Below are positions 1 to 64,000 of a stretch of DNA of 64,000 bases, piece by piece (position 1 is the stretch's first letter; each line of letters begins with the position of its first letter). Source of the DNA: Bacteroidia bacterium (lineage in GTDB: Bacteria; Bacteroidota; Bacteroidia; Chitinophagales; UBA2359); contig JAUHXA010000008.1 in NCBI GenBank assembly GCA_030427245.1, positions 1 to 64,000 on the forward strand, in the 5' to 3' direction. Under the pieces are notes generated by a model that ran no database searches, was not told where the DNA came from, and saw only the letters and a list, made by a program, of their open reading frames with translations. The position numbers were made by a program, and so were the translations under genes.

Positions 1-127
1 AACAAAGTTGTCGTAGGTGGGGGTAAATCGTATTATTGGACATCGACTGTTTTTTGGGTTGAAAATGGGATGATTTGTTTGGTGGAATGTGTTATTTGTC
101 ATACTTTTATGCTGTCGATGTTGTTCG
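1..127 (+). promoter_or_regulatory. Candidate CRISPR leader
   Basis: This stretch immediately precedes the first perfect repeat and holds no recognisable gene. It is placed as the leader side for two reasons: the repeat 3' end ATTGAAAC implies left-to-right transcription, and the degenerate repeats lie at the opposite end. The region contains T-rich and G-rich tracts. No confident -33/-7 promoter pair could be picked out. The leader probably extends left of the window edge, so its true boundary is unknown. Confidence 0.55.
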
Positions 128-1246
128 CTTTTAATCGTACCATATTGGAATTGAAACTCTTTCAAATTCTTCATTTTCTTATTCCCGAATTTGCTTTTAA
201 TCGTACCATATTGGAATTGAAACAATAAGGATATCGGTATTAAGGGCGGTCTTGATTGACTTTTAATCGTACCATATTGGAATTGAAACAATTTTAGGAG
301 CTAATCCTCCATAGCTTGCCCCAGCCTTTTAATCGTACCATATTGGAATTGAAACACGCTTTCAGCGTTATTGATAGCAATTCCCAAATAACTTTTAATC
401 GTACCATATTGGAATTGAAACACATAAAGCCTGTTTTCAAAAATCTGCTCAATCTTTCTTTTAATCGTACCATATTGGAATTGAAACAGTACATTTGACG
501 AGATTGGCGCAAGAGCCGCAACACTTTTAATCGTACCATATTGGAATTGAAACTATGATCTCGGCAATGTTCATTAGCTTTTGTACCTGCTTTTAATCGT
601 ACCATATTGGAATTGAAACGTTCAAACCATGTGGTTTTTGCAAGTGACTGTACACTTTTAATCGTACCATATTGGAATTGAAACTCCTCTGGAACGATGA
701 ATAGAGCTTTGAAGCCTTTCCTTTTAATCGTACCATATTGGAATTGAAACTCACTAAAAAAATAAAGAACTCCACCCTCGACGACTCTTTTAATCGTACC
801 ATATTGGAATTGAAACTCAATAGTGAGATTTGTTCATTCACTCCCAAAATTCCTTTTAATCGTACCATATTGGAATTGAAACAAATCAAAATGTCTGGTT
901 TGTTCAGCATCACAAAAGCTTTTAATCGTACCATATTGGAATTGAAACATTCGATAACGTCAGGAATCGCCATGCTTGAACGTTCTTTTAATCGTACCAT
1001 ATTGGAATTGAAACTAAATAGAACTTTAAAAGATGAATCCAATTGAAATACTTTTAATCGTACCATATTGGAATTGAAACACTATATGTTGCTTGTGTGC
1101 TATTCGGTGATATGTCCTTTTAATCGTACCATATTGGAATTGAAACCCGAAAACATTGGGGTAGTAGCTTTGGAGGGCTGCTTTTAATCGTACCATATTG
1201 GAATTGAAACCAATCACCTTAGCTTCGGTATCTGCTACCAATTGCA

Positions 1247-1408
1247 CTTTTAATCGTACCATATTGGAATTGAAACGTCAAGGATAGAGTAGATTGTCAC
1301 AAAAAGACCATACTTTTAATCGTACCATATTGGAATTGAAACGTCAAGGATAGAGTAGATTGTCACAAAAAGACCATACTTTTAATCATACCATATTGGA
1401 ATTGAAAC
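1247..1408 (+). repeat. Tandem duplication of a CRISPR repeat-spacer unit
   Basis: The 36-nt spacers at 1277-1312 and 1343-1378 are identical. The repeat that follows (1379-1408) carries the only internal substitution noticed in the array, CATACC instead of CGTACC. One repeat-spacer unit was therefore duplicated, probably by recombination between repeats, next to a variant repeat. Confidence 0.95.
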
Positions 1409-4400
1409 ATTGAGTTTACCGCAGCATCATGCTTGACGCTTTGTACTTTTAATCGTACCATATTGGAATTGAAACTTGCGGTTGTCTCAACTTCTTGAAT
1501 AGCAATTATTCTTTTAATCGTACCATATTGGAATTGAAACACATCAAAAAAATTGCGCCTATCGAAAAACCTTTCTCTTTTAATCGTACCATATTGGAAT
1601 TGAAACATCTTTATAGGTTTTTATTCGCATAGGTTTACAGTCTTTTAATCGTACCATATTGGAATTGAAACACATCGAACCAACAGGAAATCTTGACACC
1701 TTCAATCTTTTAATCGTACCATATTGGAATTGAAACTCACTTGTCTTGTCTCGATAATAGCCCCATCGGGTAGCTTTTAATCGTACCATATTGGAATTGA
1801 AACATCACTTTGCTGAAATATTTTTTGAGCCAATCCTCTCTTTTAATCGTACCATATTGGAATTGAAACTATTGTTGCCTCAAAGCAAGGGCATAGTAAA
1901 CAAGTCTTTTAATCGTACCATATTGGAATTGAAACACAAGCACAAGACCCACAACATCAACAGCTATTACCCTTTTAATCGTACCATATTGGAATTGAAA
2001 CCTAAAGGCGTTCCATCACAGCCTCGCTCTCGTGTGACTTTTAATCGTACCATATTGGAATTGAAACATGCCGTTTTGTTTGAAACTGTACCAAAATATC
2101 TTTCTTTTAATCGTACCATATTGGAATTGAAACATGATGGCACTGATTAGGAATACGACATCGGGCGGGCTTTTAATCGTACCATATTGGAATTGAAACA
2201 ATCTTCTTGTTCCACAACCTTGTGATAATAAGTGACTTTTAATCGTACCATATTGGAATTGAAACAACGAATTGCAGGAGCTCACCTCTAAGCCATCGAC
2301 TTTTAATCGTACCATATTGGAATTGAAACCTGTCTGGGCGCAGGAGAATTTAGGCTAATAAGATGCTTTTAATCGTACCATATTGGAATTGAAACAGTAT
2401 TGCAAGGAGCACGAGGATTGGCAGACTTAGACTTTTAATCGTACCATATTGGAATTGAAACACCGCATAATTGCACTTATAAATTATGAGGGATTGACTT
2501 TTAATCGTACCATATTGGAATTGAAACTTGATGGAGGAGATTTAAAAACCTTTCAAGCTGGCCCTTTTAATCGTACCATATTGGAATTGAAACAATACTT
2601 CGACTTCTACAATTGTATTATCTTCGGTCTTTTAATCGTACCATATTGGAATTGAAACAGCGTTTGTGTGTGTTCCTTCTACTGGAAAAGCAGCCTTTTA
2701 ATCGTACCATATTGGAATTGAAACCTAATTGCAGGAGCATACAGGCTGTAAGATAAGAAACTTTTAATCGTACCATATTGGAATTGAAACAAGCCTCTCA
2801 AATGGAGACAATGGAACGGTAAATTACTTTTAATCGTACCATATTGGAATTGAAACTCAAAGAGTGGTTGCGGCTTAGAGGCTTGGATGAACTTTTAATC
2901 GTACCATATTGGAATTGAAACTTCATGGGAATGAATTGGAGGACAGTAATCCGTATGCTTTTAATCGTACCATATTGGAATTGAAACAAGTATTTGCCAG
3001 ATTGAAGTCCTCCGCATCAATAGCTTTTAATCGTACCATATTGGAATTGAAACAGCATTGTCCGAGTGGGTTTATTCGCTCTTCTGTTCTTTTAATCGTA
3101 CCATATTGGAATTGAAACTTGTCAAGCATTATCATTGCAGTAGCAGAAAAGACACTTTTAATCGTACCATATTGGAATTGAAACCAGGAGTTTGAAGATT
3201 GGCTGGAGAACACGCACAACTTTTAATCGTACCATATTGGAATTGAAACTTTTTGTTCTTGACTTTCAAAGTAGTCTCTAATATTCTTTTAATCGTACCA
3301 TATTGGAATTGAAACGCAAACCGTCATTACAATATCCGTTCGTGCTACCGTCTTTTAATCGTACCATATTGGAATTGAAACAACTCAAAAGTTTCAAAGT
3401 TGCCTTTTTCGTTTATTTCTTTTAATCGTACCATATTGGAATTGAAACTCTGCATTTATGCCATATTCCTGAATCCTATTTTGACTTTTAATCGTACCAT
3501 ATTGGAATTGAAACATAAAAAACCCGTTTGCCTGTTCGCTTTCATTGAAACTTTTAATCGTACCATATTGGAATTGAAACTTTTTTTATCAACTCTCTTT
3601 TCCAGCAAAGTCAATAACTTTTAATCGTACCATATTGGAATTGAAACACAATGAATTAGCCTCTTATATTGATTGGGAGAAACTTTTAATCGTACCATAT
3701 TGGAATTGAAACCGAATCAAACGAAAGAGCATTGAAGCAATTAATCAACTTTTAATCGTACCATATTGGAATTGAAACCTTCAAAAAATTTTGGAATAAA
3801 AAGAGCTTAATCCTCTTTTAATCGTACCATATTGGAATTGAAACCGTATAAAAATACTGCCGCCTATCCACCGCCACAAACTTTTAATCGTACCATATTG
3901 GAATTGAAACCCTATCTTTTTGTATGTCGCCCCATTCGGGGCTTTTCTTTTAATCGTACCATATTGGAATTGAAACACAAAAGGCGACAATGCAAGCAAT
4001 AAAAAACGCATACTTTTAATCGTACCATATTGGAATTGAAACTTGATGGAGAAGTTTTGTGTGGAATTGGGGATTGCTTTTAATCGTACCATATTGGAAT
4101 TGAAACTTGCATTGTATTGAAGGAGTAGGAGCAGAAACGGCACTTTTAATCGTACCATATTGGAATTGAAACACGAATCCGTTACCAATGCAAGGCTATC
4201 ACAGCAAGCTTTTAATCGTACCATATTGGAATTGAAACTGGATTCCCCGCCGCTTTGTTGGGCATCGCCTCCACTTTTAATCGTACCATATTGGAATTGA
4301 AACGATGATCGATCAGCTCTTTTTCGCTTCCATGCTTCACTTTTAATCGTACCATATTGGAATTGAAACCCGTTTGTCGTATTGCTTTGGTGAACAACTA

Positions 4401-6732
4401 ATTGACTTTTAATCGTACCATATTGGAATTGAAACGTGACGAGCATGGGGAGCGTTATCCGAAACTGGACACTTTTAATCGTACCATATTGGAATTGAAA
4501 CTAAAAAAACGCTTATACGGCTATCTCCCTATTACCTTTTAATCGTACCATATTGGAATTGAAACATAATAATACTAATAAGGATACTGAAACAATAGGG
4601 GCTTTTAATCGTACCATATTGGAATTGAAACTTTTCATTAGCAATTTGCCGTATTTTCTTTAGCGACCTTTTAATCGTACCATATTGGAATTGAAACTAA
4701 ATGTGCATTGAGGGGTTTTTGTCCTCTCTGAATCTTTTAATCGTACCATATTGGAATTGAAACCAATAGAAATGAGTGCAGAAATTGAAATTCAACAAGC
4801 TTTTAATCGTACCATATTGGAATTGAAACTATGACAGGCACCAGTCATTTCCTGTTGAGTCTGTACTTTTAATCGTACCATATTGGAATTGAAACAAGCG
4901 TGTTGAATAGCTCTTATATCTGCCCCGCTTTCTTTTAATCGTACCATATTGGAATTGAAACCCTAAAAAACTGGTTCAGCCTTTCGGTAACATTAAACTT
5001 TTAATCGTACCATATTGGAATTGAAACCAACTCGCAAATCAAGGGTGAGTGATGCGATTGAGCTTTTAATCGTACCATATTGGAATTGAAACTTAAGAAT
5101 TGCAAAAGGACTTATTGATTTTGACACACTTTTAATCGTACCATATTGGAATTGAAACTGATTTTGACGCTATCTGTTTGTGCCACCAAGAAGCTTTTAA
5201 TCGTACCATATTGGAATTGAAACAAGATTGGCAGTTTCATATCCAAAAACATAAGTTAACTTTTAATCGTACCATATTGGAATTGAAACATACCAAATGT
5301 GTGTCCAGGCCTTCAAAGTTTGCCACTTTTAATCGTACCATATTGGAATTGAAACTTACCAACGTCCAAACGCCTACAATTTTCAAGTAACTTTTAATCG
5401 TACCATATTGGAATTGAAACATAATGACCGCACAAATAGCGCATCAAATTTGGATGCTTTTAATCGTACCATATTGGAATTGAAACGTCATTGCAATTAG
5501 CTGCATACGTTCCTCCTTTGACTTTTAATCGTACCATATTGGAATTGAAACTTCCTTCAGTAAAAGGCAAAGATTCAATCTTAGCTGGCTTTTAATCGTA
5601 CCATATTGGAATTGAAACGCAATTACGGTAACGAGCGCAACAGCAGATAGTCAACTTTTAATCGTACCATATTGGAATTGAAACCAATCTATTGATGACT
5701 TGTTAGATTTGTCAAAACGTGCTTTTAATCGTACCATATTGGAATTGAAACTTTTCTTTTCGTGTAATTCCTAAAGTGTTATCTGTCTTTTAATCGTACC
5801 ATATTGGAATTGAAACACAAATGCAACGACAAAAAACATTTTCAAATGAAGTCTTTTAATCGTACCATATTGGAATTGAAACATGTCCGACAACTCACCG
5901 CAGGAAACAGCTCATCGCTTTTAATCGTACCATATTGGAATTGAAACGTCGTGCGGCTTCTCCTTCTGCCTTCGCTCGTTCTTCTTTTAATCGTACCATA
6001 TTGGAATTGAAACTCAATAGTATCGTTCTAAACTGATTGATTCTTTCTCTTTTAATCGTACCATATTGGAATTGAAACTTTTCCGAGAGGCAAGCGATAA
6101 TGTTTGCAAGAAAACTTTTAATCGTACCATATTGGAATTGAAACAGGGTTGTCTATCTTTAGAGTCTTGAACAAAGCTCCCTTTTAATCGTACCATATTG
6201 GAATTGAAACTGGATGAATTGAAGCGAATTGAATCCGTAAAAGTTTCTTTTAATCGTACCATATTGGAATTGAAACTTCAATATAACGGTCTTAACACTA
6301 TTTCTTGTCTGCTTTTAATCGTACCATATTGGAATTGAAACTGAGATTTAATATTTTCAAATATAGATGCCAATTCACTTTTAATCGTACCATATTGGAA
6401 TTGAAACTTCTCTGTGCATATTATGATTTTCTAATTGCTGTCTTTTAATCGTACCATATTGGAATTGAAACATTGATTATACTATCATTCAACCTTTTTG
6501 TTCTCTCTTTTAATCGTACCATATTGGAATTGAAACTCATTTGATTGCTTCAATTCTTCAGCAGGCAAGTATCTTTTAATCGTACCATATTGGAATTGAA
6601 ACTCAATGTAAAAATATTTCCTCAAAATGGCTTATATCTTTTAATCGTACCATATTGGAATTGAAACACGGCTCACGGATGCCAACCAGCCCAAGAACAA
6701 TACTTTTAATCGTACCATATTGGAATTGAAAC

Positions 6733-6833
6733 ATATTTATTTATTATAGGCACTATTTTGCAGACAACTTTTAATCGTACCATATTGGAATTGAAACATA
6801 ATAAATAAATATAGGTAGCAGGACTAAGAAGGG
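6733..6833 (+). repeat. Head-to-head overlapping spacer pair
   Basis: The spacer at 6733-6767 begins ATATTTATTTATTAT. The next spacer at 6798-6833 begins ATAATAAATAAATAT, its exact reverse complement over 15 nt. Both continue with AGG. The two protospacers therefore overlap on opposite strands of one locus. The 5' flank of each can be read from the other spacer and is CCT in both cases. Confidence 0.9.
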
Positions 6834-8784
6834 CTTTTAATCGTACCATATTGGAATTGAAACTCTATTGTCAACTTATCGGTGTAGGGCCCTCCCCTAC
6901 TTTTAATCGTACCATATTGGAATTGAAACCCAATGTCGATTGGTAAATATTCAAAGGGTAGGCGTCTTTTAATCGTACCATATTGGAATTGAAACAATTG
7001 TTGAGCAAAAAACTAATAAAGAGAGAATTATCTTTTAATCGTACCATATTGGAATTGAAACATATTTGAACGGCGCAAACATTAGTACGGTTTGGCTCTT
7101 TTAATCGTACCATATTGGAATTGAAACAATCCTTTATATCCTCTAGTTGTTCCTCTTCACAATCTTTTAATCGTACCATATTGGAATTGAAACCTTTAAC
7201 ACTAACAAAATCGCTATCCTTCATTATTCTTTTAATCGTACCATATTGGAATTGAAACAAGGGGCTTACCGCATTGGCTATTCAATTAACTTGCTTTTAA
7301 TCGTACCATATTGGAATTGAAACATGCCGTTTTCACCTTCGGACACAAGGGCTATCTTGCTTTTAATCGTACCATATTGGAATTGAAACTTTACAGGTAT
7401 AAAAGCGGCAAGCGTAGACAATGATCTTTTAATCGTACCATATTGGAATTGAAACATTCCCATAGCTTTAAAACTATCCTTAGCCTCCTTTACTTTTAAT
7501 CGTACCATATTGGAATTGAAACTACAAGATTACGCATAGTGCTATAACTTCTATCTGTCTTTTAATCGTACCATATTGGAATTGAAACACTCAAATACTA
7601 CCTCCTCCGCATCCAGAGCATCAACTTTTAATCGTACCATATTGGAATTGAAACTTGTTTAACTCATTCACTTTCTCCCATGTATTTTCACTTTTAATCG
7701 TACCATATTGGAATTGAAACTACTTGACCAAACATTTAATTAATAACGTTATCGAGTCTTTTAATCGTACCATATTGGAATTGAAACCAAAGCATTAGTG
7801 ACGTAGACATTACCAAAACCATTCTTTTAATCGTACCATATTGGAATTGAAACAAGACAAAGATTCCGTTTTCTGGAAGGGAAGTTATTCTTTTAATCGT
7901 ACCATATTGGAATTGAAACGCTATCATCAATAATTCTCCTCACTTCTTCGTAGTTCTTTTAATCGTACCATATTGGAATTGAAACATCGCATTAGGCATT
8001 GCATAACTAATATTAGCAACACTTTTAATCGTACCATATTGGAATTGAAACAGCGCATAGGCTTTTTTTATGCTATTACACTACAATCTTTTAATCGTAC
8101 CATATTGGAATTGAAACATCCAAACTTCAATCAACCTAAAGGTTTAGACGATGCTTTTAATCGTACCATATTGGAATTGAAACTTTTTAATAACTTTACA
8201 AACTAAAAACTTAGTTTCCTTTTAATCGTACCATATTGGAATTGAAACTTTCCTGTAATTTGTCAATGAACGCTTTTTGAAATTCTTTTAATCGTACCAT
8301 ATTGGAATTGAAACTTCATTTCTTCATCAAAATTAAATAGTGAAGAGGTCTTTTAATCGTACCATATTGGAATTGAAACAACGAAATCATATTCGGGCTT
8401 GCATTCCAAATCACCTTTTAATCGTACCATATTGGAATTGAAACTTAAATCGCCTTTCTATATGAGAAAAATCTGGGTTGCTTTTAATCGTACCATATTG
8501 GAATTGAAACTGTTTTACCGTCTTTCGTTGCATGATAGTAGGTTACTTTTAATCGTACCATATTGGAATTGAAACGTGCAAAATCTGTTTAACCCATTGG
8601 GGAAAAACTTTCTTTTAATCGTACCATATTGGAATTGAAACATATAGGAAGGGAAGCGACATTGAATTTTGGCTTTCTTTTAATCGTACCATATTGGAAT
8701 TGAAACGTTGTTGAAAAACTCAATGGAGGCTTTGCACAAATCCTTTTAATCGTACCATATTGGAATTGAAACTTTGCTAAAGTG

Positions 8785-8807
8785 TGGGTGACTTGTTATC
8801 TGTTTGC
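8785..8807 (+). repeat. 23-nt segment shared with the spacer at 10029-10065
   Basis: The 3' 23 nt of the spacer 8773-8807 (starting TGGGTGACTTG, ending CTGTTTGC) recur exactly at 10043-10065 in a spacer 19 units away. The 5' parts differ but both contain TTTGC. This looks like two acquisitions from diverged but homologous targets, not an array-internal duplication. Confidence 0.9.
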
Positions 8808-11184
8808 CTTTTAATCGTACCATATTGGAATTGAAACTAGACGACAAAGCAGACTTATCACATACGCACGACACTTTTAATCGTACCATATTGGAATTGA
8901 AACAACCTTTGAAACCGCTACTTACAGCGTCCGTTGTGTCTTTTAATCGTACCATATTGGAATTGAAACACCTCTAAATTATTTTTCCTCTTATCCAATG
9001 CGTCCACTTTTAATCGTACCATATTGGAATTGAAACCTTACGTTTTCATATAAGAGTGGGCGAGATATTGGACTTTTAATCGTACCATATTGGAATTGAA
9101 ACAAAGGAAATCAACCAATCCTTCACCCAACGACTCGACTTTTAATCGTACCATATTGGAATTGAAACTGTCAAGAAATCTCCTTCGTGAACGACATTGT
9201 GACTTTTAATCGTACCATATTGGAATTGAAACATCTTTTAAATCTGCTCTATCTTTACTATGGAACTTTCTTTTAATCGTACCATATTGGAATTGAAACT
9301 GAAGACCTACACGACTCCTTCTATGAAACAATTGACTTTTAATCGTACCATATTGGAATTGAAACCATCATAACTTGGAGCAGAAAAGGAAATTTAGTCT
9401 ATCTTTTAATCGTACCATATTGGAATTGAAACATTCCTGCACAATCGCATGTTTGTTTTGCTCTTTTCTCTTTTAATCGTACCATATTGGAATTGAAACT
9501 GGTGAGAGATTAATAAACCCTTTTTAGATGCTCAACTTTTAATCGTACCATATTGGAATTGAAACATTTTTGGGAAATCACAGGCGGTACGATTGTCGTA
9601 CCTTTTAATCGTACCATATTGGAATTGAAACAATGGGGTAAGTCTCATTGAAGGAACTTTGAATAGTCTTTTAATCGTACCATATTGGAATTGAAACAAA
9701 ATGGATTGCTTGAATTTGGCTTTGGATGTGGCACTTTTAATCGTACCATATTGGAATTGAAACCACAAAGCTGCAAAGTGCTTAACTGGTGATAATTTAC
9801 TTTTAATCGTACCATATTGGAATTGAAACATCATAAACATGGTTCTAAACAATAGCTTTGTTTCTTCTTTTAATCGTACCATATTGGAATTGAAACCATA
9901 TTGCTGCCCTGCAATGAAAACCGCAATAAGTACTTTTAATCGTACCATATTGGAATTGAAACACCTTGACCAATACGCCGTCCACCTTCATGTACTCACT
10001 TTTAATCGTACCATATTGGAATTGAAACAACCTTTTGCAAGATGGGTGACTTGTTATCTGTTTGCCTTTTAATCGTACCATATTGGAATTGAAACTTATA
10101 AACAAGAATGATGAAGATTTCAAAACTTACGCTTTTAATCGTACCATATTGGAATTGAAACATTACAATCTTCATCAGATTTAAAACAACATCCTCTCTT
10201 TTAATCGTACCATATTGGAATTGAAACTGGTTTGAAGGTCATGGCGTTTTTCGGAGGCAGTACTTTTAATCGTACCATATTGGAATTGAAACCAAAAGAT
10301 ATGCGCTACTGCTATGGGTTGGCTCAAACTTTTAATCGTACCATATTGGAATTGAAACATTGAAATTTAGAAGGCACTTTTTCATTTGGGAAACTTTTAA
10401 TCGTACCATATTGGAATTGAAACATAAAGGTCTGTTATAGCTTGAAGGATTGCCATGTACTTTTAATCGTACCATATTGGAATTGAAACACGATAAATTC
10501 TGCCACAACAAACTAAGCCAACCAACTTTTAATCGTACCATATTGGAATTGAAACATTCTTCGCACCAAGGTTCAACAAATTCTACTTGCCACTTTTAAT
10601 CGTACCATATTGGAATTGAAACCCACAGAGGGCGAAATTATTGACACGCCCGAACTCACTTTTAATCGTACCATATTGGAATTGAAACCCCTCATACGCA
10701 AACGCACCACCTCAATTGCCTCCTCTTTTAATCGTACCATATTGGAATTGAAACACCCGACCGCCTCATTTTTCCGATTGGCAACGATTTCTTTTAATCG
10801 TACCATATTGGAATTGAAACATACCTCAATTTATTTTTTCGGTTTTTCAAGGCTGCTTTTAATCGTACCATATTGGAATTGAAACTTCCTGAAAGTTTAG
10901 ACGGGTCTGTTTTATATTGCTCTTTTAATCGTACCATATTGGAATTGAAACAAAACTTGCTTTATCTTTGCAGTGAACAACATTATTCTTTTAATCGTAC
11001 CATATTGGAATTGAAACTGTCCTAATGACCATGTGCAATGCCCAATCCTTCGCTTTTAATCGTACCATATTGGAATTGAAACTCCATGAGCATCAGGATA
11101 AGGTTCTAAGCGCAAACTCTTTTAATCGTACCATATTGGAATTGAAACAAAGAAAAACTTGACGATGATTTGAAGTATTACGTA

Positions 11185-11344
11185 CTTTTAATCGTACCAT
11201 ATTGGAATTGAAATCTGAATAACAAATTTTTAGGAGGGTTTAAGGGAGGCTTTTAATCGTACCATATTGGAATTGAAATAGTGAAAGCAGCGCACGAAGC
11301 AAAGCTGATAGAAGCTTTTAATCGTACCATATTGGAATTGAAAT
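11185..11344 (+). repeat. Degenerate trailer-end repeats
   Basis: The last three repeats (11185-11214, 11250-11279, 11315-11344) all end GAAAT instead of GAAAC. This changes the last base of the predicted crRNA handle. Terminal degeneracy marks the distal, oldest end of an array, and sharing of the same change suggests it spread with the oldest units. Confidence 0.9.
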
Positions 11345-11352
11345 TTAGTCGT

Positions 11353-11658
11353 TTAACCTTGGTTGGAAGCTACATCTATCCTCGCTCTGCAATAAGGCAG
11401 AATGAAACTTGGACGTATTTGATAATTTTGTCCATCTACCTTTATTTTTCGCATTTGCATTTTCATCTTTTTCGACCAACGAGTCTTTCCGTTAAGCACA
11501 TAACCCTCCGTTATTTGTGCGGGAAATAATTCGGGACTTGTCAAATACAGCTCTCCAATTATTTGGTGAGCTACTTTGGGGTCGTTTACAAATGAATCGT
11601 ATTTATTTTCCAAAATGGGTAATACAATCGTACAATTTTTCTTAATTTTAGATGCCAT
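11353..11658 (-). pseudogene. Transposase-like fragment truncated next to the array
   Basis: A 101-codon reading frame starts at 11658 and stops 8 bp from the last CRISPR repeat. Residues about 40-87 (SPELFPAQITEGYVLNGKTR, then a basic stretch and IRPSFILPY) resemble, from memory, the N-terminal part of a Bacteroidota/cyanobacterial transposase family. In that family a conserved domain follows PSF-x-x-PY. Here the homology stops after FILPY and about ten unrelated residues follow. It therefore reads as a 3'-truncated remnant. The family could not be verified. A small unrelated protein is the alternative. Confidence 0.45.
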
Positions 11659-11718
11659 TGATTTTGCTCTTGTTTGGTTTCCACTTTAAACATAAGCTTT
11701 TTCAATGGCTTTTTAATT

Positions 11719-11982
11719 TCACCGCAATCCGTTATAATCAGAATTTTTCAAACCCTTTGTTTTTGCTAATTCCTTTTGTTTTCTAAGAAAAACTGCTTGT
11801 GTACTCAAATAGTCAATTAAAACCTCACATATCTTGTCATAAAGGCTTAAAAGAGAGCTATATAACTTTTTCTCAAAATCATATAGTTCGCCATTTATCA
11901 ACATGCACAGCCAATCTTCTTTTATTAATAGGTCGTTAAATTCTTTTTTTAGTATTTTTGTAATTGAGAGAGAAATATCCAT
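11719..11982 (-). CDS. Small 87-residue protein, possible transposon remnant
   Basis: This ATG-initiated 87-residue frame is acidic/hydrophobic at the start (MDISLSITKILKKEFNDLL) and helix-rich, ending in QKELAKTKGLKNSDYNGLR. It lies 60 bp upstream of the transposase-like fragment on the same strand. The helical N-terminal region resembles the leading part of some large transposases, and the ending after KGLK looks like a frame break. No domain is recognised with certainty. It may be the N-terminal remnant of a decayed element that also gave 11353-11658, or an unrelated small gene. Confidence 0.4.
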   Translation of the reverse strand: MDISLSITKILKKEFNDLLIKEDWLCMLINGELYDFEKKLYSSLLSLYDKICEVLIDYLSTQAVFLRKQKELAKTKGLKNSDYNGLR

Positions 11983-12294
11983 TTTTTGATTTTTTGGTTG
12001 AACTCAAAAATAGTGGATTTCTCTCTTTTCTTTCCACACTTTTACAGGGGACAAATCTCTATTGCTCCCTTGAAGTTATGTAATATTTTTTGAAGTGTAT
12101 ATAGTGGTTTTGGTAGGTTAAAGTTATGGAAAAATCAGAAAAACTATCTAAACGCTGATTACTTCTTCCTATTCAGCAAGCCTTTCTTCCCATTCGACTG
12201 TATTTGTATGGTAGTGATTGAAGTAGTCCTTATCTTTGAATTGTAAATTGAAGGGGATAGTATTCTTCTTTGCTTTTTACCAATGTGACCAAAT
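11983..12294. other. Intergenic region without recognisable gene
   Basis: This AT-rich spacer separates the transposon-like remnants from the cytochrome cluster. No ORF or hairpin stands out. The box TATCTTTG at 12231-12238 matches the Bacteroidota -7 consensus TAnnTTTG and would serve the gene starting at 12295. No TTG was found at the expected -33 spacing. Confidence 0.5.
12231..12238 (+). promoter_or_regulatory. Possible -7 promoter box
   Basis: TATCTTTG fits TAnnTTTG, the Bacteroidota -7 element, and lies 56 bp before the ATG at 12295. A -33 TTG at the right distance is lacking, so this is only a candidate. Confidence 0.3.
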
Positions 12295-12666
12295 ATGAAA
12301 AACCTTTTCTTCTTGATTTTTAGCAGTTTGTTGTTTTTGAATGCGTGTTACTACGACATTGAAGAAGAATTGTATCCTGAACCAGAAGGAAGTGTGTGTG
12401 ATACGGAGAATGTATCTTTTGCGGCTACGGTCGTTCCGATTCTGCAAAACAATTGTTATGTGTGTCATGCGGCAGATGTGGCTTTGGGTGGAATCATTTT
12501 GGAAGGACATTCGGAAGTATTGAAGGTGGTGAATGATGGGCGTTTGTTTGGAGCGATTTCTCACGACTTGGGTTTTTCACCGATGCCACAGGGCGCACCA
12601 CAATTGTTGGAGTGTGAAATTGATAAGATTGGAGCGTGGATAGATGCGGGGGCGTTGGATAATTAA
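12295..12666 (+). CDS. Small lipoprotein c-type cytochrome
   Basis: This 123-residue protein has a lipoprotein signal (MKNLFFLIFSSLLFLNAC, lipobox LNAC). A single haem c site, CYVCH, lies near residue 54, and a later SPMPQ segment near residue 98 could supply the distal Met ligand. It ends with a short helix (IDKIGAWIDAGAL) typical of monohaem cytochromes of the planctomycete-type/PSCyt kind. It is probably anchored in a membrane facing the periplasm and shuttles electrons. It begins a four-gene + strand set with an OB-fold protein, a YceI-like protein and a DUF5777-like barrel, which suggests a shared periplasmic redox task. Partner and substrate are not visible. Confidence 0.85.
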   Translation: MKNLFFLIFSSLLFLNACYYDIEEELYPEPEGSVCDTENVSFAATVVPILQNNCYVCHAADVALGGIILEGHSEVLKVVNDGRLFGAISHDLGFSPMPQGAPQLLECEIDKIGAWIDAGALDN

Positions 12667-12751
12667 AGGTGGAATATTTGATACTATAATATTGAAGTCT
12701 CACTTCTGGCTTCTCTCATCTGACTTCTGATTAAATTAAAACCAAATCATC

Positions 12752-13168
12752 ATGAAAAAATACATCAAATACATTTTATTGCTGGCAGTGATAGGTATTT
12801 CATCTGCCTACTATATGTACAACAAACCCCATAAAAACATACAAAAGGCAAAGGCGGATTTCACCTTAAATGCAACGGATTTGTTTACTGAATACGAGGC
12901 GGATGAAGAAACGGCGAATGCCAAATACCTCGACAAAGTGGTGGAGGTGGAAGGTAAAATACAGAGTATCAAGACGGAGGACAATGGACAAACGAGTATT
13001 GTTTTGGACAGTGGCAGCATGATGTTTGGCGTGAATTGTCAGTTGGATACCACCAAAGTGGAAACGGTCAATCGCTACAAAGAAGGTGATAACATCAAGC
13101 TCAAAGGCGTTTGTACTGGGATGTTGATGGATGTTGTTTTGGTGCGCTGTGTGCCTATCGAATCATAG
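12752..13168 (+). CDS. tRNA_anti-like OB-fold protein
   Basis: This 138-residue protein has an N-terminal signal anchor (KKYIKYILLLAVIGISSAYYMY). A single OB-fold domain follows (residues about 55-135): KYLDKVVEVEGKIQSI, then a GQTSIVLDSG strand and YKEGDNIKLKGVCTG. This pattern is that of the tRNA_anti-like family, which occurs as small exported proteins in Bacteroidota. Function is unknown; nucleic acid binding is not implied by the location. It lies 85 bp after the cytochrome gene on the same strand and is probably co-expressed with it. Confidence 0.75.
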   Translation: MKKYIKYILLLAVIGISSAYYMYNKPHKNIQKAKADFTLNATDLFTEYEADEETANAKYLDKVVEVEGKIQSIKTEDNGQTSIVLDSGSMMFGVNCQLDTTKVETVNRYKEGDNIKLKGVCTGMLMDVVLVRCVPIES

Positions 13169-13343
13169 AGAATCTTTGTCTTATTTTTTCACAATAGTCA
13201 TTTTAGTAATTTGGTTTAGTTAGGTGGCTCTTTCTATCTATTTAAGAGTCACCTTAACCAAATTGAACTTAAAAAACGGCAATCATTTACCTTCAATTTC
13301 AAAAAATAATATCATTAAAACCAATCAATTAAATACGAACACA

Positions 13344-13904
13344 ATGAGAAACATTCTTTTAATTTTAGCCCTTTTTGCTTTTTTTGCAACAGAAAACACT
13401 TTTGCTCAAGGAAAATATTTTACCCGTGATGGTCATGTTTCCTTCTTTTCGGCTGCTCCAATGGAGAATATTGAAGCGGAAAACCACAAGGCTACGAGTG
13501 TAATAGACACAGAAACTGGACGCATGGAATTTGCCATTTTGATTAAGGCTTTTGAATTTGAAAAGGCTTTGATGCAGGAACACTTCAATGAGAACTACAT
13601 GGAGTCAAACCAATATCCAAAGGCGACTTTCAAAGGGGATATTCAAAACGCTTCGGATGTCGATTGGACAACAGATGGAACGTATGATGTGACGGTATCG
13701 GGTGATATGACGATTCACGGTGTCACCAAAAACATCACTACGGAAGGCACAATAATAGTGGAAAATGGCGCAATCAGTGCCAAGTCTAAATTCAAGGTAG
13801 CTGTGGCGGATTATGATATTGAAATTCCTACTGTGGTTGTGGACAACATCGCCAAAGAAATTGAAGTAACAGTTGATATGAAATACCAACGCTTAGAAAA
13901 GTAA
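13344..13904 (+). CDS. YceI-family periplasmic protein
   Basis: This is a 186-residue protein with a signal peptide ending at FAQ. The frame is open from a TTG/other codon upstream at 13224, but the ATG at 13344 starts directly at the signal sequence MRNILLILALFAFF and is chosen. The YceI lipocalin-like features are visible: a beta strand with HVSFFSAAPMENIEA, an EHFNENYMESNQYPKATFKG block near the middle, and VSGDMTIHGVTKNIT near residue 125. YceI proteins bind long-chain isoprenoids or amphiphiles in a beta barrel. Together with cytochrome and OB-fold neighbours it suggests a quinone- or lipid-linked redox function, which is inference. Confidence 0.9.
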   Translation: MRNILLILALFAFFATENTFAQGKYFTRDGHVSFFSAAPMENIEAENHKATSVIDTETGRMEFAILIKAFEFEKALMQEHFNENYMESNQYPKATFKGDIQNASDVDWTTDGTYDVTVSGDMTIHGVTKNITTEGTIIVENGAISAKSKFKVAVADYDIEIPTVVVDNIAKEIEVTVDMKYQRLEK

Positions 13905-14004
13905 TCTTTTTTTGAACTAGGAAATACACAGCAATGAGGTTGGAATGGGTATCTGTTTCAACCTTGTTTTGTTATTTAAACATCCCAACATCAACATTAT
14001 AAAC

Positions 14005-14892
14005 ATGCAAAAAATACTTTTTACCTTCATCTTCTTACTTTTCGCTTCAAGTGTTTTTGCCCAAGACGACCTATTGGACTTACTGGGCGAGGACGAAACA
14101 GCTGTACCTGAAATTGAATATGTAAAAGCGAGCTTCAAGACTACAAGGGTTATCAATGCTCATTCGCTAGAAAATACTTCTGGTGGTGTATTGGACATCA
14201 AAATCTCACATCGTTTTGGATTTCTAAATGGCGGTTTGTACGAACTTTTTGGACTTGACCAAGCTACGATTCGCATTGGTGGGGATTATGGCATAACGGA
14301 TTGGTTGATGGTCGGTTTGGGGCGCAGCAGTTTTGAAAAGACCTATGATGCCTTCATCAAAGCCAAACTGATTCGTCAAAGTAAAGGGGCAAAGCAGATT
14401 CCTTTTACACTGGCTTTTGCTTCTAATATTGCCGTGAAAACGTTGGAATGGCGAAACCCTGACCGAGAAAATTACTTTAGCTCTCGCCTCACCTTTGCAC
14501 ATCAATTCATTTTGGGGCGAAAATTTAGCGAATCTACTACGCTGCAATTGATGCCTACTTTGGTTCACCGCAATTTGGTGGAAATGACCACTGAGAAAAA
14601 TGATGTCTTGGCTTTGGGAATTGCAGGGCGGCAAAAATTGTCGAAGCGTGTTGCTCTTAACTTTGAATACTATTATGTGCTGCCCGACCAAATTTTGGAT
14701 AAATACACCAATTCTTTGTCAATTGGTTTTGACATCGAAACGGGAGGACACGTTTTTCAGTTGCATTTTACCAATTCTACTTCCATGATTGAGAAGGGTT
14801 TTGTGACGGAAACGGTGGGTAATTGGTTGGATGGGGATATTCACTTTGGGTTTAATGTGTCGAGGGTGTTTACGGTGAAGAAGCGGAAGTGA
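14005..14892 (+). CDS. DUF5777-like outer-membrane beta-barrel protein
   Basis: This 295-residue protein starts at the ATG before a clear signal peptide (MQKILFTFIFLLFASSVFAQ); an upstream in-frame start at 13945 would bury it. The rest is alternating amphipathic beta strands, e.g. GGLYELFGLDQATIRIGGDY, ITDWLMVGLGRSSFEKTYD and LNFEYYYVLPDQIL. It ends in a strand-like segment IHFGFNVSRVFTV. This layout matches the DUF5777 barrel family found in Bacteroidota beside YceI and cytochrome genes. It lies 100 bp after the YceI gene and converges with the PHM-like gene, with 18 bp between stops. Confidence 0.75.
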   Translation: MQKILFTFIFLLFASSVFAQDDLLDLLGEDETAVPEIEYVKASFKTTRVINAHSLENTSGGVLDIKISHRFGFLNGGLYELFGLDQATIRIGGDYGITDWLMVGLGRSSFEKTYDAFIKAKLIRQSKGAKQIPFTLAFASNIAVKTLEWRNPDRENYFSSRLTFAHQFILGRKFSESTTLQLMPTLVHRNLVEMTTEKNDVLALGIAGRQKLSKRVALNFEYYYVLPDQILDKYTNSLSIGFDIETGGHVFQLHFTNSTSMIEKGFVTETVGNWLDGDIHFGFNVSRVFTVKKRK

Positions 14893-14910
14893 GGTCTCGC
14901 AAAGTTTTAC

Positions 14911-16467
14911 TTATTCAAAAAATCCTTTTGGGAAATAAGCAAATATTCGATTTTCTTCCCCTTTTTCGTTTTGCAAATGAAAGTAATAGTTGCCGTACTT
15001 CAATTCCTTCAAATCTATCTGTAGTTTATGTTTTCCCTTCTTGAAGCTTTTCTTTTCAAAGAGCTGCAAAACGGTATTTCCTTCAAAATTGCGAATTTCA
15101 AAGGTTAGAGTTTTAATATTCTTCCCTGCTTCTATCTCAACTTCAAAATTGGAGTGAATGATATTTGTAGCAGTAGGTGAAAGGCGGAAATTAGAGGTGT
15201 TCATAGTCGGATTTATATGAGGGTTAAAAGAAAAATAGACCAAAAACAATTCTTCATACATGCGTTTTCCCCATTCCATATTGCGAGGCGGTTCGTTTGG
15301 GTTGCCCAAATTTTCGAGCGTATTGTCGTATTCTGCAAGGGCGTGAATGACCGTTCCTTTCTTCAAGATTTTGGGAGTTTGGTACTCAAAAAACTGCTTC
15401 CAATGAAAATCCCAATCTTTGATTTTTAACAATACTTCTGCTTCTCTACTGTCGGGTTCGACTGTAAAAATTTCCCATTTGCGTCCCAAATAATGGGCTT
15501 GTGGATAGAACCCAAAGAGTTCTATATCAAAAGGAACGGCAAACTTGGCATGGTAGCGGGTCTTTTCGTTGGCTGCAATGATAAAGGTGTCGTTGGTCAT
15601 ATTGAAGGAGTGGATGAGTGGGGCAGTTTGAATCGTTTGAGGTGTGGGCTTGGGCGCAAACTTCAATCGGATGACAGAGGAATCTTTTTGGGGAACGCCT
15701 GTTGGTCCGTAGTGAATGTGTAGCAATAAAGTGGCGTTTTTGGGTAGAAACTTTGCTTTGCTTGTTGGGAATTGGCTGTAAGTTTGCGTTGGATTCCACG
15801 AATGCCAAAGGCTTTCTGATGGCACAAAACCCAATGCTCCAAAACTGAAATATCCATATTGTGGATCCCAGTCGTCTAATGCTTTGACTTGATTGGAGGT
15901 GTCTATCGAAATAGTAGCATGACGAACAATTTGCTTGTTTCCTGCTACAAATTCAATTCCGCTTACCCATTTGTCTTCTCCAAAATTTGTCGGCAAAACA
16001 AAAACTCGGTATTGGTCGTAATAGACTCCGTATTGTTCAAAGGCTTGGGACATAGAGAGTACTGCATCGGGATTGGTCATTGAAGTGCTGGAGTGAGGAT
16101 TTTTTTTGGTTTTGTTTGTGGCTTCTCCTTCTAAAAAACCTTGCTGCATCCACGATTGAATGAGTTGAATTTCTTGTTGGGATAGTCGTTTGTCGTTTTT
16201 GAAGGTGTGGGTATCGGTGGGTTCGTCAGCTAAGAATGGAGGCATTAAACCGATTTTGGTGACATGGGCAATCATTTTTCCGTAAGCTGCTACTTCTTTG
16301 TAGTGGGTCAAGGGCATCGCTCCAATGTTTTGATTTTGATGGCAGGGAACGCATTTTAATTGAAGGATGGGGGCGATGTCTTGGTGATAGGTGACGGGAT
16401 TTTGGGCGTGGATATTGAAGGTGAGTGCCAGCAAGAATTGAAGGAGGAGGAAGGTTGGTTTTGACAT
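14911..16467 (-). CDS. Cytochrome c fused to a PHM-like copper monooxygenase domain
   Basis: This 518-residue exported protein starts at the ATG at 16467, before the signal MSKPTFLLLQFLLALTFNIHA; the longer frame to 16608 crosses a repeat. A haem site CVPCH lies at residues 39-43, inside a planctomycete-type cytochrome segment. Residues about 150-415 resemble the two-domain peptidylglycine monooxygenase (PHM) fold found fused to cytochromes in bacteria: IVRHATISID, LLLHIHYGPTG, AHYLGRKWE and EYDNTLENLGNPNEPP. Several expected copper ligands look replaced: RH for HH near 183, QAH for HxH near 325, and Leu after EE near 407. The C-terminus resembles a T9SS-like beta domain. The upstream redoxin gene, 79 bp away, probably shares its transcript. 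Confidence 0.75.
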   Translation of the reverse strand: MSKPTFLLLQFLLALTFNIHAQNPVTYHQDIAPILQLKCVPCHQNQNIGAMPLTHYKEVAAYGKMIAHVTKIGLMPPFLADEPTDTHTFKNDKRLSQQEIQLIQSWMQQGFLEGEATNKTKKNPHSSTSMTNPDAVLSMSQAFEQYGVYYDQYRVFVLPTNFGEDKWVSGIEFVAGNKQIVRHATISIDTSNQVKALDDWDPQYGYFSFGALGFVPSESLWHSWNPTQTYSQFPTSKAKFLPKNATLLLHIHYGPTGVPQKDSSVIRLKFAPKPTPQTIQTAPLIHSFNMTNDTFIIAANEKTRYHAKFAVPFDIELFGFYPQAHYLGRKWEIFTVEPDSREAEVLLKIKDWDFHWKQFFEYQTPKILKKGTVIHALAEYDNTLENLGNPNEPPRNMEWGKRMYEELFLVYFSFNPHINPTMNTSNFRLSPTATNIIHSNFEVEIEAGKNIKTLTFEIRNFEGNTVLQLFEKKSFKKGKHKLQIDLKELKYGNYYFHLQNEKGEENRIFAYFPKGFFE

Positions 16468-16486
16468 GGAAGGATGATTTTTCTCT

Positions 16487-16537
16487 CGCAAAGGCGTAAA
16501 GAGGATTTTCTCGCAAAGGCGCAAAGTACGCAAGGTT
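16487..16537. repeat. Direct repeat of a CGCAAAG-type intergenic element
   Basis: Two near-identical words, TCTCGCAAAGGCGTAAAG and TCTCGCAAAGGCGCAAAG, lie head to tail here, followed by TACGCAAGG. They sit between the redoxin and PHM-like genes. This low-complexity motif does not encode part of either mature protein and looks like a dispersed intergenic repeat. Confidence 0.6.
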
Positions 16538-16546
16538 TTTTTGGGG

Positions 16547-17056
16547 TTATTGATTGAAGGTGATGAAGCATCCGATGGCAGGTAGCCAGGGAGGAGTGAT
16601 TTTTTCATCTTTGGTGATTCGGGTCAGCATGTTCACCAAATCGTTGATGCGCGTGCCGTGTCTCATTCTGCCCAAAGCTGCGTAGGCGTTGCTGATTCTG
16701 CCTCGGTAGAGTAGTTCTTCTGTTTCGCTGTGGGTGATGGCTACTTCGGGGGTAATGGTTGCGCCTAATTTGGTGGATAGGGATTGGTCAGTGTCCAGAA
16801 TGATATTGAATTGGGGCAAATCGTAGTCTTCCAAAAATTGCTCGGCACTTTCTTGTGTGCTTTTGGTGGAAGGAAAAACAGCGTGGAAAGTCGCTTGTTC
16901 TCCAAATTGGGCTACAGCTTCTCTGAGAGGTTTTGCCATGTAAATGCTGATGGGACATTCTTCGGCAAGGAAGACATAGACGTTGAGTTTTTGTTCTTGA
17001 GCGAAAAGGGAAAAGGAAACCAATAAACCGATAAGTGTGAAGATACTTTTTTTCAT
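16547..17056 (-). CDS. Redoxin-family periplasmic protein
   Basis: This 169-residue protein has a signal peptide (MKKSIFTLIGLLVSFSLFAQ). A thioredoxin-like fold follows: NVYVFLAEECPISIYMAKPL, then FHAVFPSTKSTQESAEQFLE, then cis-Pro region TITPEVAITHSETEELLYRG. The active-site region keeps a single cysteine (ECPIS) instead of CxxC. The C-terminus carries PAIGCFITF, a Cys motif seen in redoxins encoded beside cytochrome/PHM-like genes. It is probably a periplasmic redox or chaperone partner of the product of 14911-16467, which lies 79 bp downstream on the same strand. Confidence 0.75.
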   Translation of the reverse strand: MKKSIFTLIGLLVSFSLFAQEQKLNVYVFLAEECPISIYMAKPLREAVAQFGEQATFHAVFPSTKSTQESAEQFLEDYDLPQFNIILDTDQSLSTKLGATITPEVAITHSETEELLYRGRISNAYAALGRMRHGTRINDLVNMLTRITKDEKITPPWLPAIGCFITFNQ

Positions 17057-17178
17057 TGCTGTGAATTTTTTACCAAAATAAACAGACTATCTTATTGAAA
17101 GGCAAAAAAAGTGGCTGAATGGGGAATAGGGGTTTCTGTATGAGGCAAGGATTATGTGATAACAGTTAGTAATGATAA

Positions 17179-17257
17179 AAAAATAACTCCCCGTTTTCTT
17201 TAACAACATCCCCCATACCCCCTTCAAAGTGGGAATAATGGTCGGGGAGTTATTTTT
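17179..17257. repeat. Inverted repeat at the esterase stop codon, possible terminator
   Basis: The arms AAAAATAACTCCCCG (17179-17193) and CGGGGAGTTATTTTT (17243-17257) are perfect complements. The right arm includes the stop codon of the esterase gene. The loop (about 49 nt) contains ACATCCCCC...CCTTCAAAG, related to the elements at 49151 and 50635. The - strand copy ends in a T run and could terminate esterase transcription. Confidence 0.7.
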
Positions 17258-18197
17258 CCCACTTTAATAGCCAATCATAAATATCCTGTCCTGCAAAAAC
17301 ACGCCTCCACACATCGTGTCCCATGTCTTCGTGAATGGTAAAGCGCAGATTGTCGTGTCCTAATTCCTCCAACTCATTCATCCCTTCAAAAAAATATTGC
17401 GTTTCTACTGCCTTATCACGACCACCCGCAAAAGCCCAAATAGGAATTTTTTCTTTCGCAATTGATATCATCAAATCAGGATGACCCCAACCGACCACAG
17501 GACTGATAGCCGCAAACAATTTTGGATGTTTACTTGCCATATACCAAGTACCAAAACCTCCATAACTCAATCCGCTTAAATACAATCGCTTGGAGTCGCC
17601 ATTGTAGTCTTTCAGCACTATATCAATCATGGTCAATAAATCTTCTTCACACCTTTCCCACCCATTTGGTGGTAAGGCTTCTAAAGTTTCAGCAGGTACT
17701 GCCCCCATCATCTTTTCGTCTGTTCCGAAAGATGCCTCCCTTGGCGGCGTGCCTTCTTCTAAACGTTTGGGAATAGATTTTTTGTCTCGATGGGTGAGGT
17801 AATCCAATCCAATGGTATCTCTGCCAAACATGGGCAATTGTGGAACAATCATGATGAAAGGTAAATCTCTTTTTTGAATCCAAGCCTCATATAATGGTCC
17901 GTGAACCATTACCCAATCTAATTCGTCTTTGCCATTGCCTCGTTCACCATCTCCATGCAAAAACATCAAAACAGGTAGTTTTTTGCCTTGATTGACCGCT
18001 TCTTCGTAACCTTTGGGGAGGTAGAGGTAAAAGTCTCTTTCTTTTTGGTCAACGGTGCTGTTAATCGGTATTCGTAGGAGTTGGGCAGAGCTGTTTGTTG
18101 GTGGTGAAGTAGGGTTTTTCATTGAAGTACAAGAGATTGCAATTGCAGTAATAAAAAATGTAAAAACCAAAAATGGAAGTAGTGGTATCTGTTTCAT
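17250..18197 (-). CDS. Lipoprotein alpha/beta-hydrolase (esterase-like)
   Basis: This is a 315-residue lipoprotein. The ATG at 18197 is chosen because MKQIPLLPFLVFTFF...AISC forms a lipobox signal; the longer start only adds MIFQKSFFLP. The alpha/beta-hydrolase core shows LPVLMFLHGDGERGNG (oxyanion region), the nucleophile elbow GLSYGG with Ser about 211, a GGRD acid segment and a MGHDVW His near the end. The closest recognised group is the PHB-depolymerase/LpqC-like esterases. The enzyme is probably anchored facing the periplasm or surface, with an unknown ester or peptide substrate. It stands alone between two gaps. Confidence 0.85.
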   Translation of the reverse strand: MKQIPLLPFLVFTFFITAIAISCTSMKNPTSPPTNSSAQLLRIPINSTVDQKERDFYLYLPKGYEEAVNQGKKLPVLMFLHGDGERGNGKDELDWVMVHGPLYEAWIQKRDLPFIMIVPQLPMFGRDTIGLDYLTHRDKKSIPKRLEEGTPPREASFGTDEKMMGAVPAETLEALPPNGWERCEEDLLTMIDIVLKDYNGDSKRLYLSGLSYGGFGTWYMASKHPKLFAAISPVVGWGHPDLMISIAKEKIPIWAFAGGRDKAVETQYFFEGMNELEELGHDNLRFTIHEDMGHDVWRRVFAGQDIYDWLLKWEK

Positions 18198-18329
18198 AGG
18201 TAAAAAAAAGGATTTTTGAAATATCACAAAATTACTAGTGAGAGGTTAGGAAGAAATAAATGCCTTCTCTTCAGAAAAATAAATTCTTGTACTGCAAGTC
18301 TATAACCGACCTTTTCTTCAAAAAACCAA

Positions 18330-19175
18330 TCATTCATTCGAACCATACACTTTATGCGTAACCCAAATGGCTCCAATCAACAAAACACTTAACACAACCG
18401 ACCCTTCAAAACCAAATTCACCGCCTGTTAGCCAATCTGTTTCGCCGATGTCTTGCTGCAAAAGGCTGTGAAAATCAATGCCGCTGACCTCATATCCAAA
18501 AATTGCCCCTTCCGAATAATTCCAACTTGTATGCAAAGCAATTGGAAACCAAAGGTTTTGTTGGTATATGTAATAGATGCCCAAAAGGATACCTGCTAAC
18601 ATCAGATTAACCACCGCTAAGAAACTAATATTGGGATTGAGCGCATGAAATAGGGTGAAAATTATGGCAGAAATCAACAATGCCCAATATTTATTCAGGG
18701 ACTGCATGAGGTTGTTCAGTATATATCCTCGTACCAATATTTCTTCGTTTAAAGCGATAATGACACAGAGGAAAAAATAAGAGAATAAAAGAGTTGGTTC
18801 GAGTTTGAAGGAAGTGATAGCCAATTCCTTCAAAAGCATCAAAATCACCGTTCCCACTGCAAGAATAACAAAGCCCAAACCAAATCCTGCCGCAAAATCT
18901 CGTCCCTTTTTTTTCCACTCGAAACCCAGCGAAAAAACGCTCTTTTTGTCAATATAGGTTCTAAAAATCCAAACTGTGAGGCAAGTAACCAACAGACTGA
19001 TTATTTGGAGGATATACAACTCCTCCAAGTTGGTTAGAGAGTTGCCTTCTTCCATTCCAATAAAGACCACTACTCCAAGAAGTGTCAGTAAAACCATATA
19101 GGCCGCCAAGAATAGGACAGCCCTCAACCAGGGTTGGAATAGAGGCTGTTGATTTATTGGAGGTTTAGGGTTCAT
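18330..19175 (-). CDS. CPBP-family intramembrane metalloprotease
   Basis: This 281-residue protein has about eight hydrophobic segments. The CPBP (Abi/CAAX protease-like) signature is complete: NEEILVRGY (EE at about 144-145, Arg 149), FTLFHALN (His about 177), and IALHTSWN near residue 217. It probably cleaves within the membrane near prenylated or other membrane peptides. No bacteriocin gene is adjacent, so a self-immunity role is not indicated here. Confidence 0.9.
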   Translation of the reverse strand: MNPKPPINQQPLFQPWLRAVLFLAAYMVLLTLLGVVVFIGMEEGNSLTNLEELYILQIISLLVTCLTVWIFRTYIDKKSVFSLGFEWKKKGRDFAAGFGLGFVILAVGTVILMLLKELAITSFKLEPTLLFSYFFLCVIIALNEEILVRGYILNNLMQSLNKYWALLISAIIFTLFHALNPNISFLAVVNLMLAGILLGIYYIYQQNLWFPIALHTSWNYSEGAIFGYEVSGIDFHSLLQQDIGETDWLTGGEFGFEGSVVLSVLLIGAIWVTHKVYGSNE

Positions 19176-19324
19176 TTTTTTAAGTTTTTATTGCTTTGAA
19201 CAAGAATCATTTACAAAAAGGCATTCCCGCATTGAGCGTAAACAGTACTGATTTTAAGACCAATATCTATTGAGTTTCCTTTTTATAGTAGATTCTTGTT
19301 CAAATACATACAAAAGTTCAAATA

Positions 19325-22300
19325 CTAATATTTCACCAATCGTTGTGCCATCACTTTATCACCACTATTGATTTGAAGCAGATAAACACCTGCCACCAAT
19401 TGGTTGATGTCCAAACGCACATTTTTACTGCAACTTTCACTGTTAATCGTTTGCTGCAAAGCGATTTGACCTTTGGTATCAAACAAGATCAGTTCAGCCG
19501 TATTTGCCGCACTTTGGAAGGTGACTTCAATGAAATCACGACTTGGCACAGGTGAAACGGCAATAACCGCACCACCGCTTGATTCGCCTCTTGTAATCGA
19601 AATCGTAGGCGAACCACTCGACAAGCCATTGTTGTCGTATTGCATCAATCGGTAGTAGCGAACACCACATCCAACTGTTCTATCAAGGTAGGTGTAATTC
19701 ACCGCATGTTGGCTGTTCCCAACACCTTTCACTTCGCCAATAACGATGAAGTTTTTGCCGTCTTCGGAACGCTCTATAACAAAGCGGTCGTTGTTGGACT
19801 CCGTTAATGTCACCCATTCCAATAAATTGCCGTTTGCAGTTGCCTCCCCTTCAAAAGACAACAACTCAATTGGATTCTTGACACACTCAAACTGCTCGCT
19901 CGTAAACTCCACTGTATTGCAGCCAAAGCCATCGCTGACCACATTGATTTCATATACATTTTGTCCATTTTCGGGAAAAATCAAGGTGAAGGTTTGCATG
20001 AAGGCCAAATCGTCTGCAAAATCTCCTGTAATGCTGTAAACTGCGTCATTGTTGTATTCGGGAAACCCTCCTTTTACCTGAGCAGTCACATAAAAATCAC
20101 CCGTTTGTAAATCACAAAACTCGTCCACCAACAATTCTACGGGCGCTAAAAACAAGACAGGACTTCCATTCGCTATCACCGTACAAGCATCTTCAAAATC
20201 AATTGTTCCAGTTGCATCTTCAAAACTGACCACAGCCGAAATGTAATAAGTCGTGTAGTATTCGCCGTTTTCGGGGAAGGTGAATGTTCCAGTAGTGTTC
20301 ATCCCTAGAATAGTTCCTGCCGTTGTATCTGCACTTGTATGCAAAATGTAGTTCAATACTTGGCCTTCTTCCAAAAACGTTCCGCTTGCAGTAGCGGCAA
20401 CTGTTCCATCCGCACAAACAATCTGCAAATCGGTTGGCTCCATCGTACCAGCGCTTGGTTCACAATCTGGACAAACGGGCCCCGTAAACAACAATTCTCC
20501 AGCACAACCTGTAGTGTTGTCAACAGCCGTAATTGTGTACTCTTCTCCACCCAAAAGCACCAAATTAATGGTCGTACCTGTTCCGATAGTTCCAGATGCT
20601 GCGCCACCTAATGTATAGGTAGTATTACTGCCTCCCGTAAAGTTGATGTCAATCGAAAAGTTGTCTGTTCCATCGTTTAGACAAGTTCCTTCGCCTACCA
20701 ACTCAATGTTTGGCAAGTCGAACACATTTGTAATTTGAGCAGAAGTATCAGTAATCGTACAACCATCATCGCCAATCGCTACCAATGTGACTTCGTACAC
20801 ACCTGGTTCGGTGTAGGTATGAGTGGGGCTTTCTTCTATTGAGGTCGTATTGTCACCAAAGTCCCATATATAACTGCTTGCATTTACGCTATTATTGATA
20901 AAAGAAATATTGAGGGGATTTTCGCAGTCGGTCACAGGGTCTATATTAAAAAGTACTTCGGGACCAGCAAGTGCAAATTTGAAAGAACCCATATTGCAGT
21001 TGTCTGAATTGTTGGTAGTCGACCATGCACCAGCAGTGACAGGAAAAGCGTCTGCGCTCGCATTGCAGGCAGCACAAACAGCTTCATATACGACACCATT
21101 TTTGTCAAATCTGGAAGTACCGCCATCTACGTGTTCGTTGTTGCCATTTCCACCAAAAAAGGTAGCATAGTTCAAACCAGTGGCATTTTCGGCAAGTACT
21201 AATAAGTAAAAATCGCTGCCATCTGTCAAGGGCTGAAAAGCATCGTCCGAAACCGTCAATCCATTGGTGGTCGAATTGGCGGGAGAAGCACTATTGGTAT
21301 TTCCGCCCCAACCTGCCACATAGATTTGACCACAAGTGTCGACTAAAAAAGCAGTAGGGGAGATGTCGGGATCACCATCTCCTCGTCCAAATCGAGTAGA
21401 AAAAATTGTGGTACTCAAATCGCTCGTCAATTTGTGGATGTAATGCCCTCCATTCTCGTCAACATATCCTGCACTTTGCACAGGATAGTTGCCATCCGTT
21501 TGACCAACTGTATAGACATTTTGTTCCTCGTCCAATTCTATAAAATAAGACTGATCATAACCACTTGTACCCAAAAAAGTAGAGGCCATGAAGCTCAATC
21601 CATCGCTACCTAATTGGGTGATGAATCCATCGTGCGTACCTCCGCTGTAATTGTCTTGAAGCGAACCAAAACTTGCAGGATAATCCACACTTCGAGTACC
21701 ACCACATATATACAATGAGTTGTTATTCGACAATTTCAGAGAATAGGCTGCGTCAGAATTAGTTCCTCCCAAAAAGGTGCCCCACTCCAAAACTGATAAG
21801 TCCTGGTTGAGTTTGAAGACGCAGGCATCCTGTGCGCCGCCATTGTAGTTCGGAAATAAGCCATTGGGGGTAGGGAAATCCCCTGATTGTGTGCAACTCG
21901 CCACAAATACATTTCCTTCATCATCTAAAATAACTTCACCTCGCCCTTGATCCGCATAGTTGTAGTTCAGTGCAGTGTTGAGTCCATCTTGCTGACTGCC
22001 TCCTACAAAAGTAGAACCCACCAAGGCCGTTCCGTCGCTGTTGAAGCGACTCACAATAATGTCTGCCCCACTCGGAAAAGAAATACTATTGACCGTAATA
22101 CTGAATCCTCCTCCAAAGGTGGTATCGTGTGCATTGGCAGTCGTAGGATAATCAGAAGACCCTGTTGTACCATATAAGACCAATTCACCGCTTTCGCTGA
22201 CAATCAAACTATGGGGCATTTCGTTGGCGATACTACCGCCGATGTAAGTAGAAAATATTTGATTGCTTCCATCGGGTGTATATTTGGTGATGCCAATGTC

Positions 22301-23233
22301 TGCTGCTCGATATCCTGATGCATCCCCTCCTGCAAAACCCACTTGGAAAGCTCCCATTGTTGTCGGATAGCCTGCTCCAAATGCAACTCCTGCCGAATAC
22401 ATATTTCCTTCGGGGTCAAAAGTAGCCGTAAAGCCCCAATTATCAGCCGTAGAACCTGAATAGGTAGCAAAAACCACTACTGGGTCAATGATTAATTCTT
22501 GGGTTGGGTCGTATCCTTCAGGAAATTCAAACACCACATTTCTATCCTGCAATTTGTACTTGCAATCCACCGCTATTTCTTGCCCGTCAATGTATTGATA
22601 CGCATAAGGAGCTTGTTCAATAACGGTGTTTACAGAGGTGACAATGTGCAAATTACCGTCTTTGATGAATACATCATCCGCCCCTTCGTATAATAGTTTT
22701 ATCTGACTGGGATCGCCATGAGGGGCCACCATGAAGTCGTATTTCACATTGCCTTCAAATCCATAGAGTCTAAATCCAATGTTTTCGTACAAACCATCGT
22801 AGTCTATTTGGCGATAGATTCCTACATTTGAAGCCCATTTTTCGGGATCATTTCCGATGTAATAGTTTCGATAATTGGGTAAATCGCAACTTGCTCTTTT
22901 ACTTGCATTGGGGTTTGCTCCAACAAATTGCACATTGAAGGCATGGGCATCCAACAACCACTCTTCATTCCAAGTTTCGTGTGGATGATGATGACGGTGG
23001 TGTAAGTCGTGCAAATCATTGTCGTCCATCAACAAATAGGTCAGTCGATCGGCTTCCAAAAAAACATTGGCTGAAAACATTTCGACTTGATAAAGGATGT
23101 TGTCGTGCCACTGTCCTTTGTTTTCGATGAAATTGGGGAAATCGTCTCTTTCGGTTTCACCAGAGGCTTGTACTTCAATGGAAAATAAACTGATACATAC
23201 AAATAAGGAAAGAAGGGTAATTAGTGCTTTCAT
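19325..23233 (-). CDS. Giant T9SS-sorted beta-propeller (SBBP) protein
   Basis: This 1302-residue secreted protein has a signal peptide MKALITLLSLFVCISLFSIEVQA. The N-terminal domain is DUF7948-like (PNFIENKGQWHDNILYQVEM). SBBP beta-propeller repeats follow at roughly 240-740, with recurring FLGG/TFVGG...G...YVVG patterns. A PKD domain (YIWDFGDNTTSIEESPTHTY) lies near 780. Beyond it are DUF-like beta domains with Cys pairs. A C-terminal type IX sorting domain (AVSPVPSRDFIEVTF...LLQINSGDKVMAQRLVKY) ends the protein. It is probably exported and anchored on the cell surface, serving adhesion or substrate capture. A His/Asp-rich stretch (DLHDLHHRHHHPHE) lies near residue 75. Confidence 0.9.
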   Translation of the reverse strand: MKALITLLSLFVCISLFSIEVQASGETERDDFPNFIENKGQWHDNILYQVEMFSANVFLEADRLTYLLMDDNDLHDLHHRHHHPHETWNEEWLLDAHAFNVQFVGANPNASKRASCDLPNYRNYYIGNDPEKWASNVGIYRQIDYDGLYENIGFRLYGFEGNVKYDFMVAPHGDPSQIKLLYEGADDVFIKDGNLHIVTSVNTVIEQAPYAYQYIDGQEIAVDCKYKLQDRNVVFEFPEGYDPTQELIIDPVVVFATYSGSTADNWGFTATFDPEGNMYSAGVAFGAGYPTTMGAFQVGFAGGDASGYRAADIGITKYTPDGSNQIFSTYIGGSIANEMPHSLIVSESGELVLYGTTGSSDYPTTANAHDTTFGGGFSITVNSISFPSGADIIVSRFNSDGTALVGSTFVGGSQQDGLNTALNYNYADQGRGEVILDDEGNVFVASCTQSGDFPTPNGLFPNYNGGAQDACVFKLNQDLSVLEWGTFLGGTNSDAAYSLKLSNNNSLYICGGTRSVDYPASFGSLQDNYSGGTHDGFITQLGSDGLSFMASTFLGTSGYDQSYFIELDEEQNVYTVGQTDGNYPVQSAGYVDENGGHYIHKLTSDLSTTIFSTRFGRGDGDPDISPTAFLVDTCGQIYVAGWGGNTNSASPANSTTNGLTVSDDAFQPLTDGSDFYLLVLAENATGLNYATFFGGNGNNEHVDGGTSRFDKNGVVYEAVCAACNASADAFPVTAGAWSTTNNSDNCNMGSFKFALAGPEVLFNIDPVTDCENPLNISFINNSVNASSYIWDFGDNTTSIEESPTHTYTEPGVYEVTLVAIGDDGCTITDTSAQITNVFDLPNIELVGEGTCLNDGTDNFSIDINFTGGSNTTYTLGGAASGTIGTGTTINLVLLGGEEYTITAVDNTTGCAGELLFTGPVCPDCEPSAGTMEPTDLQIVCADGTVAATASGTFLEEGQVLNYILHTSADTTAGTILGMNTTGTFTFPENGEYYTTYYISAVVSFEDATGTIDFEDACTVIANGSPVLFLAPVELLVDEFCDLQTGDFYVTAQVKGGFPEYNNDAVYSITGDFADDLAFMQTFTLIFPENGQNVYEINVVSDGFGCNTVEFTSEQFECVKNPIELLSFEGEATANGNLLEWVTLTESNNDRFVIERSEDGKNFIVIGEVKGVGNSQHAVNYTYLDRTVGCGVRYYRLMQYDNNGLSSGSPTISITRGESSGGAVIAVSPVPSRDFIEVTFQSAANTAELILFDTKGQIALQQTINSESCSKNVRLDINQLVAGVYLLQINSGDKVMAQRLVKY

Positions 23234-23431
23234 ACGCTGATTACGAATTGGTTTAGGTAATTGAATGTCAATAACTTCAATTGTATTAGTAGAAATCGTG
23301 TTTAAAAATACAATTTAAGTTTGAAAAAGAAAGGATGCGATTAGAAAAAACCCTTATAATCTTTGTTTTGTGTAAGAGAAGTGTCGGGACTAAACTCAAA
23401 TGTCTGAGGTTGGATTTTTTGTCATAAAAAA

Positions 23432-23462
23432 AGTCCATTCGACTCTATCTGCCGAATGGACT
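23432..23462 (-). terminator. Rho-independent terminator
   Basis: AGTCCATTCG (23432-23441) and CGAATGGACT (23453-23462) form a 10-bp perfect stem. Read on the - strand the stem is followed by a run of seven T. It lies 67 bp downstream of the stop of the - strand gene 23529-24140. Confidence 0.8.
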
Positions 23463-23528
23463 CTTCCATTTCTGATTTTATGTTTGGAGAAAACAAAACC
23501 ATCTGTCTCCTTTTTTCTGACAACTCAC

Positions 23529-24140
23529 CTATTCAATGTTGGTGAATATATCTGTGGTCTGTAATTGCATTTGAAGTGGTAAAATGTCTATTTCATCCAT
23601 TGTCTTGCCATCTTTCATCACTTCAATTCGATTCAACATGTACTGTTCCCCATCGCTGTTGTAGCGATACAAAATACCAAATTTATTAGAAACCAACACG
23701 TAATCGCCATAAGGGTCGTTTTTATTGTCCAAATCAGTGATGAACAATCGGTACACCATTCGATCGTAACCTCTAAAGGTCACAGTAGCACGATTGAGGC
23801 GGCGCACAAAATTATCACCCATAATATAAGTTCGTTCAGAACCACCCAACTTAGGCAACAATACATAGACCAAAGAATCGGATTCTCGACAGTGATAAGA
23901 AACACAATTGGAACTGGAATATTCAAATACAGCTCTATCATTGCCAAAAAATTTCAGCGTGTCTATATCTACTTTCCCATCAACGGTCGTCATATTTGTC
24001 CAATAGCGGATTTCGTAAATCGCACCTGGCACAAATTCATCTTGCGGAATATTGATACTACCCCCTCTTGGCTGCGCCCAAGCTAAAGAAAAACTAATCA
24101 TACAAAGTAGAAACGCTAAGAAGCATTTTGCATCTCTCAT
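23529..24140 (-). CDS. Secreted protein of unknown function
   Basis: This 203-residue protein has a signal peptide (MRDAKCFLAFLLCMISFSLAWAQ). The ATG at 24140 is preferred over an in-frame TTG at 24149. The mature part is mostly beta (GAIYEIRYWTNMTTVDGKVD, FRGYDRMVYRLFITDLDN) with one CVSYHC pair near residue 75, a possible disulfide. It has no sorting domain, lipobox or membrane anchor. It is not recognised. It is followed by a strong terminator and preceded by a 426-bp gap, so it is probably a single-gene transcript. Confidence 0.7.
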   Translation of the reverse strand: MRDAKCFLAFLLCMISFSLAWAQPRGGSINIPQDEFVPGAIYEIRYWTNMTTVDGKVDIDTLKFFGNDRAVFEYSSSNCVSYHCRESDSLVYVLLPKLGGSERTYIMGDNFVRRLNRATVTFRGYDRMVYRLFITDLDNKNDPYGDYVLVSNKFGILYRYNSDGEQYMLNRIEVMKDGKTMDEIDILPLQMQLQTTDIFTNIE

Positions 24141-24566
24141 AATAAACAATACTTTTTGAATTAAAATTAATATTTTATTGAATTTTTGATAAAGTAGCTG
24201 CTATATCTTTATAATGGATTGAATGAAGGTGTCAGTGTTTAATACTCTTAGAAAACTTTTTGTGATTCATCAGTTGGGGGACAATAATAAGTTTGATTCT
24301 CAATCATTGTTTTGAAACCCTCATTTGATGAATGGCAAAATTTGTATTGTAAGCAACTAATTGACCACTCTACAACGATTTAAAAAGCACAAAGTATGGT
24401 AGTGCTTCGCCTACAAAGATACAGAGTTTTTAGCAGACATTGTTTTTTAACCTACAATCAAAATAAAACTTGGAACTTATTTTCCTTCAATTGGATTGAT
24501 GGAAGTGAGAAGTGAGATTTCTGCTTCTCGTACAACTTCTCTAATATTTATATTTACTCCAAACAA
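24141..24566. other. Intergenic region with a GAAGTGAGAAG-type repeat
   Basis: No gene or clear hairpin is visible on either strand. Near the right end (24506-24538) lies a run of GAAGTGAGAAGTGAG followed by TTCTGCTTCTCG. This word family also occurs near 12694-12731 and 38266-38302. Confidence 0.5.
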
Positions 24567-25427
24567 ATGGACCTAAAAAAATTACTCCAAAAAATGGCGC
24601 AAGAGGAACAGACGTTTCGCAAGCGCAAATTCATTGCTCCTGCCACAAAAAGGGGCAAAGTATGTACTCGTATGTCGGGCATGATCTATACCTTCGACAT
24701 TGAAAATAGTGATTTTGAAGGATGGGGGTTGTTCAAGCCTGTGAGTGAAAAAAAAGCGAAGCTGGTCAAAGAGGCAGACATTCATGCGGTTGACCAATAT
24801 TTGAAATTGCTCAAAGCGTATCGTTTGAGGCTGGTTTACAAACTCTTTGGCTCGACTTGGTTGGCTTACCCCGTCAATGAATCCGATGCGTTGCAAAGGT
24901 TGGGAAAAGTCAAACCTGTGTTGGTGCGTTTGGTGACAGCAGGTAAAGATTTTGATCAGATTGTGGCTCGGTTTGACGGAGCCGCATTTTGGTTCGACAA
25001 ACTCGACCGCAAAGCAGATCCCTTTTTGGCGAAAGATTTGCGGGAAGCTTTGAAGGACGAAAAGTTGGTGGGTGATTTGAACATCAAAGGGCTAACTCCT
25101 GAAACCAAAACAACCTACGATATAGCTGTCGATCGTCGAATTTTGTTGCTCAAAGAATTTCAAGAATCAACGGATGAAGGTCGTTTGAAAGCGGCTTTGA
25201 AAACAGGTGGCGGATCTTTGGAGGACTTTGAAGATCGAGGAGAATATTGGGTGGTCAATTGGACAACTTCAAATGGTGAAAAACATCATTCTGCGATTCA
25301 AAAAGAAAACTTGACGGTGATGAGTGCGGGCATTTGTTTGGCGGGGGAAGACGATCGTTTTGATTTGCAGTCTTTGGTAGCAGTGGTGGAGGATAGACCT
25401 GGATGGGTGGAGAGGGATTATTATTAA
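24567..25427 (+). CDS. Conserved-looking protein of unknown function
   Basis: This is a 286-residue protein without signal peptide or membrane segment. It starts MDLKKLLQKMAQEEQTFRKR, rich in Lys/Glu. Recognisable internal features are a GWGLFKPVS strand near 52, a WLAYPVNESDALQRLG block near 100 and a C-terminal VNWTTSNGEKHHSAI-QKENLTVMSAGICLAGED segment. It is probably cytoplasmic. No family or catalytic motif is recognised. It converges with the barrel gene, 39 bp between stops. Codon use and amino-acid composition support a real gene. Confidence 0.75.
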   Translation: MDLKKLLQKMAQEEQTFRKRKFIAPATKRGKVCTRMSGMIYTFDIENSDFEGWGLFKPVSEKKAKLVKEADIHAVDQYLKLLKAYRLRLVYKLFGSTWLAYPVNESDALQRLGKVKPVLVRLVTAGKDFDQIVARFDGAAFWFDKLDRKADPFLAKDLREALKDEKLVGDLNIKGLTPETKTTYDIAVDRRILLLKEFQESTDEGRLKAALKTGGGSLEDFEDRGEYWVVNWTTSNGEKHHSAIQKENLTVMSAGICLAGEDDRFDLQSLVAVVEDRPGWVERDYY

Positions 25428-25466
25428 TCGTTGGATAATCGTTGGAGTTTTGAATTTGTATTTCAC

Positions 25467-26678
25467 TTAAAAAGCCTCCCCTACAAACAAATAAAACCCA
25501 CTTTGTGCCTTCCCTCCAATGCCCGAATTTTGGTCTAATCCCAGTGCATAGTCAATTCGGAAATTGATGCGCTGTTGTTTGGAAATCATGAAGCGAATGC
25601 CGCCACCGACACCAGCCTTGAATCGGTCGAACTGCCAATCTTTCGTTTCTTCATAGACCTGACCAATTCCTGCAAAACCCACTAAACCAATGAATTCCCA
25701 AACAGGCATTCGGTATTCGATTTGGGCAACGGTCATGCTGTTGTCTTGAAAAGTTCCTCTACGATAGCCCCGAATCAAGTCCGTTCCGCCCAACTGTGCC
25801 AACCCTCGAAGTGGAATCACTGTACCGTTTTGAGGGTAATTGTGTCGGAGAAGGAATTGAAGGGCAAGTGTGTGTTGTCCAATGGTATTGAAGTATTTTC
25901 GAGCATCGAGACTGATGGCATTGTAGCGAAAATCACTACCCAGCCATTTGCCAAAAATCACCGTTTTCAATTCCACAAAACTGCCATCCAAAGGATTGAG
26001 GCTATTGGTTCGGGTATCATAGCTGATGTTCAAACCTGCGCCTGAACGGAATCCTTCAATGGGTAGATTGTCAATTTCAGTTTGTCCAGAGAGGTATTGC
26101 AGGGAGTCGGCTAAGATTTTGAAGTTATAAACGTTTTCAAATTCTACTTGAAGACCTGCATAAAGGTGAGGAGCAATTTTTTTGAGGAAAGAACTTCGGA
26201 GACTGTATCGGTTTACAGAGTAGCGGAGGTAGTTCAAGGTTTCACTTGCGCCATCTTCAAAGTCCACCAAAAGCACATCTGCTTCGTTGCCAATGCCATA
26301 GTTTTTGTCGGGAAATTGGGCAATGGAAATTTTACCTCTCAAAATGTAGTCTTCGTTTTTGGTGACCAATTCCCATCCTGGACGAAAGTTGAGTTGCCCG
26401 TTGGTAGAATAGGCGGTAATTAATTGAATTTGAGACATTCGGGCGGTTGTGTCGCCTTGTGCTAAATCGAAATAATAGCCTCCCAATGCGCCAAAAACAA
26501 ACCCTGTTTCGGGGGAGGAACTGATGACAGGTAGTGCCAAAAGTTGTTTTTTTCGCTTTTTGAGCGTACTTGTATCTTCAATGGCTGTTTTGTCCTGTGC
26601 CCATATTGAAGTAGGCGAGCAGAGTAGGAGTGCCAACAGTACAAAACAAATTGTTAGAATGTAATTGAAGGAACGCAT
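25467..26678 (-). CDS. Omp85/BamA-like outer-membrane barrel (surface antigen D15)
   Basis: This 403-residue protein starts at the ATG at 26678 before the signal MRSFNYILTICFVLLALLLC...IWA; a GTG at 26687 is the alternative. The rest is an Omp85 C-terminal barrel: LPVISSSPETGFVFGALGGY, INYDTR-like GAGLNISYDTRTNSLNPLDG, and the lid-lock GGTDLIRGYRRGTF followed by VAQIEYRMPVWE. POTRA domains are absent, so it is a short D15-type barrel. It could act as a patatin-type or autonomous translocation pore, or as an outer-membrane channel. It is divergently transcribed from the TMTC-like gene 56 bp away. Confidence 0.85.
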   Translation of the reverse strand: MRSFNYILTICFVLLALLLCSPTSIWAQDKTAIEDTSTLKKRKKQLLALPVISSSPETGFVFGALGGYYFDLAQGDTTARMSQIQLITAYSTNGQLNFRPGWELVTKNEDYILRGKISIAQFPDKNYGIGNEADVLLVDFEDGASETLNYLRYSVNRYSLRSSFLKKIAPHLYAGLQVEFENVYNFKILADSLQYLSGQTEIDNLPIEGFRSGAGLNISYDTRTNSLNPLDGSFVELKTVIFGKWLGSDFRYNAISLDARKYFNTIGQHTLALQFLLRHNYPQNGTVIPLRGLAQLGGTDLIRGYRRGTFQDNSMTVAQIEYRMPVWEFIGLVGFAGIGQVYEETKDWQFDRFKAGVGGGIRFMISKQQRINFRIDYALGLDQNSGIGGKAQSGFYLFVGEAF

Positions 26679-26734
26679 GGTTTTCACTATTTTAAAAAAA
26701 TACTATATTGTCGTCGAATAAAGAACGGCAAGAT

Positions 26735-28729
26735 ATGAATAGGAATTTGAAAAAAAAGGCTTCTGCAAAACATAGAACTAAAAAAATCACCATTCGGAGT
26801 GTCAAGGCGCATTATCGTTGGATTTTGTGCGCTGTGGTACTGACGTTTATTGCCTATCTGCCTGTTTTGAACAACGATTTTTTGAATTGGGATGATCCGA
26901 TTTACGTCACCCAAAATTCCTTTGTGAAGAGTGAATGGTCTGCTGATAGGTTGAAAAGCATTTTGGTAGAACCTGTTGGAGGAAACCATCATCCTGTCAC
27001 GATGTTTTCTTTGGCATTGGATTACAGTCTTTTTGGAAACAATCCCACTGCTTTTCATGCCGTTCAACTATGCTTACATTTGCTTAGTGTGGTGCTTTTG
27101 TTCCTGTTTGTTTTTTTGTTTACACGAGGCAATCCTATTATTGCTTTTTTGGTGGCATTACTGTTTGGTATTCATCCGATGCACGTTGAATCGGTGGCGT
27201 GGATTTCGGAGCGCAAAGATGTCTTGTATGGCTTGTTCTTTTTTGCAGGACTGATTACCTATCTGCAATATTTATTCACCAAAAAAACAAGCTTTTATTA
27301 TGCCACATTGGTGCTTTTTGTGCTGTCCGTTTTCTCCAAACCTGCGGCAGTGGTTTTCCCAATTGTGCTGATATTGATAGACATGTATCTCTACAAGAAG
27401 TGGCATCCCAAAATGTTGGTAAACAAAATTGCCTTTTTGGTGATTTCGGTTGGAGTAGGTTTATTGACCATTCAAGCCCAAAGTGATGCCAACGCTTTCA
27501 CCGAAATCGGCACTTACTTCAATCGCATTCTTTTTGCGTCTTATGGCTTCAATACTTACTTGGCAAAACTCTTTGTTCCCGTTCGATTGAGTGCATTGTA
27601 TCCTTATCCGCTTGAAATGCACTTGAAACAAACACTCCCTTTTGTGTTTCTTGTCAGTCCTGTCATTACTTTGTTGATTGTGGGATTGACGCTTTATTCG
27701 GTCAAATACTTCAAAAAAGTTGTTTTGTTTGGAGTTGCTTTTTATACGGTGACATTGGCGTTGGTACTGCAATTGGTCTCGGTGGGATTTGCGTTGATGG
27801 CAGATCGTTATACGTACTTGCCGTATGTAGGGATTTTTTTTGTGATGGCTTGGCTGTACGACCGCTATGTGGTGGGCGACAAACTGAAAAGTTGGGTAAC
27901 TTGGGTTTTGGCGGTGTATATTGCAGCTTTGGGAGTCTTGACATGGCAACAAACTAAAATCTGGAGAAGTGGAGATGTTTTGTGGACGGATGTTTTGAAG
28001 AAATTTCCTGAGGCCAATCCTGTGGCATATTTTGCAAGAGCCAACCATTATTTTGGGCATGAGGAATTTGAAAATGCCATTGAAGATTATTCAGAAGCGA
28101 TAGAGATGTCTCCCAGGCACTTTCAGGCTTTTACCAATCGAGGAAAGGCATACGAGGAATTGGGGCAGAATGATCAAGCAATGGAAAACTACAATAAAGC
28201 ATTGAAGGCAAATCCAATCTATCTAGATGCTTTAGTGCATCGAGGCAATTTGTATCTGAACATGGGACAGCCCGAAAAGGTATTGGCGGATGCAAGGAAG
28301 ATACTTCGTCAAGAACCCAATCACGCCAATGCTTTGAATCTGGTAGCGGGAGCATATTTTCAGCAAAAAAAATACGATTTGGGTTTGCAGGAAGTAAACA
28401 AGGCGCTGCAAATCATGCCTGAATACTCGGATGCTTTGCTCAATAGAGCGATTATTTACAGTGTCAAAAAAAATCATCAAGCGGCATTGCAGGATTACAA
28501 TGACTACTTGGAATTGAAGCCAAAAGACATCAGGGCTTATTTGTGGCGAGGTATTACGCTCCAAAATCTTCAAAAATACCAGGCAGCGATTGCAGATTTC
28601 AGCACAGTCATTGAAGAGCAGCCGCAAAATGGAGAGGCGTATCGAAATCGTTCATTTGCGTATGGAAAGTTGGGGCAGACAGAGAAGGCTGCAAAGGATG
28701 ATTTGAAGGCGAAAGAATTGGGATATTGA
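26735..28729 (+). CDS. TMTC-like membrane glycosyltransferase with TPRs
   Basis: This is a 664-residue protein. The ATG at 26735 is chosen over TTG 26708. The N-terminal two-thirds holds about ten transmembrane helices and the O-mannosyltransferase-type signatures NDFLNWDDPIYV near 60 and HPMHVESVAWISERKDVL near 150, as in eukaryotic TMTC and bacterial homologues. The C-terminal third (from about 435) holds roughly seven TPR units, e.g. YFARANHYFGHEEFENAIED and AYEELGQNDQAMENYNKALK. It probably transfers sugar from a polyprenyl donor to a protein, with the TPRs gripping the acceptor. Donor and acceptor are unknown. Confidence 0.85.
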   Translation: MNRNLKKKASAKHRTKKITIRSVKAHYRWILCAVVLTFIAYLPVLNNDFLNWDDPIYVTQNSFVKSEWSADRLKSILVEPVGGNHHPVTMFSLALDYSLFGNNPTAFHAVQLCLHLLSVVLLFLFVFLFTRGNPIIAFLVALLFGIHPMHVESVAWISERKDVLYGLFFFAGLITYLQYLFTKKTSFYYATLVLFVLSVFSKPAAVVFPIVLILIDMYLYKKWHPKMLVNKIAFLVISVGVGLLTIQAQSDANAFTEIGTYFNRILFASYGFNTYLAKLFVPVRLSALYPYPLEMHLKQTLPFVFLVSPVITLLIVGLTLYSVKYFKKVVLFGVAFYTVTLALVLQLVSVGFALMADRYTYLPYVGIFFVMAWLYDRYVVGDKLKSWVTWVLAVYIAALGVLTWQQTKIWRSGDVLWTDVLKKFPEANPVAYFARANHYFGHEEFENAIEDYSEAIEMSPRHFQAFTNRGKAYEELGQNDQAMENYNKALKANPIYLDALVHRGNLYLNMGQPEKVLADARKILRQEPNHANALNLVAGAYFQQKKYDLGLQEVNKALQIMPEYSDALLNRAIIYSVKKNHQAALQDYNDYLELKPKDIRAYLWRGITLQNLQKYQAAIADFSTVIEEQPQNGEAYRNRSFAYGKLGQTEKAAKDDLKAKELGY

Positions 28730-28959
28730 CTTGAAGTGAGAGGAGAGGAACAAGGTTGGTAGGGTGTTACCTTAGCTTTCGCCCTTCAAGGATTACATTA
28801 TACTGGCCAAAGAAACTTTCGTTATAGTGTGCTGAATAGCAGTTTCTGATAATTTTTATAGATTTTTTTTTGCGAACTTTGCGGAAATTCAGAATGGGAG
28901 CCCATGTATTGTTCATTTTATCACCTGACTCCTCAAACCTGATAACTAAATTTAAAAAA

Positions 28960-31002
28960 ATGCAAAAGACAATTATTGCTCCTCCTATCGCTGAGAAAAT
29001 ACGAAAAGAACTAGAAGTTCATGGTCATATTCGTGTGGACAACTACTATTGGCTCAATGAGCGTGAAAATCCAAAGGTAACAGCTTATTTGAATGCCGAA
29101 AACGACTACACCCAAACCATGTTGGCACATACCAAACCATTGCAGGAAACACTCTTCAAGGAAATGGTTGGGCGCATCAAACAAACCGATATGACGGTGC
29201 CTTATTTCCTGAACGGTTATTACTATTATGTCCGTTATGAGGAATCAAAAGAATATCCTATCTATTGCAGGAAAAAAGATAGCTTGGAGGCAGGGGAAGA
29301 AATTATGTTGAATGTGAATGAGTTAGCGGAAGGACACAACTACTTCAAGGTGTCGGGCCTGAGTGTGAGCCCCAACAATCGTTATTTGGCTTTTGGAGTA
29401 GATAAAGTCAGCCGTAGAATTTATACGATTCACTTCAAGGATTTAACTACAGGAGAGACATTGACCGAAACGATTGCGAATACTACGGGAAGTGCAGTTT
29501 GGGCAAACAATAATAAAACTATTTTTTATACGGTCAAAGATGATTCTTTGCGAGCCTACAAGGTGTTCAAACATCAATTTGGTACTTCAACCTTGGAAGA
29601 TGTAGAGATTTACCACGAAAAGGACGAAACTTATGTGGCTTTTGCACACAAGACCAAATCTCATCAATACATTCTCATAAGCTCTCATAGCTCACTTTCT
29701 ACGGAATATCGTTTTTTGGATGCAAATGATCCTCATGGCGAATTTCAAATCATTCAGCCTCGAGAAAAGGACCATGAATATCAGGTATATCACTACAATG
29801 ACAAATTTTTCATCAAAACCAATTGGGATGCCAAAAACTTTCGTTTGATGGAAACTTCGGTTCTTCAAACTGCAAAAGATAATTGGCAAGAGGTGATTCC
29901 ACACCGAGAGGATACCATGTTGGAAGATGTGGCAATTTTTGACAATTATTTGGTTTTGGACGAGCGGCGTAGAGCCATCAACTATTTGAGAATCATCAAC
30001 TGGAAGGACCAAAAAGAATATTATATTGATTTTGGTGAAGATGTATATTCTGTTTACATCGGCAATAATCCCGATTTTCACACCGATATTTTGCGGTATG
30101 GATATACTTCCTTGACGACTCCAAATTCGGTAGTTGATATCAATATGAATACCCAAGAAAAGACTCTCTTAAAACAACAAGAGGTAGTCGGTGATTTTGA
30201 TTATACCAACTATCAATCTGAGCGACTGTTTGCGATAGCATCAGACGGAACTGAAGTCCCTATTTCGGTGGTCTATCGCAAAGGGTTGGTCAAAAATGGC
30301 GACAACCCGTTGTTGTTGTATGGATATGGTTCGTATGGGGTCAATATGGATCCTTATTTTAGTTCCGCACGATTGAGTTTGATAGACAGAGGCTTTGTGT
30401 ATGTAATTGCTCACATAAGAGGGGGTGAAGAAATGGGGCGGTATTGGTACGATGATGGGAAATTGCTGAAAAAGAGAAATACATTTACCGATTTCATTGC
30501 TTGTGCAGAGCATGTCATCAACCTAAGATTTACGAATCCCAACAAATTGTTTGCAATGGGTGGTAGTGCGGGTGGACTTTTGATGGGAACGGTGATGAAT
30601 ATGCGTCCCGACTTGTTTAGAGGTATGATTGCCGCAGTGCCTTTTGTGGATGTTGTCACCACGATGTTAGACGAAACGATTCCATTGACTACAGGAGAAT
30701 TTGACGAATGGGGGAATCCTAAGAACAAAGAGTATTACGACTATATGCTTTCCTACTCACCTTACGATAATATTGAAGCAAAAGATTATCCTGCCTTACT
30801 GATCACCACAGGCTTACACGATTCGCAAGTGCAGTATTGGGAACCTGCAAAATGGGTAGCAAAATTGAGAGAATACAAAACGAATGACAATCCTGTATTA
30901 CTGCATACCAATATGGATACAGGACATGGAGGAGCGTCAGGACGTTTTGAGCGCTTCAAAGAAGTAGCAATGGAATATGCTTTTTTACTAGACTTGCTGT
31001 AA
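28960..31002 (+). CDS. ptrB: Oligopeptidase B (S9A prolyl oligopeptidase family)
   Basis: This is a 680-residue protein. The ATG at 28960 begins MQKTIIAPPIAEKIRKELEV; the upstream extension (28870) is poorly conserved in style. The N-terminal half is the seven-bladed propeller with the landmark DNYYWLNERENPKV. The C-terminal half is the catalytic alpha/beta-hydrolase: GYGSYGVNMDPYFS, HIRGGEEMGRYWYDDGK, the nucleophile GGSAGG with Ser about 536, LHDSQVQYWEPAKW (Asp), and the His in GHGGASGRFE. Oligopeptidase B cleaves short peptides after Arg/Lys in the cytoplasm or periplasm. No signal peptide is seen. Confidence 0.95.
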   Translation: MQKTIIAPPIAEKIRKELEVHGHIRVDNYYWLNERENPKVTAYLNAENDYTQTMLAHTKPLQETLFKEMVGRIKQTDMTVPYFLNGYYYYVRYEESKEYPIYCRKKDSLEAGEEIMLNVNELAEGHNYFKVSGLSVSPNNRYLAFGVDKVSRRIYTIHFKDLTTGETLTETIANTTGSAVWANNNKTIFYTVKDDSLRAYKVFKHQFGTSTLEDVEIYHEKDETYVAFAHKTKSHQYILISSHSSLSTEYRFLDANDPHGEFQIIQPREKDHEYQVYHYNDKFFIKTNWDAKNFRLMETSVLQTAKDNWQEVIPHREDTMLEDVAIFDNYLVLDERRRAINYLRIINWKDQKEYYIDFGEDVYSVYIGNNPDFHTDILRYGYTSLTTPNSVVDINMNTQEKTLLKQQEVVGDFDYTNYQSERLFAIASDGTEVPISVVYRKGLVKNGDNPLLLYGYGSYGVNMDPYFSSARLSLIDRGFVYVIAHIRGGEEMGRYWYDDGKLLKKRNTFTDFIACAEHVINLRFTNPNKLFAMGGSAGGLLMGTVMNMRPDLFRGMIAAVPFVDVVTTMLDETIPLTTGEFDEWGNPKNKEYYDYMLSYSPYDNIEAKDYPALLITTGLHDSQVQYWEPAKWVAKLREYKTNDNPVLLHTNMDTGHGGASGRFERFKEVAMEYAFLLDLL

Positions 31003-31382
31003 GTTTTTTGTTTTCCTGAGAATTTATTGAAGGGAAGAAATAAAAAACAATGCCTTCATTGGGTTAATTTTAGATGAATTTTTGCTTTTGGCAATCATCA
31101 AAAAATAGCTCAATGGAGGTTTTTTTATATACTCTTTTATTGATAGAGCAAACTTTTATAAAGGGTTTGGGAGTGTGACAAGAAATAAGAGGGTCACTAA
31201 AGTGTCAAAAAAATAGAAGAAAAATGTAACAAAATCAAAATATAGGAGTAGGCAAGTTGTCAAAAAAAAATCCAATTGGTATGTTATTTGCCTTTTAACT
31301 AACTGAAATCAAGCGATACACCACATTATACGGCTCTCTTGGTTTTTTGTTTCCTTTTCCCTAACTAAAAAATAATGCTGTC
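31003..31382. other. Intergenic region upstream of the GG-leader peptide
   Basis: This stretch is AT-rich with no ORF or tRNA. It probably contains the promoter of the small peptide gene at 31383. The word GTTATTTG near 31281-31288 is close to, but not, the TAnnTTTG consensus. No clear terminator for ptrB was seen. Confidence 0.4.
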
Positions 31383-31592
31383 ATGAAACAAACTAAATGC
31401 ACCCTAGCAGAATTAAATAGCGAAGAAGCTGTAAGAGTAATGAATGAAGAAAACCAATCTATCCTTAAAGGTGGAGATTGGGGCAATGGAGGTGGTGGAT
31501 GCTGCCAATATCCTCCTACTGGTACGTCTGGCGGAGGCTGGTCTAACTGGTCTAACGTGTGGAGTTGGTTCTTCGGTTTATTCAATAAATAA
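31383..31592 (+). CDS. GG-leader peptide, candidate bacteriocin or RiPP precursor
   Basis: This 69-residue peptide has an acidic leader MKQTKCTLAELNSEEAVRVM followed by NEENQSILKGG, with the double glycine at 30-31. The 38-residue remainder starts DWGNGGGGCCQYPPTGTSGG and is unusual: Gly/Trp-rich, a CC pair at 40-41, and an amphipathic WSNVWSWFFGLFNK tail. Leaders of this shape in Bacteroidota are cut by C39-type exporters and found in RiPP precursors. No transporter or modification enzyme is in the window. A TPR sensor kinase gene follows, with a strong terminator between. Function as an antimicrobial or signal is inference. Confidence 0.7.
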   Translation: MKQTKCTLAELNSEEAVRVMNEENQSILKGGDWGNGGGGCCQYPPTGTSGGGWSNWSNVWSWFFGLFNK

Positions 31593-31690
31593 TACTGACC
31601 TGTATTTATTTATATCTAATAATTAGGTTTGAGTTATTTGTAATTGATTTTTTCTTTGTGAAGTTGAAATTATCTTATACTTAATTTAAG

Positions 31691-31726
31691 AAATGCCATT
31701 CCAATTAGTATGGAGTGGCATTTTAT
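31691..31726 (+). terminator. Rho-independent terminator after the GG-leader peptide
   Basis: AAATGCCATTCC (31691-31702) pairs with GGAGTGGCATTT (31712-31723), giving about 12 bp with one wobble, then a T run. It lies 98 bp after the stop of the peptide gene and 55 bp before the histidine kinase gene. It likely separates the two transcripts. Confidence 0.75.
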
Positions 31727-31781
31727 ATAAAAAGACGCTCTCTTTCTAATTAATTGTATCCCAAGCTAGCCCAATTAAATA

Positions 31782-33860
31782 ATGAAATATCTAAATCATA
31801 TTGTTTATTACCTGCTTTTAATAGCATCCTATTCACCTGTGTACGCAAGTGCCAATATTGATAGTTTGCTACAAGTTATTGAAGTTCACCAAGCACAGGC
31901 AAATAACTTGAAGCTAATCGAAAGTTATTTTCAATTAGGGGATGCCTACTTAGAGAACGAACAATCTCAAGAAGCATTGGAAACCTACCATCTTGCACTT
32001 GAAAAATCGGAAGAGATAGGCCTCAAAGAACAGATTGCATACGCTCATAGCAATATGGGTAAAGTATATCAAAAATTGAAGCAGTTCGAAACGGCACTAA
32101 ACGAGCTCCAAGAAGCCCTTACAATTGGGAAAGGTCTTCTTCCTGAAATAAAAGAAATGGGTATTTATGCCAAATTATCGGATAGTTATTTGGCAATGGG
32201 AAATACTGATGAAGCTTATGATTATCAACTTAGGATATTGAGATATTGGGAGGAAAAGGATAATCTTGCCAATATTGCTAATTCCTACTATCAGATAGCC
32301 TCTATTTATTTCACACAGCGAAACTTTGAAGAAGCCTTACATTATTATGAAAAAAGCTTGGAATTGGAGCAACAACTCAACGTTGAAGAGCGAATTGTAA
32401 AAAGTTTGGCTGCTATCGCAAGTGTGTATGGTCGGTTAGGGCAGTATGATAAATCCCTTCAAAAAAACTTTGAGGCTCTTAGATTGGCAGAAGAAAAAGA
32501 CTATAAAAATGGTATTGCTTATGCTTCTCACAATATTTCGGCAGACTACCTAAGTATGAAAAAAACAGACGAGGCAGCTCCTTATATCAAAAAAGCATTG
32601 AAATTGAGGCGTGAATTGGGTGATAAGTTTGGCGAAAACACCAGTTTGCAAGCGCAAGGATATATGAATATGCTCTTGGGGAATCATGATCAAGCCATCA
32701 AAAGCATAAAACAAGCGTTGGCAATTGCCCAAGATATCAATGACAAACCCTTAATTCGAGATTCTCACATGATGCTCTCACAAGTGTATAGTAGGGCAGA
32801 GGAATGGGAAAAATCGTTTGAATCTTATCGGGTTTTTGCCGCTTATAAGGATTCGATGGTCAATGAAGCCTCCAATCAAAAAATGACTCAACTGCAAATT
32901 AAATATGAGATTCAGAAAAAAGAGAAAGAGAAAGAAATTGCGCTGCTCAAAAAAGACAAACAAATTGCAGCTTTGTATCGCTATGGAGTCATAGGAGGGT
33001 TGATGTTTTTATTATTCATCGTTTCTTTATTACTGCTATTTGTTTTCTATCGCTACAAAAATCAAGCGGCTGTCAACAGTATTTTGACTGAGAAAAGCAT
33101 GAAGATTCAGCTAAAAAATGCTCAGTTGGCACGATCCAATCGAGACCTCGAACAGTTCGCCTACATTGCTTCTCACGATCTGAAAGAGCCTCTTCGTAAC
33201 ATTGGTGGATTTATTACCTTACTCAATCGAAAATGCGGACACTATCAAGATGAAGAAGCCAAAGATTACATGCAGTTTATAACCAATTCTGTCGACCATA
33301 TGCACCATTTATTGACCGATTTGTTGGCCTATTCTCGTATTGGAATCGTGGCTCGGTCTTATGAACAAGTCAACATGGAAACAGTGGTTCAGACTGTTAA
33401 AACTTCCTTCAAGTCTTACATAGAAGAACAAAATGCTCGAATTTCTATTTGCAACATGCCTAACAAGATTTTTGCTAATCGAACGCAGATGGTACAACTC
33501 ATCCAAAACTTGGTGGGCAATGCACTGAAATTTAGAAGCAACAAAACACCTCAGGTCAATATAGAATGTATTGAATTGCCTGACAGATATGTTTTTTCGG
33601 TTAAAGACAATGGTATCGGGATGCAGCAAGAATACACCGATAAGATTTTTGTGATTTTCCAACGATTACACAACCGAACCGAATATGATGGAACAGGTAT
33701 TGGTTTATCCATCTGCAAAAAAATCGTGGAACAACACGAAGGAGAGATCTGGGTCGAATCCCAATCAGGTAAAGGCAGTACATTTTACTTTTCTATTTCT
33801 AAACAACTTTCAGAAAAAGATACAGTTTCTCAAATAAATAAAACCTTAGTAGCAGCCTAA
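31782..33860 (+). CDS. TPR-containing sensor histidine kinase
   Basis: This 692-residue protein has a signal peptide (MKYLNHIVYYLLLIASYSPVYA). About eight TPR motifs (residues about 28-360) lie in the periplasm, e.g. YFQLGDAYLENEQSQEALETY. A coiled coil follows, then one transmembrane helix (GLMFLLFIVSLLLLFVFYRY) near 410-430. The cytoplasmic HisKA domain carries SHDLKEPLRNIGGF with phospho-acceptor His about 465. The HATPase_c domain shows N-box QLIQNLVGNALKFRS, G1 VKDNGIGM and G2 TGIGLSICKKIVEQH. No receiver domain or response regulator gene is nearby. It follows the GG-leader peptide, which is a candidate ligand or target (inference). Confidence 0.92.
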   Translation: MKYLNHIVYYLLLIASYSPVYASANIDSLLQVIEVHQAQANNLKLIESYFQLGDAYLENEQSQEALETYHLALEKSEEIGLKEQIAYAHSNMGKVYQKLKQFETALNELQEALTIGKGLLPEIKEMGIYAKLSDSYLAMGNTDEAYDYQLRILRYWEEKDNLANIANSYYQIASIYFTQRNFEEALHYYEKSLELEQQLNVEERIVKSLAAIASVYGRLGQYDKSLQKNFEALRLAEEKDYKNGIAYASHNISADYLSMKKTDEAAPYIKKALKLRRELGDKFGENTSLQAQGYMNMLLGNHDQAIKSIKQALAIAQDINDKPLIRDSHMMLSQVYSRAEEWEKSFESYRVFAAYKDSMVNEASNQKMTQLQIKYEIQKKEKEKEIALLKKDKQIAALYRYGVIGGLMFLLFIVSLLLLFVFYRYKNQAAVNSILTEKSMKIQLKNAQLARSNRDLEQFAYIASHDLKEPLRNIGGFITLLNRKCGHYQDEEAKDYMQFITNSVDHMHHLLTDLLAYSRIGIVARSYEQVNMETVVQTVKTSFKSYIEEQNARISICNMPNKIFANRTQMVQLIQNLVGNALKFRSNKTPQVNIECIELPDRYVFSVKDNGIGMQQEYTDKIFVIFQRLHNRTEYDGTGIGLSICKKIVEQHEGEIWVESQSGKGSTFYFSISKQLSEKDTVSQINKTLVAA

Positions 33861-33887
33861 TAAAGTGTCTGAAATAGATAGACTCAC

Positions 33888-35588
33888 CTACTGAGCAAAA
33901 ATTCCTTCCAATATCTTCAGGGTAATCAAGTAAGTCGGTTTTACTCCTGTCAATCCCAAACTTCCTGAAGCCAAGGTATGTCCCGACAACAAAGGGTTGT
34001 CCGAAGCGTAATAAGCATATCGAAGCACTACATCTTCCTTGATGCTTTTGCGAATTTTTGAAGCTGCTTGAATCGCCTTTTGATAGTGAGCGCCCTCCAT
34101 TTCCAATCCGATCATATTCCAAGAAGAAGTCTGAAAAAACTGCAACATGTCCTTGTTTTGCAGTGAAGTACCCAATACACTTATCATAGGACCTTCATAG
34201 ACCTCTAAATCACTCCCTTCAAAATCTTCCTTTTTCAGTGCATTCTCAAAAGGATAATTGTCGGCCGTACCTTCAAAAACATGGGCATTTGGAATCAATA
34301 TCGTACCACGAGTTCCAATCAATGTACCTGCTTTTCCCATTACAGAAATAGATTGCACATTCAAACAAATATCTTCCTCCTCTGTTTCTTGCTCAAAAGG
34401 CTTCAACAACTCATCCATCGTCTCATAAGCTTGTTCTCCAAAGGCATAGTCCATCACCAAAATGACAGGTTTATCTTTGTCTTCTAAGTCTTTGTCTGGC
34501 TGTAAATGTGTAGGTAAACTAGAAAAGCGAATTTTAGCAGTATCGAAAATATGAACACCAATATTTGCCCCACTTTCATCTTCGATTTCATACATTCCAT
34601 GCTCCAACGAAAAATGCTTGACTTCTTTGCGAAGAGAATTGTTTGTTTCTTGACTCAATTCGTTGGCAATATCTTCAATTGGGCTGTTTTTGAAAGTATG
34701 CTTCAAAGCTTCAGGAGCATACAATACATTCATCACGCTGTGTAGATTCGAACTGATAATGTGTATGGGGCGTTGTATTAGTTTTTTTTCCATCAGTAGG
34801 CTTTTGATATTGTATGCCCAAGAAGCCCCATAGACATGATGTCCTATTTTTTGTCGAAGAGCAGAAGAAAAAGTGATTTCTCTGTCTTTGTCCTCTTCCT
34901 CATCCTCAATCGCCAATTTTCCCAACCAATAAGTAATGTGAAACAAACTATTTACATCCTTGCTTGCCGCAAATCGTTGACAAGCAGTTGCTATCTCATC
35001 AAATGTGCGCCCTAGTAATGCACTCAAATAAGTGTAGGCTACCTCTTCTTCAAACAATTCTCCTGAATCCTCTTTTTCCACAATTTCTTTCAGCATCATC
35101 CACTCCCTTCGAATTCGATTTTTGGCATCTAGGCTGTTGCGTCGAATTTTGTTGGATTCGATAAACATAAAGGTGAGGTGTGTCAAAATATCATAGACAT
35201 CACTTTTGCCCCGAGTCATTTCGATAAACATTTGTTTCTCATCTATCCTATAGCTGTTCCGTCGTCTTTTGGGTGCGCTGATGGGCTGGAAATTAGAATG
35301 TTCAAAGCCTTCTCTGGTAATCAAATTGATGTAGCGACATTCTTCAATGCCTTGCGGCAATCGTTCAAAAATATACAAGAGTCCATCCAATTCTACTCTT
35401 TCAGGGTCGGCTATGCTGCCGTAAATTTCGGGCTTCAAAGTCAACAAAGCATCAATAATGGCTTCGCCTGAAACGCCCAGAGGTTTGTAGCTTCCTCTAA
35501 TAAATAGGTGACGCATAGCAATGTAAATGCGCTCTATGGCTGCCCTTGCTTGTTGGGCACTGCTTCTTTCGATGTGAGATATAGGCAA
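33888..35588 (-). CDS. DUF6909-like protein with a nucleosidase-like C-terminal domain
   Basis: This 566-residue protein starts at TTG 35588, since no upstream ATG keeps the frame and the N-terminus RSSAQQARAAIERIYIAMRH looks conserved. The N-terminal half is helical. The C-terminal part resembles the phosphorylase/AMP-nucleosidase fold: MGKAGTLIGTRGTILIPNAH, then MISVLGTSLQNKDMLQFF and WNMIGLEMEGAHYQ, where the Glu-Met-Glu-Gly motif is the ribose/base-binding signature of nucleoside phosphorylases. The family is known in Bacteroidota but without assigned function. It may act on a nucleoside or nucleotide. Its 3' end is 27 bp from the histidine kinase stop, tail to tail. Confidence 0.75.
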   Translation of the reverse strand: MPISHIERSSAQQARAAIERIYIAMRHLFIRGSYKPLGVSGEAIIDALLTLKPEIYGSIADPERVELDGLLYIFERLPQGIEECRYINLITREGFEHSNFQPISAPKRRRNSYRIDEKQMFIEMTRGKSDVYDILTHLTFMFIESNKIRRNSLDAKNRIRREWMMLKEIVEKEDSGELFEEEVAYTYLSALLGRTFDEIATACQRFAASKDVNSLFHITYWLGKLAIEDEEEDKDREITFSSALRQKIGHHVYGASWAYNIKSLLMEKKLIQRPIHIISSNLHSVMNVLYAPEALKHTFKNSPIEDIANELSQETNNSLRKEVKHFSLEHGMYEIEDESGANIGVHIFDTAKIRFSSLPTHLQPDKDLEDKDKPVILVMDYAFGEQAYETMDELLKPFEQETEEEDICLNVQSISVMGKAGTLIGTRGTILIPNAHVFEGTADNYPFENALKKEDFEGSDLEVYEGPMISVLGTSLQNKDMLQFFQTSSWNMIGLEMEGAHYQKAIQAASKIRKSIKEDVVLRYAYYASDNPLLSGHTLASGSLGLTGVKPTYLITLKILEGIFAQ

Positions 35589-35615
35589 TGTACTGTGTTT
35601 TTTTATATAAAAAAG

Positions 35616-35643
35616 CCTCCAAGACTCAGCAAAGTTTTGGAGG
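35616..35643 (-). terminator. Terminator hairpin between the 49-residue lipoprotein and the DUF6909-like gene
   Basis: CCTCCAAGAC (35616-35625) pairs with GTTTTGGAGG (35634-35643). On the - strand it is followed by a T run (CTTTTTTATA). It sits 32 bp downstream of the stop of the small lipoprotein gene and upstream of the TTG start of the next gene. Confidence 0.75.
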
Positions 35644-35675
35644 ACATTTTTATAATAGATTGTTTATTTCAAGTT

Positions 35676-35825
35676 CTAACACGCTTGTTCTGTTTCAACT
35701 TCTGCATCATAAGTGATTTTGCCAGGACAACCATAACCTCTATGACAAGAACTGAAAAGAATAGTTACCAATCCGAATGTGACAATGGCAACGCTGATTT
35801 TTTTGATAACTGACTGCTTGTTCAT
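35676..35825 (-). CDS. Small 49-residue lipoprotein
   Basis: This frame runs from ATG (35825) to TAG (35676). Its product begins MNKQSVIKKISVAIVTFGLV and has a lipobox region LFSSC, then HRGYGCPGKITYDAEVETEQ and a final AC. The exported part is only about 22 residues with GYGCPGK and a C-terminal Cys. Short lipoproteins with GYGCP motifs occur in Bacteroidota, but the function is unknown. A terminator follows directly. Its own promoter would lie in the AT-rich gap upstream. Confidence 0.7.
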   Translation of the reverse strand: MNKQSVIKKISVAIVTFGLVTILFSSCHRGYGCPGKITYDAEVETEQAC

Positions 35826-36039
35826 AATACTGAAACCTTTTTTTGTTAATATGGAATAAAAATGTAAAAAAATTAAAAAGTAAAGGTTTTAAACTATAGA
35901 CAGAGTTTTAAAAAAAAATGAAAAAATGGAGCAATCACAAATTCCCCACAAAAGTACAAAACTATAACGGTACTCCATAATCATTTATTGAAGTAAACGC
36001 ATTAAAATATTACTATGTCTCTCAAAAAATAGTTTTTCT

Positions 36040-36047
36040 TAGCTTTG
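36040..36047 (+). promoter_or_regulatory. Possible -7 promoter box upstream of mpl
   Basis: TAGCTTTG fits the Bacteroidota -7 consensus TAnnTTTG and ends 17 bp before the mpl ATG, giving a very short leader. No TTG at a suitable -33 position was found. Confidence 0.4.
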
Positions 36048-36064
36048 AAGCTTAATTTTACAAT

Positions 36065-37417
36065 ATGAAGGTACATTTTATTGCGATGGGTGGAAGCATT
36101 ATGCATCAATTGGCGATTGCACTGCACCAAAAAGGTTATCAAGTGACAGGTTCAGACGACGAGATTTACAATCCTGCTCGTGCCAATTTAGAAAAGCATG
36201 GCTTGTTGCCTACCACAGAAGGTTGGAATATCAAAAACATTACCCCTGATTTAGAAGCAGTCATCTTGGGTATGCACGCCCGAAACGACAATCCCGAACT
36301 ACTCGAAGCCCAAAAGCTAAATATCCCGATATATTCTTATCCTGCTTATATATATGAGCAGTCCAAAGACAAAAAACGGGTCGTCATTGCAGGTAGTCAT
36401 GGCAAAACTACGATTACGGCGATGATTATGCACGTACTCCGCTATTGGCAGCGAGATTTTGACTATTTAGTAGGGGCAAGTTTGGAGGGCTTTGATAGCA
36501 GTGTAAAAATCACAAAAGATGCGCCCATAATGATTATTGAAGGAGACGAATATCTGTCATCTCCACTACACCGACACCCTAAAATCCACTATTACTTTCC
36601 CAATATCGCTTTGCTGTCAGGCATCGCTTGGGACCATATCAACGTTTTTCCTACTTTCGATAACTATGTAGAACAGTTCCACATTTTTGCAAATAAAATG
36701 GAGGAAGAGAGCGTCTTGATTTACAATCGAGAAGACAAACTGGTGGAAGATGTGGCAAATAAAGCTACACACCTTCAAAAAAAGGCTTACCAAACGCCTA
36801 CTTTCCATGTCAGAAATGCTCAGTTTGTACTGCAGCACGAAGGCGAAGATTTTCCTCTTCAAATATTTGGTCGTCATAACCTTCAAAACATGGAAGGAGC
36901 AAGATTGATTTGCAGTGAATTGGATATCCGTACAAAGGATTTTTTTGAAGCCATTCAGTCATTCAAAGGTGCTGCAAGACGTTTAGAATTGGTCGCAGAA
37001 GGAGAACACTCATCTGTTTACCGAGATTTTGCACATGCCCCTTCAAAGGTAGAGGCAACAACTCATGCTATGAATCAATTACATGAAGAACGTGAACTAA
37101 TTGCCTGTTTTGAGCTGCACACATACAGCAGCCTCAACCGTGATTTTTTGCCACAATATAAAGGCACACTCAAGGCCGCTAAACATGCGGTTGTGTTTTT
37201 CAACGACCATACTTTTGCCATCAAAAAGCTGCCTAAACTCTCAAAAAAAGAAGTTTCTGAGGCTTTTGGGCATCCCAATCTACAAGTTTTTACTACCAAA
37301 AATGAACTAATTGCCTATCTCAAAAGTATAAACTACACAGACAAAGATTTGCTTTTGATGAGTTCTGGGACTTTTGACCAACTGAATCTACAAGAGATTG
37401 CTAACTTTGTGGTTTAA
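36065..37417 (+). CDS. mpl: UDP-MurNAc:tripeptide ligase, cell-wall recycling
   Basis: This 450-residue protein begins MKVHFIAMGGSIMHQLAIAL, the Mpl-type N-terminal Rossmann motif. The ATP P-loop is AGSHGKTTIT at about 109-118. The central ligase region has EGDEYLSSPL and GIAWDHINVFPTFDNY, and the C-terminal domain has DFAHAPSKVEATTHAM. Mpl joins recycled L-Ala-gamma-D-Glu-mesoDap to UDP-MurNAc in the cytoplasm. The GGS-IMHQLA motif separates it from MurC. It lies 21 bp before the exonuclease gene and likely shares its transcript. Confidence 0.93.
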   Translation: MKVHFIAMGGSIMHQLAIALHQKGYQVTGSDDEIYNPARANLEKHGLLPTTEGWNIKNITPDLEAVILGMHARNDNPELLEAQKLNIPIYSYPAYIYEQSKDKKRVVIAGSHGKTTITAMIMHVLRYWQRDFDYLVGASLEGFDSSVKITKDAPIMIIEGDEYLSSPLHRHPKIHYYFPNIALLSGIAWDHINVFPTFDNYVEQFHIFANKMEEESVLIYNREDKLVEDVANKATHLQKKAYQTPTFHVRNAQFVLQHEGEDFPLQIFGRHNLQNMEGARLICSELDIRTKDFFEAIQSFKGAARRLELVAEGEHSSVYRDFAHAPSKVEATTHAMNQLHEERELIACFELHTYSSLNRDFLPQYKGTLKAAKHAVVFFNDHTFAIKKLPKLSKKEVSEAFGHPNLQVFTTKNELIAYLKSINYTDKDLLLMSSGTFDQLNLQEIANFVV

Positions 37418-37438
37418 ATTTTAACTCATAAACGTACT

Positions 37439-38266
37439 ATGGAACAAATGGACATCTTTGGAGGAACATCTGAAAGTGAGAATACCGAAGGCAAGACTCC
37501 CTTCAAAATGAAACTAAAACGCCCGATTGTAGTTTTTGATATCGAATCTACGGGCATCAACGTAGCAACGGATCGAATCGTGGAAATCTGTGCAATGAAA
37601 GTGCTGCCAAGTGGTGAAACCATTATCAAAACGATTCGAGTGAATCCAACGATTCCAATTCCCAAGGAAGTATCTGAAATTCATGGTATTTATGATAAAG
37701 ATGTAAAAGACCATCCTACTTTTGCCCAGATTGCCAAAGATTTAGCTGAGTTCTTCAAAGGTTGCGACATTGCAGGCTACAATTCCAATCGCTTTGACGT
37801 TCCATTATTGGTAGAGGAATTTTTGAGGGTTAACATTGACTTCAAAGGAGACAGCCGAAAATTTGTGGACGTATTGCGAATTTTTCAAAAACAGGAAAGA
37901 AGAGACTTGACTTCTGCCTACAAGTTTTATTGTGGCAAAGATTTGACCAATGCTCATAGTGCAGAAGCAGATGTGATTGCGACCTACGAAGTCTTGTTGG
38001 CACAGCTCGAAAAATACGATGAAATAGAAAACGATGTAGATTTTTTGCATGATTTTTCCAAAGATGGCAACTTTGTGGATTCGGGGCGGAGATTGGTTTT
38101 GGAAGAAGGGGTAGTCAAAATCAACTTTGGCAAACACAAAGGCAAACCTGTCGAAGAAGTCTTACGGAAAGAACCACAATACTACGATTGGATGATGCGA
38201 AGTGATTTTTTGTTGGACACCAAGCAGAAACTGACTGCCATCAAACTGAAAATGCGATTCAAGTAA
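37439..38266 (+). CDS. DEDDh 3'-5' exonuclease (DnaQ-like)
   Basis: This 275-residue protein has the exonuclease motifs VVFDIESTGINVATDRIVEI (Exo I, Asp-Glu), GYNSNRFDVPLLVEEF (Exo II) and HSAEADVIATYEVL (Exo III, DEDDh His). The C-terminal part INFGKHKGKPVEEVLRKEPQ then YYDWMM resembles the DUF3820-type add-on seen in many bacterial DnaQ-like proteins. It degrades or proofreads DNA/RNA 3' ends, but whether it belongs to a polymerase complex is unknown. It follows mpl by 21 bp. Confidence 0.9.
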   Translation: MEQMDIFGGTSESENTEGKTPFKMKLKRPIVVFDIESTGINVATDRIVEICAMKVLPSGETIIKTIRVNPTIPIPKEVSEIHGIYDKDVKDHPTFAQIAKDLAEFFKGCDIAGYNSNRFDVPLLVEEFLRVNIDFKGDSRKFVDVLRIFQKQERRDLTSAYKFYCGKDLTNAHSAEADVIATYEVLLAQLEKYDEIENDVDFLHDFSKDGNFVDSGRRLVLEEGVVKINFGKHKGKPVEEVLRKEPQYYDWMMRSDFLLDTKQKLTAIKLKMRFK

Positions 38267-38369
38267 GAAACAAGAAGTCGGAAGCGAGAAGCGAGACTTC
38301 AATTCTATGATTGTAAATGAAGCATATTTTTTAAAACTATTTTGACCAACTACTTAAAAATCTCCAGCT

Positions 38370-39101
38370 TTGTCAGACAGTATCGTTATCATTCCTACCT
38401 ACAACGAGAAAGAAAACATTGCCAACATTATTGAAGCTGTTTTCGCTCTCCCTAAAGACTTTCACATCCTCATAGTCGATGATGGCTCGCCCGATGGAAC
38501 GGCTGCGATTGTGCGCTCATTGATGGCAGACAAATACGGAGACTCCCTATTTATTGAGGAAAGAAAAGGGAAGTTAGGCTTGGGAACGGCTTATATTCAT
38601 GGTTTTCGATGGTGCTTGCAAAAAGGCTACGAATATATTTTTGAAATGGATGCCGATTTTTCACACAATCCAAAAGATCTGGTACGACTCTATGATGCCT
38701 GTGCCAAAGATGGGGCAGATATGTCAGTGGGCTCTCGCTACATCAAAGATGGAGGTGTGGAAAATTGGCCACTTGACCGAATTCTGCTCTCCAAATATGC
38801 TTCGGTCTATGTACGTATCGTGACATGGCTACCCGTCAAGGACACAACTGCGGGCTTTGTTTGCTACACTCGCAAGGTCTTGGAAAAGATAGACCTCAAT
38901 AAAATCGAATTCATCGGGTATGCTTTTCAAATCGAAATGAAATTTGCCGCCTGGCAGTTGGGCTTCAAAATCCAAGAAGTCCCCATCATTTTCACCGATA
39001 GGGTAGTAGGTGTTTCCAAAATGAGTACCTCAATCTTCAAAGAAGCCTTTTTAGGAGTAGTAGCTATGCGATGGAAGGGCTTTTTTAAGAGTTATGAATA
39101 G
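38370..39101 (+). CDS. Polyprenol monophosphomannose synthase-like glycosyltransferase (GT2)
   Basis: This is a 243-residue protein with TTG start (MSDSIVIIPTYNEKENIANI). The GT2/DPM1 motifs are complete: VDDGSPDGT near 32, FEMDADFSHNP near 92 and GSRYIKDGGVENWPLDR near 127, plus RVVGVSKMS near the end. No transmembrane tail is present, as in the soluble DPM1-like form. It likely transfers a sugar from a nucleotide donor to polyprenyl phosphate, so it could feed the TMTC-like enzyme at 26735-28729 (inference from family, not from adjacency). Upstream lies a GAAGTCGGAAGCGAGAAGCG-type repeat. Confidence 0.9.
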   Translation: MSDSIVIIPTYNEKENIANIIEAVFALPKDFHILIVDDGSPDGTAAIVRSLMADKYGDSLFIEERKGKLGLGTAYIHGFRWCLQKGYEYIFEMDADFSHNPKDLVRLYDACAKDGADMSVGSRYIKDGGVENWPLDRILLSKYASVYVRIVTWLPVKDTTAGFVCYTRKVLEKIDLNKIEFIGYAFQIEMKFAAWQLGFKIQEVPIIFTDRVVGVSKMSTSIFKEAFLGVVAMRWKGFFKSYE

Positions 39102-39139
39102 AGGTAGAATTTTTCCAGATTCAAAGAATCATAAAAAAA

Positions 39140-39167
39140 GGCGACCAACTTTTTACAGTCAGCCGCC
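39140..39167 (-). terminator. Imperfect terminator hairpin downstream of Hsp20
   Basis: GGCGACCAACT and AGTCAGCCGCC pair over about eight positions. On the - strand a run of T follows. It is 103 bp after the stop of the Hsp20 gene. Confidence 0.5.
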
Positions 39168-39270
39168 TTCACCTTCATTCAATTCAACCTAAGTCAATCC
39201 GAAGAATGGGACATAATCAATTTCCTACTAAACCTTTATAACACTTATTCTTCTATCTTAAAACGCTTTC

Positions 39271-39729
39271 TTACGAAATTTCAATCGTTTTAGGTTTTGC
39301 TTCTTCTTTCACTATTTTTGGCAAACTCAAAGAAAGAATACCATTGTTGTAGTTGGCGGTAATGTCGTCGCTGTTTACATTTTCAGGCAAGTAGAAAGAA
39401 CGCTTGAAGCTGGTAAAACCAAATTCTTTGCGAGTGTATTTTCTACCATTGTTTTCACCTTCATCTGTATTTTCCACTTTCTTCTCAGCAGAAATGGTCA
39501 AAACGCCTGCTTCAACATTCACATCAAAGTCGCCTTTTTCCATTCCTGGAAGAGCTACTTCAATCAAGAAATCCGCATCACTTTCTGAGATGTTTACACC
39601 TGTATGTCGGTTTGTAGTTTCAGTTGTTGGAAATTCTCCTTTGAAAAAATCATCGAAAAATTTGCCGAAAGTAGGAGCACAATGTGCATTTGCTGTTACG
39701 TTTAAGGGCATGAATTTTTTAATTCTCAT
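39271..39729 (-). CDS. Hsp20/alpha-crystallin small heat-shock protein
   Basis: This 152-residue protein has an alpha-crystallin domain (residues about 45-148): GVNISESDADFLIEVALPGM, EKGDFDVNVEAGVLTISAEK, FTSFKRSFYLPENVNSDDIT and the GILSLSLPK motif. It ends with a short KTIEIS tail. It acts as an ATP-independent holdase in the cytoplasm. The upstream gap of 380 bp holds no other gene and could carry a stress promoter, but none was identified. Confidence 0.95.
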   Translation of the reverse strand: MRIKKFMPLNVTANAHCAPTFGKFFDDFFKGEFPTTETTNRHTGVNISESDADFLIEVALPGMEKGDFDVNVEAGVLTISAEKKVENTDEGENNGRKYTRKEFGFTSFKRSFYLPENVNSDDITANYNNGILSLSLPKIVKEEAKPKTIEIS

Positions 39730-40109
39730 GGTAATTACTATTTATGTTTGTTTAAAAATGAATTTCAATTTTTGTATTTCTCAATACACCCTTTTATAAG
39801 CAAACAGAATACCAAGTGAAAAATATTTTTTTTCGACAAGAAATTATTTTTGATGTAAGTATATGATTTTCATATTTTTATGAAAATTGTGATGATTTTA
39901 GCAAGAATTTCCAATTTTTTATGGAGTGACAAAAAAACAATGTTTATGACAAAAAGTCATTATTTGTGAATTTTGACTGACATTTTGGCTGTGTTTTTGG
40001 TTTCCTATCTGACTATAGCAATTCAATGGATGAACTTAGAAAATGAACAACAAAATTCTTTGAATTCCCATTTCCAAAGCCTAATTTTGAAGTCAAAACA
40101 ACCAATCAA
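39730..40109. other. Intergenic region between divergent Hsp20 and lipoprotein genes
   Basis: The gap is AT-rich and has no ORF, hairpin or tRNA that I can support. It must hold the promoters of both divergent genes, but the boxes could not be assigned with confidence. Confidence 0.5.
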
Positions 40110-40754
40110 ATGAACACCTTCAAACGAATCTTTTTAACATGCATTATCTTGGCAATGAGTGCATGTGTAACAGAAACTGCAGAAAATACGCCTTCAAAAA
40201 CACCAACTCCGAAGACAGAAACAGAGGCAAAAAACCAAACGATTCAAACTGCAAATGCCAATTACCACCTATTTCATTCTAAAGCCCGACCATATTCCAT
40301 GCAAATTCCAGTGGAATGGCTCATAAAAGAACATACCAAATCGGGCGCATTAACCGTAAAAGCGCCCGAAAAGCCAGATACGCTTGACTATCGAGCTACT
40401 ATACAATTGAACATTCGCAAAACACGCTTAGCTTACAGCGAAGAAAGCAAACAGATGGAGCCCAAGCCAATGGAATTACAAGAAGCCCTCGACAAATATA
40501 TGGAAGGTTTGCAACGGAGTTATGATGAAATGCAAGTAGAAGGAATAGATGATACCAAAGTAGGAGGGGAGATAGCCAAAGTTGCGACGTACACCTACTT
40601 GAAAAAGAGTGAGTTTGTGAACCAAGTCAAAGCGAAAACCTTCTTATTCCACCGAGATTCTGAAACGTATATTTTAAACTTCAAAGAAGAAGTATCCAAT
40701 TTTGAAGCCATGCAGCCTATTTTCGAAGAAATCAAAAACAGCTTTCGATTTTAG
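40110..40754 (+). CDS. Lipoprotein with DcrB/PsbP-like domain
   Basis: This 214-residue lipoprotein has lipobox LAMSAC after MNTFKRIFLTCIILA. A Thr/Pro/Glu linker (TPSKTPTPKTETEAK) leads to a mixed alpha/beta domain (residues about 55-214) with YSMQIPVEWLIKEHTKSGAL, YRATIQLNIRKTRL and an end of FEEIKNSFRF. This resembles the PsbP/DcrB/Mog1 fold found in small secreted proteins of unknown role. It stands 76 bp before the HYC_CC_PP gene. Confidence 0.7.
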   Translation: MNTFKRIFLTCIILAMSACVTETAENTPSKTPTPKTETEAKNQTIQTANANYHLFHSKARPYSMQIPVEWLIKEHTKSGALTVKAPEKPDTLDYRATIQLNIRKTRLAYSEESKQMEPKPMELQEALDKYMEGLQRSYDEMQVEGIDDTKVGGEIAKVATYTYLKKSEFVNQVKAKTFLFHRDSETYILNFKEEVSNFEAMQPIFEEIKNSFRF

Positions 40755-40830
40755 TAACTGACCTAATTCTATAACACTTACCCCAAATTCTAAAAAACAA
40801 ATTCAAATAAATCGGGTTATATTTACATCA

Positions 40831-41280
40831 ATGTTCAAAAAGGCAATCCATATCCTCCTTGCCCTACTCATATTAGGGACTTCAATGGGCTTGACAATCA
40901 ACAAACACTATTGTCAAAACCAATTGAAAGGGATGGCTGTATTCTTTCAGCCTCCAAATTGCCACGACTTAATCAAAAGTCAAAAAACATCGGGCTGCAA
41001 ACACCATCAAGCCCCCAAACCAAGCTGCAAACATGCAGAAAAAGGCGACTCAAAAGGCTGTTGTAGCAATGAATCGGAATACGTCCACCTAGAAGAAAAC
41101 CTAATCAGTCCTTCTATCTCACAAGACATCACCCCCGATTTTGAATGGACTGCAATCCTTCATTTCCCCTTCCATTACACCTACATTTCCTTCAATCATA
41201 CCAACACAAAATACCAGCACTATTCCCCCCCGCTGCTATGTCGAGACATCACATTGTTGGTACAATCTTTCCTTTGTTGA
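40831..41280 (+). CDS. HYC_CC_PP family protein
   Basis: This 149-residue exported protein shows the three family landmarks: HYC (KHYCQNQLKG) near 26, CC (KGCCSNESEYVHLEE) near 77 and PP (HYSPPLLCRDITLLV) near 133. The middle has two Cys/His clusters (SGCKHHQAPKPSCKHAEK). Such proteins occur in Bacteroidota beside metal-efflux loci, where the Cys/His pattern suggests metal binding or sensing. It lies upstream of cusA with repeat-filled DNA between, and is probably part of the same copper regulon. Confidence 0.85.
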   Translation: MFKKAIHILLALLILGTSMGLTINKHYCQNQLKGMAVFFQPPNCHDLIKSQKTSGCKHHQAPKPSCKHAEKGDSKGCCSNESEYVHLEENLISPSISQDITPDFEWTAILHFPFHYTYISFNHTNTKYQHYSPPLLCRDITLLVQSFLC

Positions 41281-41340
41281 GCATTTCCTCAAACGACAAC
41301 ACATTTCTTTTTATTTAGCGTGACGACAAAACTGAACGCC

Positions 41341-41400
41341 TGTTCAAGTCTCCTGACTTGAACGAAACCCTTGCGTGGAGTGTCCACACTCCTTATTCTA
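41341..41400. repeat. Dispersed palindrome with GTTCAAGTC core
   Basis: TGTTCAAGTCTCCTGACTTG then AAC is a near-perfect inverted repeat (TTCAAGTC/GACTTGAA). A second palindrome, GGAGTGTCCACACTCC, lies at 41378-41393. Close relatives occur at 52841-52872 and 54749-54876, all in the copper locus. Confidence 0.75.
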
Positions 41401-41521
41401 TTGTTCTGCAAGTGTTTGGTGCAAGTTTTGGAACTCAAATAAGCACAATAATGACTTTATCATACGATGAATACCAACATCTGTGAAAATCTGTGCCTAT
41501 CTATCAAATCTGCGATAATAG

Positions 41522-44500
41522 ATGCTCAACAAAACAATCCGTTTTTTTCTCGAAAACAAACTTTTCGCCATACTCTTTTTAGTAGTCATGGTAGCATGGG
41601 GTTTGTCGACCGCACCCTTCAATTTTGAAGTAGGCGCACTGCCCAAAGACCCAGTCGCAGTAGATGCCATTCCAGACATTGGCGAAAACCAACAAATCGT
41701 TTTCACCAAATGGATGGGACGTTCGCCCCAAGATATCGAAGACCAAATCACCTATCCATTGACTTCCGCCTTGTTGGGAATACCAGGTGTGCGTACCATT
41801 CGGAGTAATTCCATGTTTGGCTTTTCGAGCATCTACATCATCTTCAATGACGACATAGAATTTTACTGGAGTCGTTCACGCATCCTCGAAAAACTCAATT
41901 CCCTCCCCAGCAGTCTATTACCCGATGGCGTTCAACCCACTTTAGGACCAGATGCTACCGCTTTGGGACAAATATTTTGGTACACCTTAGAAGGGCGTGA
42001 CCCCGATGGAAACGTAACAGGCGGTTGGGATTTGCAAGAATTGCGAAGCATTCAGGATTTTTATGTCAAATACGGTTTGGGCGCAGCAGAAGGCGTTTCG
42101 GAAGTGGCTTCGGTCGGTGGTTTTGTCAAAGAATACCAAATAGACCTCGACCCGGATGCCCTCAAAGCCAGCAATATCACCATCCCTCAAGTCGTCAAAG
42201 CCGTCCAAAACAGCAACATTGACGTTGGCGCAAAAACAATTGAAGTCAATCGAGTAGAGTATTTTGTGAGAGGTCTGGGCTACATCAAATCGTTGGAAGA
42301 TTTGGAGGAAACGGTCATTGTTGCCCGTCAAAACACACCGATTCGCATCAAAGACGTAGCGAAAGTTTATTTGGGACCAGCCACTCGTCGGGGAGCTTTG
42401 GACAAGTCGGGGGCAGAAGTCGTCGGTGGTGTCGTTGTGGCGAGATATGGGGCAAACCCATTGGAGGTCATCAACAATGTCAAAACCAAAATCTCCGAAA
42501 TTGCAGGCGGTTTGCCCACCAAAACTTTGGCAGACGGAACGGTTTCGCAGGTGACAGTTGTACCTTTTTACGACCGCACCCAACTCATTCACGAAACCAT
42601 CGGCACATTGGAGGAAGCCCTCTACCTCGAAATCCTCATTACCATCATTGTCGTCATCATCATGCTCCTCAATTTTCGAGCATCTTTGTTGGTGTCAGGA
42701 TTGTTGCCCATTGCCGTTTTGATGTGCTTCATTGCCATGCGTTATTTCGGAGTAGATGCCAATATCGTGGCCTTATCGGGTATAGCGATTGCGATTGGAA
42801 CGATGGTCGACATGGGCATTGTCTTATGTGAGAACATTTTAGAGCGATTGAAGCAAGCCGATGAATCAGAGGACAAATTGGAGGTTGTTTATCGAGCCAC
42901 TACCGAAGTTGCCTCTGCCGTCATTACAGCCGTAGCCACGACCATCATCAGTTTTTTGCCCGTTTTCACAATGGTCGCAGCCGAAGGAAAACTGTTTCGC
43001 CCATTGGCTTTCACCAAAACCTTTGCGCTTTTGGCTTCCATAATAGTAGCGGTTATTTTAATTCCACCATTCGCCCACTGGCTTTTTGGCTTCAAAATCA
43101 AAACCCCAAAATTTCTGCAATCCAAAAAAATCAATACTGATACCAATACCTCAATATCGAATACCCAATATCCAATATCCAACCCCCAATCTAAATGGAA
43201 AATTTCTCCATTAACGATTCTCAACTTTTTAGTGGCGCTATTAGTAGCCTACTTTTTGACCCAAAAATGGATGCCTTTAGGCGTAAACAACAGCCTACTC
43301 ATCAATTTCTTTTTCGTCAGTTTACTCATTGCAGCAATACTTGCTTTCTTCCAAATGGTCATTCATTTTTATGAAAACATCCTCCGGTTTTGCTTGCGCT
43401 TCAAATGGTTGTTTTTGCTCCTACCCATTTTCATCATTTATGTAGGCTTCTCCATTTTCCAAAAAACAGGACGAGAATTTATGCCCTCTTTAAATGAAGG
43501 TTCGTTCCTCCTCATGCCCACTTCAATGCCACATTCGGGCATGGAAGAAAACTTGGAAGTCTTGAAAATGTTGGACATGGCTGCAACCTCCATTCCCGAA
43601 GTCGAAACCGTTGTCGGCAAATTGGGGCGTGTAGAATCCGCCTTAGACCCTGCTCCTATTTCGATGTACGAAAATGTCATCAACTATAAAACCGAATACA
43701 AAACCAACGAAAATGGTCAACGCATCCGCTTCAAAGTCGACGAACGAGGCAAATACCTGCAAGACGAAAAGGGCGAATTGATACCCGACTCCAATGGAAA
43801 ATATTTTAGACAATGGCGAGACGAAATCCAAAGTCCAGACGACATCTGGCAAGAAATCGTCAAAGCTACCAAACTCCCAGGCGTAACCTCTGCTCCCAAA
43901 TTGCAGCCCATCGAAACCCGATTGGTCATGCTCCAAACGGGAATGCGTGCGCCAATGGGCATCAAAGTCAAAGGTTCTGATTTGCAAACCATCCAAGACT
44001 TTGGGCTGCAATTGGAGTCGGCATTGAAGGAAGTCGAGGGCGTAAAATCACAAGCCGTTTTTGCGGATAGAATTGTCGGCAAACCCTATTTAGAAATTGA
44101 CTGGAACAGAGCAGAATTGGCACGTTATGGTTTGACCATCAAAGAAGCACAGCAATATGTAGAAGTCGCCATTGGAGGTATCAGCCTTTCGCAAAGCGTG
44201 GAAGGGCGAGAACGTTATCCGATTCGGGTACGCTATCCGAGGGCTTTGCGGGATTCACCTGCTGCCATCGAAGACATGCTGATTCCCACACCTTCGGGAA
44301 CGGAAATTCCTTTAAGTGAATTGGGCGAAATTCTCTACGAACAAGGACCACAAGCCATCAAAAGTGAGGACAGTTTTTTGGTGGGTTATGTGCTGTTCGA
44401 CAAATTGGAGAGTTTTTCGGAAGTTGAAGTTGTGGAGAATGGACAGCAGTATTTGGAGCAGCAAATTGAAGCTGGAAAAATCACCGTACCTGCGGGCATC

Positions 44501-45127
44501 AGCTACCGTTTTGCAGGAAACTACGAAAATCAGGTCCGTGCCTCTAAACGTTTGAGTGTGGTCATGCCTTTGGCTTTGATGCTCATTTTCTTGATTCTCT
44601 ACCTCCAATTTCGGTCAGTTCCTTTGTCGCTCATGGTTTTTTCGGGCGTTGCAGTGGCTTTTGCAGGGGGCTTTATCATGATTGGATTGTACAGCACGGA
44701 TTGGTTCATGAACTTTGATTTGTTCGGAATCAACATGCGTGATATGCTTCAAATTCAAACGATTAACCTAAGTGTTGCCGTTTGGGTGGGTTTCTTGGCT
44801 TTGTTCGGAATTGCTACGGACGATGGTGTTTTGGTCGGCACGTATTTACAACATTCCTTCAAAGAGAACGAACCTAAAACGGTAGCCGAGATTCGGGATG
44901 CAGTCGTTGAAGCGGGCAAACGTCGGGTGCGCCCTGCAATGATGACCACCGCCACTACAATTTTGGCTTTGCTGCCTGTTTTGACTTCTACCGGTCGAGG
45001 GGCAGACATCATGATTCCAATGGCGATTCCTTCTTTTGGAGGGATGGTGATTCAGATGATTACGATGTTTACGGTGCCTGTATTGTATGCGATTTGGATG
45101 GAGACGAAACTGAAATTGAAAGCGTAA
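41522..45127 (+). CDS. cusA: CusA-type Cu/Ag efflux RND transporter
   Basis: This 1201-residue inner-membrane pump has about twelve helices. The heavy-metal RND features are evident: MLNKTIRFFLENKLFAILFL start, DAIPDIGENQQIVFTKWMGR, LPDGVQPTLGPDATALGQIF, and GIATDDGVLVGTYLQHSFKE with AGKRRVRPAMMTTATTILAL. The HME-RND family pumps Cu(I)/Ag(I) or divalent cations out of the periplasm with CusB and a TolC-like channel, both encoded nearby. A Thr/Asn/Ser/Gln-rich insertion (SISNTQYPISNP) at about residue 545-560 corresponds to a low-complexity DNA repeat. CzcA is the alternative. The CusA call rests on the copper context. Confidence 0.88.
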   Translation: MLNKTIRFFLENKLFAILFLVVMVAWGLSTAPFNFEVGALPKDPVAVDAIPDIGENQQIVFTKWMGRSPQDIEDQITYPLTSALLGIPGVRTIRSNSMFGFSSIYIIFNDDIEFYWSRSRILEKLNSLPSSLLPDGVQPTLGPDATALGQIFWYTLEGRDPDGNVTGGWDLQELRSIQDFYVKYGLGAAEGVSEVASVGGFVKEYQIDLDPDALKASNITIPQVVKAVQNSNIDVGAKTIEVNRVEYFVRGLGYIKSLEDLEETVIVARQNTPIRIKDVAKVYLGPATRRGALDKSGAEVVGGVVVARYGANPLEVINNVKTKISEIAGGLPTKTLADGTVSQVTVVPFYDRTQLIHETIGTLEEALYLEILITIIVVIIMLLNFRASLLVSGLLPIAVLMCFIAMRYFGVDANIVALSGIAIAIGTMVDMGIVLCENILERLKQADESEDKLEVVYRATTEVASAVITAVATTIISFLPVFTMVAAEGKLFRPLAFTKTFALLASIIVAVILIPPFAHWLFGFKIKTPKFLQSKKINTDTNTSISNTQYPISNPQSKWKISPLTILNFLVALLVAYFLTQKWMPLGVNNSLLINFFFVSLLIAAILAFFQMVIHFYENILRFCLRFKWLFLLLPIFIIYVGFSIFQKTGREFMPSLNEGSFLLMPTSMPHSGMEENLEVLKMLDMAATSIPEVETVVGKLGRVESALDPAPISMYENVINYKTEYKTNENGQRIRFKVDERGKYLQDEKGELIPDSNGKYFRQWRDEIQSPDDIWQEIVKATKLPGVTSAPKLQPIETRLVMLQTGMRAPMGIKVKGSDLQTIQDFGLQLESALKEVEGVKSQAVFADRIVGKPYLEIDWNRAELARYGLTIKEAQQYVEVAIGGISLSQSVEGRERYPIRVRYPRALRDSPAAIEDMLIPTPSGTEIPLSELGEILYEQGPQAIKSEDSFLVGYVLFDKLESFSEVEVVENGQQYLEQQIEAGKITVPAGISYRFAGNYENQVRASKRLSVVMPLALMLIFLILYLQFRSVPLSLMVFSGVAVAFAGGFIMIGLYSTDWFMNFDLFGINMRDMLQIQTINLSVAVWVGFLALFGIATDDGVLVGTYLQHSFKENEPKTVAEIRDAVVEAGKRRVRPAMMTTATTILALLPVLTSTGRGADIMIPMAIPSFGGMVIQMITMFTVPVLYAIWMETKLKLKA
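43132..43195. repeat. Low-complexity in-frame repeat inside cusA
   Basis: The DNA carries several near-copies of AATATCCAATATCCAA-type words and related AATACC words. It is translated in frame as a Ser/Asn/Thr/Gln-rich loop between the pump halves. It looks like an intergenic-type repeat that entered the gene without breaking the frame. Confidence 0.55.
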
Positions 45128-45217
45128 ACTTTGCCAACAGTCGAAGACTTTGGCAACAGTTGAAGCGGTGGTCGGTCGTTCAACTGTTGGCAAGGTTGAT
45201 AACCGTTGCCAAAGTTT
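45127..45217. repeat. Long imperfect palindrome between cusA and tolC
   Basis: Outer arms AAACTTTGCCAAC and GTTGCCAAAGTTT surround inner arms CTTTGGCAACAGTTGAA (45148-45164) and TTCAACTGTTGGCAAGG (45179-45195). It probably forms a hairpin in RNA. It is followed by two small stem-loops: GCTCCAACGGAGC and GGGCGAAAGCCC, up to about 45275. Confidence 0.7.
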
Positions 45218-45290
45218 CAATATTTAAGACAAAAGCTCCAACGGAGCGATATATGATAACATTGGGCGAAAGCCCTATGAAAAAAGAGAA

Positions 45291-46526
45291 ATGAAACAAC
45301 TTCAAATATTCATCATCACCCTGCTAAGTATTTGTTCGCAAACCATCTATGCACAAGAGCTAGAAGACTACCTACAAATAGCCATCCAAAACCACCCCCA
45401 ACTAAAAGCCATTGACTACGAGGTGAAATCTGAACTCCAAAAAATACCACAAGTCACCGCCCTACCAGACCCCGAAGTAGGCGGAGGCGTGTTTTTATTG
45501 CCCGTCGAAACGAGAGTCGGACCACAAAGATTGCGATTATCAGCCAGCCAAATGCTTCCGCCAAAAGGCAATCGAACCGCCAAAGCCGAAGCTGTGACTG
45601 CAATGGCAAAAGCCAAAGAGCAAACATTGGAGGTGGTGAAAAATCAGTTGTTTTACCAACTCAAACAAATCTGGTACGAACGCTATGAAGCCAAAGAAAC
45701 CATTGAAGTGCATCGGGAAAATTTGGAATTGTTGGAGACTTTTGAGCAGTTGGCATTGATAAAATTTGAAGCAGGATTGGGAAGCATGACTAACGTTTTG
45801 AGGGTGCAAATGGAGAAGAACAAGGTGAATACTGAAATCGAAAATTTGCAGGATAAACTGCAATTTCTGCAAGTGAAGTTCAACCAAATTTTGAATCAAG
45901 ATGCTCAAACATCTATTGCGATTCCCGACACGATTCCATTGAAGGAAATCATTGAAGGACAAGACCTTTTAGCCGAAAAAATCAAAAACCAAAATCCCGC
46001 TTTGCAGCAATTCCAGCTTCAACAAGAAGCTATTCAACAGCGCATCAAAGTGGAAGAATGGGCATTCAAACCGAGCTTTGGCGTGGGCTTAGAATATGCC
46101 ATGACAGGCAAGCGAAAGGATATGGACGTGGAGGGAAATGGCAAAGATATGTTGATGCCGAAAGTGATGGTGAAATTGCCTTTGTTCAAATCAAAATACG
46201 AGGCTGCGGTCAAGGAACAAGAATACAAAATATTGGCATTGAAGGAAAAAGAAAAAGATGTGAGCCTTCAATTATTAACCGCCTTAGAACGAGGTTTCAC
46301 CGAATACCGAACCGCTGAACGCCAAATTGCGCTTTTTCGAGAGCAAATAGATTTGGCAGAACGTGCGCTGGATTTGTTGGTGACGGTGTATAGTACTGAC
46401 AATAAGGACTTTGAGGAATTGTTGCGAATGGAACGGCAAATATTAAATGACCAACTGGCAATCTTGAAAGCACAAAAAGATGGCAATATTGCCGTGGCTT
46501 TCATTGAATCTCTTTATACTTACTAA
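45291..46526 (+). CDS. TolC-family outer-membrane efflux channel
   Basis: This 411-residue protein has a signal peptide MKQLQIFIITLLSICSQTIYA. The OEP repeat structure is visible: QNHPQLKAIDYEVKSELQK then ALPDPEVGGGVFLLPVET near 55, paired long helices (YEAKETIEVHRENLELLETF), and a second half from about 235 (NPALQQFQLQQEAIQQRIKV). It forms the outer-membrane exit duct for CusA/CusB. It starts 163 bp after cusA across a palindromic repeat. Confidence 0.92.
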   Translation: MKQLQIFIITLLSICSQTIYAQELEDYLQIAIQNHPQLKAIDYEVKSELQKIPQVTALPDPEVGGGVFLLPVETRVGPQRLRLSASQMLPPKGNRTAKAEAVTAMAKAKEQTLEVVKNQLFYQLKQIWYERYEAKETIEVHRENLELLETFEQLALIKFEAGLGSMTNVLRVQMEKNKVNTEIENLQDKLQFLQVKFNQILNQDAQTSIAIPDTIPLKEIIEGQDLLAEKIKNQNPALQQFQLQQEAIQQRIKVEEWAFKPSFGVGLEYAMTGKRKDMDVEGNGKDMLMPKVMVKLPLFKSKYEAAVKEQEYKILALKEKEKDVSLQLLTALERGFTEYRTAERQIALFREQIDLAERALDLLVTVYSTDNKDFEELLRMERQILNDQLAILKAQKDGNIAVAFIESLYTY

Positions 46527-46575
46527 ATTTACAAAAAGTAGAAAATATTTTTCTTAACCAAATACAAGCAAGAGA

Positions 46576-49080
46576 ATGAAAAAATTTACAAGTGTATGTT
46601 TATTAATGATTTGCAATCTGCTTTTTTGCAGTATGGAATTATTGGCTCAATGCTCGACGGAAGAAGCGACTATTGACATTACCATCAAACCCGACAATTG
46701 GGGCTCAGAAATTTCTTGGTCACTCACCGATTTTCAGACCCAGCAAGAATACGCATCTGGAGGGCCTTACTTTGATAACAATTTGTTGACTATTAATAGA
46801 GAGGTATGTGTGCCACTGAATGCCTATGTCACCTTCACCATATACGATGTATATGGCGATGGAATCTGTTGTGGACAAGGAGATGGCTACTACCGAGTCA
46901 GAGCAAATGACATTATAGTGGCAAGCGGTGGACAATATGGAACGGAAGAAGTTAGCAGTTTTTTAGCTCCTCCTGCCGAATTTGATGCAGGTTTAACCGC
47001 AATCACATCTGCCTCTTACACCGATTTGGGTGAAATCTTCATAAAAGGCAGTGTCAAAAATTTTGGAACGCAAGAGATAAACAGCCTTGACATTACCTAC
47101 AATGTTGGCAATGGAGAAGTAACCGAAACGATTAGCGACCTTGCCATAGCACCTTTGGAAACCTATAGCTTTGTCCACCCAACTGCTTGGAATCCAACGG
47201 TGACAGGCACTTATAGTTTGACAGTTTGGACAGGAAATGTCAATGGAATGGAAGATGCAAACGAGTTGGACAATTTAGACTTCAAAACCATTGTCATCAA
47301 CGAACCGATACCTGACCGAATGGACGAATATTTGGCATGTGACTATGAATTCGAGACGATTGCATTGGCGAGTGATGGATTGAAAAGCCCGACCGACTTG
47401 GATTTTCATCCCGAAAATACCCGCTCTGAATTGTGGATCATCAACCGAGAAACAGAAAATGCTGGAGGAAGTACCGTCACCATTTTCAATGCAGGCACAC
47501 CTGAACAAACAGAAGTTCCTTTAAAAGACGAAAACGCTTGGCACTTTATGTCACTTCCCACTGCATTGGCTTTTGGCGACAACGGCAATTGGGCTTCAAG
47601 CCCTGGCGTGCAAGATGCCAATCATTCGGGTGGAACCTTTACTGGTCCAACCTTGTGGTCGGCAGATTTGGACATTTATCCAGTACAGGATGATTTGAAT
47701 GGCAGTCACTTAGACATGCTACATGGAAGCCCAATGTCTATGGGAATCGCCCATGAAGTGGACAATGTATATTGGGTTTTTGACAGTTGGAACAACGACA
47801 TCTGCCGCTACGATTTTGGCGACCCACACGTTCCTGGAGGTGATGACCACTCTGACGGAAAAATATGGCGTTACCCAGAATTAGGTATCAAACGCTTGAA
47901 TGATACGACACCAAGTCACTTGGATTTGGACAAAGAAACAGGCTGGCTTTACATCGTCGACAATGGCAACAATCGAATCCTTAGAATGAACATCCATTCT
48001 GGGAACGAAAAAAACAACTTAGCCCTCATCAATGAAGCTCTTGCCGAACACAAAGAATACGAAAATGTGAATTGGGAAATTTACCTTACCGAAGGTTTTG
48101 TGCGTCCTTGTGGTATAGATTACTTCAATGGCAAACTCATCGTGACGGACAATGCCAACGGCGACATCATTATATACGACACGACACAAGGCACACCTCA
48201 AGAAATCAACCGAATCTACACCAACGAATCGGGCATTATGGGCGTAAAAGTAGGTCCTGATGGCAAGATTTGGTATGTCAATCGCACCCGAAACCAAGTG
48301 ATGAGAATCAATACACAGCTCATTGCTTCTGTTAGTAATATGCCCGAAGCCATCTGTCAAGGTGAGGAATTTACAACCATTCAAATCGAAGGAAGCAGTA
48401 CAACTACCTTCAATGTATATGACGAAGCAGGCGAATTGGTTCAAGAAGGAATGGAAGCAGGAACAGATACTTTTATCCCCGACTTTGATAGCAGCATTCC
48501 AGGTATTTACAACTTTGAAGTACGACCTGCAATTGATGCAAGTTGCGAAAAAACAGTAGCTACTTTCAGCTATGAAGTATGGGAAACGCCAACGGTGGAC
48601 AATGTTTTGTTTGGTCAAACGGACGGACAAACCCAAGTTGAAATCGTTCCTTTTGGCGGTTTAGCCCCCTATCAAGTTTCTTTAGATGGCGGTGAGACTT
48701 TTTCGGAATCGGGCGTTTTGACACTGGACATTGATTACGATGCAGAGTATGAGGCGGTTATTATGGATGCAAATGGCTGTACCTCCGAGCCTTCAACCAT
48801 ATTCTTATCAACGGATATCGAAAATCCATTAACCAACAACAATATCCAACTTCAATATGTCGCCGCACAAAACAGCGTTTTGGTGAAAATGCAAGACAGT
48901 AGCAACATCCAAAACCTGCAATTGATGGTGACAGATTTGTTGGGCAGAACCATTGTACGCCAATCCTTGAATACTGGCAGCGAACAGTTTATCTCTGTTC
49001 CTTCCATTGCAACAGGGATTTACATCATCAGTGTAGAAAGCCCAACGCATAAAATAGCGAAGAAGGTGTTTGTGAATTAG
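46576..49080 (+). CDS. T9SS-sorted secreted protein with CARDB and NHL-type propeller
   Basis: This 834-residue exported protein follows the TolC-like gene by 49 bp. After the signal (MKKFTSVCLLMICNLLFCSM) comes an N-terminal beta domain with GDGICCGQGDGYYRVR. A CARDB-like repeat follows (AEFDAGLTAITSASYTDLGE). Residues about 245-590 form an NHL-type beta-propeller (GIDYFNGKLIVTDNANGDII, GVKVGPDGKIWYVNRTRNQV). The end is a T9SS sorting domain (VAAQNSVLVKMQDSSN...IISVESPTHKIAKKVFVN). It is surface-exposed, perhaps binding copper or peptides, but no metal site is obvious. Confidence 0.8.
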   Translation: MKKFTSVCLLMICNLLFCSMELLAQCSTEEATIDITIKPDNWGSEISWSLTDFQTQQEYASGGPYFDNNLLTINREVCVPLNAYVTFTIYDVYGDGICCGQGDGYYRVRANDIIVASGGQYGTEEVSSFLAPPAEFDAGLTAITSASYTDLGEIFIKGSVKNFGTQEINSLDITYNVGNGEVTETISDLAIAPLETYSFVHPTAWNPTVTGTYSLTVWTGNVNGMEDANELDNLDFKTIVINEPIPDRMDEYLACDYEFETIALASDGLKSPTDLDFHPENTRSELWIINRETENAGGSTVTIFNAGTPEQTEVPLKDENAWHFMSLPTALAFGDNGNWASSPGVQDANHSGGTFTGPTLWSADLDIYPVQDDLNGSHLDMLHGSPMSMGIAHEVDNVYWVFDSWNNDICRYDFGDPHVPGGDDHSDGKIWRYPELGIKRLNDTTPSHLDLDKETGWLYIVDNGNNRILRMNIHSGNEKNNLALINEALAEHKEYENVNWEIYLTEGFVRPCGIDYFNGKLIVTDNANGDIIIYDTTQGTPQEINRIYTNESGIMGVKVGPDGKIWYVNRTRNQVMRINTQLIASVSNMPEAICQGEEFTTIQIEGSSTTTFNVYDEAGELVQEGMEAGTDTFIPDFDSSIPGIYNFEVRPAIDASCEKTVATFSYEVWETPTVDNVLFGQTDGQTQVEIVPFGGLAPYQVSLDGGETFSESGVLTLDIDYDAEYEAVIMDANGCTSEPSTIFLSTDIENPLTNNNIQLQYVAAQNSVLVKMQDSSNIQNLQLMVTDLLGRTIVRQSLNTGSEQFISVPSIATGIYIISVESPTHKIAKKVFVN

Positions 49081-49150
49081 AAATAGCAATTTTTGTATTG
49101 TCGAATGATTGGTCTTTGAGAAATATTTTGTGGTTTCATAGTTAGTAAAT

Positions 49151-49222
49151 ACATCCCCCTCCCCACCTTCAAAGGGGGAATTCACGCCAAAACTCCCCCT
49201 TTGAAGAGGGCAGGGGGGATGT
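49151..49222. repeat. C/G-rich inverted repeat between gene pair
   Basis: ACATCCCCCT...CTTCAAAGGGGGA and its near-complement TCCCCCTTTGAAG...AGGGGGGATGT form a long hairpin with a short loop. It is related to 17205-17236 and 50635-50725. It may act as a transcription terminator or a mobile palindrome. Confidence 0.75.
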
Positions 49223-49314
49223 TAAGCAAGGTGTGTAAATAGCCTACTCGAAGAATTAAATTTTGAAGAACAACCATTCGACGATACATTATTAAATCTA
49301 TCAAAAAATACAAA

Positions 49315-50619
49315 ATGAACAAAATCAAAAACATACATTTCCTTCAAATCACCGCTTATTGCCTGGTTGCACTAACACTTTGGAGCTGTCAACCTTCTAC
49401 TACTTCAAAAGAAGAAAAGGCTACGCCTAAAGCCTTCAACATAGAACTACAAACCACAGACAACCCTGCTACTGAAAAAAGCGGAATGTCCAATCTATTC
49501 ACTTCAAAATCAGGCAACACCTATCTTTCGTGGATAGAACACCCCAACGATTCATTGGCAATATTAAAGTACGCAAAATGGGAAAACGGCAGTTGGAGTG
49601 AAGCAAATACGATTGCAGAGGGAACAGATTGGTTTGTCAATTGGGCGGATTTTCCTTCCATCGTAGAAGCTGAAGACGGACGGCTGGCAGCGCATTGGCT
49701 ACAAAAAAGAGCCGCAGGGACTTATGATTATGATGTCAAAATCACCCAATCATTGGACGATGGTAAATCTTGGAATGAAGCTTTTCTTCCTCATACAGAT
49801 GGCATCGCTGCCGAACATGGTTTTGTAAAGATGGTATCAAGCCCTGACAACCAAATATTTGTCACTTGGTTGGATGGTCGAAATACCAAAGGCGAAGGAC
49901 ACGAAGCAGAAGGACATTTCGACCACGGACATGGACACGGAGGTGGAGCAATGACCCTTCGCACTGCCTCCTTCAATGCACAAGGCAAACTAACAGCCGA
50001 AGCCGAGTTGGACACAAAAGTTTGTGATTGTTGCCAAACCGATGCCGCCCTGACTGCAAGGGGTGAAATCGTGGTGTATCGAGACCGACTGGAGGAAGAA
50101 ATCAGAGATATTTCCATCGTCCGAAAAGTCAATGACGAATGGACCGCACCCAAAAGAGTAGCAGAAGACAATTGGAAAATTGGTGGTTGCCCAGTCAATG
50201 GACCTGCCGTTGCAGCCGATGGCGAAAATGTGGCAGTGGCTTGGTTTACCATGGATGGCGAAAAACCACAAGTGAAAGTGGCTTTCTCCAACAACAGCGG
50301 TGAAACCTTCCTTGAAGCATCACAAATAGACGATGGCGACCCGCTTGGTAGAGTAGCCATCAACTGGATAGATGAGGACAAAACGCTGGTGACATGGGTA
50401 GAGCAAACAGGAAAAACAGCAGTAATCAAAGCAGTTGTCATCAATTCAAAAAGCGAACAAAGCGAGCATTTCACCCTGACCGACATCAGCCCAAAAAGAA
50501 GCAGTGGTTTTCCTGTGACAGCAAAATTGGCGGACAATAAAATATTGTTGTCGTGGACAAATGTGGGAGAGTCATTGAAAGTGGAAACGGGAGTTTTAAC
50601 TATAGAGACAAAGCAATAA
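49315..50619 (+). CDS. His-rich BNR/sialidase-like propeller lipoprotein
   Basis: This 434-residue lipoprotein has lipobox LTLWSC after MNKIKNIHFLQITAYCLVAL. BNR-type beta-propeller strands recur (SLDDGKSWNEAFLPHTDG, VKVAFSNNSGETFLEASQID). Residues about 193-210 hold a striking His/Gly run (GHEAEGHFDHGHGHGGGAM) suited to metal binding. A CDCC motif at about 237-240 adds thiols, and IGGCPVNGP near 287 adds another. Family members are annotated as exo-sialidases, but the copper locus and His/Cys clusters point to metal binding. Substrate and role are not established. Confidence 0.75.
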   Translation: MNKIKNIHFLQITAYCLVALTLWSCQPSTTSKEEKATPKAFNIELQTTDNPATEKSGMSNLFTSKSGNTYLSWIEHPNDSLAILKYAKWENGSWSEANTIAEGTDWFVNWADFPSIVEAEDGRLAAHWLQKRAAGTYDYDVKITQSLDDGKSWNEAFLPHTDGIAAEHGFVKMVSSPDNQIFVTWLDGRNTKGEGHEAEGHFDHGHGHGGGAMTLRTASFNAQGKLTAEAELDTKVCDCCQTDAALTARGEIVVYRDRLEEEIRDISIVRKVNDEWTAPKRVAEDNWKIGGCPVNGPAVAADGENVAVAWFTMDGEKPQVKVAFSNNSGETFLEASQIDDGDPLGRVAINWIDEDKTLVTWVEQTGKTAVIKAVVINSKSEQSEHFTLTDISPKRSSGFPVTAKLADNKILLSWTNVGESLKVETGVLTIETKQ

Positions 50620-50634
50620 ATTTTGTTCTTAGAA

Positions 50635-50725
50635 GGAAACCCACCCCCGCCCCTCCCAAGAGGGGAGTTAGAATACGTTCAACTGTGAAAAATTCCCTTC
50701 TTGGGAGGGGTTAGGGGTGGGTTCC
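50635..50725. repeat. Long C/G-rich palindrome
   Basis: GGAAACCCACCCCCGCCCCT and, later, AGGGGTTAGGGGTGGGTTCC are near-complements around CCCAAGAGGGGAG/CCCTTCTTGGG inner arms. Together they form a hairpin of about 30 bp. It belongs to the same family as 49151-49222. Confidence 0.8.
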
Positions 50726-50764
50726 AACGCATTGTTAATTAAAAATAAATCATAGAAAAAAAAT

Positions 50765-52834
50765 ATGAATTGCTCTAAAAACATACAAATCCTTCTAATC
50801 CTATTGAGCCTGCCCGTCATAGCATTTGCTCAAAACAAAGCAATCCAAAAAACGGCTGCCTATTGTGCATTCGACCAAGTGACACAGCAAAACGAAGCAT
50901 TTCAAGACTTCAATAAGCGAGTCCAATCACAAGTTGAAGTATTAGAAGCCAACTGGAATGAAGCACAAAAAGACAACCACATCAAAACAATTCCAATAGT
51001 CGTGCATGTGATTCACGATGGAGGTACAGAAAATATTTCGATGGAACAGATTGAAAGCCAAATTGAGGTGCTGAACAACACTTTTCGGAAAGTAAGCGGA
51101 ACAAATGGCGATGCAGATGGGGTAGATACCGAAATTCAGTTTGCTTTGGCTCGAAAAAATCCAAATGGACGCTGTACAGATGGCGTAGTAAGAGTACAAT
51201 CGCCTTTGACCATGCACCAAAATTCAGAGCGTCATTTGTTGGCACAACTCAGTCGTTGGGATGCAAGACATTATTTGAATGTGTATGTGGTACGACGGAT
51301 AGGAACAGGAAGCACTTTGGGCTATGCCGCTTTCCCTGGCGGACCTTTGGAGTCAGATGGTATCGTGGTGGCACACAATGTTTTCGGCACGATGGGAACA
51401 GCAGGTGTAAATACAACAGGTCGAACTACGGTTCATGAAATTGGTCATTGGCTCGGGCTTTTTCACCCCTTTCAAGATGAAGGCTGTGGTGAGGATATCT
51501 GCACATCGGGTGACCGAGTTTGTGACACGCCTCCACAAACGGAGGCTTTCTTTGGCTGCCCCCAAAATTCCAACAGTTGCCACAACGACAATCCCGACCT
51601 CAACGACCCAATTCGCAACTACATGAACTACACCGATGATGTCTGTCAAGACGAATTTACTTACGGTCAAAAACTACGAATGCACGCTGCTTTGATTTTG
51701 GAGCGTCCCAATACATGGTCACCGACCAACCTAATGAATACAGGAATCAACGATGAAAGCCTACCCGAAATATGCGGTGTTGTCGCTGATTTCGTGACGC
51801 TTACGCCTAAAATATGTGTTAGCAACAGTATCCAATTCCACGACCGTTCTTTGAATGAAGTGACGACTTGGCAATGGATTTTCACTGGTGGAACACCTGC
51901 AACTTCAGTGGAGGTGAACCCTATAGTGACCTATAATGCAACAGGTACTTACAAAGTCGGTTTGGCGGTTTTTGATGCCGATAACCAAGTGGATTATTTT
52001 GAAATCGACAACTATATTGAGGTAGAAGAACCTGGCATAGGCAGAGCTTTGGCTTTTGGCGAAGATTTTGAAACGGGTGATTTTTCGGACGAAATACAGA
52101 TTTTGAATCCCGACAAGGGCATCACTTGGGAAGTCAGTGATACGGCAGCGTATGAGGGCAGTTATTCCATCAAAATCAACAATATGATTAACACCAATTA
52201 TGGACAACTGGATGAAATCGTGTTGCCGTTTTTTGATTTGACTTCAACGGTTGAAAATCCCTTTTTGCGCTTTCATTGGGCGTATGCACCATCTCACAAT
52301 ATTTTTTCGGATGAATTGGTAGTATCGATTTCTACCGATTGTGGAAGCACTTTTGAAACGCTCCGCTACTTGTCGGGAAATACACTTGCGACTGCTCCTC
52401 TCCAAACAACTCCTTTTGCACCGACTGATAATCAATGGGAAACGGCAAACATCAGTTTGAGTACCTACAAAGACGAGTCTTATGTCCTTATCAAAATTAC
52501 CAATGTCACCGATGGCGGCAATAACCTGTACTTGGATGAAATCTATGTGGGGGATGGGAGTTTGCCGACAAGCATTGAAGATGCCGAATTGCAGGCTGCA
52601 ATAACTGTTTTCCCAAATCCAAGCAGTGGTTTTTTGCAGGTTCAGTTGCCTTTTTCGGCTTCAAAAAATATGTCGCTGACGGTTACGGATATTCATGGCA
52701 AAATGGTATTGCAGCAAGATTTTGAGGCTATCGAAGTACTGCAATTGGATACAAGAGATTTTTCCAAAGGGCTGTATTTATTGAAGATAGAAATGGATGG
52801 GAATGTGGCAGTTGAGAAATTTTTGGTGGAGTAA
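50765..52834 (+). CDS. M43-family metalloprotease with T9SS sorting domain
   Basis: This 689-residue secreted protein follows a signal peptide (MNCSKNIQILLILLSLPVIAFA). The pappalysin-type zinc site is TVHEIGHWLGLFHPF (His 224, 228, 234), with Met-turn RNYMNYTDDVC downstream. The protease domain ends near 330. A PKD domain (TTWQWIFTGGTPATSVEVNP), a jellyroll-like beta domain and the C-terminal sorting domain (AAITVFPNPSSGFLQVQLPF, ending KIEMDGNVAVEKFLVE) follow. It is a surface or released metalloprotease. It lies between metal genes, perhaps by insertion. Confidence 0.88.
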   Translation: MNCSKNIQILLILLSLPVIAFAQNKAIQKTAAYCAFDQVTQQNEAFQDFNKRVQSQVEVLEANWNEAQKDNHIKTIPIVVHVIHDGGTENISMEQIESQIEVLNNTFRKVSGTNGDADGVDTEIQFALARKNPNGRCTDGVVRVQSPLTMHQNSERHLLAQLSRWDARHYLNVYVVRRIGTGSTLGYAAFPGGPLESDGIVVAHNVFGTMGTAGVNTTGRTTVHEIGHWLGLFHPFQDEGCGEDICTSGDRVCDTPPQTEAFFGCPQNSNSCHNDNPDLNDPIRNYMNYTDDVCQDEFTYGQKLRMHAALILERPNTWSPTNLMNTGINDESLPEICGVVADFVTLTPKICVSNSIQFHDRSLNEVTTWQWIFTGGTPATSVEVNPIVTYNATGTYKVGLAVFDADNQVDYFEIDNYIEVEEPGIGRALAFGEDFETGDFSDEIQILNPDKGITWEVSDTAAYEGSYSIKINNMINTNYGQLDEIVLPFFDLTSTVENPFLRFHWAYAPSHNIFSDELVVSISTDCGSTFETLRYLSGNTLATAPLQTTPFAPTDNQWETANISLSTYKDESYVLIKITNVTDGGNNLYLDEIYVGDGSLPTSIEDAELQAAITVFPNPSSGFLQVQLPFSASKNMSLTVTDIHGKMVLQQDFEAIEVLQLDTRDFSKGLYLLKIEMDGNVAVEKFLVE

Positions 52835-52840
52835 AAATGT

Positions 52841-52872
52841 CACCTGTTCAAGTCAAGAGACTTGAACAGGCG
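52841..52872. repeat. Dispersed palindrome with GTTCAAGTC core
   Basis: CACCTGTTCAAGTC (52841-52854) and GACTTGAACAGGCG (52859-52872) form a 13-14 bp stem with loop AAGA. It lies just before the cusB ATG. A TTG in the right arm is in frame with CusB but is not taken as its start. Confidence 0.8.
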
Positions 52873-52897
52873 AATCAAAAAAGTAAAACAAAACAAA

Positions 52898-54733
52898 ATG
52901 TATATGAACAAATCAATCATCATCACAGCAATAGCAACCCTCATTTTGGGTATAGGCATCGGCTTTCTAATTTTTGGTAGAAGCGGTGGCAGTACTACAA
53001 TGAATGGGCATGAACACGAACACGATTTGCAGCCTACTATTGGCGCAGAGGGCGAAACGATTTGGACGTGTTCGATGCACCCACAAATTCGCCAAAATGA
53101 GCCAGGAGATTGTCCGCTTTGTGGAATGGATTTGATTCCATTGGAAGAAGGAAGTAGCGACAACCCTATACAATTGACCATGACTCCTGATGCAGTCAAA
53201 TTGGCGAATATTCAGACTACAGTGGTGGGGCAAAAAATGGCTGGAAGTGCTGCAATGCAAGGGGATAATGAGGGCAAAGAACTGCTATTAACAGGCAAGG
53301 TGAAAATGGATGAGACTTTGAGCAGTACACAGACGGCGCACGTAGGCGGAAGGATTGAAAAACTGTATGTCAATTCGGAAGGGGAAACGATTCGCAAGGG
53401 ACAAAAAATCGCTTCGGTGTATTCACCCGAATTGGTGGCGGCTCAAAAGGAACTCTTTGAAGCCAAAAAACTGCAAAATCGACTACCTGCGCTTTATGAG
53501 GCGGCTAAGAACAAGCTGCAATTGTGGAAGATTCCAGTGAGTACGATTCGAGAAATTGAACAGAGAGGTGTGGTGAAAACAGAGATTGACATTTTTGCGG
53601 ATGTAGGCGGTACGGTGATGCGAAAGATGGTGAACTTGGGCGACCACATCAATACGGGAAGTGCCATGTTTGAGGTCATGAATTTGAGCAAAGTGTGGGT
53701 ATTGTTTGATGTCTATGAAAAGGATTTGCAGTGGATTCGGAAAGGCGACATCATCGAATTTAATGTGGCTGCTATGCCCGAAAAAACCTTCAAAGCTTCG
53801 ATTACTTTCATTGACCCTTTCATCAATCCTCAAACGAGGGTCGCAACGGTGCGTGTGGAAATTGGCAGTCAAGGCGGAAAATTGAAGCCCGATATGTTTG
53901 CCAAAGGAGTTCTGAACACCAAGCCTTTGCCTAAAAATACGGCGACTGCAAAAAGCGATGACAAAACGCCTTTGACCGTTCCCAAAACTGCCATTTTGTG
54001 GACAGGTAAGGAGTCGGTGGTTTATGTCAAAAATCAGGAAATGGACGTGCCTACTTTTGAGTACCGAGCCATCAAATTGGGCGCAAGTTTGGGTAATGCA
54101 TACATAGTGGAAAGTGGATTGGAGGCAGGCGCAGAGGTGGTGACAAATGGTGCATTTAAGATTGATGCTTCGGCTCAATTGAACAACAAGGCGAGCATGA
54201 TGAACAAGCAAGTGGCGATTAAAAACGAAACAATGTCAAACGACGATGTGGTCGTCAAAGTACCTGACTACCAATCGGAAACGCCCACAAGCTTCAAAAC
54301 TCAATTGGGCGCAACTGCTGATGCTTACCTCCAATTGAAGGATGCGCTGGTGGCTACGGATTTTGAAGCGGCAAAGTTGGCGAGTGTGGCATTGAAGGAG
54401 GCGATGGACAAAACGGATATGATGTTATTGAAAGGGGAGGCGCATACTTATTGGATGCAGCAGTTGAATGCCATAAATGCTCATTTGGATTTGCTGCAAG
54501 AAGCGGAAGATGTGGAAGAACAGCGCAAGCAGTTTTCCAGTATTTCGGATATGCTGACGGTGATGGTTAAGGCTTTTGGCATTGAAGGGAGTGACTTGTA
54601 TGTGCAGTTTTGCCCGATGGCTTTTGACAACAATGGAGGGTTTTGGTTGAGCGATGTGGCGCAGGTTCGGAATCCTTATTTTGGGGATAAGATGATGAAA
54701 TGTGGGGTGGTGAAGGATACGATTGGGAGGTGA
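52898..54733 (+). CDS. cusB: CusB-type periplasmic adaptor with heavy-metal binding domain
   Basis: This 611-residue protein starts at ATG 52898; a TTG at 52862 lies inside a palindrome. A signal anchor (IIITAIATLILGIGIGFLIF) is followed by GHEHEHD and a heavy-metal-binding domain: WTCSMHPQIRQNEPGDCPLC-GMDLIPLE at about 56-83. The HlyD-type core has VGGRIEKLYVNSEGETIRKG (lipoyl/hairpin) and VNLGDHINTGSAMFEVMNLS. The C-terminal DUF3347 domain (about 475-605) has QFCPMAFDNNGGFWLS and MMKCGVV for Cu/Ag. It links CusA to the TolC-like channel and hands metal to the pump. Confidence 0.9.
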   Translation: MYMNKSIIITAIATLILGIGIGFLIFGRSGGSTTMNGHEHEHDLQPTIGAEGETIWTCSMHPQIRQNEPGDCPLCGMDLIPLEEGSSDNPIQLTMTPDAVKLANIQTTVVGQKMAGSAAMQGDNEGKELLLTGKVKMDETLSSTQTAHVGGRIEKLYVNSEGETIRKGQKIASVYSPELVAAQKELFEAKKLQNRLPALYEAAKNKLQLWKIPVSTIREIEQRGVVKTEIDIFADVGGTVMRKMVNLGDHINTGSAMFEVMNLSKVWVLFDVYEKDLQWIRKGDIIEFNVAAMPEKTFKASITFIDPFINPQTRVATVRVEIGSQGGKLKPDMFAKGVLNTKPLPKNTATAKSDDKTPLTVPKTAILWTGKESVVYVKNQEMDVPTFEYRAIKLGASLGNAYIVESGLEAGAEVVTNGAFKIDASAQLNNKASMMNKQVAIKNETMSNDDVVVKVPDYQSETPTSFKTQLGATADAYLQLKDALVATDFEAAKLASVALKEAMDKTDMMLLKGEAHTYWMQQLNAINAHLDLLQEAEDVEEQRKQFSSISDMLTVMVKAFGIEGSDLYVQFCPMAFDNNGGFWLSDVAQVRNPYFGDKMMKCGVVKDTIGR

Positions 54734-54748
54734 GGAGTAGGAATTATA

Positions 54749-54876
54749 CCTGCCCGTTCAAGTGTCCACACTTGAGCGAAATTCATTGTGCAAGTCTCCA
54801 GACTTGTCAGTAAATCCTAAGGAGTGAGGACACTCCAAACAAGGGTTTTGTTCAAGTCTGGAGACTTAAACAGGCA
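54749..54876. repeat. Composite GTTCAAGTC/CACTCC repeat cluster
   Basis: Several palindromic pieces lie together: CCCGTTCAAGTGTCCACACT then TGAGC, GCAAGTCTCCAGACTTGT, GGAGTGAGGACACTCC and GTTCAAGTCTGGAGACTTAA then ACAGGC. They are related to 41341-41400 and 52841-52872. The cluster sits between cusB and the YdjM-like gene. Confidence 0.75.
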
Positions 54877-54912
54877 TAAAAAATAGGTTGATTTTCAACA
54901 AAAAACAATCAA

Positions 54913-55890
54913 ATGGACAGCATAACACAAGCAGCATTAGGAGCAGCAGTTGGAGAAGCAATTTTGGGCAAAAAAATTGGCAACAAAGCACCGATTTTGG
55001 GCGCAATCATTGGGACGATTCCGGACTTAGATGTGCTGCTTGTGCCATTATTTGATAGTTTTCAGAGAATCAGCATACATCGAGGTTACAGTCATTCCAT
55101 ATTGTTTTGTGTGTTGGGGGCATTTTTATTTGCCTACCTACTCCGCAAATCGAAATGGACAAAGGAAGTAGCTTATCCTAAGTTATGGTTTTTCAGCTTT
55201 TTGACTTTGTTCACACATGTATTGCTGGATGCGTTTACGAGCTACGGAACTCAGTTGTTTCTGCCATTTACGGATTGGCGGGTGAGTTTCGACAGCATCA
55301 CAGTTATAGACCCTATTTATACTGTACCACTTTTATTGGGACTTGGAGCGAGCCTATATTTTTACAAGCCTTCAGACAAAAAACGAGGGATGTGGAATCG
55401 AGTTGGATTGATAGTCAGTTCGCTTTATCTCATGTTTACCTTGGCTAATAAACAACACATAACCAATGTATTCAGCACACAATTAGAGAAACACAACATG
55501 CCTTTTTTTCGGATGCTGACCGTGCCTGTAAGCGCAGGCAACCTTGTTTGGTATGGGGTAGCGAAAGACAAAACACATCTGCATATTGGTAAGTATTCAA
55601 TGCTTGAGCGCAATGAGATAGAATTTGAATCTTTTCCCATTAATGAGCAATTGCTCGGTGATTTGAATGAACAGCTAATAGACAGATTAAAATGGTTTGC
55701 ACAAGGATTTTATACAGTTGCAGAAAAAGATGGAAAGATTCGACTCTACAATATGCAGTGCGATATGCAGGGAATCCGAAAATTTGGTGATTACAAAGCA
55801 CCAACAGCTTTTTACTACGAAATCACACCACAAGAAGGTGGAGCGTATGAATTGGAATCAGGAATGCATACGGAAACAATAAATGAATAA
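54913..55890 (+). CDS. YdjM/DUF457-like membrane metal-dependent hydrolase
   Basis: This 325-residue protein has several transmembrane helices after an N-terminal MDSITQAALGAAVGEAILGK. The conserved family motifs are visible: IPDLDVLL near 38, HRGYSHS near 57 and HVLLDAFTSYG near 100, the probable metal site. Family members (LexA-regulated YdjM in E. coli) are assigned as hydrolases, with substrate uncertain. Its stop overlaps the Crp/Fnr start by 8 bp, indicating translational coupling. Confidence 0.88.
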   Translation: MDSITQAALGAAVGEAILGKKIGNKAPILGAIIGTIPDLDVLLVPLFDSFQRISIHRGYSHSILFCVLGAFLFAYLLRKSKWTKEVAYPKLWFFSFLTLFTHVLLDAFTSYGTQLFLPFTDWRVSFDSITVIDPIYTVPLLLGLGASLYFYKPSDKKRGMWNRVGLIVSSLYLMFTLANKQHITNVFSTQLEKHNMPFFRMLTVPVSAGNLVWYGVAKDKTHLHIGKYSMLERNEIEFESFPINEQLLGDLNEQLIDRLKWFAQGFYTVAEKDGKIRLYNMQCDMQGIRKFGDYKAPTAFYYEITPQEGGAYELESGMHTETINE

Positions 55891-56539
55891 TAAAATGAAC
55901 ACTAGAGAATTTGAATATATCAGCAGTCAATTTTCGGAAGACTCACAAAGCTTCAATAAAGGGGCATTTATTTACTTACCCGAACAAGTCGTCAAAAACG
56001 TTTTTCTGGTTCACGAAGGAATCGTAAAGATTGGCTACTACAACAGCCGCAATGACAGCGTCACAAAAGCAATACTCTACAAGGGAGATGTGTTCAATGT
56101 GCCTCGTTTGCTGCAAAAAGAAGCTGCTGCCAACTATGCAGAAGTTATCAGCACTACCGCTAAGATTTCGACCATGAGCAGCACCGAATTTTGGAGAAAA
56201 ATCAAGGATGATGTCGAGTTTCAATACCAAATTATGAGTTCTTTAACCCAAAGAGTTACAGAATTGGAAAAAAGGTGGATGTGGATTACGAGCTTGTCAA
56301 TAGAGAAAAGGGTCATTGCCTTTATTGTGGATATGGGACTTCGGGAAGGCAAAAGGGTAGGCTTTGAAACGATGGTGGAAAATCCGTTCACCCACTCAGA
56401 AATCGGCAAATTCATTGGGTCTTCTCGCCAAACTGTCACAACTACGCTCAATCGGTTGCAGGAGAAAAATCTGATTTACTACAACCGCAAGAAAATATTG
56501 ATTCGAGATTTGAAAAAGCTTCAATCGAGTATTTGTTAA
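55883..56539 (+). CDS. Crp/Fnr-family transcription regulator
   Basis: This 218-residue protein overlaps the preceding gene by 8 bp (ATGAATAA). An alternative ATG lies 12 bp on. The cNMP-binding-type beta barrel occupies about 20-105 (AFIYLPEQVVKNVFLVHEGI). A dimerisation helix and a HTH_CRP domain follow, with FTHSEIGKFIGSSRQTVTTT and LNRLQEKNLI near 170-198 as the recognition motif. No Cys cluster for an FeS site is seen in the N-terminus. It probably regulates the downstream copB and copper genes. Confidence 0.9.
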   Translation: MNNKMNTREFEYISSQFSEDSQSFNKGAFIYLPEQVVKNVFLVHEGIVKIGYYNSRNDSVTKAILYKGDVFNVPRLLQKEAAANYAEVISTTAKISTMSSTEFWRKIKDDVEFQYQIMSSLTQRVTELEKRWMWITSLSIEKRVIAFIVDMGLREGKRVGFETMVENPFTHSEIGKFIGSSRQTVTTTLNRLQEKNLIYYNRKKILIRDLKKLQSSIC

Positions 56540-56605
56540 TAATAATAGAACGATTATTTAAACCGTCCATTCTCAATAAATTGTTTAAGCTAAAAATAAT
56601 ACCTC

Positions 56606-58711
56606 ATGGAAAATCATCACAAACACGAGCACCATTCAAAAAAAGAAAACAAACACGAGTCACACAATAACCATCAAAATCATGATGAACATCAGCATCA
56701 CCAAAAAAAAGAAAACAAACACGGTGGACACGAACACGATGGACATGAGAATCATCACGACCACCATCGAATGATGATTGAAGACTTCAAAAAACGATTT
56801 TGGGTTTCGCTCATTTTGAGTATTCCCGTCGTCGTTCTATCTCCCATGATACAATCCTTATTGGGCTACGAACTCACTTTTTCAGGACATCTGTATGTCA
56901 TTTTTGCCCTGTCCAGCATCGTCTTTTTCTACGGTGGGTTTCCGTTTTTGAAGGGCATGGTAGAAGAATTGAAGAAAAAGGAAGCGGGCATGATGACTCT
57001 CATTGCAGTAGCGATTATTGTGGCATACACTTATAGCAGTGCAGTCGTTTTTGGCTTGGCAGGAAAAATGTTCTTTTGGGAATTGGTCACACTGATAGAC
57101 ATTATGTTAGTGGGGCATTGGATAGAAATGAAGTCCGTTTTGGGAGCTTCAAAAGCATTGGAACTATTGGTGGAAATGATGCCATCAGAAGCGCATTTGG
57201 TTTTGGACAGTGGCGAAATCAAGAGTATTCCACTGCAAGAATTGAAGAAAGGAGATGTCATTCTCATCAAATCCAGTGAAAAAATTCCTGCCGATGGAAT
57301 GATTGTAGAGGGCGAAAGCTATGTCAATGAATCCATGCTCACAGGCGAATCCAAACCCGTCCAAAAAAGCAAGCACGATGAAGTAATCGGAGGCGCAATC
57401 AATGGCAATGGTTCGCTGAAAGTCAAAGTCGAAAACACAGGCGAAGATTCTTATCTAAATAAGGTCGTCAATATGGTGAAAGAGGCGCAAAAAACGAAGT
57501 CGAAAACCCAAAACTTGGCGAATACGGCTGCAAAATGGCTCACAATTATCGCTCTCACCGCAGGCTTTGGCACACTCTTTACTTGGCTCGTTTTGGGCAA
57601 GGAGTTTGTATTTGCATTGGAGCGAATGGTCACAGTGATGGTCATTTCTTGCCCTCATGCTTTGGGCTTGGCGATTCCTTTGGTGGTTGCTATTTCCACC
57701 GCTTTGTCTGCTCAAAATGGCTTGCTGATTCGCAACCGAACGGCTTTTGAAAATTCTCGAAAAATATCTGCCGTAGTATTTGATAAAACGGGAACACTCA
57801 CCAAAGGAGAGTTTGGAGTGAGTCGTTTTGAATCAATCAAAGAAGGGGAATACACTGCAAAAGAAGTCCTGCAACTGGCAAGTGCTTTGGAGCAAAATTC
57901 GGAGCATCCCATAGCGATGGGCATTATGCGAAAAGCAAAAGAAGCGGGCATTCAAGTTCCTCAAACACAAAACTTTGAAGCCATCACAGGCAAAGGCGTA
58001 CAAGCGCAAGTAGAAGGAAAATCCGTCAGTGTGGTCAGTCCCAACTACTTGAAAGACAAAGGCATTCCTATTCCAGACCATGCTTTTTCGGACAGTGCCG
58101 AAACAGTTGTTTTTGTATTGGTCGATGACAATCTGGTGGGATTCATCGCCTTGGCAGACGAAATCAGACCAGAATCAAAAGCTGCAATCGACACCTTGAA
58201 AAAGAACAACATTAAGGTCTATATGGCAACGGGCGACAACGAAATGGTGGCGAAAGTTGTGAGTGACAAGTTGGGTTTGGATGGCTTTTATGCAGAGGTA
58301 TTGCCGCATGAGAAAGTCGATATTGTAAACAAACTGCAATCAAAAGGAGAATTTGTGGCAATGACAGGCGATGGAGTCAACGATGCACCTGCTTTGGCGA
58401 ATGCAGATGTGGGAATTGCAGTAGGTTCGGGAACGGATGTCGCCGCCGAAACTGCCGATATTATTTTGGTGAATAGCAATCCAAAAGATATTGCCAAGTT
58501 GATATTGTTTGGCAAAGCGACCTATCAAAAAATGATTCAAAACTTGGTTTGGGCAACAGCCTACAATGCCTTAGCAATTCCATTGGCTGCAGGAATTTTG
58601 TATCCGACCTTCATGCTAAGTCCTGCGGTTGGAGCCGTATTGATGAGTTTGAGTACTGTTGTTGTAGCGATTAATGCACAGTTATTGAAGCGCAAGATGA
58701 AGGAGGAATAA
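56606..58711 (+). CDS. copB: CopB-type copper/silver P-type ATPase
   Basis: This 701-residue P1B-ATPase has a His-rich N-terminus (about residues 4-54) rather than a CxxC domain. The metal-specificity motif in the sixth helix is CPH (Cys349-Pro-His351), typical of CopB/P1B-3 enzymes that move Cu(II)/Ag(I), not the CPC of CopA. The P-site is DKTGTLTKG at 393, with TGES actuator (LTGESKPV) near 250 and GDGVNDAPAL near 590. It lies 67 bp after the Crp/Fnr gene. Transport probably goes from the cytoplasm to the periplasm. Confidence 0.95.
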   Translation: MENHHKHEHHSKKENKHESHNNHQNHDEHQHHQKKENKHGGHEHDGHENHHDHHRMMIEDFKKRFWVSLILSIPVVVLSPMIQSLLGYELTFSGHLYVIFALSSIVFFYGGFPFLKGMVEELKKKEAGMMTLIAVAIIVAYTYSSAVVFGLAGKMFFWELVTLIDIMLVGHWIEMKSVLGASKALELLVEMMPSEAHLVLDSGEIKSIPLQELKKGDVILIKSSEKIPADGMIVEGESYVNESMLTGESKPVQKSKHDEVIGGAINGNGSLKVKVENTGEDSYLNKVVNMVKEAQKTKSKTQNLANTAAKWLTIIALTAGFGTLFTWLVLGKEFVFALERMVTVMVISCPHALGLAIPLVVAISTALSAQNGLLIRNRTAFENSRKISAVVFDKTGTLTKGEFGVSRFESIKEGEYTAKEVLQLASALEQNSEHPIAMGIMRKAKEAGIQVPQTQNFEAITGKGVQAQVEGKSVSVVSPNYLKDKGIPIPDHAFSDSAETVVFVLVDDNLVGFIALADEIRPESKAAIDTLKKNNIKVYMATGDNEMVAKVVSDKLGLDGFYAEVLPHEKVDIVNKLQSKGEFVAMTGDGVNDAPALANADVGIAVGSGTDVAAETADIILVNSNPKDIAKLILFGKATYQKMIQNLVWATAYNALAIPLAAGILYPTFMLSPAVGAVLMSLSTVVVAINAQLLKRKMKEE

Positions 58712-58863
58712 ATTATCGCAAAACAAAATATTGGTTTGTACGACACTTGACCAAAAAATACAGATTTGACGAATATTTGCCTTCATTTTACTGTTATTTT
58801 GAGGACACTACAAACCTATTTAACTTATCACAATTCAATTATTCAATAAAATTTTTATTTAAT

Positions 58864-59835
58864 ATGAAACATTGTTACACACTTATTTTTGCATGTTTAT
58901 TTATTAGTCTAAGCAGTTTTGCTCAGAATAGTATTCAACTCAATATTCACCACAAGTTGGGAGATGACGCTTTTGTGATGCAAACAGAAGCCACCAATAA
59001 CATTGGGAATCAATTTAATGTTAGGCGATTAGAATACTACATTTCCGAAATCTCTATTGTCCACAATGGCAATATCGAAACAAAAATTGACGATTTATGG
59101 GTATTGGCAGATGCTGGTGACGGTACAACTGTTGTGGATTTAGGAATGCACAATATAGATGCTATTCATGGTATTAAGTTCCACATTGGAGTCGACGAAG
59201 CCCACAATCACGCAGACCCTGCAAGCTATCCAAGTGACCATCCTTTGGCTCCAAAATTTCCGAGTATGCACTGGGGGTGGGCTGCGGGCTATCGCTTTTT
59301 AGCCTATGAAGGAAATGGAGGAGAAAACCTCAATCGCAATTGTGAATTACATGGTTTGGGAGACAACAATTACTTCCAAACAGTTGTAAATGCGGAGATT
59401 ACTGCTGAAAATAATGAGATAGTTCTCAATTTGGATGCAGACTATACTCGTATTTTGGAGGACATTAATGTTAGTTCAGGTGTTATTGTTCATGGCGATT
59501 ATGCACAAGCACAAAAAGCCCTTCAAAACTTTAGAGATTTTGTATTCAGTGTTTCGGAAGAGGCAACTTCAATTGTAGATTTTAGTGAAATCAACAGCTT
59601 TGATTTATACCCAAATCCTGCAAATGTAGGAAGCACATCTATTTCCATCAATGCAACACAAGACCTTCAATATCAAGTAATCGTTTACGATGTGTTGGGT
59701 CGTAAAGTCCAATCTTTGAAGGATGTAAGAAGCAATACGCCAACTGCTTTGAAATTGGAAACGGCTGGTTTGTATATTGTTAGTTTGGTGAAAGAAGGAC
59801 AGTCGGTTATTACTAAAAAATTACAAGTAAACTAA
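58864..59835 (+). CDS. MbnP-like copper-binding protein with T9SS sorting domain
   Basis: This 323-residue protein starts at ATG 58864 before the signal MKHCYTLIFACLFISLSSFA; an upstream frame from 58747 is longer but lacks one. The MbnP features are FNVRRLEYYISEISIVHNG near 51, GIKFHIGVDEAHNHADP near 104 and FPSMHWGWAAGYRFLAYEG near 132-150, with Trp137 and Trp139. In the methanobactin system MbnP binds copper after MbnH oxidises a Trp to kynurenine. A T9SS sorting domain follows (FDLYPNPANVGSTSISINAT...VSLVKEGQSVITKKLQVN), so this version is likely exported to the surface. Confidence 0.85.
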   Translation: MKHCYTLIFACLFISLSSFAQNSIQLNIHHKLGDDAFVMQTEATNNIGNQFNVRRLEYYISEISIVHNGNIETKIDDLWVLADAGDGTTVVDLGMHNIDAIHGIKFHIGVDEAHNHADPASYPSDHPLAPKFPSMHWGWAAGYRFLAYEGNGGENLNRNCELHGLGDNNYFQTVVNAEITAENNEIVLNLDADYTRILEDINVSSGVIVHGDYAQAQKALQNFRDFVFSVSEEATSIVDFSEINSFDLYPNPANVGSTSISINATQDLQYQVIVYDVLGRKVQSLKDVRSNTPTALKLETAGLYIVSLVKEGQSVITKKLQVN

Positions 59836-59925
59836 CTAAATAGTGGAGTGGTGACTGGTGGTTTTGTAGTAACTTAAAAAGCCAGTCACCTATCGCTAAC
59901 TAATCAATTATTGTTTAATCTTTAT

Positions 59926-60939
59926 ATGAAATGGTTCTGCTTTCTTTTGATGGTACTTCTGGTACTTTCCTGTCAAGACGAAGGGGAAATAGAACCATTG
60001 TATCTACCTGATTTGATGGAAATTCCAAAAGGTTTTCCAGCAGTCATTGCACCCGAAGGAAACGAATTTACCCAAATACGTTGGGAATTGGGAAAAAAGC
60101 TATTTTTTGACCCCATTCTGTCGGCGGATTCTTCTATTAGTTGTGCCAGTTGCCATCATCCGCAGTTGGCATTTAGTGACAATCTACCATTTAGTTTGGG
60201 AGTAGGTGATGCCATCGGAACACGTAATGCTTCGCCTTTGGCAAATGTAGCCTATCATCCCTATTTCACTCGGGAAGGAGGCGTGCCTACTTTGGAAATG
60301 CAAATATTTGTGCCGATTCAAGAACACAATGAATTCAATTTCAATATTTTATTGATTGCAGAGCGATTAAAGCAAAATGCTGAATATGTGAACATGGCGC
60401 AAAAAGCTTACGAAAGAGAACCCGATGCCTTTGTCATTACCCGTTCGTTGGCTTGTTTTGAAAGAAGTTTATTGAGCGGATACAGTCCCTACGACCAATA
60501 CCAAAACTATGCTAAAACAGATGCGCTTTCAGAAGCTGCAATCAACGGAATGAGCCTCTTTTTTGGAGAACGCACCAATTGCAGCACCTGTCATAGCGGC
60601 TTCAATTTCACCAACTACGCTTTTGAAAACAATGGTTTGTATGAGGATTATCCTGATGAAGGCAGATTTCGATTGACGAGCGATGAAGCAGATAGAGCTT
60701 TGTTCAAAGTGCCAAGTTTGCGAAATATCGAATTGACCGCACCCTATATGCACGATGGTTCGATGCAAACTTTGGAGGCAGTAATAACTCATTATCAGTC
60801 AGGTGGCAAAAATCACCCTCATAAAAGCGAACTATTGAAGCCCATGAATTTGACTGCAAAAGAACAACAAGAATTGATTGCGTTTTTGAAGTCCTTGACC
60901 GATGAGACGTTTGTCAGTAACCCTCTTTTTTCTAATTGA
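59926..60939 (+). CDS. MbnH/MauG-like diheme cytochrome c lipoprotein
   Basis: This 337-residue protein starts at ATG 59926 (a TTG at 59911 is upstream). The lipobox is LVLSC after MKWFCFLLMVLL. Two haem c sites are CASCH near 75 and CSTCH near 215, in a MauG/cytochrome c peroxidase fold: KKLFFDPILSADSSISCASC, PYFTREGGVPTLEMQIFVPI and FKVPSLRNIELTAPYMHDGS. The adjacent MbnP suggests the MbnH type, which oxidises a Trp of MbnP. It ends 14 bp before the second homologue and lies 90 bp after mbnP. Confidence 0.88.
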   Translation: MKWFCFLLMVLLVLSCQDEGEIEPLYLPDLMEIPKGFPAVIAPEGNEFTQIRWELGKKLFFDPILSADSSISCASCHHPQLAFSDNLPFSLGVGDAIGTRNASPLANVAYHPYFTREGGVPTLEMQIFVPIQEHNEFNFNILLIAERLKQNAEYVNMAQKAYEREPDAFVITRSLACFERSLLSGYSPYDQYQNYAKTDALSEAAINGMSLFFGERTNCSTCHSGFNFTNYAFENNGLYEDYPDEGRFRLTSDEADRALFKVPSLRNIELTAPYMHDGSMQTLEAVITHYQSGGKNHPHKSELLKPMNLTAKEQQELIAFLKSLTDETFVSNPLFSN

Positions 60940-60953
60940 AAAACAAAAAAAAC

Positions 60954-62281
60954 ATGTCAAAAATAAATTACCTAACCCTCCTTTTTTGTAGCATTCTTTT
61001 GGTTGTTGCCTGCAATAAAGACGACGACAATCCGCCTGAGATTTTTCCTCCAATAGATGAAACCGCCTACCAGCTATCTATTGGTGATTTTCCACAGCCC
61101 GACTTGCCTGCCGACAATCCATTGACTGTGCAAGGCGTACACTTGGGCAAGATGCTGTTTTACGAGCAGAAGCTATCTAAAGATGGTACTCAATCCTGTG
61201 CCAGTTGTCACCGACAATTAGATGGATTTTCGGACACTTTGAAGTTTTCGATAGGCGTAGAAAAACTACCTGGTAAACGTCAGGCAATGCCCATTTTTAA
61301 TATGGCATGGCACAGCAACGAATTCTTCTGGGATGGTCGAGCAAATTTGTTGCGTGACCAAGCATTGATGCCCATTCAAGACCCTTTGGAAATGAACGAA
61401 ACTTTAGAGAATGTGGTAGCCAAATTAAGTGATGAAAAAACGTATCGTGACCAATTTTCTCGTGCTTTTGGAAGCCCCGAAGTGACATCCGAAAAAATGG
61501 CTTTGGCAATGGAACAGTTCATGCTGAGTATTGTCTCACACGACTCCAAATATGACCAATTTTTGGCGGGAGAAGTCGAATTAACCGAAAGTGAGCAGCG
61601 AGGTAAGGAATTATTTGAAACGGAGTACAATCCTTTTTTTCCGCAATTTTCGGGAGCAGATTGTGCCCATTGTCATGGAGGTATCAACTTTGAAAACGAC
61701 CAATACATGAACAATGGTTTGGACATGGATGCTGACCTTGCCAATGATATTGGACGAGAAGAGGTGACCAAAGATGCGGCTGACAAAGGCAAATTCAAAG
61801 TTCCTTCCTTGCGAAATGTGGCAGTTACGCCTCCTTATATGCACGATGGAAGATTCAAAACATTGGAGGAAGTCATTGACCACTACAATGAAGGAATCCA
61901 AGAGTCTGCAACGGCTGATGTTACGGTTTTAAATAGTGCCTGAACGGAAAGAGATAATTGTCTGTCTATCAAAACATAACTAATGGTTAAAACAAACGAA
62001 CTTTTTCCTTCAATTTTTATATTCTTATAGCAACTTGATGTTAATTTATTAGGAATTTATTGAAGGTATTGATATATGGGGAAACTTTAAAAAGTTCGTC
62101 TGTTTAAGTGTTTAGTTATGTTTTAACACTCAATTAGTTAAGAGTTTCCGTTCAAGCACTAAATACGAGAGAAACGGGCTTGTTCTTGACCGAACAAGAT
62201 AAGACGGATTTGGTAAATTTCTTAAAAACCTTGACGGATGATACCTTTTTGAACAATCCAGAATATGATTCGCCTTTTTAG
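60954..62281 (+). pseudogene. Second MbnH-like diheme cytochrome, interrupted by a MITE
   Basis: The start at ATG 60954 gives a lipoprotein (MSKINYLTLLFCSILLVVAC) with haem sites CASCH near 84 and CAHCH near 237, and the usual FKVPSLRNVAVTPPYMHDGR motif. The frame runs to ATADVTVLNSA and stops at 61943, inside the MITE. Deleting 61935-62160 plus one AAAT copy rejoins the frame to [32 protein letters not shown] and EYDSPF, with stop 62279-62281, giving a normal 365-residue protein. The lost 39 residues form the C-terminal helix, so the haem core is intact. The protein may be partly functional. Confidence 0.9.
61935..62160. mobile_element. 226-bp MITE with AAAT target-site duplication
   Basis: The ends are AGTGCCTGAACGGAAA (left) and, on the opposite strand from the right, AGTGCTTGAACGGAAA (15/16 match). 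Inner blocks match at symmetric distances: AAAACATAACTAA 36 bp in from both ends, and CGAACTTTTT 62 bp in, so imperfect TIRs span about 72 bp. AAAT is duplicated at 61931-61934 and 62161-62164. No transposase ORF is present, so it is non-autonomous. The parent element and its family are not in the window. Confidence 0.93.
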
Positions 62282-62448
62282 ATTGTTTTTATCAATAAAC
62301 ATGAACTTATATCAAATATACTCGTTATAATATCCCTAATTGCAAAAGAGTATATTTTTAATATCAGCAATGGGCTATTGATATTAGTCAGTTATCAGAC
62401 ATAATGTAATCAGCAAGCCCAATAATTTTAACTCTAAAAAAATAATAT
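62282..62448. other. Intergenic region before the multicopper oxidase
   Basis: AT-rich, no ORF. It should carry the oxidase promoter, but no clear -7/-33 pair was found. Confidence 0.4.
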
Positions 62449-64000
62449 ATGAAAAATTTCATAATTTTTCTTATTACCTTCCTATGTGCCTATCAAGTGC
62501 TATTTAGCCAAAATGAGAATACACAAAAGAATGTAGTCGAATATACGCTTACCATTGAAGAAGCAGTAGTGGACATCACAGGTAAAAAAGTGATGGGCAT
62601 GACTGTCAATGGTGGCATACCTGGCCCCACGCTTACTTTTACGGAAGGGGATTATGCAGTGATTTATGTCAAAAACAATATGGATGTGGAAACATCTGTT
62701 CACTGGCATGGGCTGATTCTACCGAATTTTCAAGACGGAGTCCCTTACCTAACGACTCCTCCAATACTATCTGGTACGACTTTCAAGTATGAATTTCCGA
62801 TAGTACAATCGGGCACTTATTGGTACCATTCCCATACCATGCTACAAGAGCAAAGTGGAGTCTATGGTTCGATTGTCATCCACCCAAAAGAAAAGCCATT
62901 TGAATACGATAAAGATTTGGTCTTGGTGCTTTCAGATTGGACAAACGAAAAGCCGATGGACGTACTGCGAACATTGAAGCGAGGGAGTGAATGGTACAAC
63001 ATCAAAAAGGGAACTGCCACACCACTTAACAAAGTAATTACACGAGGTGGATTGGGCGCACAAATCAATTTTTGGAGGCAGCGAATGGAGGGGGCAGACA
63101 TTGCCGATATCTATTATGCTGCTTTTTTGACAAATGGGCAAACCATACAAGACTATCCAGATTACAAGCCTGGTGAGCGAGTCAGAGTCCGATTCATCAA
63201 TGCCGCAGCTTCGACTTACTTTTGGATTACTTTTGGAGGTGAACCCCCTCTATTGGTTGCTTCTGATGGCTTAGATGTAGTTCCTATTCCTCGCAATAAA
63301 ACGCTGATAGGCATTGCAGAAACCTACGATTTTATTGTGACGATTCCCGACAATGGGAAATTGGAAATAAGAGGTACGGCACAAGATGGTTCTGGCAAAA
63401 CGAGTGCCTTTCTTGGCAAAGGAGAGGTTTTGGCTGCAACCGATGTCATGCGTCCTGATAAGATTGGGATGATGATGGAAATGGCAAAAATGGACATGAA
63501 AATGGGTGCGCCTGCAATGAAAGCCCATCCTGATAAGGATACTCGCTATGAAATGAAAGCGGAATATGGAATGAAGATGGACATGAATCACTCCAAAATG
63601 GACATGACCAAAAAAGACATGGAAGACATGAATCAATCCAAAATGGACATGACCAAAAAAGACATGGAAGGCATGAATCAATCCAAAATGGACATGACCA
63701 AAAAAGACATGGAAGGTATGAATCAATCCAAAATGGACATGACTAAAAAAGACATGGAAGGTATGAATCAATCCAAAATGGACATGACCAAAAAAGACAT
63801 GGAAGGTATGAATCAATCCAAAATGGACATGACCAAAAAAGACATGGAAGGTATGAATCACTCACAAATGGACATGACCAAAAAAGACATGGATATGGGA
63901 AGCATGAAAGAGATGGGAATGTATGCAGAGTTCAACTATGACTATTTGAAGTCGCCAAAGCCCACTGATTTTGAAGACAGTAAATCTGTAAAGAAAATCC
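62449..64000 (+). CDS. CopA-type multicopper oxidase (partial, runs off the window)
   Basis: The ATG at 62449 begins MKNFIIFLITFLCAYQVLFS, a signal peptide. At least 517 residues are visible and the frame is open at the end. Type-2/3 copper motifs HWHG at 85-88 and HSHT at 127-130 are in the first cupredoxin domain. The second domain runs to about 345. A Met-rich segment with seven near-perfect 15-residue units (MNQSKMDMTKKDMEG type) lies at about 379-481. The C-terminal domain with the third copper motif is missing. The family oxidises Cu(I) to Cu(II) in the periplasm. The Met repeats should bind and relay copper. Confidence 0.92.
   Translation, partial: MKNFIIFLITFLCAYQVLFSQNENTQKNVVEYTLTIEEAVVDITGKKVMGMTVNGGIPGPTLTFTEGDYAVIYVKNNMDVETSVHWHGLILPNFQDGVPYLTTPPILSGTTFKYEFPIVQSGTYWYHSHTMLQEQSGVYGSIVIHPKEKPFEYDKDLVLVLSDWTNEKPMDVLRTLKRGSEWYNIKKGTATPLNKVITRGGLGAQINFWRQRMEGADIADIYYAAFLTNGQTIQDYPDYKPGERVRVRFINAAASTYFWITFGGEPPLLVASDGLDVVPIPRNKTLIGIAETYDFIVTIPDNGKLEIRGTAQDGSGKTSAFLGKGEVLAATDVMRPDKIGMMMEMAKMDMKMGAPAMKAHPDKDTRYEMKAEYGMKMDMNHSKMDMTKKDMEDMNQSKMDMTKKDMEGMNQSKMDMTKKDMEGMNQSKMDMTKKDMEGMNQSKMDMTKKDMEGMNQSKMDMTKKDMEGMNHSQMDMTKKDMDMGSMKEMGMYAEFNYDYLKSPKPTDFEDSKSVKKI
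63583..63891 (+). repeat. Seven tandem 45-bp repeats coding for Met-rich units
   Basis: Units of 45 bp start at 63583, 63628, 63673, 63718, 63763, 63808 and 63853. They encode MNQSKMDMTKKDMEG with small changes (MNHSK in the first, MNHSQ in the last). The near-identity at DNA level indicates recent slipped-strand or unequal expansion. Confidence 0.95.

Follow-up and report, generated by a model that had tools for sequence, protein, structure and literature searches.

A probable type I-B CRISPR array with a 5'-CC motif and two spacers taken from opposite strands of one site

The array described here, from a Bacteroidota bacterium that is probably a member of the Saprospiraceae, very probably belongs to type I-B and relies for acquisition and interference on a 5'-CC protospacer-adjacent motif (PAM), with A strongly preferred at position −1; its neighbouring spacers 101 and 102 derive from the two strands of one 56-bp site edged by CCT. 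We reached this reading from the overlap between the two spacers, from the flanks of protospacers on a phage contig of the same assembly, and from loci elsewhere whose repeat is identical to that of the array or almost so.

The array and its overlapping spacers

The window, that is, the whole stretch analysed, comprises the opening 64 kb of contig C31 in the 7.58-Mb assembly G000 (G000:C31). The features of the array and of the pair are as follows.

1..127, + strand: leader-side remainder; contig C31 starts at window base 1, 127 bp before repeat 1
128..11344, + strand: CRISPR array of 171 repeats and 170 spacers
6733..6767, + strand: spacer 101, ATATTTATTTATTATAGGCACTATTTTGCAGACAA, 35 nt; newer and leader-proximal; spacer 102 implies CCT as the 5' flank of its protospacer
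6798..6833, + strand: spacer 102, ATAATAAATAAATATAGGTAGCAGGACTAAGAAGGG, 36 nt; older; spacer 101 implies CCT as the 5' flank of its protospacer

The repeat unit is 30 nt long (CTTTTAATCGTACCATATTGGAATTGAAAC) and occurs in four variants across the array, the spacers measure 34-37 nt, and the final three repeats, at the high-coordinate end, read ...GAAAT in place of GAAAC. In two relatives that share the repeat exactly or almost exactly, a cas operon is followed by the leader and then by the array, each on the repeat strand. This order and the terminal GAAAT repeats place the leader at the low-coordinate end, and spacer 102 is therefore older than spacer 101. Elsewhere in the array, spacers 18 and 19 (window 1277-1408) are identical, a duplicated or twice-acquired unit, and are followed by the sole internal repeat variant, CTTTTAATCATACC... 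Spacers 132 (8773-8807) and 151 (10029-10065) have their last 23 nt in common on the same strand and differ at their 5' ends, which would fit capture from diverged copies of a single gene, two in number; a search of IMG/VR with the common stretch gave no match.

The first 15 nt of spacers 101 and 102 are exact reverse complements. The sequence-only reading had reported this together with the coordinates of both spacers, and each proved exact on re-checking. Merging the pair (35 + 36 − 15) reproduces the joined 56-bp target that it had described, 5'-CCCTTCTTAGTCCTGCTACCTATATTTATTTATTATAGGCACTATTTTGCAGACAA-3', with CCT on one side of the shared core and AGG on the other. The core consists of A and T only and is followed directly by AGG in both spacers, which means that CCT precedes each protospacer on its own strand. 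Both the overlap and its CC...GG edges are seen directly in the array.

Chance matches were modelled with simulated arrays of 170 spacers from a first-order Markov process of the same composition. Start-to-start reverse complementarity reached 14 nt in none of 300 such arrays (longest 13 nt, usually below 9), and about 1e-4 start-to-start pairs with the core of spacers 101 and 102 are expected. Within the real array, this pair is the only opposite-strand overlap of at least 13 nt. The simulations, with AGG after the core in both spacers, bear out the proposal that the two are overlapping protospacers from opposite strands of one site.

If a match is allowed at any position, an easier register, 15 nt was reached in 1 of 100 simulated arrays, and GG directly after A in both spacers has a chance of about 1e-3 from base frequencies; it is the both-starts register combined with GG after A that makes the overlap convincing. 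The any-position result lends something to a two-site origin, in which the 15-mer, made of A and T only, is repeated in the target or palindromic and so present there in two places, and the CCT flanks are not real, as do a core devoid of G and C, the chance occurrence of the same 15-mer in the phage contig, and the lack of a target for the pair in the collections searched. We nevertheless consider two sites unlikely: the spacers are neighbours, their match runs precisely from start to start, and each has AGG after the core, the arrangement to be expected if a single site has a CC PAM on both strands.

Searches of IMG/VR for the target returned no match to the 21-bp core with CCT/AGG or to either of the pair's outer halves. 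Nor was there a match to the core plus left flank in GTDB contigs, or to the central 34 bp, with as many as 3 mismatches allowed, in any of 398 genomes of the order, the array's own included. The array gave nothing convincing against phage records and one weak match, in Runella rosea, against plasmid records, and its DNA matched only other CRISPR arrays, via the repeat, in genomes of the order. A spacer-only query with the first 4.7 kb of spacers, in which two candidates per genome of the order were scored, produced marginal matches; when these were compared over their whole length, with up to 8 mismatches allowed, three remained, one with 5 mismatches (spacer 26, flank TAC) and two with 7-8, and we treated them as chance.

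Protospacer flanks on phage contig C70

When the array was searched against its own assembly, 13 spacers matched contig C70 (G000:C70:1-107784; 107,784 bp) over their full length with 0-3 mismatches, whereas reversed spacers, used as a control, gave no match to it even at 7 mismatches. The array features concerned are these.

2200..3219, + strand: spacers 32-47; 11 of 16 match C70 at no more than 2 mismatches, mostly with 5'-CCA
4502..4535, + strand: spacer 67; C70 protospacer at 64082 (− strand), 3 mismatches, CCA
5883..5917, + strand: spacer 88, the oldest C70-matching spacer; exact, CCA, within the Rep3 replication initiator gene of C70

The large terminase subunit identifies C70 as a phage, sharing about 42% identity with its counterparts in Bacteroides phage Versailles and Flavobacterium phage 11b; since C70 also encodes the plasmid-type Rep3 initiator, it may be a phage-plasmid. 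Its other genes include four DNA methyltransferase genes and a PAPS reductase. No terminal overlap was found at its ends. IMG/VR held no relative of the terminase and no match to spacer 88, and the terminases found in relatives were distant (up to 46% identity), with no protospacers in the stretches of about 3-4 kb compared from these relatives. C70 shares a bin with a host whose array targets it with 13 spacers, of which eight are exact with intact CCA; it may reside in that host's cell as an element, or the contig may simply have been co-binned.

The 5' flanks of the 13 protospacers, all from this one phage, read CCA in ten cases and CCC, CTA and CGT once each. By column, C occupies −3 in 13/13 and −2 in 11/13, and A occupies −1 in 11/13; no other flanking column is conserved, those of the 3' flank included. 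CCA precedes all eight exact protospacers (P = 3e-15 against a background of 0.015 per position) as well as those with 2 and 3 mismatches. A weak match of spacer 27 (7 mismatches, flank CCG) was excluded from the count. The CCA consensus is observed directly: the PAM is short, lies 5' and is read on the strand that matches the spacer, and the flanks define it as 5'-CC with a strong preference for A at −1.

The sequence-only reading had named CCT as the PAM and expected CCT or CCN beside other protospacers. Its 5' side and its CC at −3/−2 stand, and CCN precedes 11 of the 13; its third base does not, as no C70 protospacer follows CCT. That the PAM is nonetheless CCT, with CCA peculiar to this phage, would explain CCT at both ends of the 56-bp site, but we hold it to be most unlikely: it is largely refuted by the C70 flanks, given that CCT is nearly as common per position there (0.0141) as CCA (0.0151). 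The spacers themselves tell weakly in the same direction, CCT/AGG being if anything over-represented inside them (z = +2.2/+2.3) and CCA/TGG not (z = −1.0/−1.4), which weakly fits CCA as the selected motif.

We infer that CCT at the pair is a minority PAM that the system tolerates. From the eight CCA flanks in eight exact protospacers, a single-rule model gives a posterior chance of about 2% for two CCT in a row, so either position −1 is more permissive than C70 indicates or the pair is exceptional. With neither a CCT protospacer nor a target of the pair found in the collections searched, the evidence for CCT consists of the two spacers themselves.

The three C70 protospacers with other flanks, at 17813, 81827 and 83442 (CTA, CCC and CGT, respectively), each also carry one mismatch to their spacer, and two of these mismatches are synonymous. 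Non-CCA flanks are associated with mismatch status (exact against mismatched, Fisher p = 0.035), and these protospacers are possible PAM escape variants.

Order and route of acquisition

Spacers against C70 are clustered in the array, with 11 falling among the 16 consecutive spacers 32-47, an arrangement matched in extremity by 0 of 100,000 permutations. On a circular map, for which circularity of C70 is assumed, the protospacer strands form two blocks (p = 0.008), and around the site of spacer 88 opposite-strand spacers lie on the PAM side and same-strand spacers on the other. In type I-F, targeted acquisition starts on the displaced strand, to the 5' side of the protospacer that is targeted (PMC5059440), and a passage of the same paper cites similar spacer distributions for a type I-B system. 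Taken together, the burst of C70 spacers and their partition of strand by side identify the pattern of primed, or targeted, acquisition for C70. In this the array resembles the type I-F system of Pectobacterium and the type I-B system of Haloarcula hispanica, where new spacers likewise cluster on one invader with strand set by side; unlike in those systems, acquisition here is deduced from the end state of an array and was not followed over time.

Primed adaptation is better supported by this cluster than by the pair. For spacers 101 and 102 it is plausible, judging from their position on opposite strands with one immediately on the PAM side of the other, as in Pectobacterium and H. hispanica. 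Any head-to-head pair has the look of primed geometry, and this one is the shortest-range case. The order and mechanism of acquisition of the pair that we infer would be the following. Spacer 102 was most likely captured first; interference or priming at its target would then have yielded spacer 101 from the opposite strand, directly on the PAM side, so that both would have been taken successively from one 56-bp site with two inward-facing CCT motifs.

Slipped or flipped capture of one or both spacers at a CCA outside the 56 bp would render the inner CCT incidental. Slipping and flipping are both documented in type I-F acquisition, where flipping is, however, rare (under 0.5%; PMC5059440), and in an array of the same repeat family (G116:C28) spacers 8 and 66 represent the same 35-nt protospacer in both orientations, which suggests flipped integration. 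Such an origin leaves CC at both inner edges to chance, and we give it hardly any credence. It is also very unlikely that two rules operate, a strict CCA for most acquisition and a CCT-permissive mode such as very short-range priming from a just-acquired spacer; were this true, the −1 base of the PAM would depend on the acquisition route. Our preferred reading remains a single 5'-CC motif, with A preferred at −1, used on both strands of one site.

Subtype assignment and significance

Unlike known type I-B loci, the array has no cas genes that we could find in its assembly: searches of G000 for Cas1 (PF01867), Cas5 (PF09704), DevR-type Cas7 (PF01905) and Cas3 (TIGR01587, over cut-off) were negative. 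As contig C31 begins so close to repeat 1, a cas operon upstream of the leader would lie off the contig, and the subtype is assigned by proxy. The exact repeat occurs in JALHOZ010000020.1, from a Saprospiraceae metagenome-assembled genome, just after cas8b-cas7b-cas5b-cas3-cas4-cas1b-cas2, a complete type I-B operon, and a leader. The G116 repeat, one base different, sits with Cas6b, Cas3, Cas8a, Cas7, Cas5a, Cas4b and Cas1b, and its Cas8a/Cas5a-type effectors make I-B the best proxy but not the only one. A repeat of about 30 nt ending in ATTGAAAC and spacers of about 36 nt, together with the exact repeat at a type I-B locus, point to type I-B as the probable subtype. Within the G116 operon, an AbiEi/AbiEii toxin-antitoxin-like pair lies between cas5 and cas4 (L051:3625-5278). 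A further contig of G000 carries four degenerate CRISPR-like repeats (G000:C144:31047-31358; GTACCATTTTGGGATTGAAAC), with no cas among the ORFs seen nearby, and these appear to be the remnant of an old array.

Among the PAMs published for type I-B are CCA (Moorella), CCN (Clostridium) and CCT (Ureibacillus) (PMC8482600), and the type I-B system of Clostridioides difficile acquires spacers from CCN (PMC8406132). The present array is like that of C. difficile in a 5' PAM that begins with CC, with CCA frequent, and its 34-37 nt spacers compare with mostly 34-40 nt there (average 36-37); it differs in that position −1 is more strictly A, the CCT pair excepted.

Overlapping spacers can thus reveal a PAM from the array alone, and a single overlapping pair can also mislead in one base; here it gave two bases of three correctly. 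The pair adds a small twist to what is otherwise a routine immune record, probably of type I-B. The useful product is a measured CCA motif for this Saprospiraceae-type I-B repeat, and the array and C70 together form a host-phage pair in which acquisition bursts and altered PAMs are readable.
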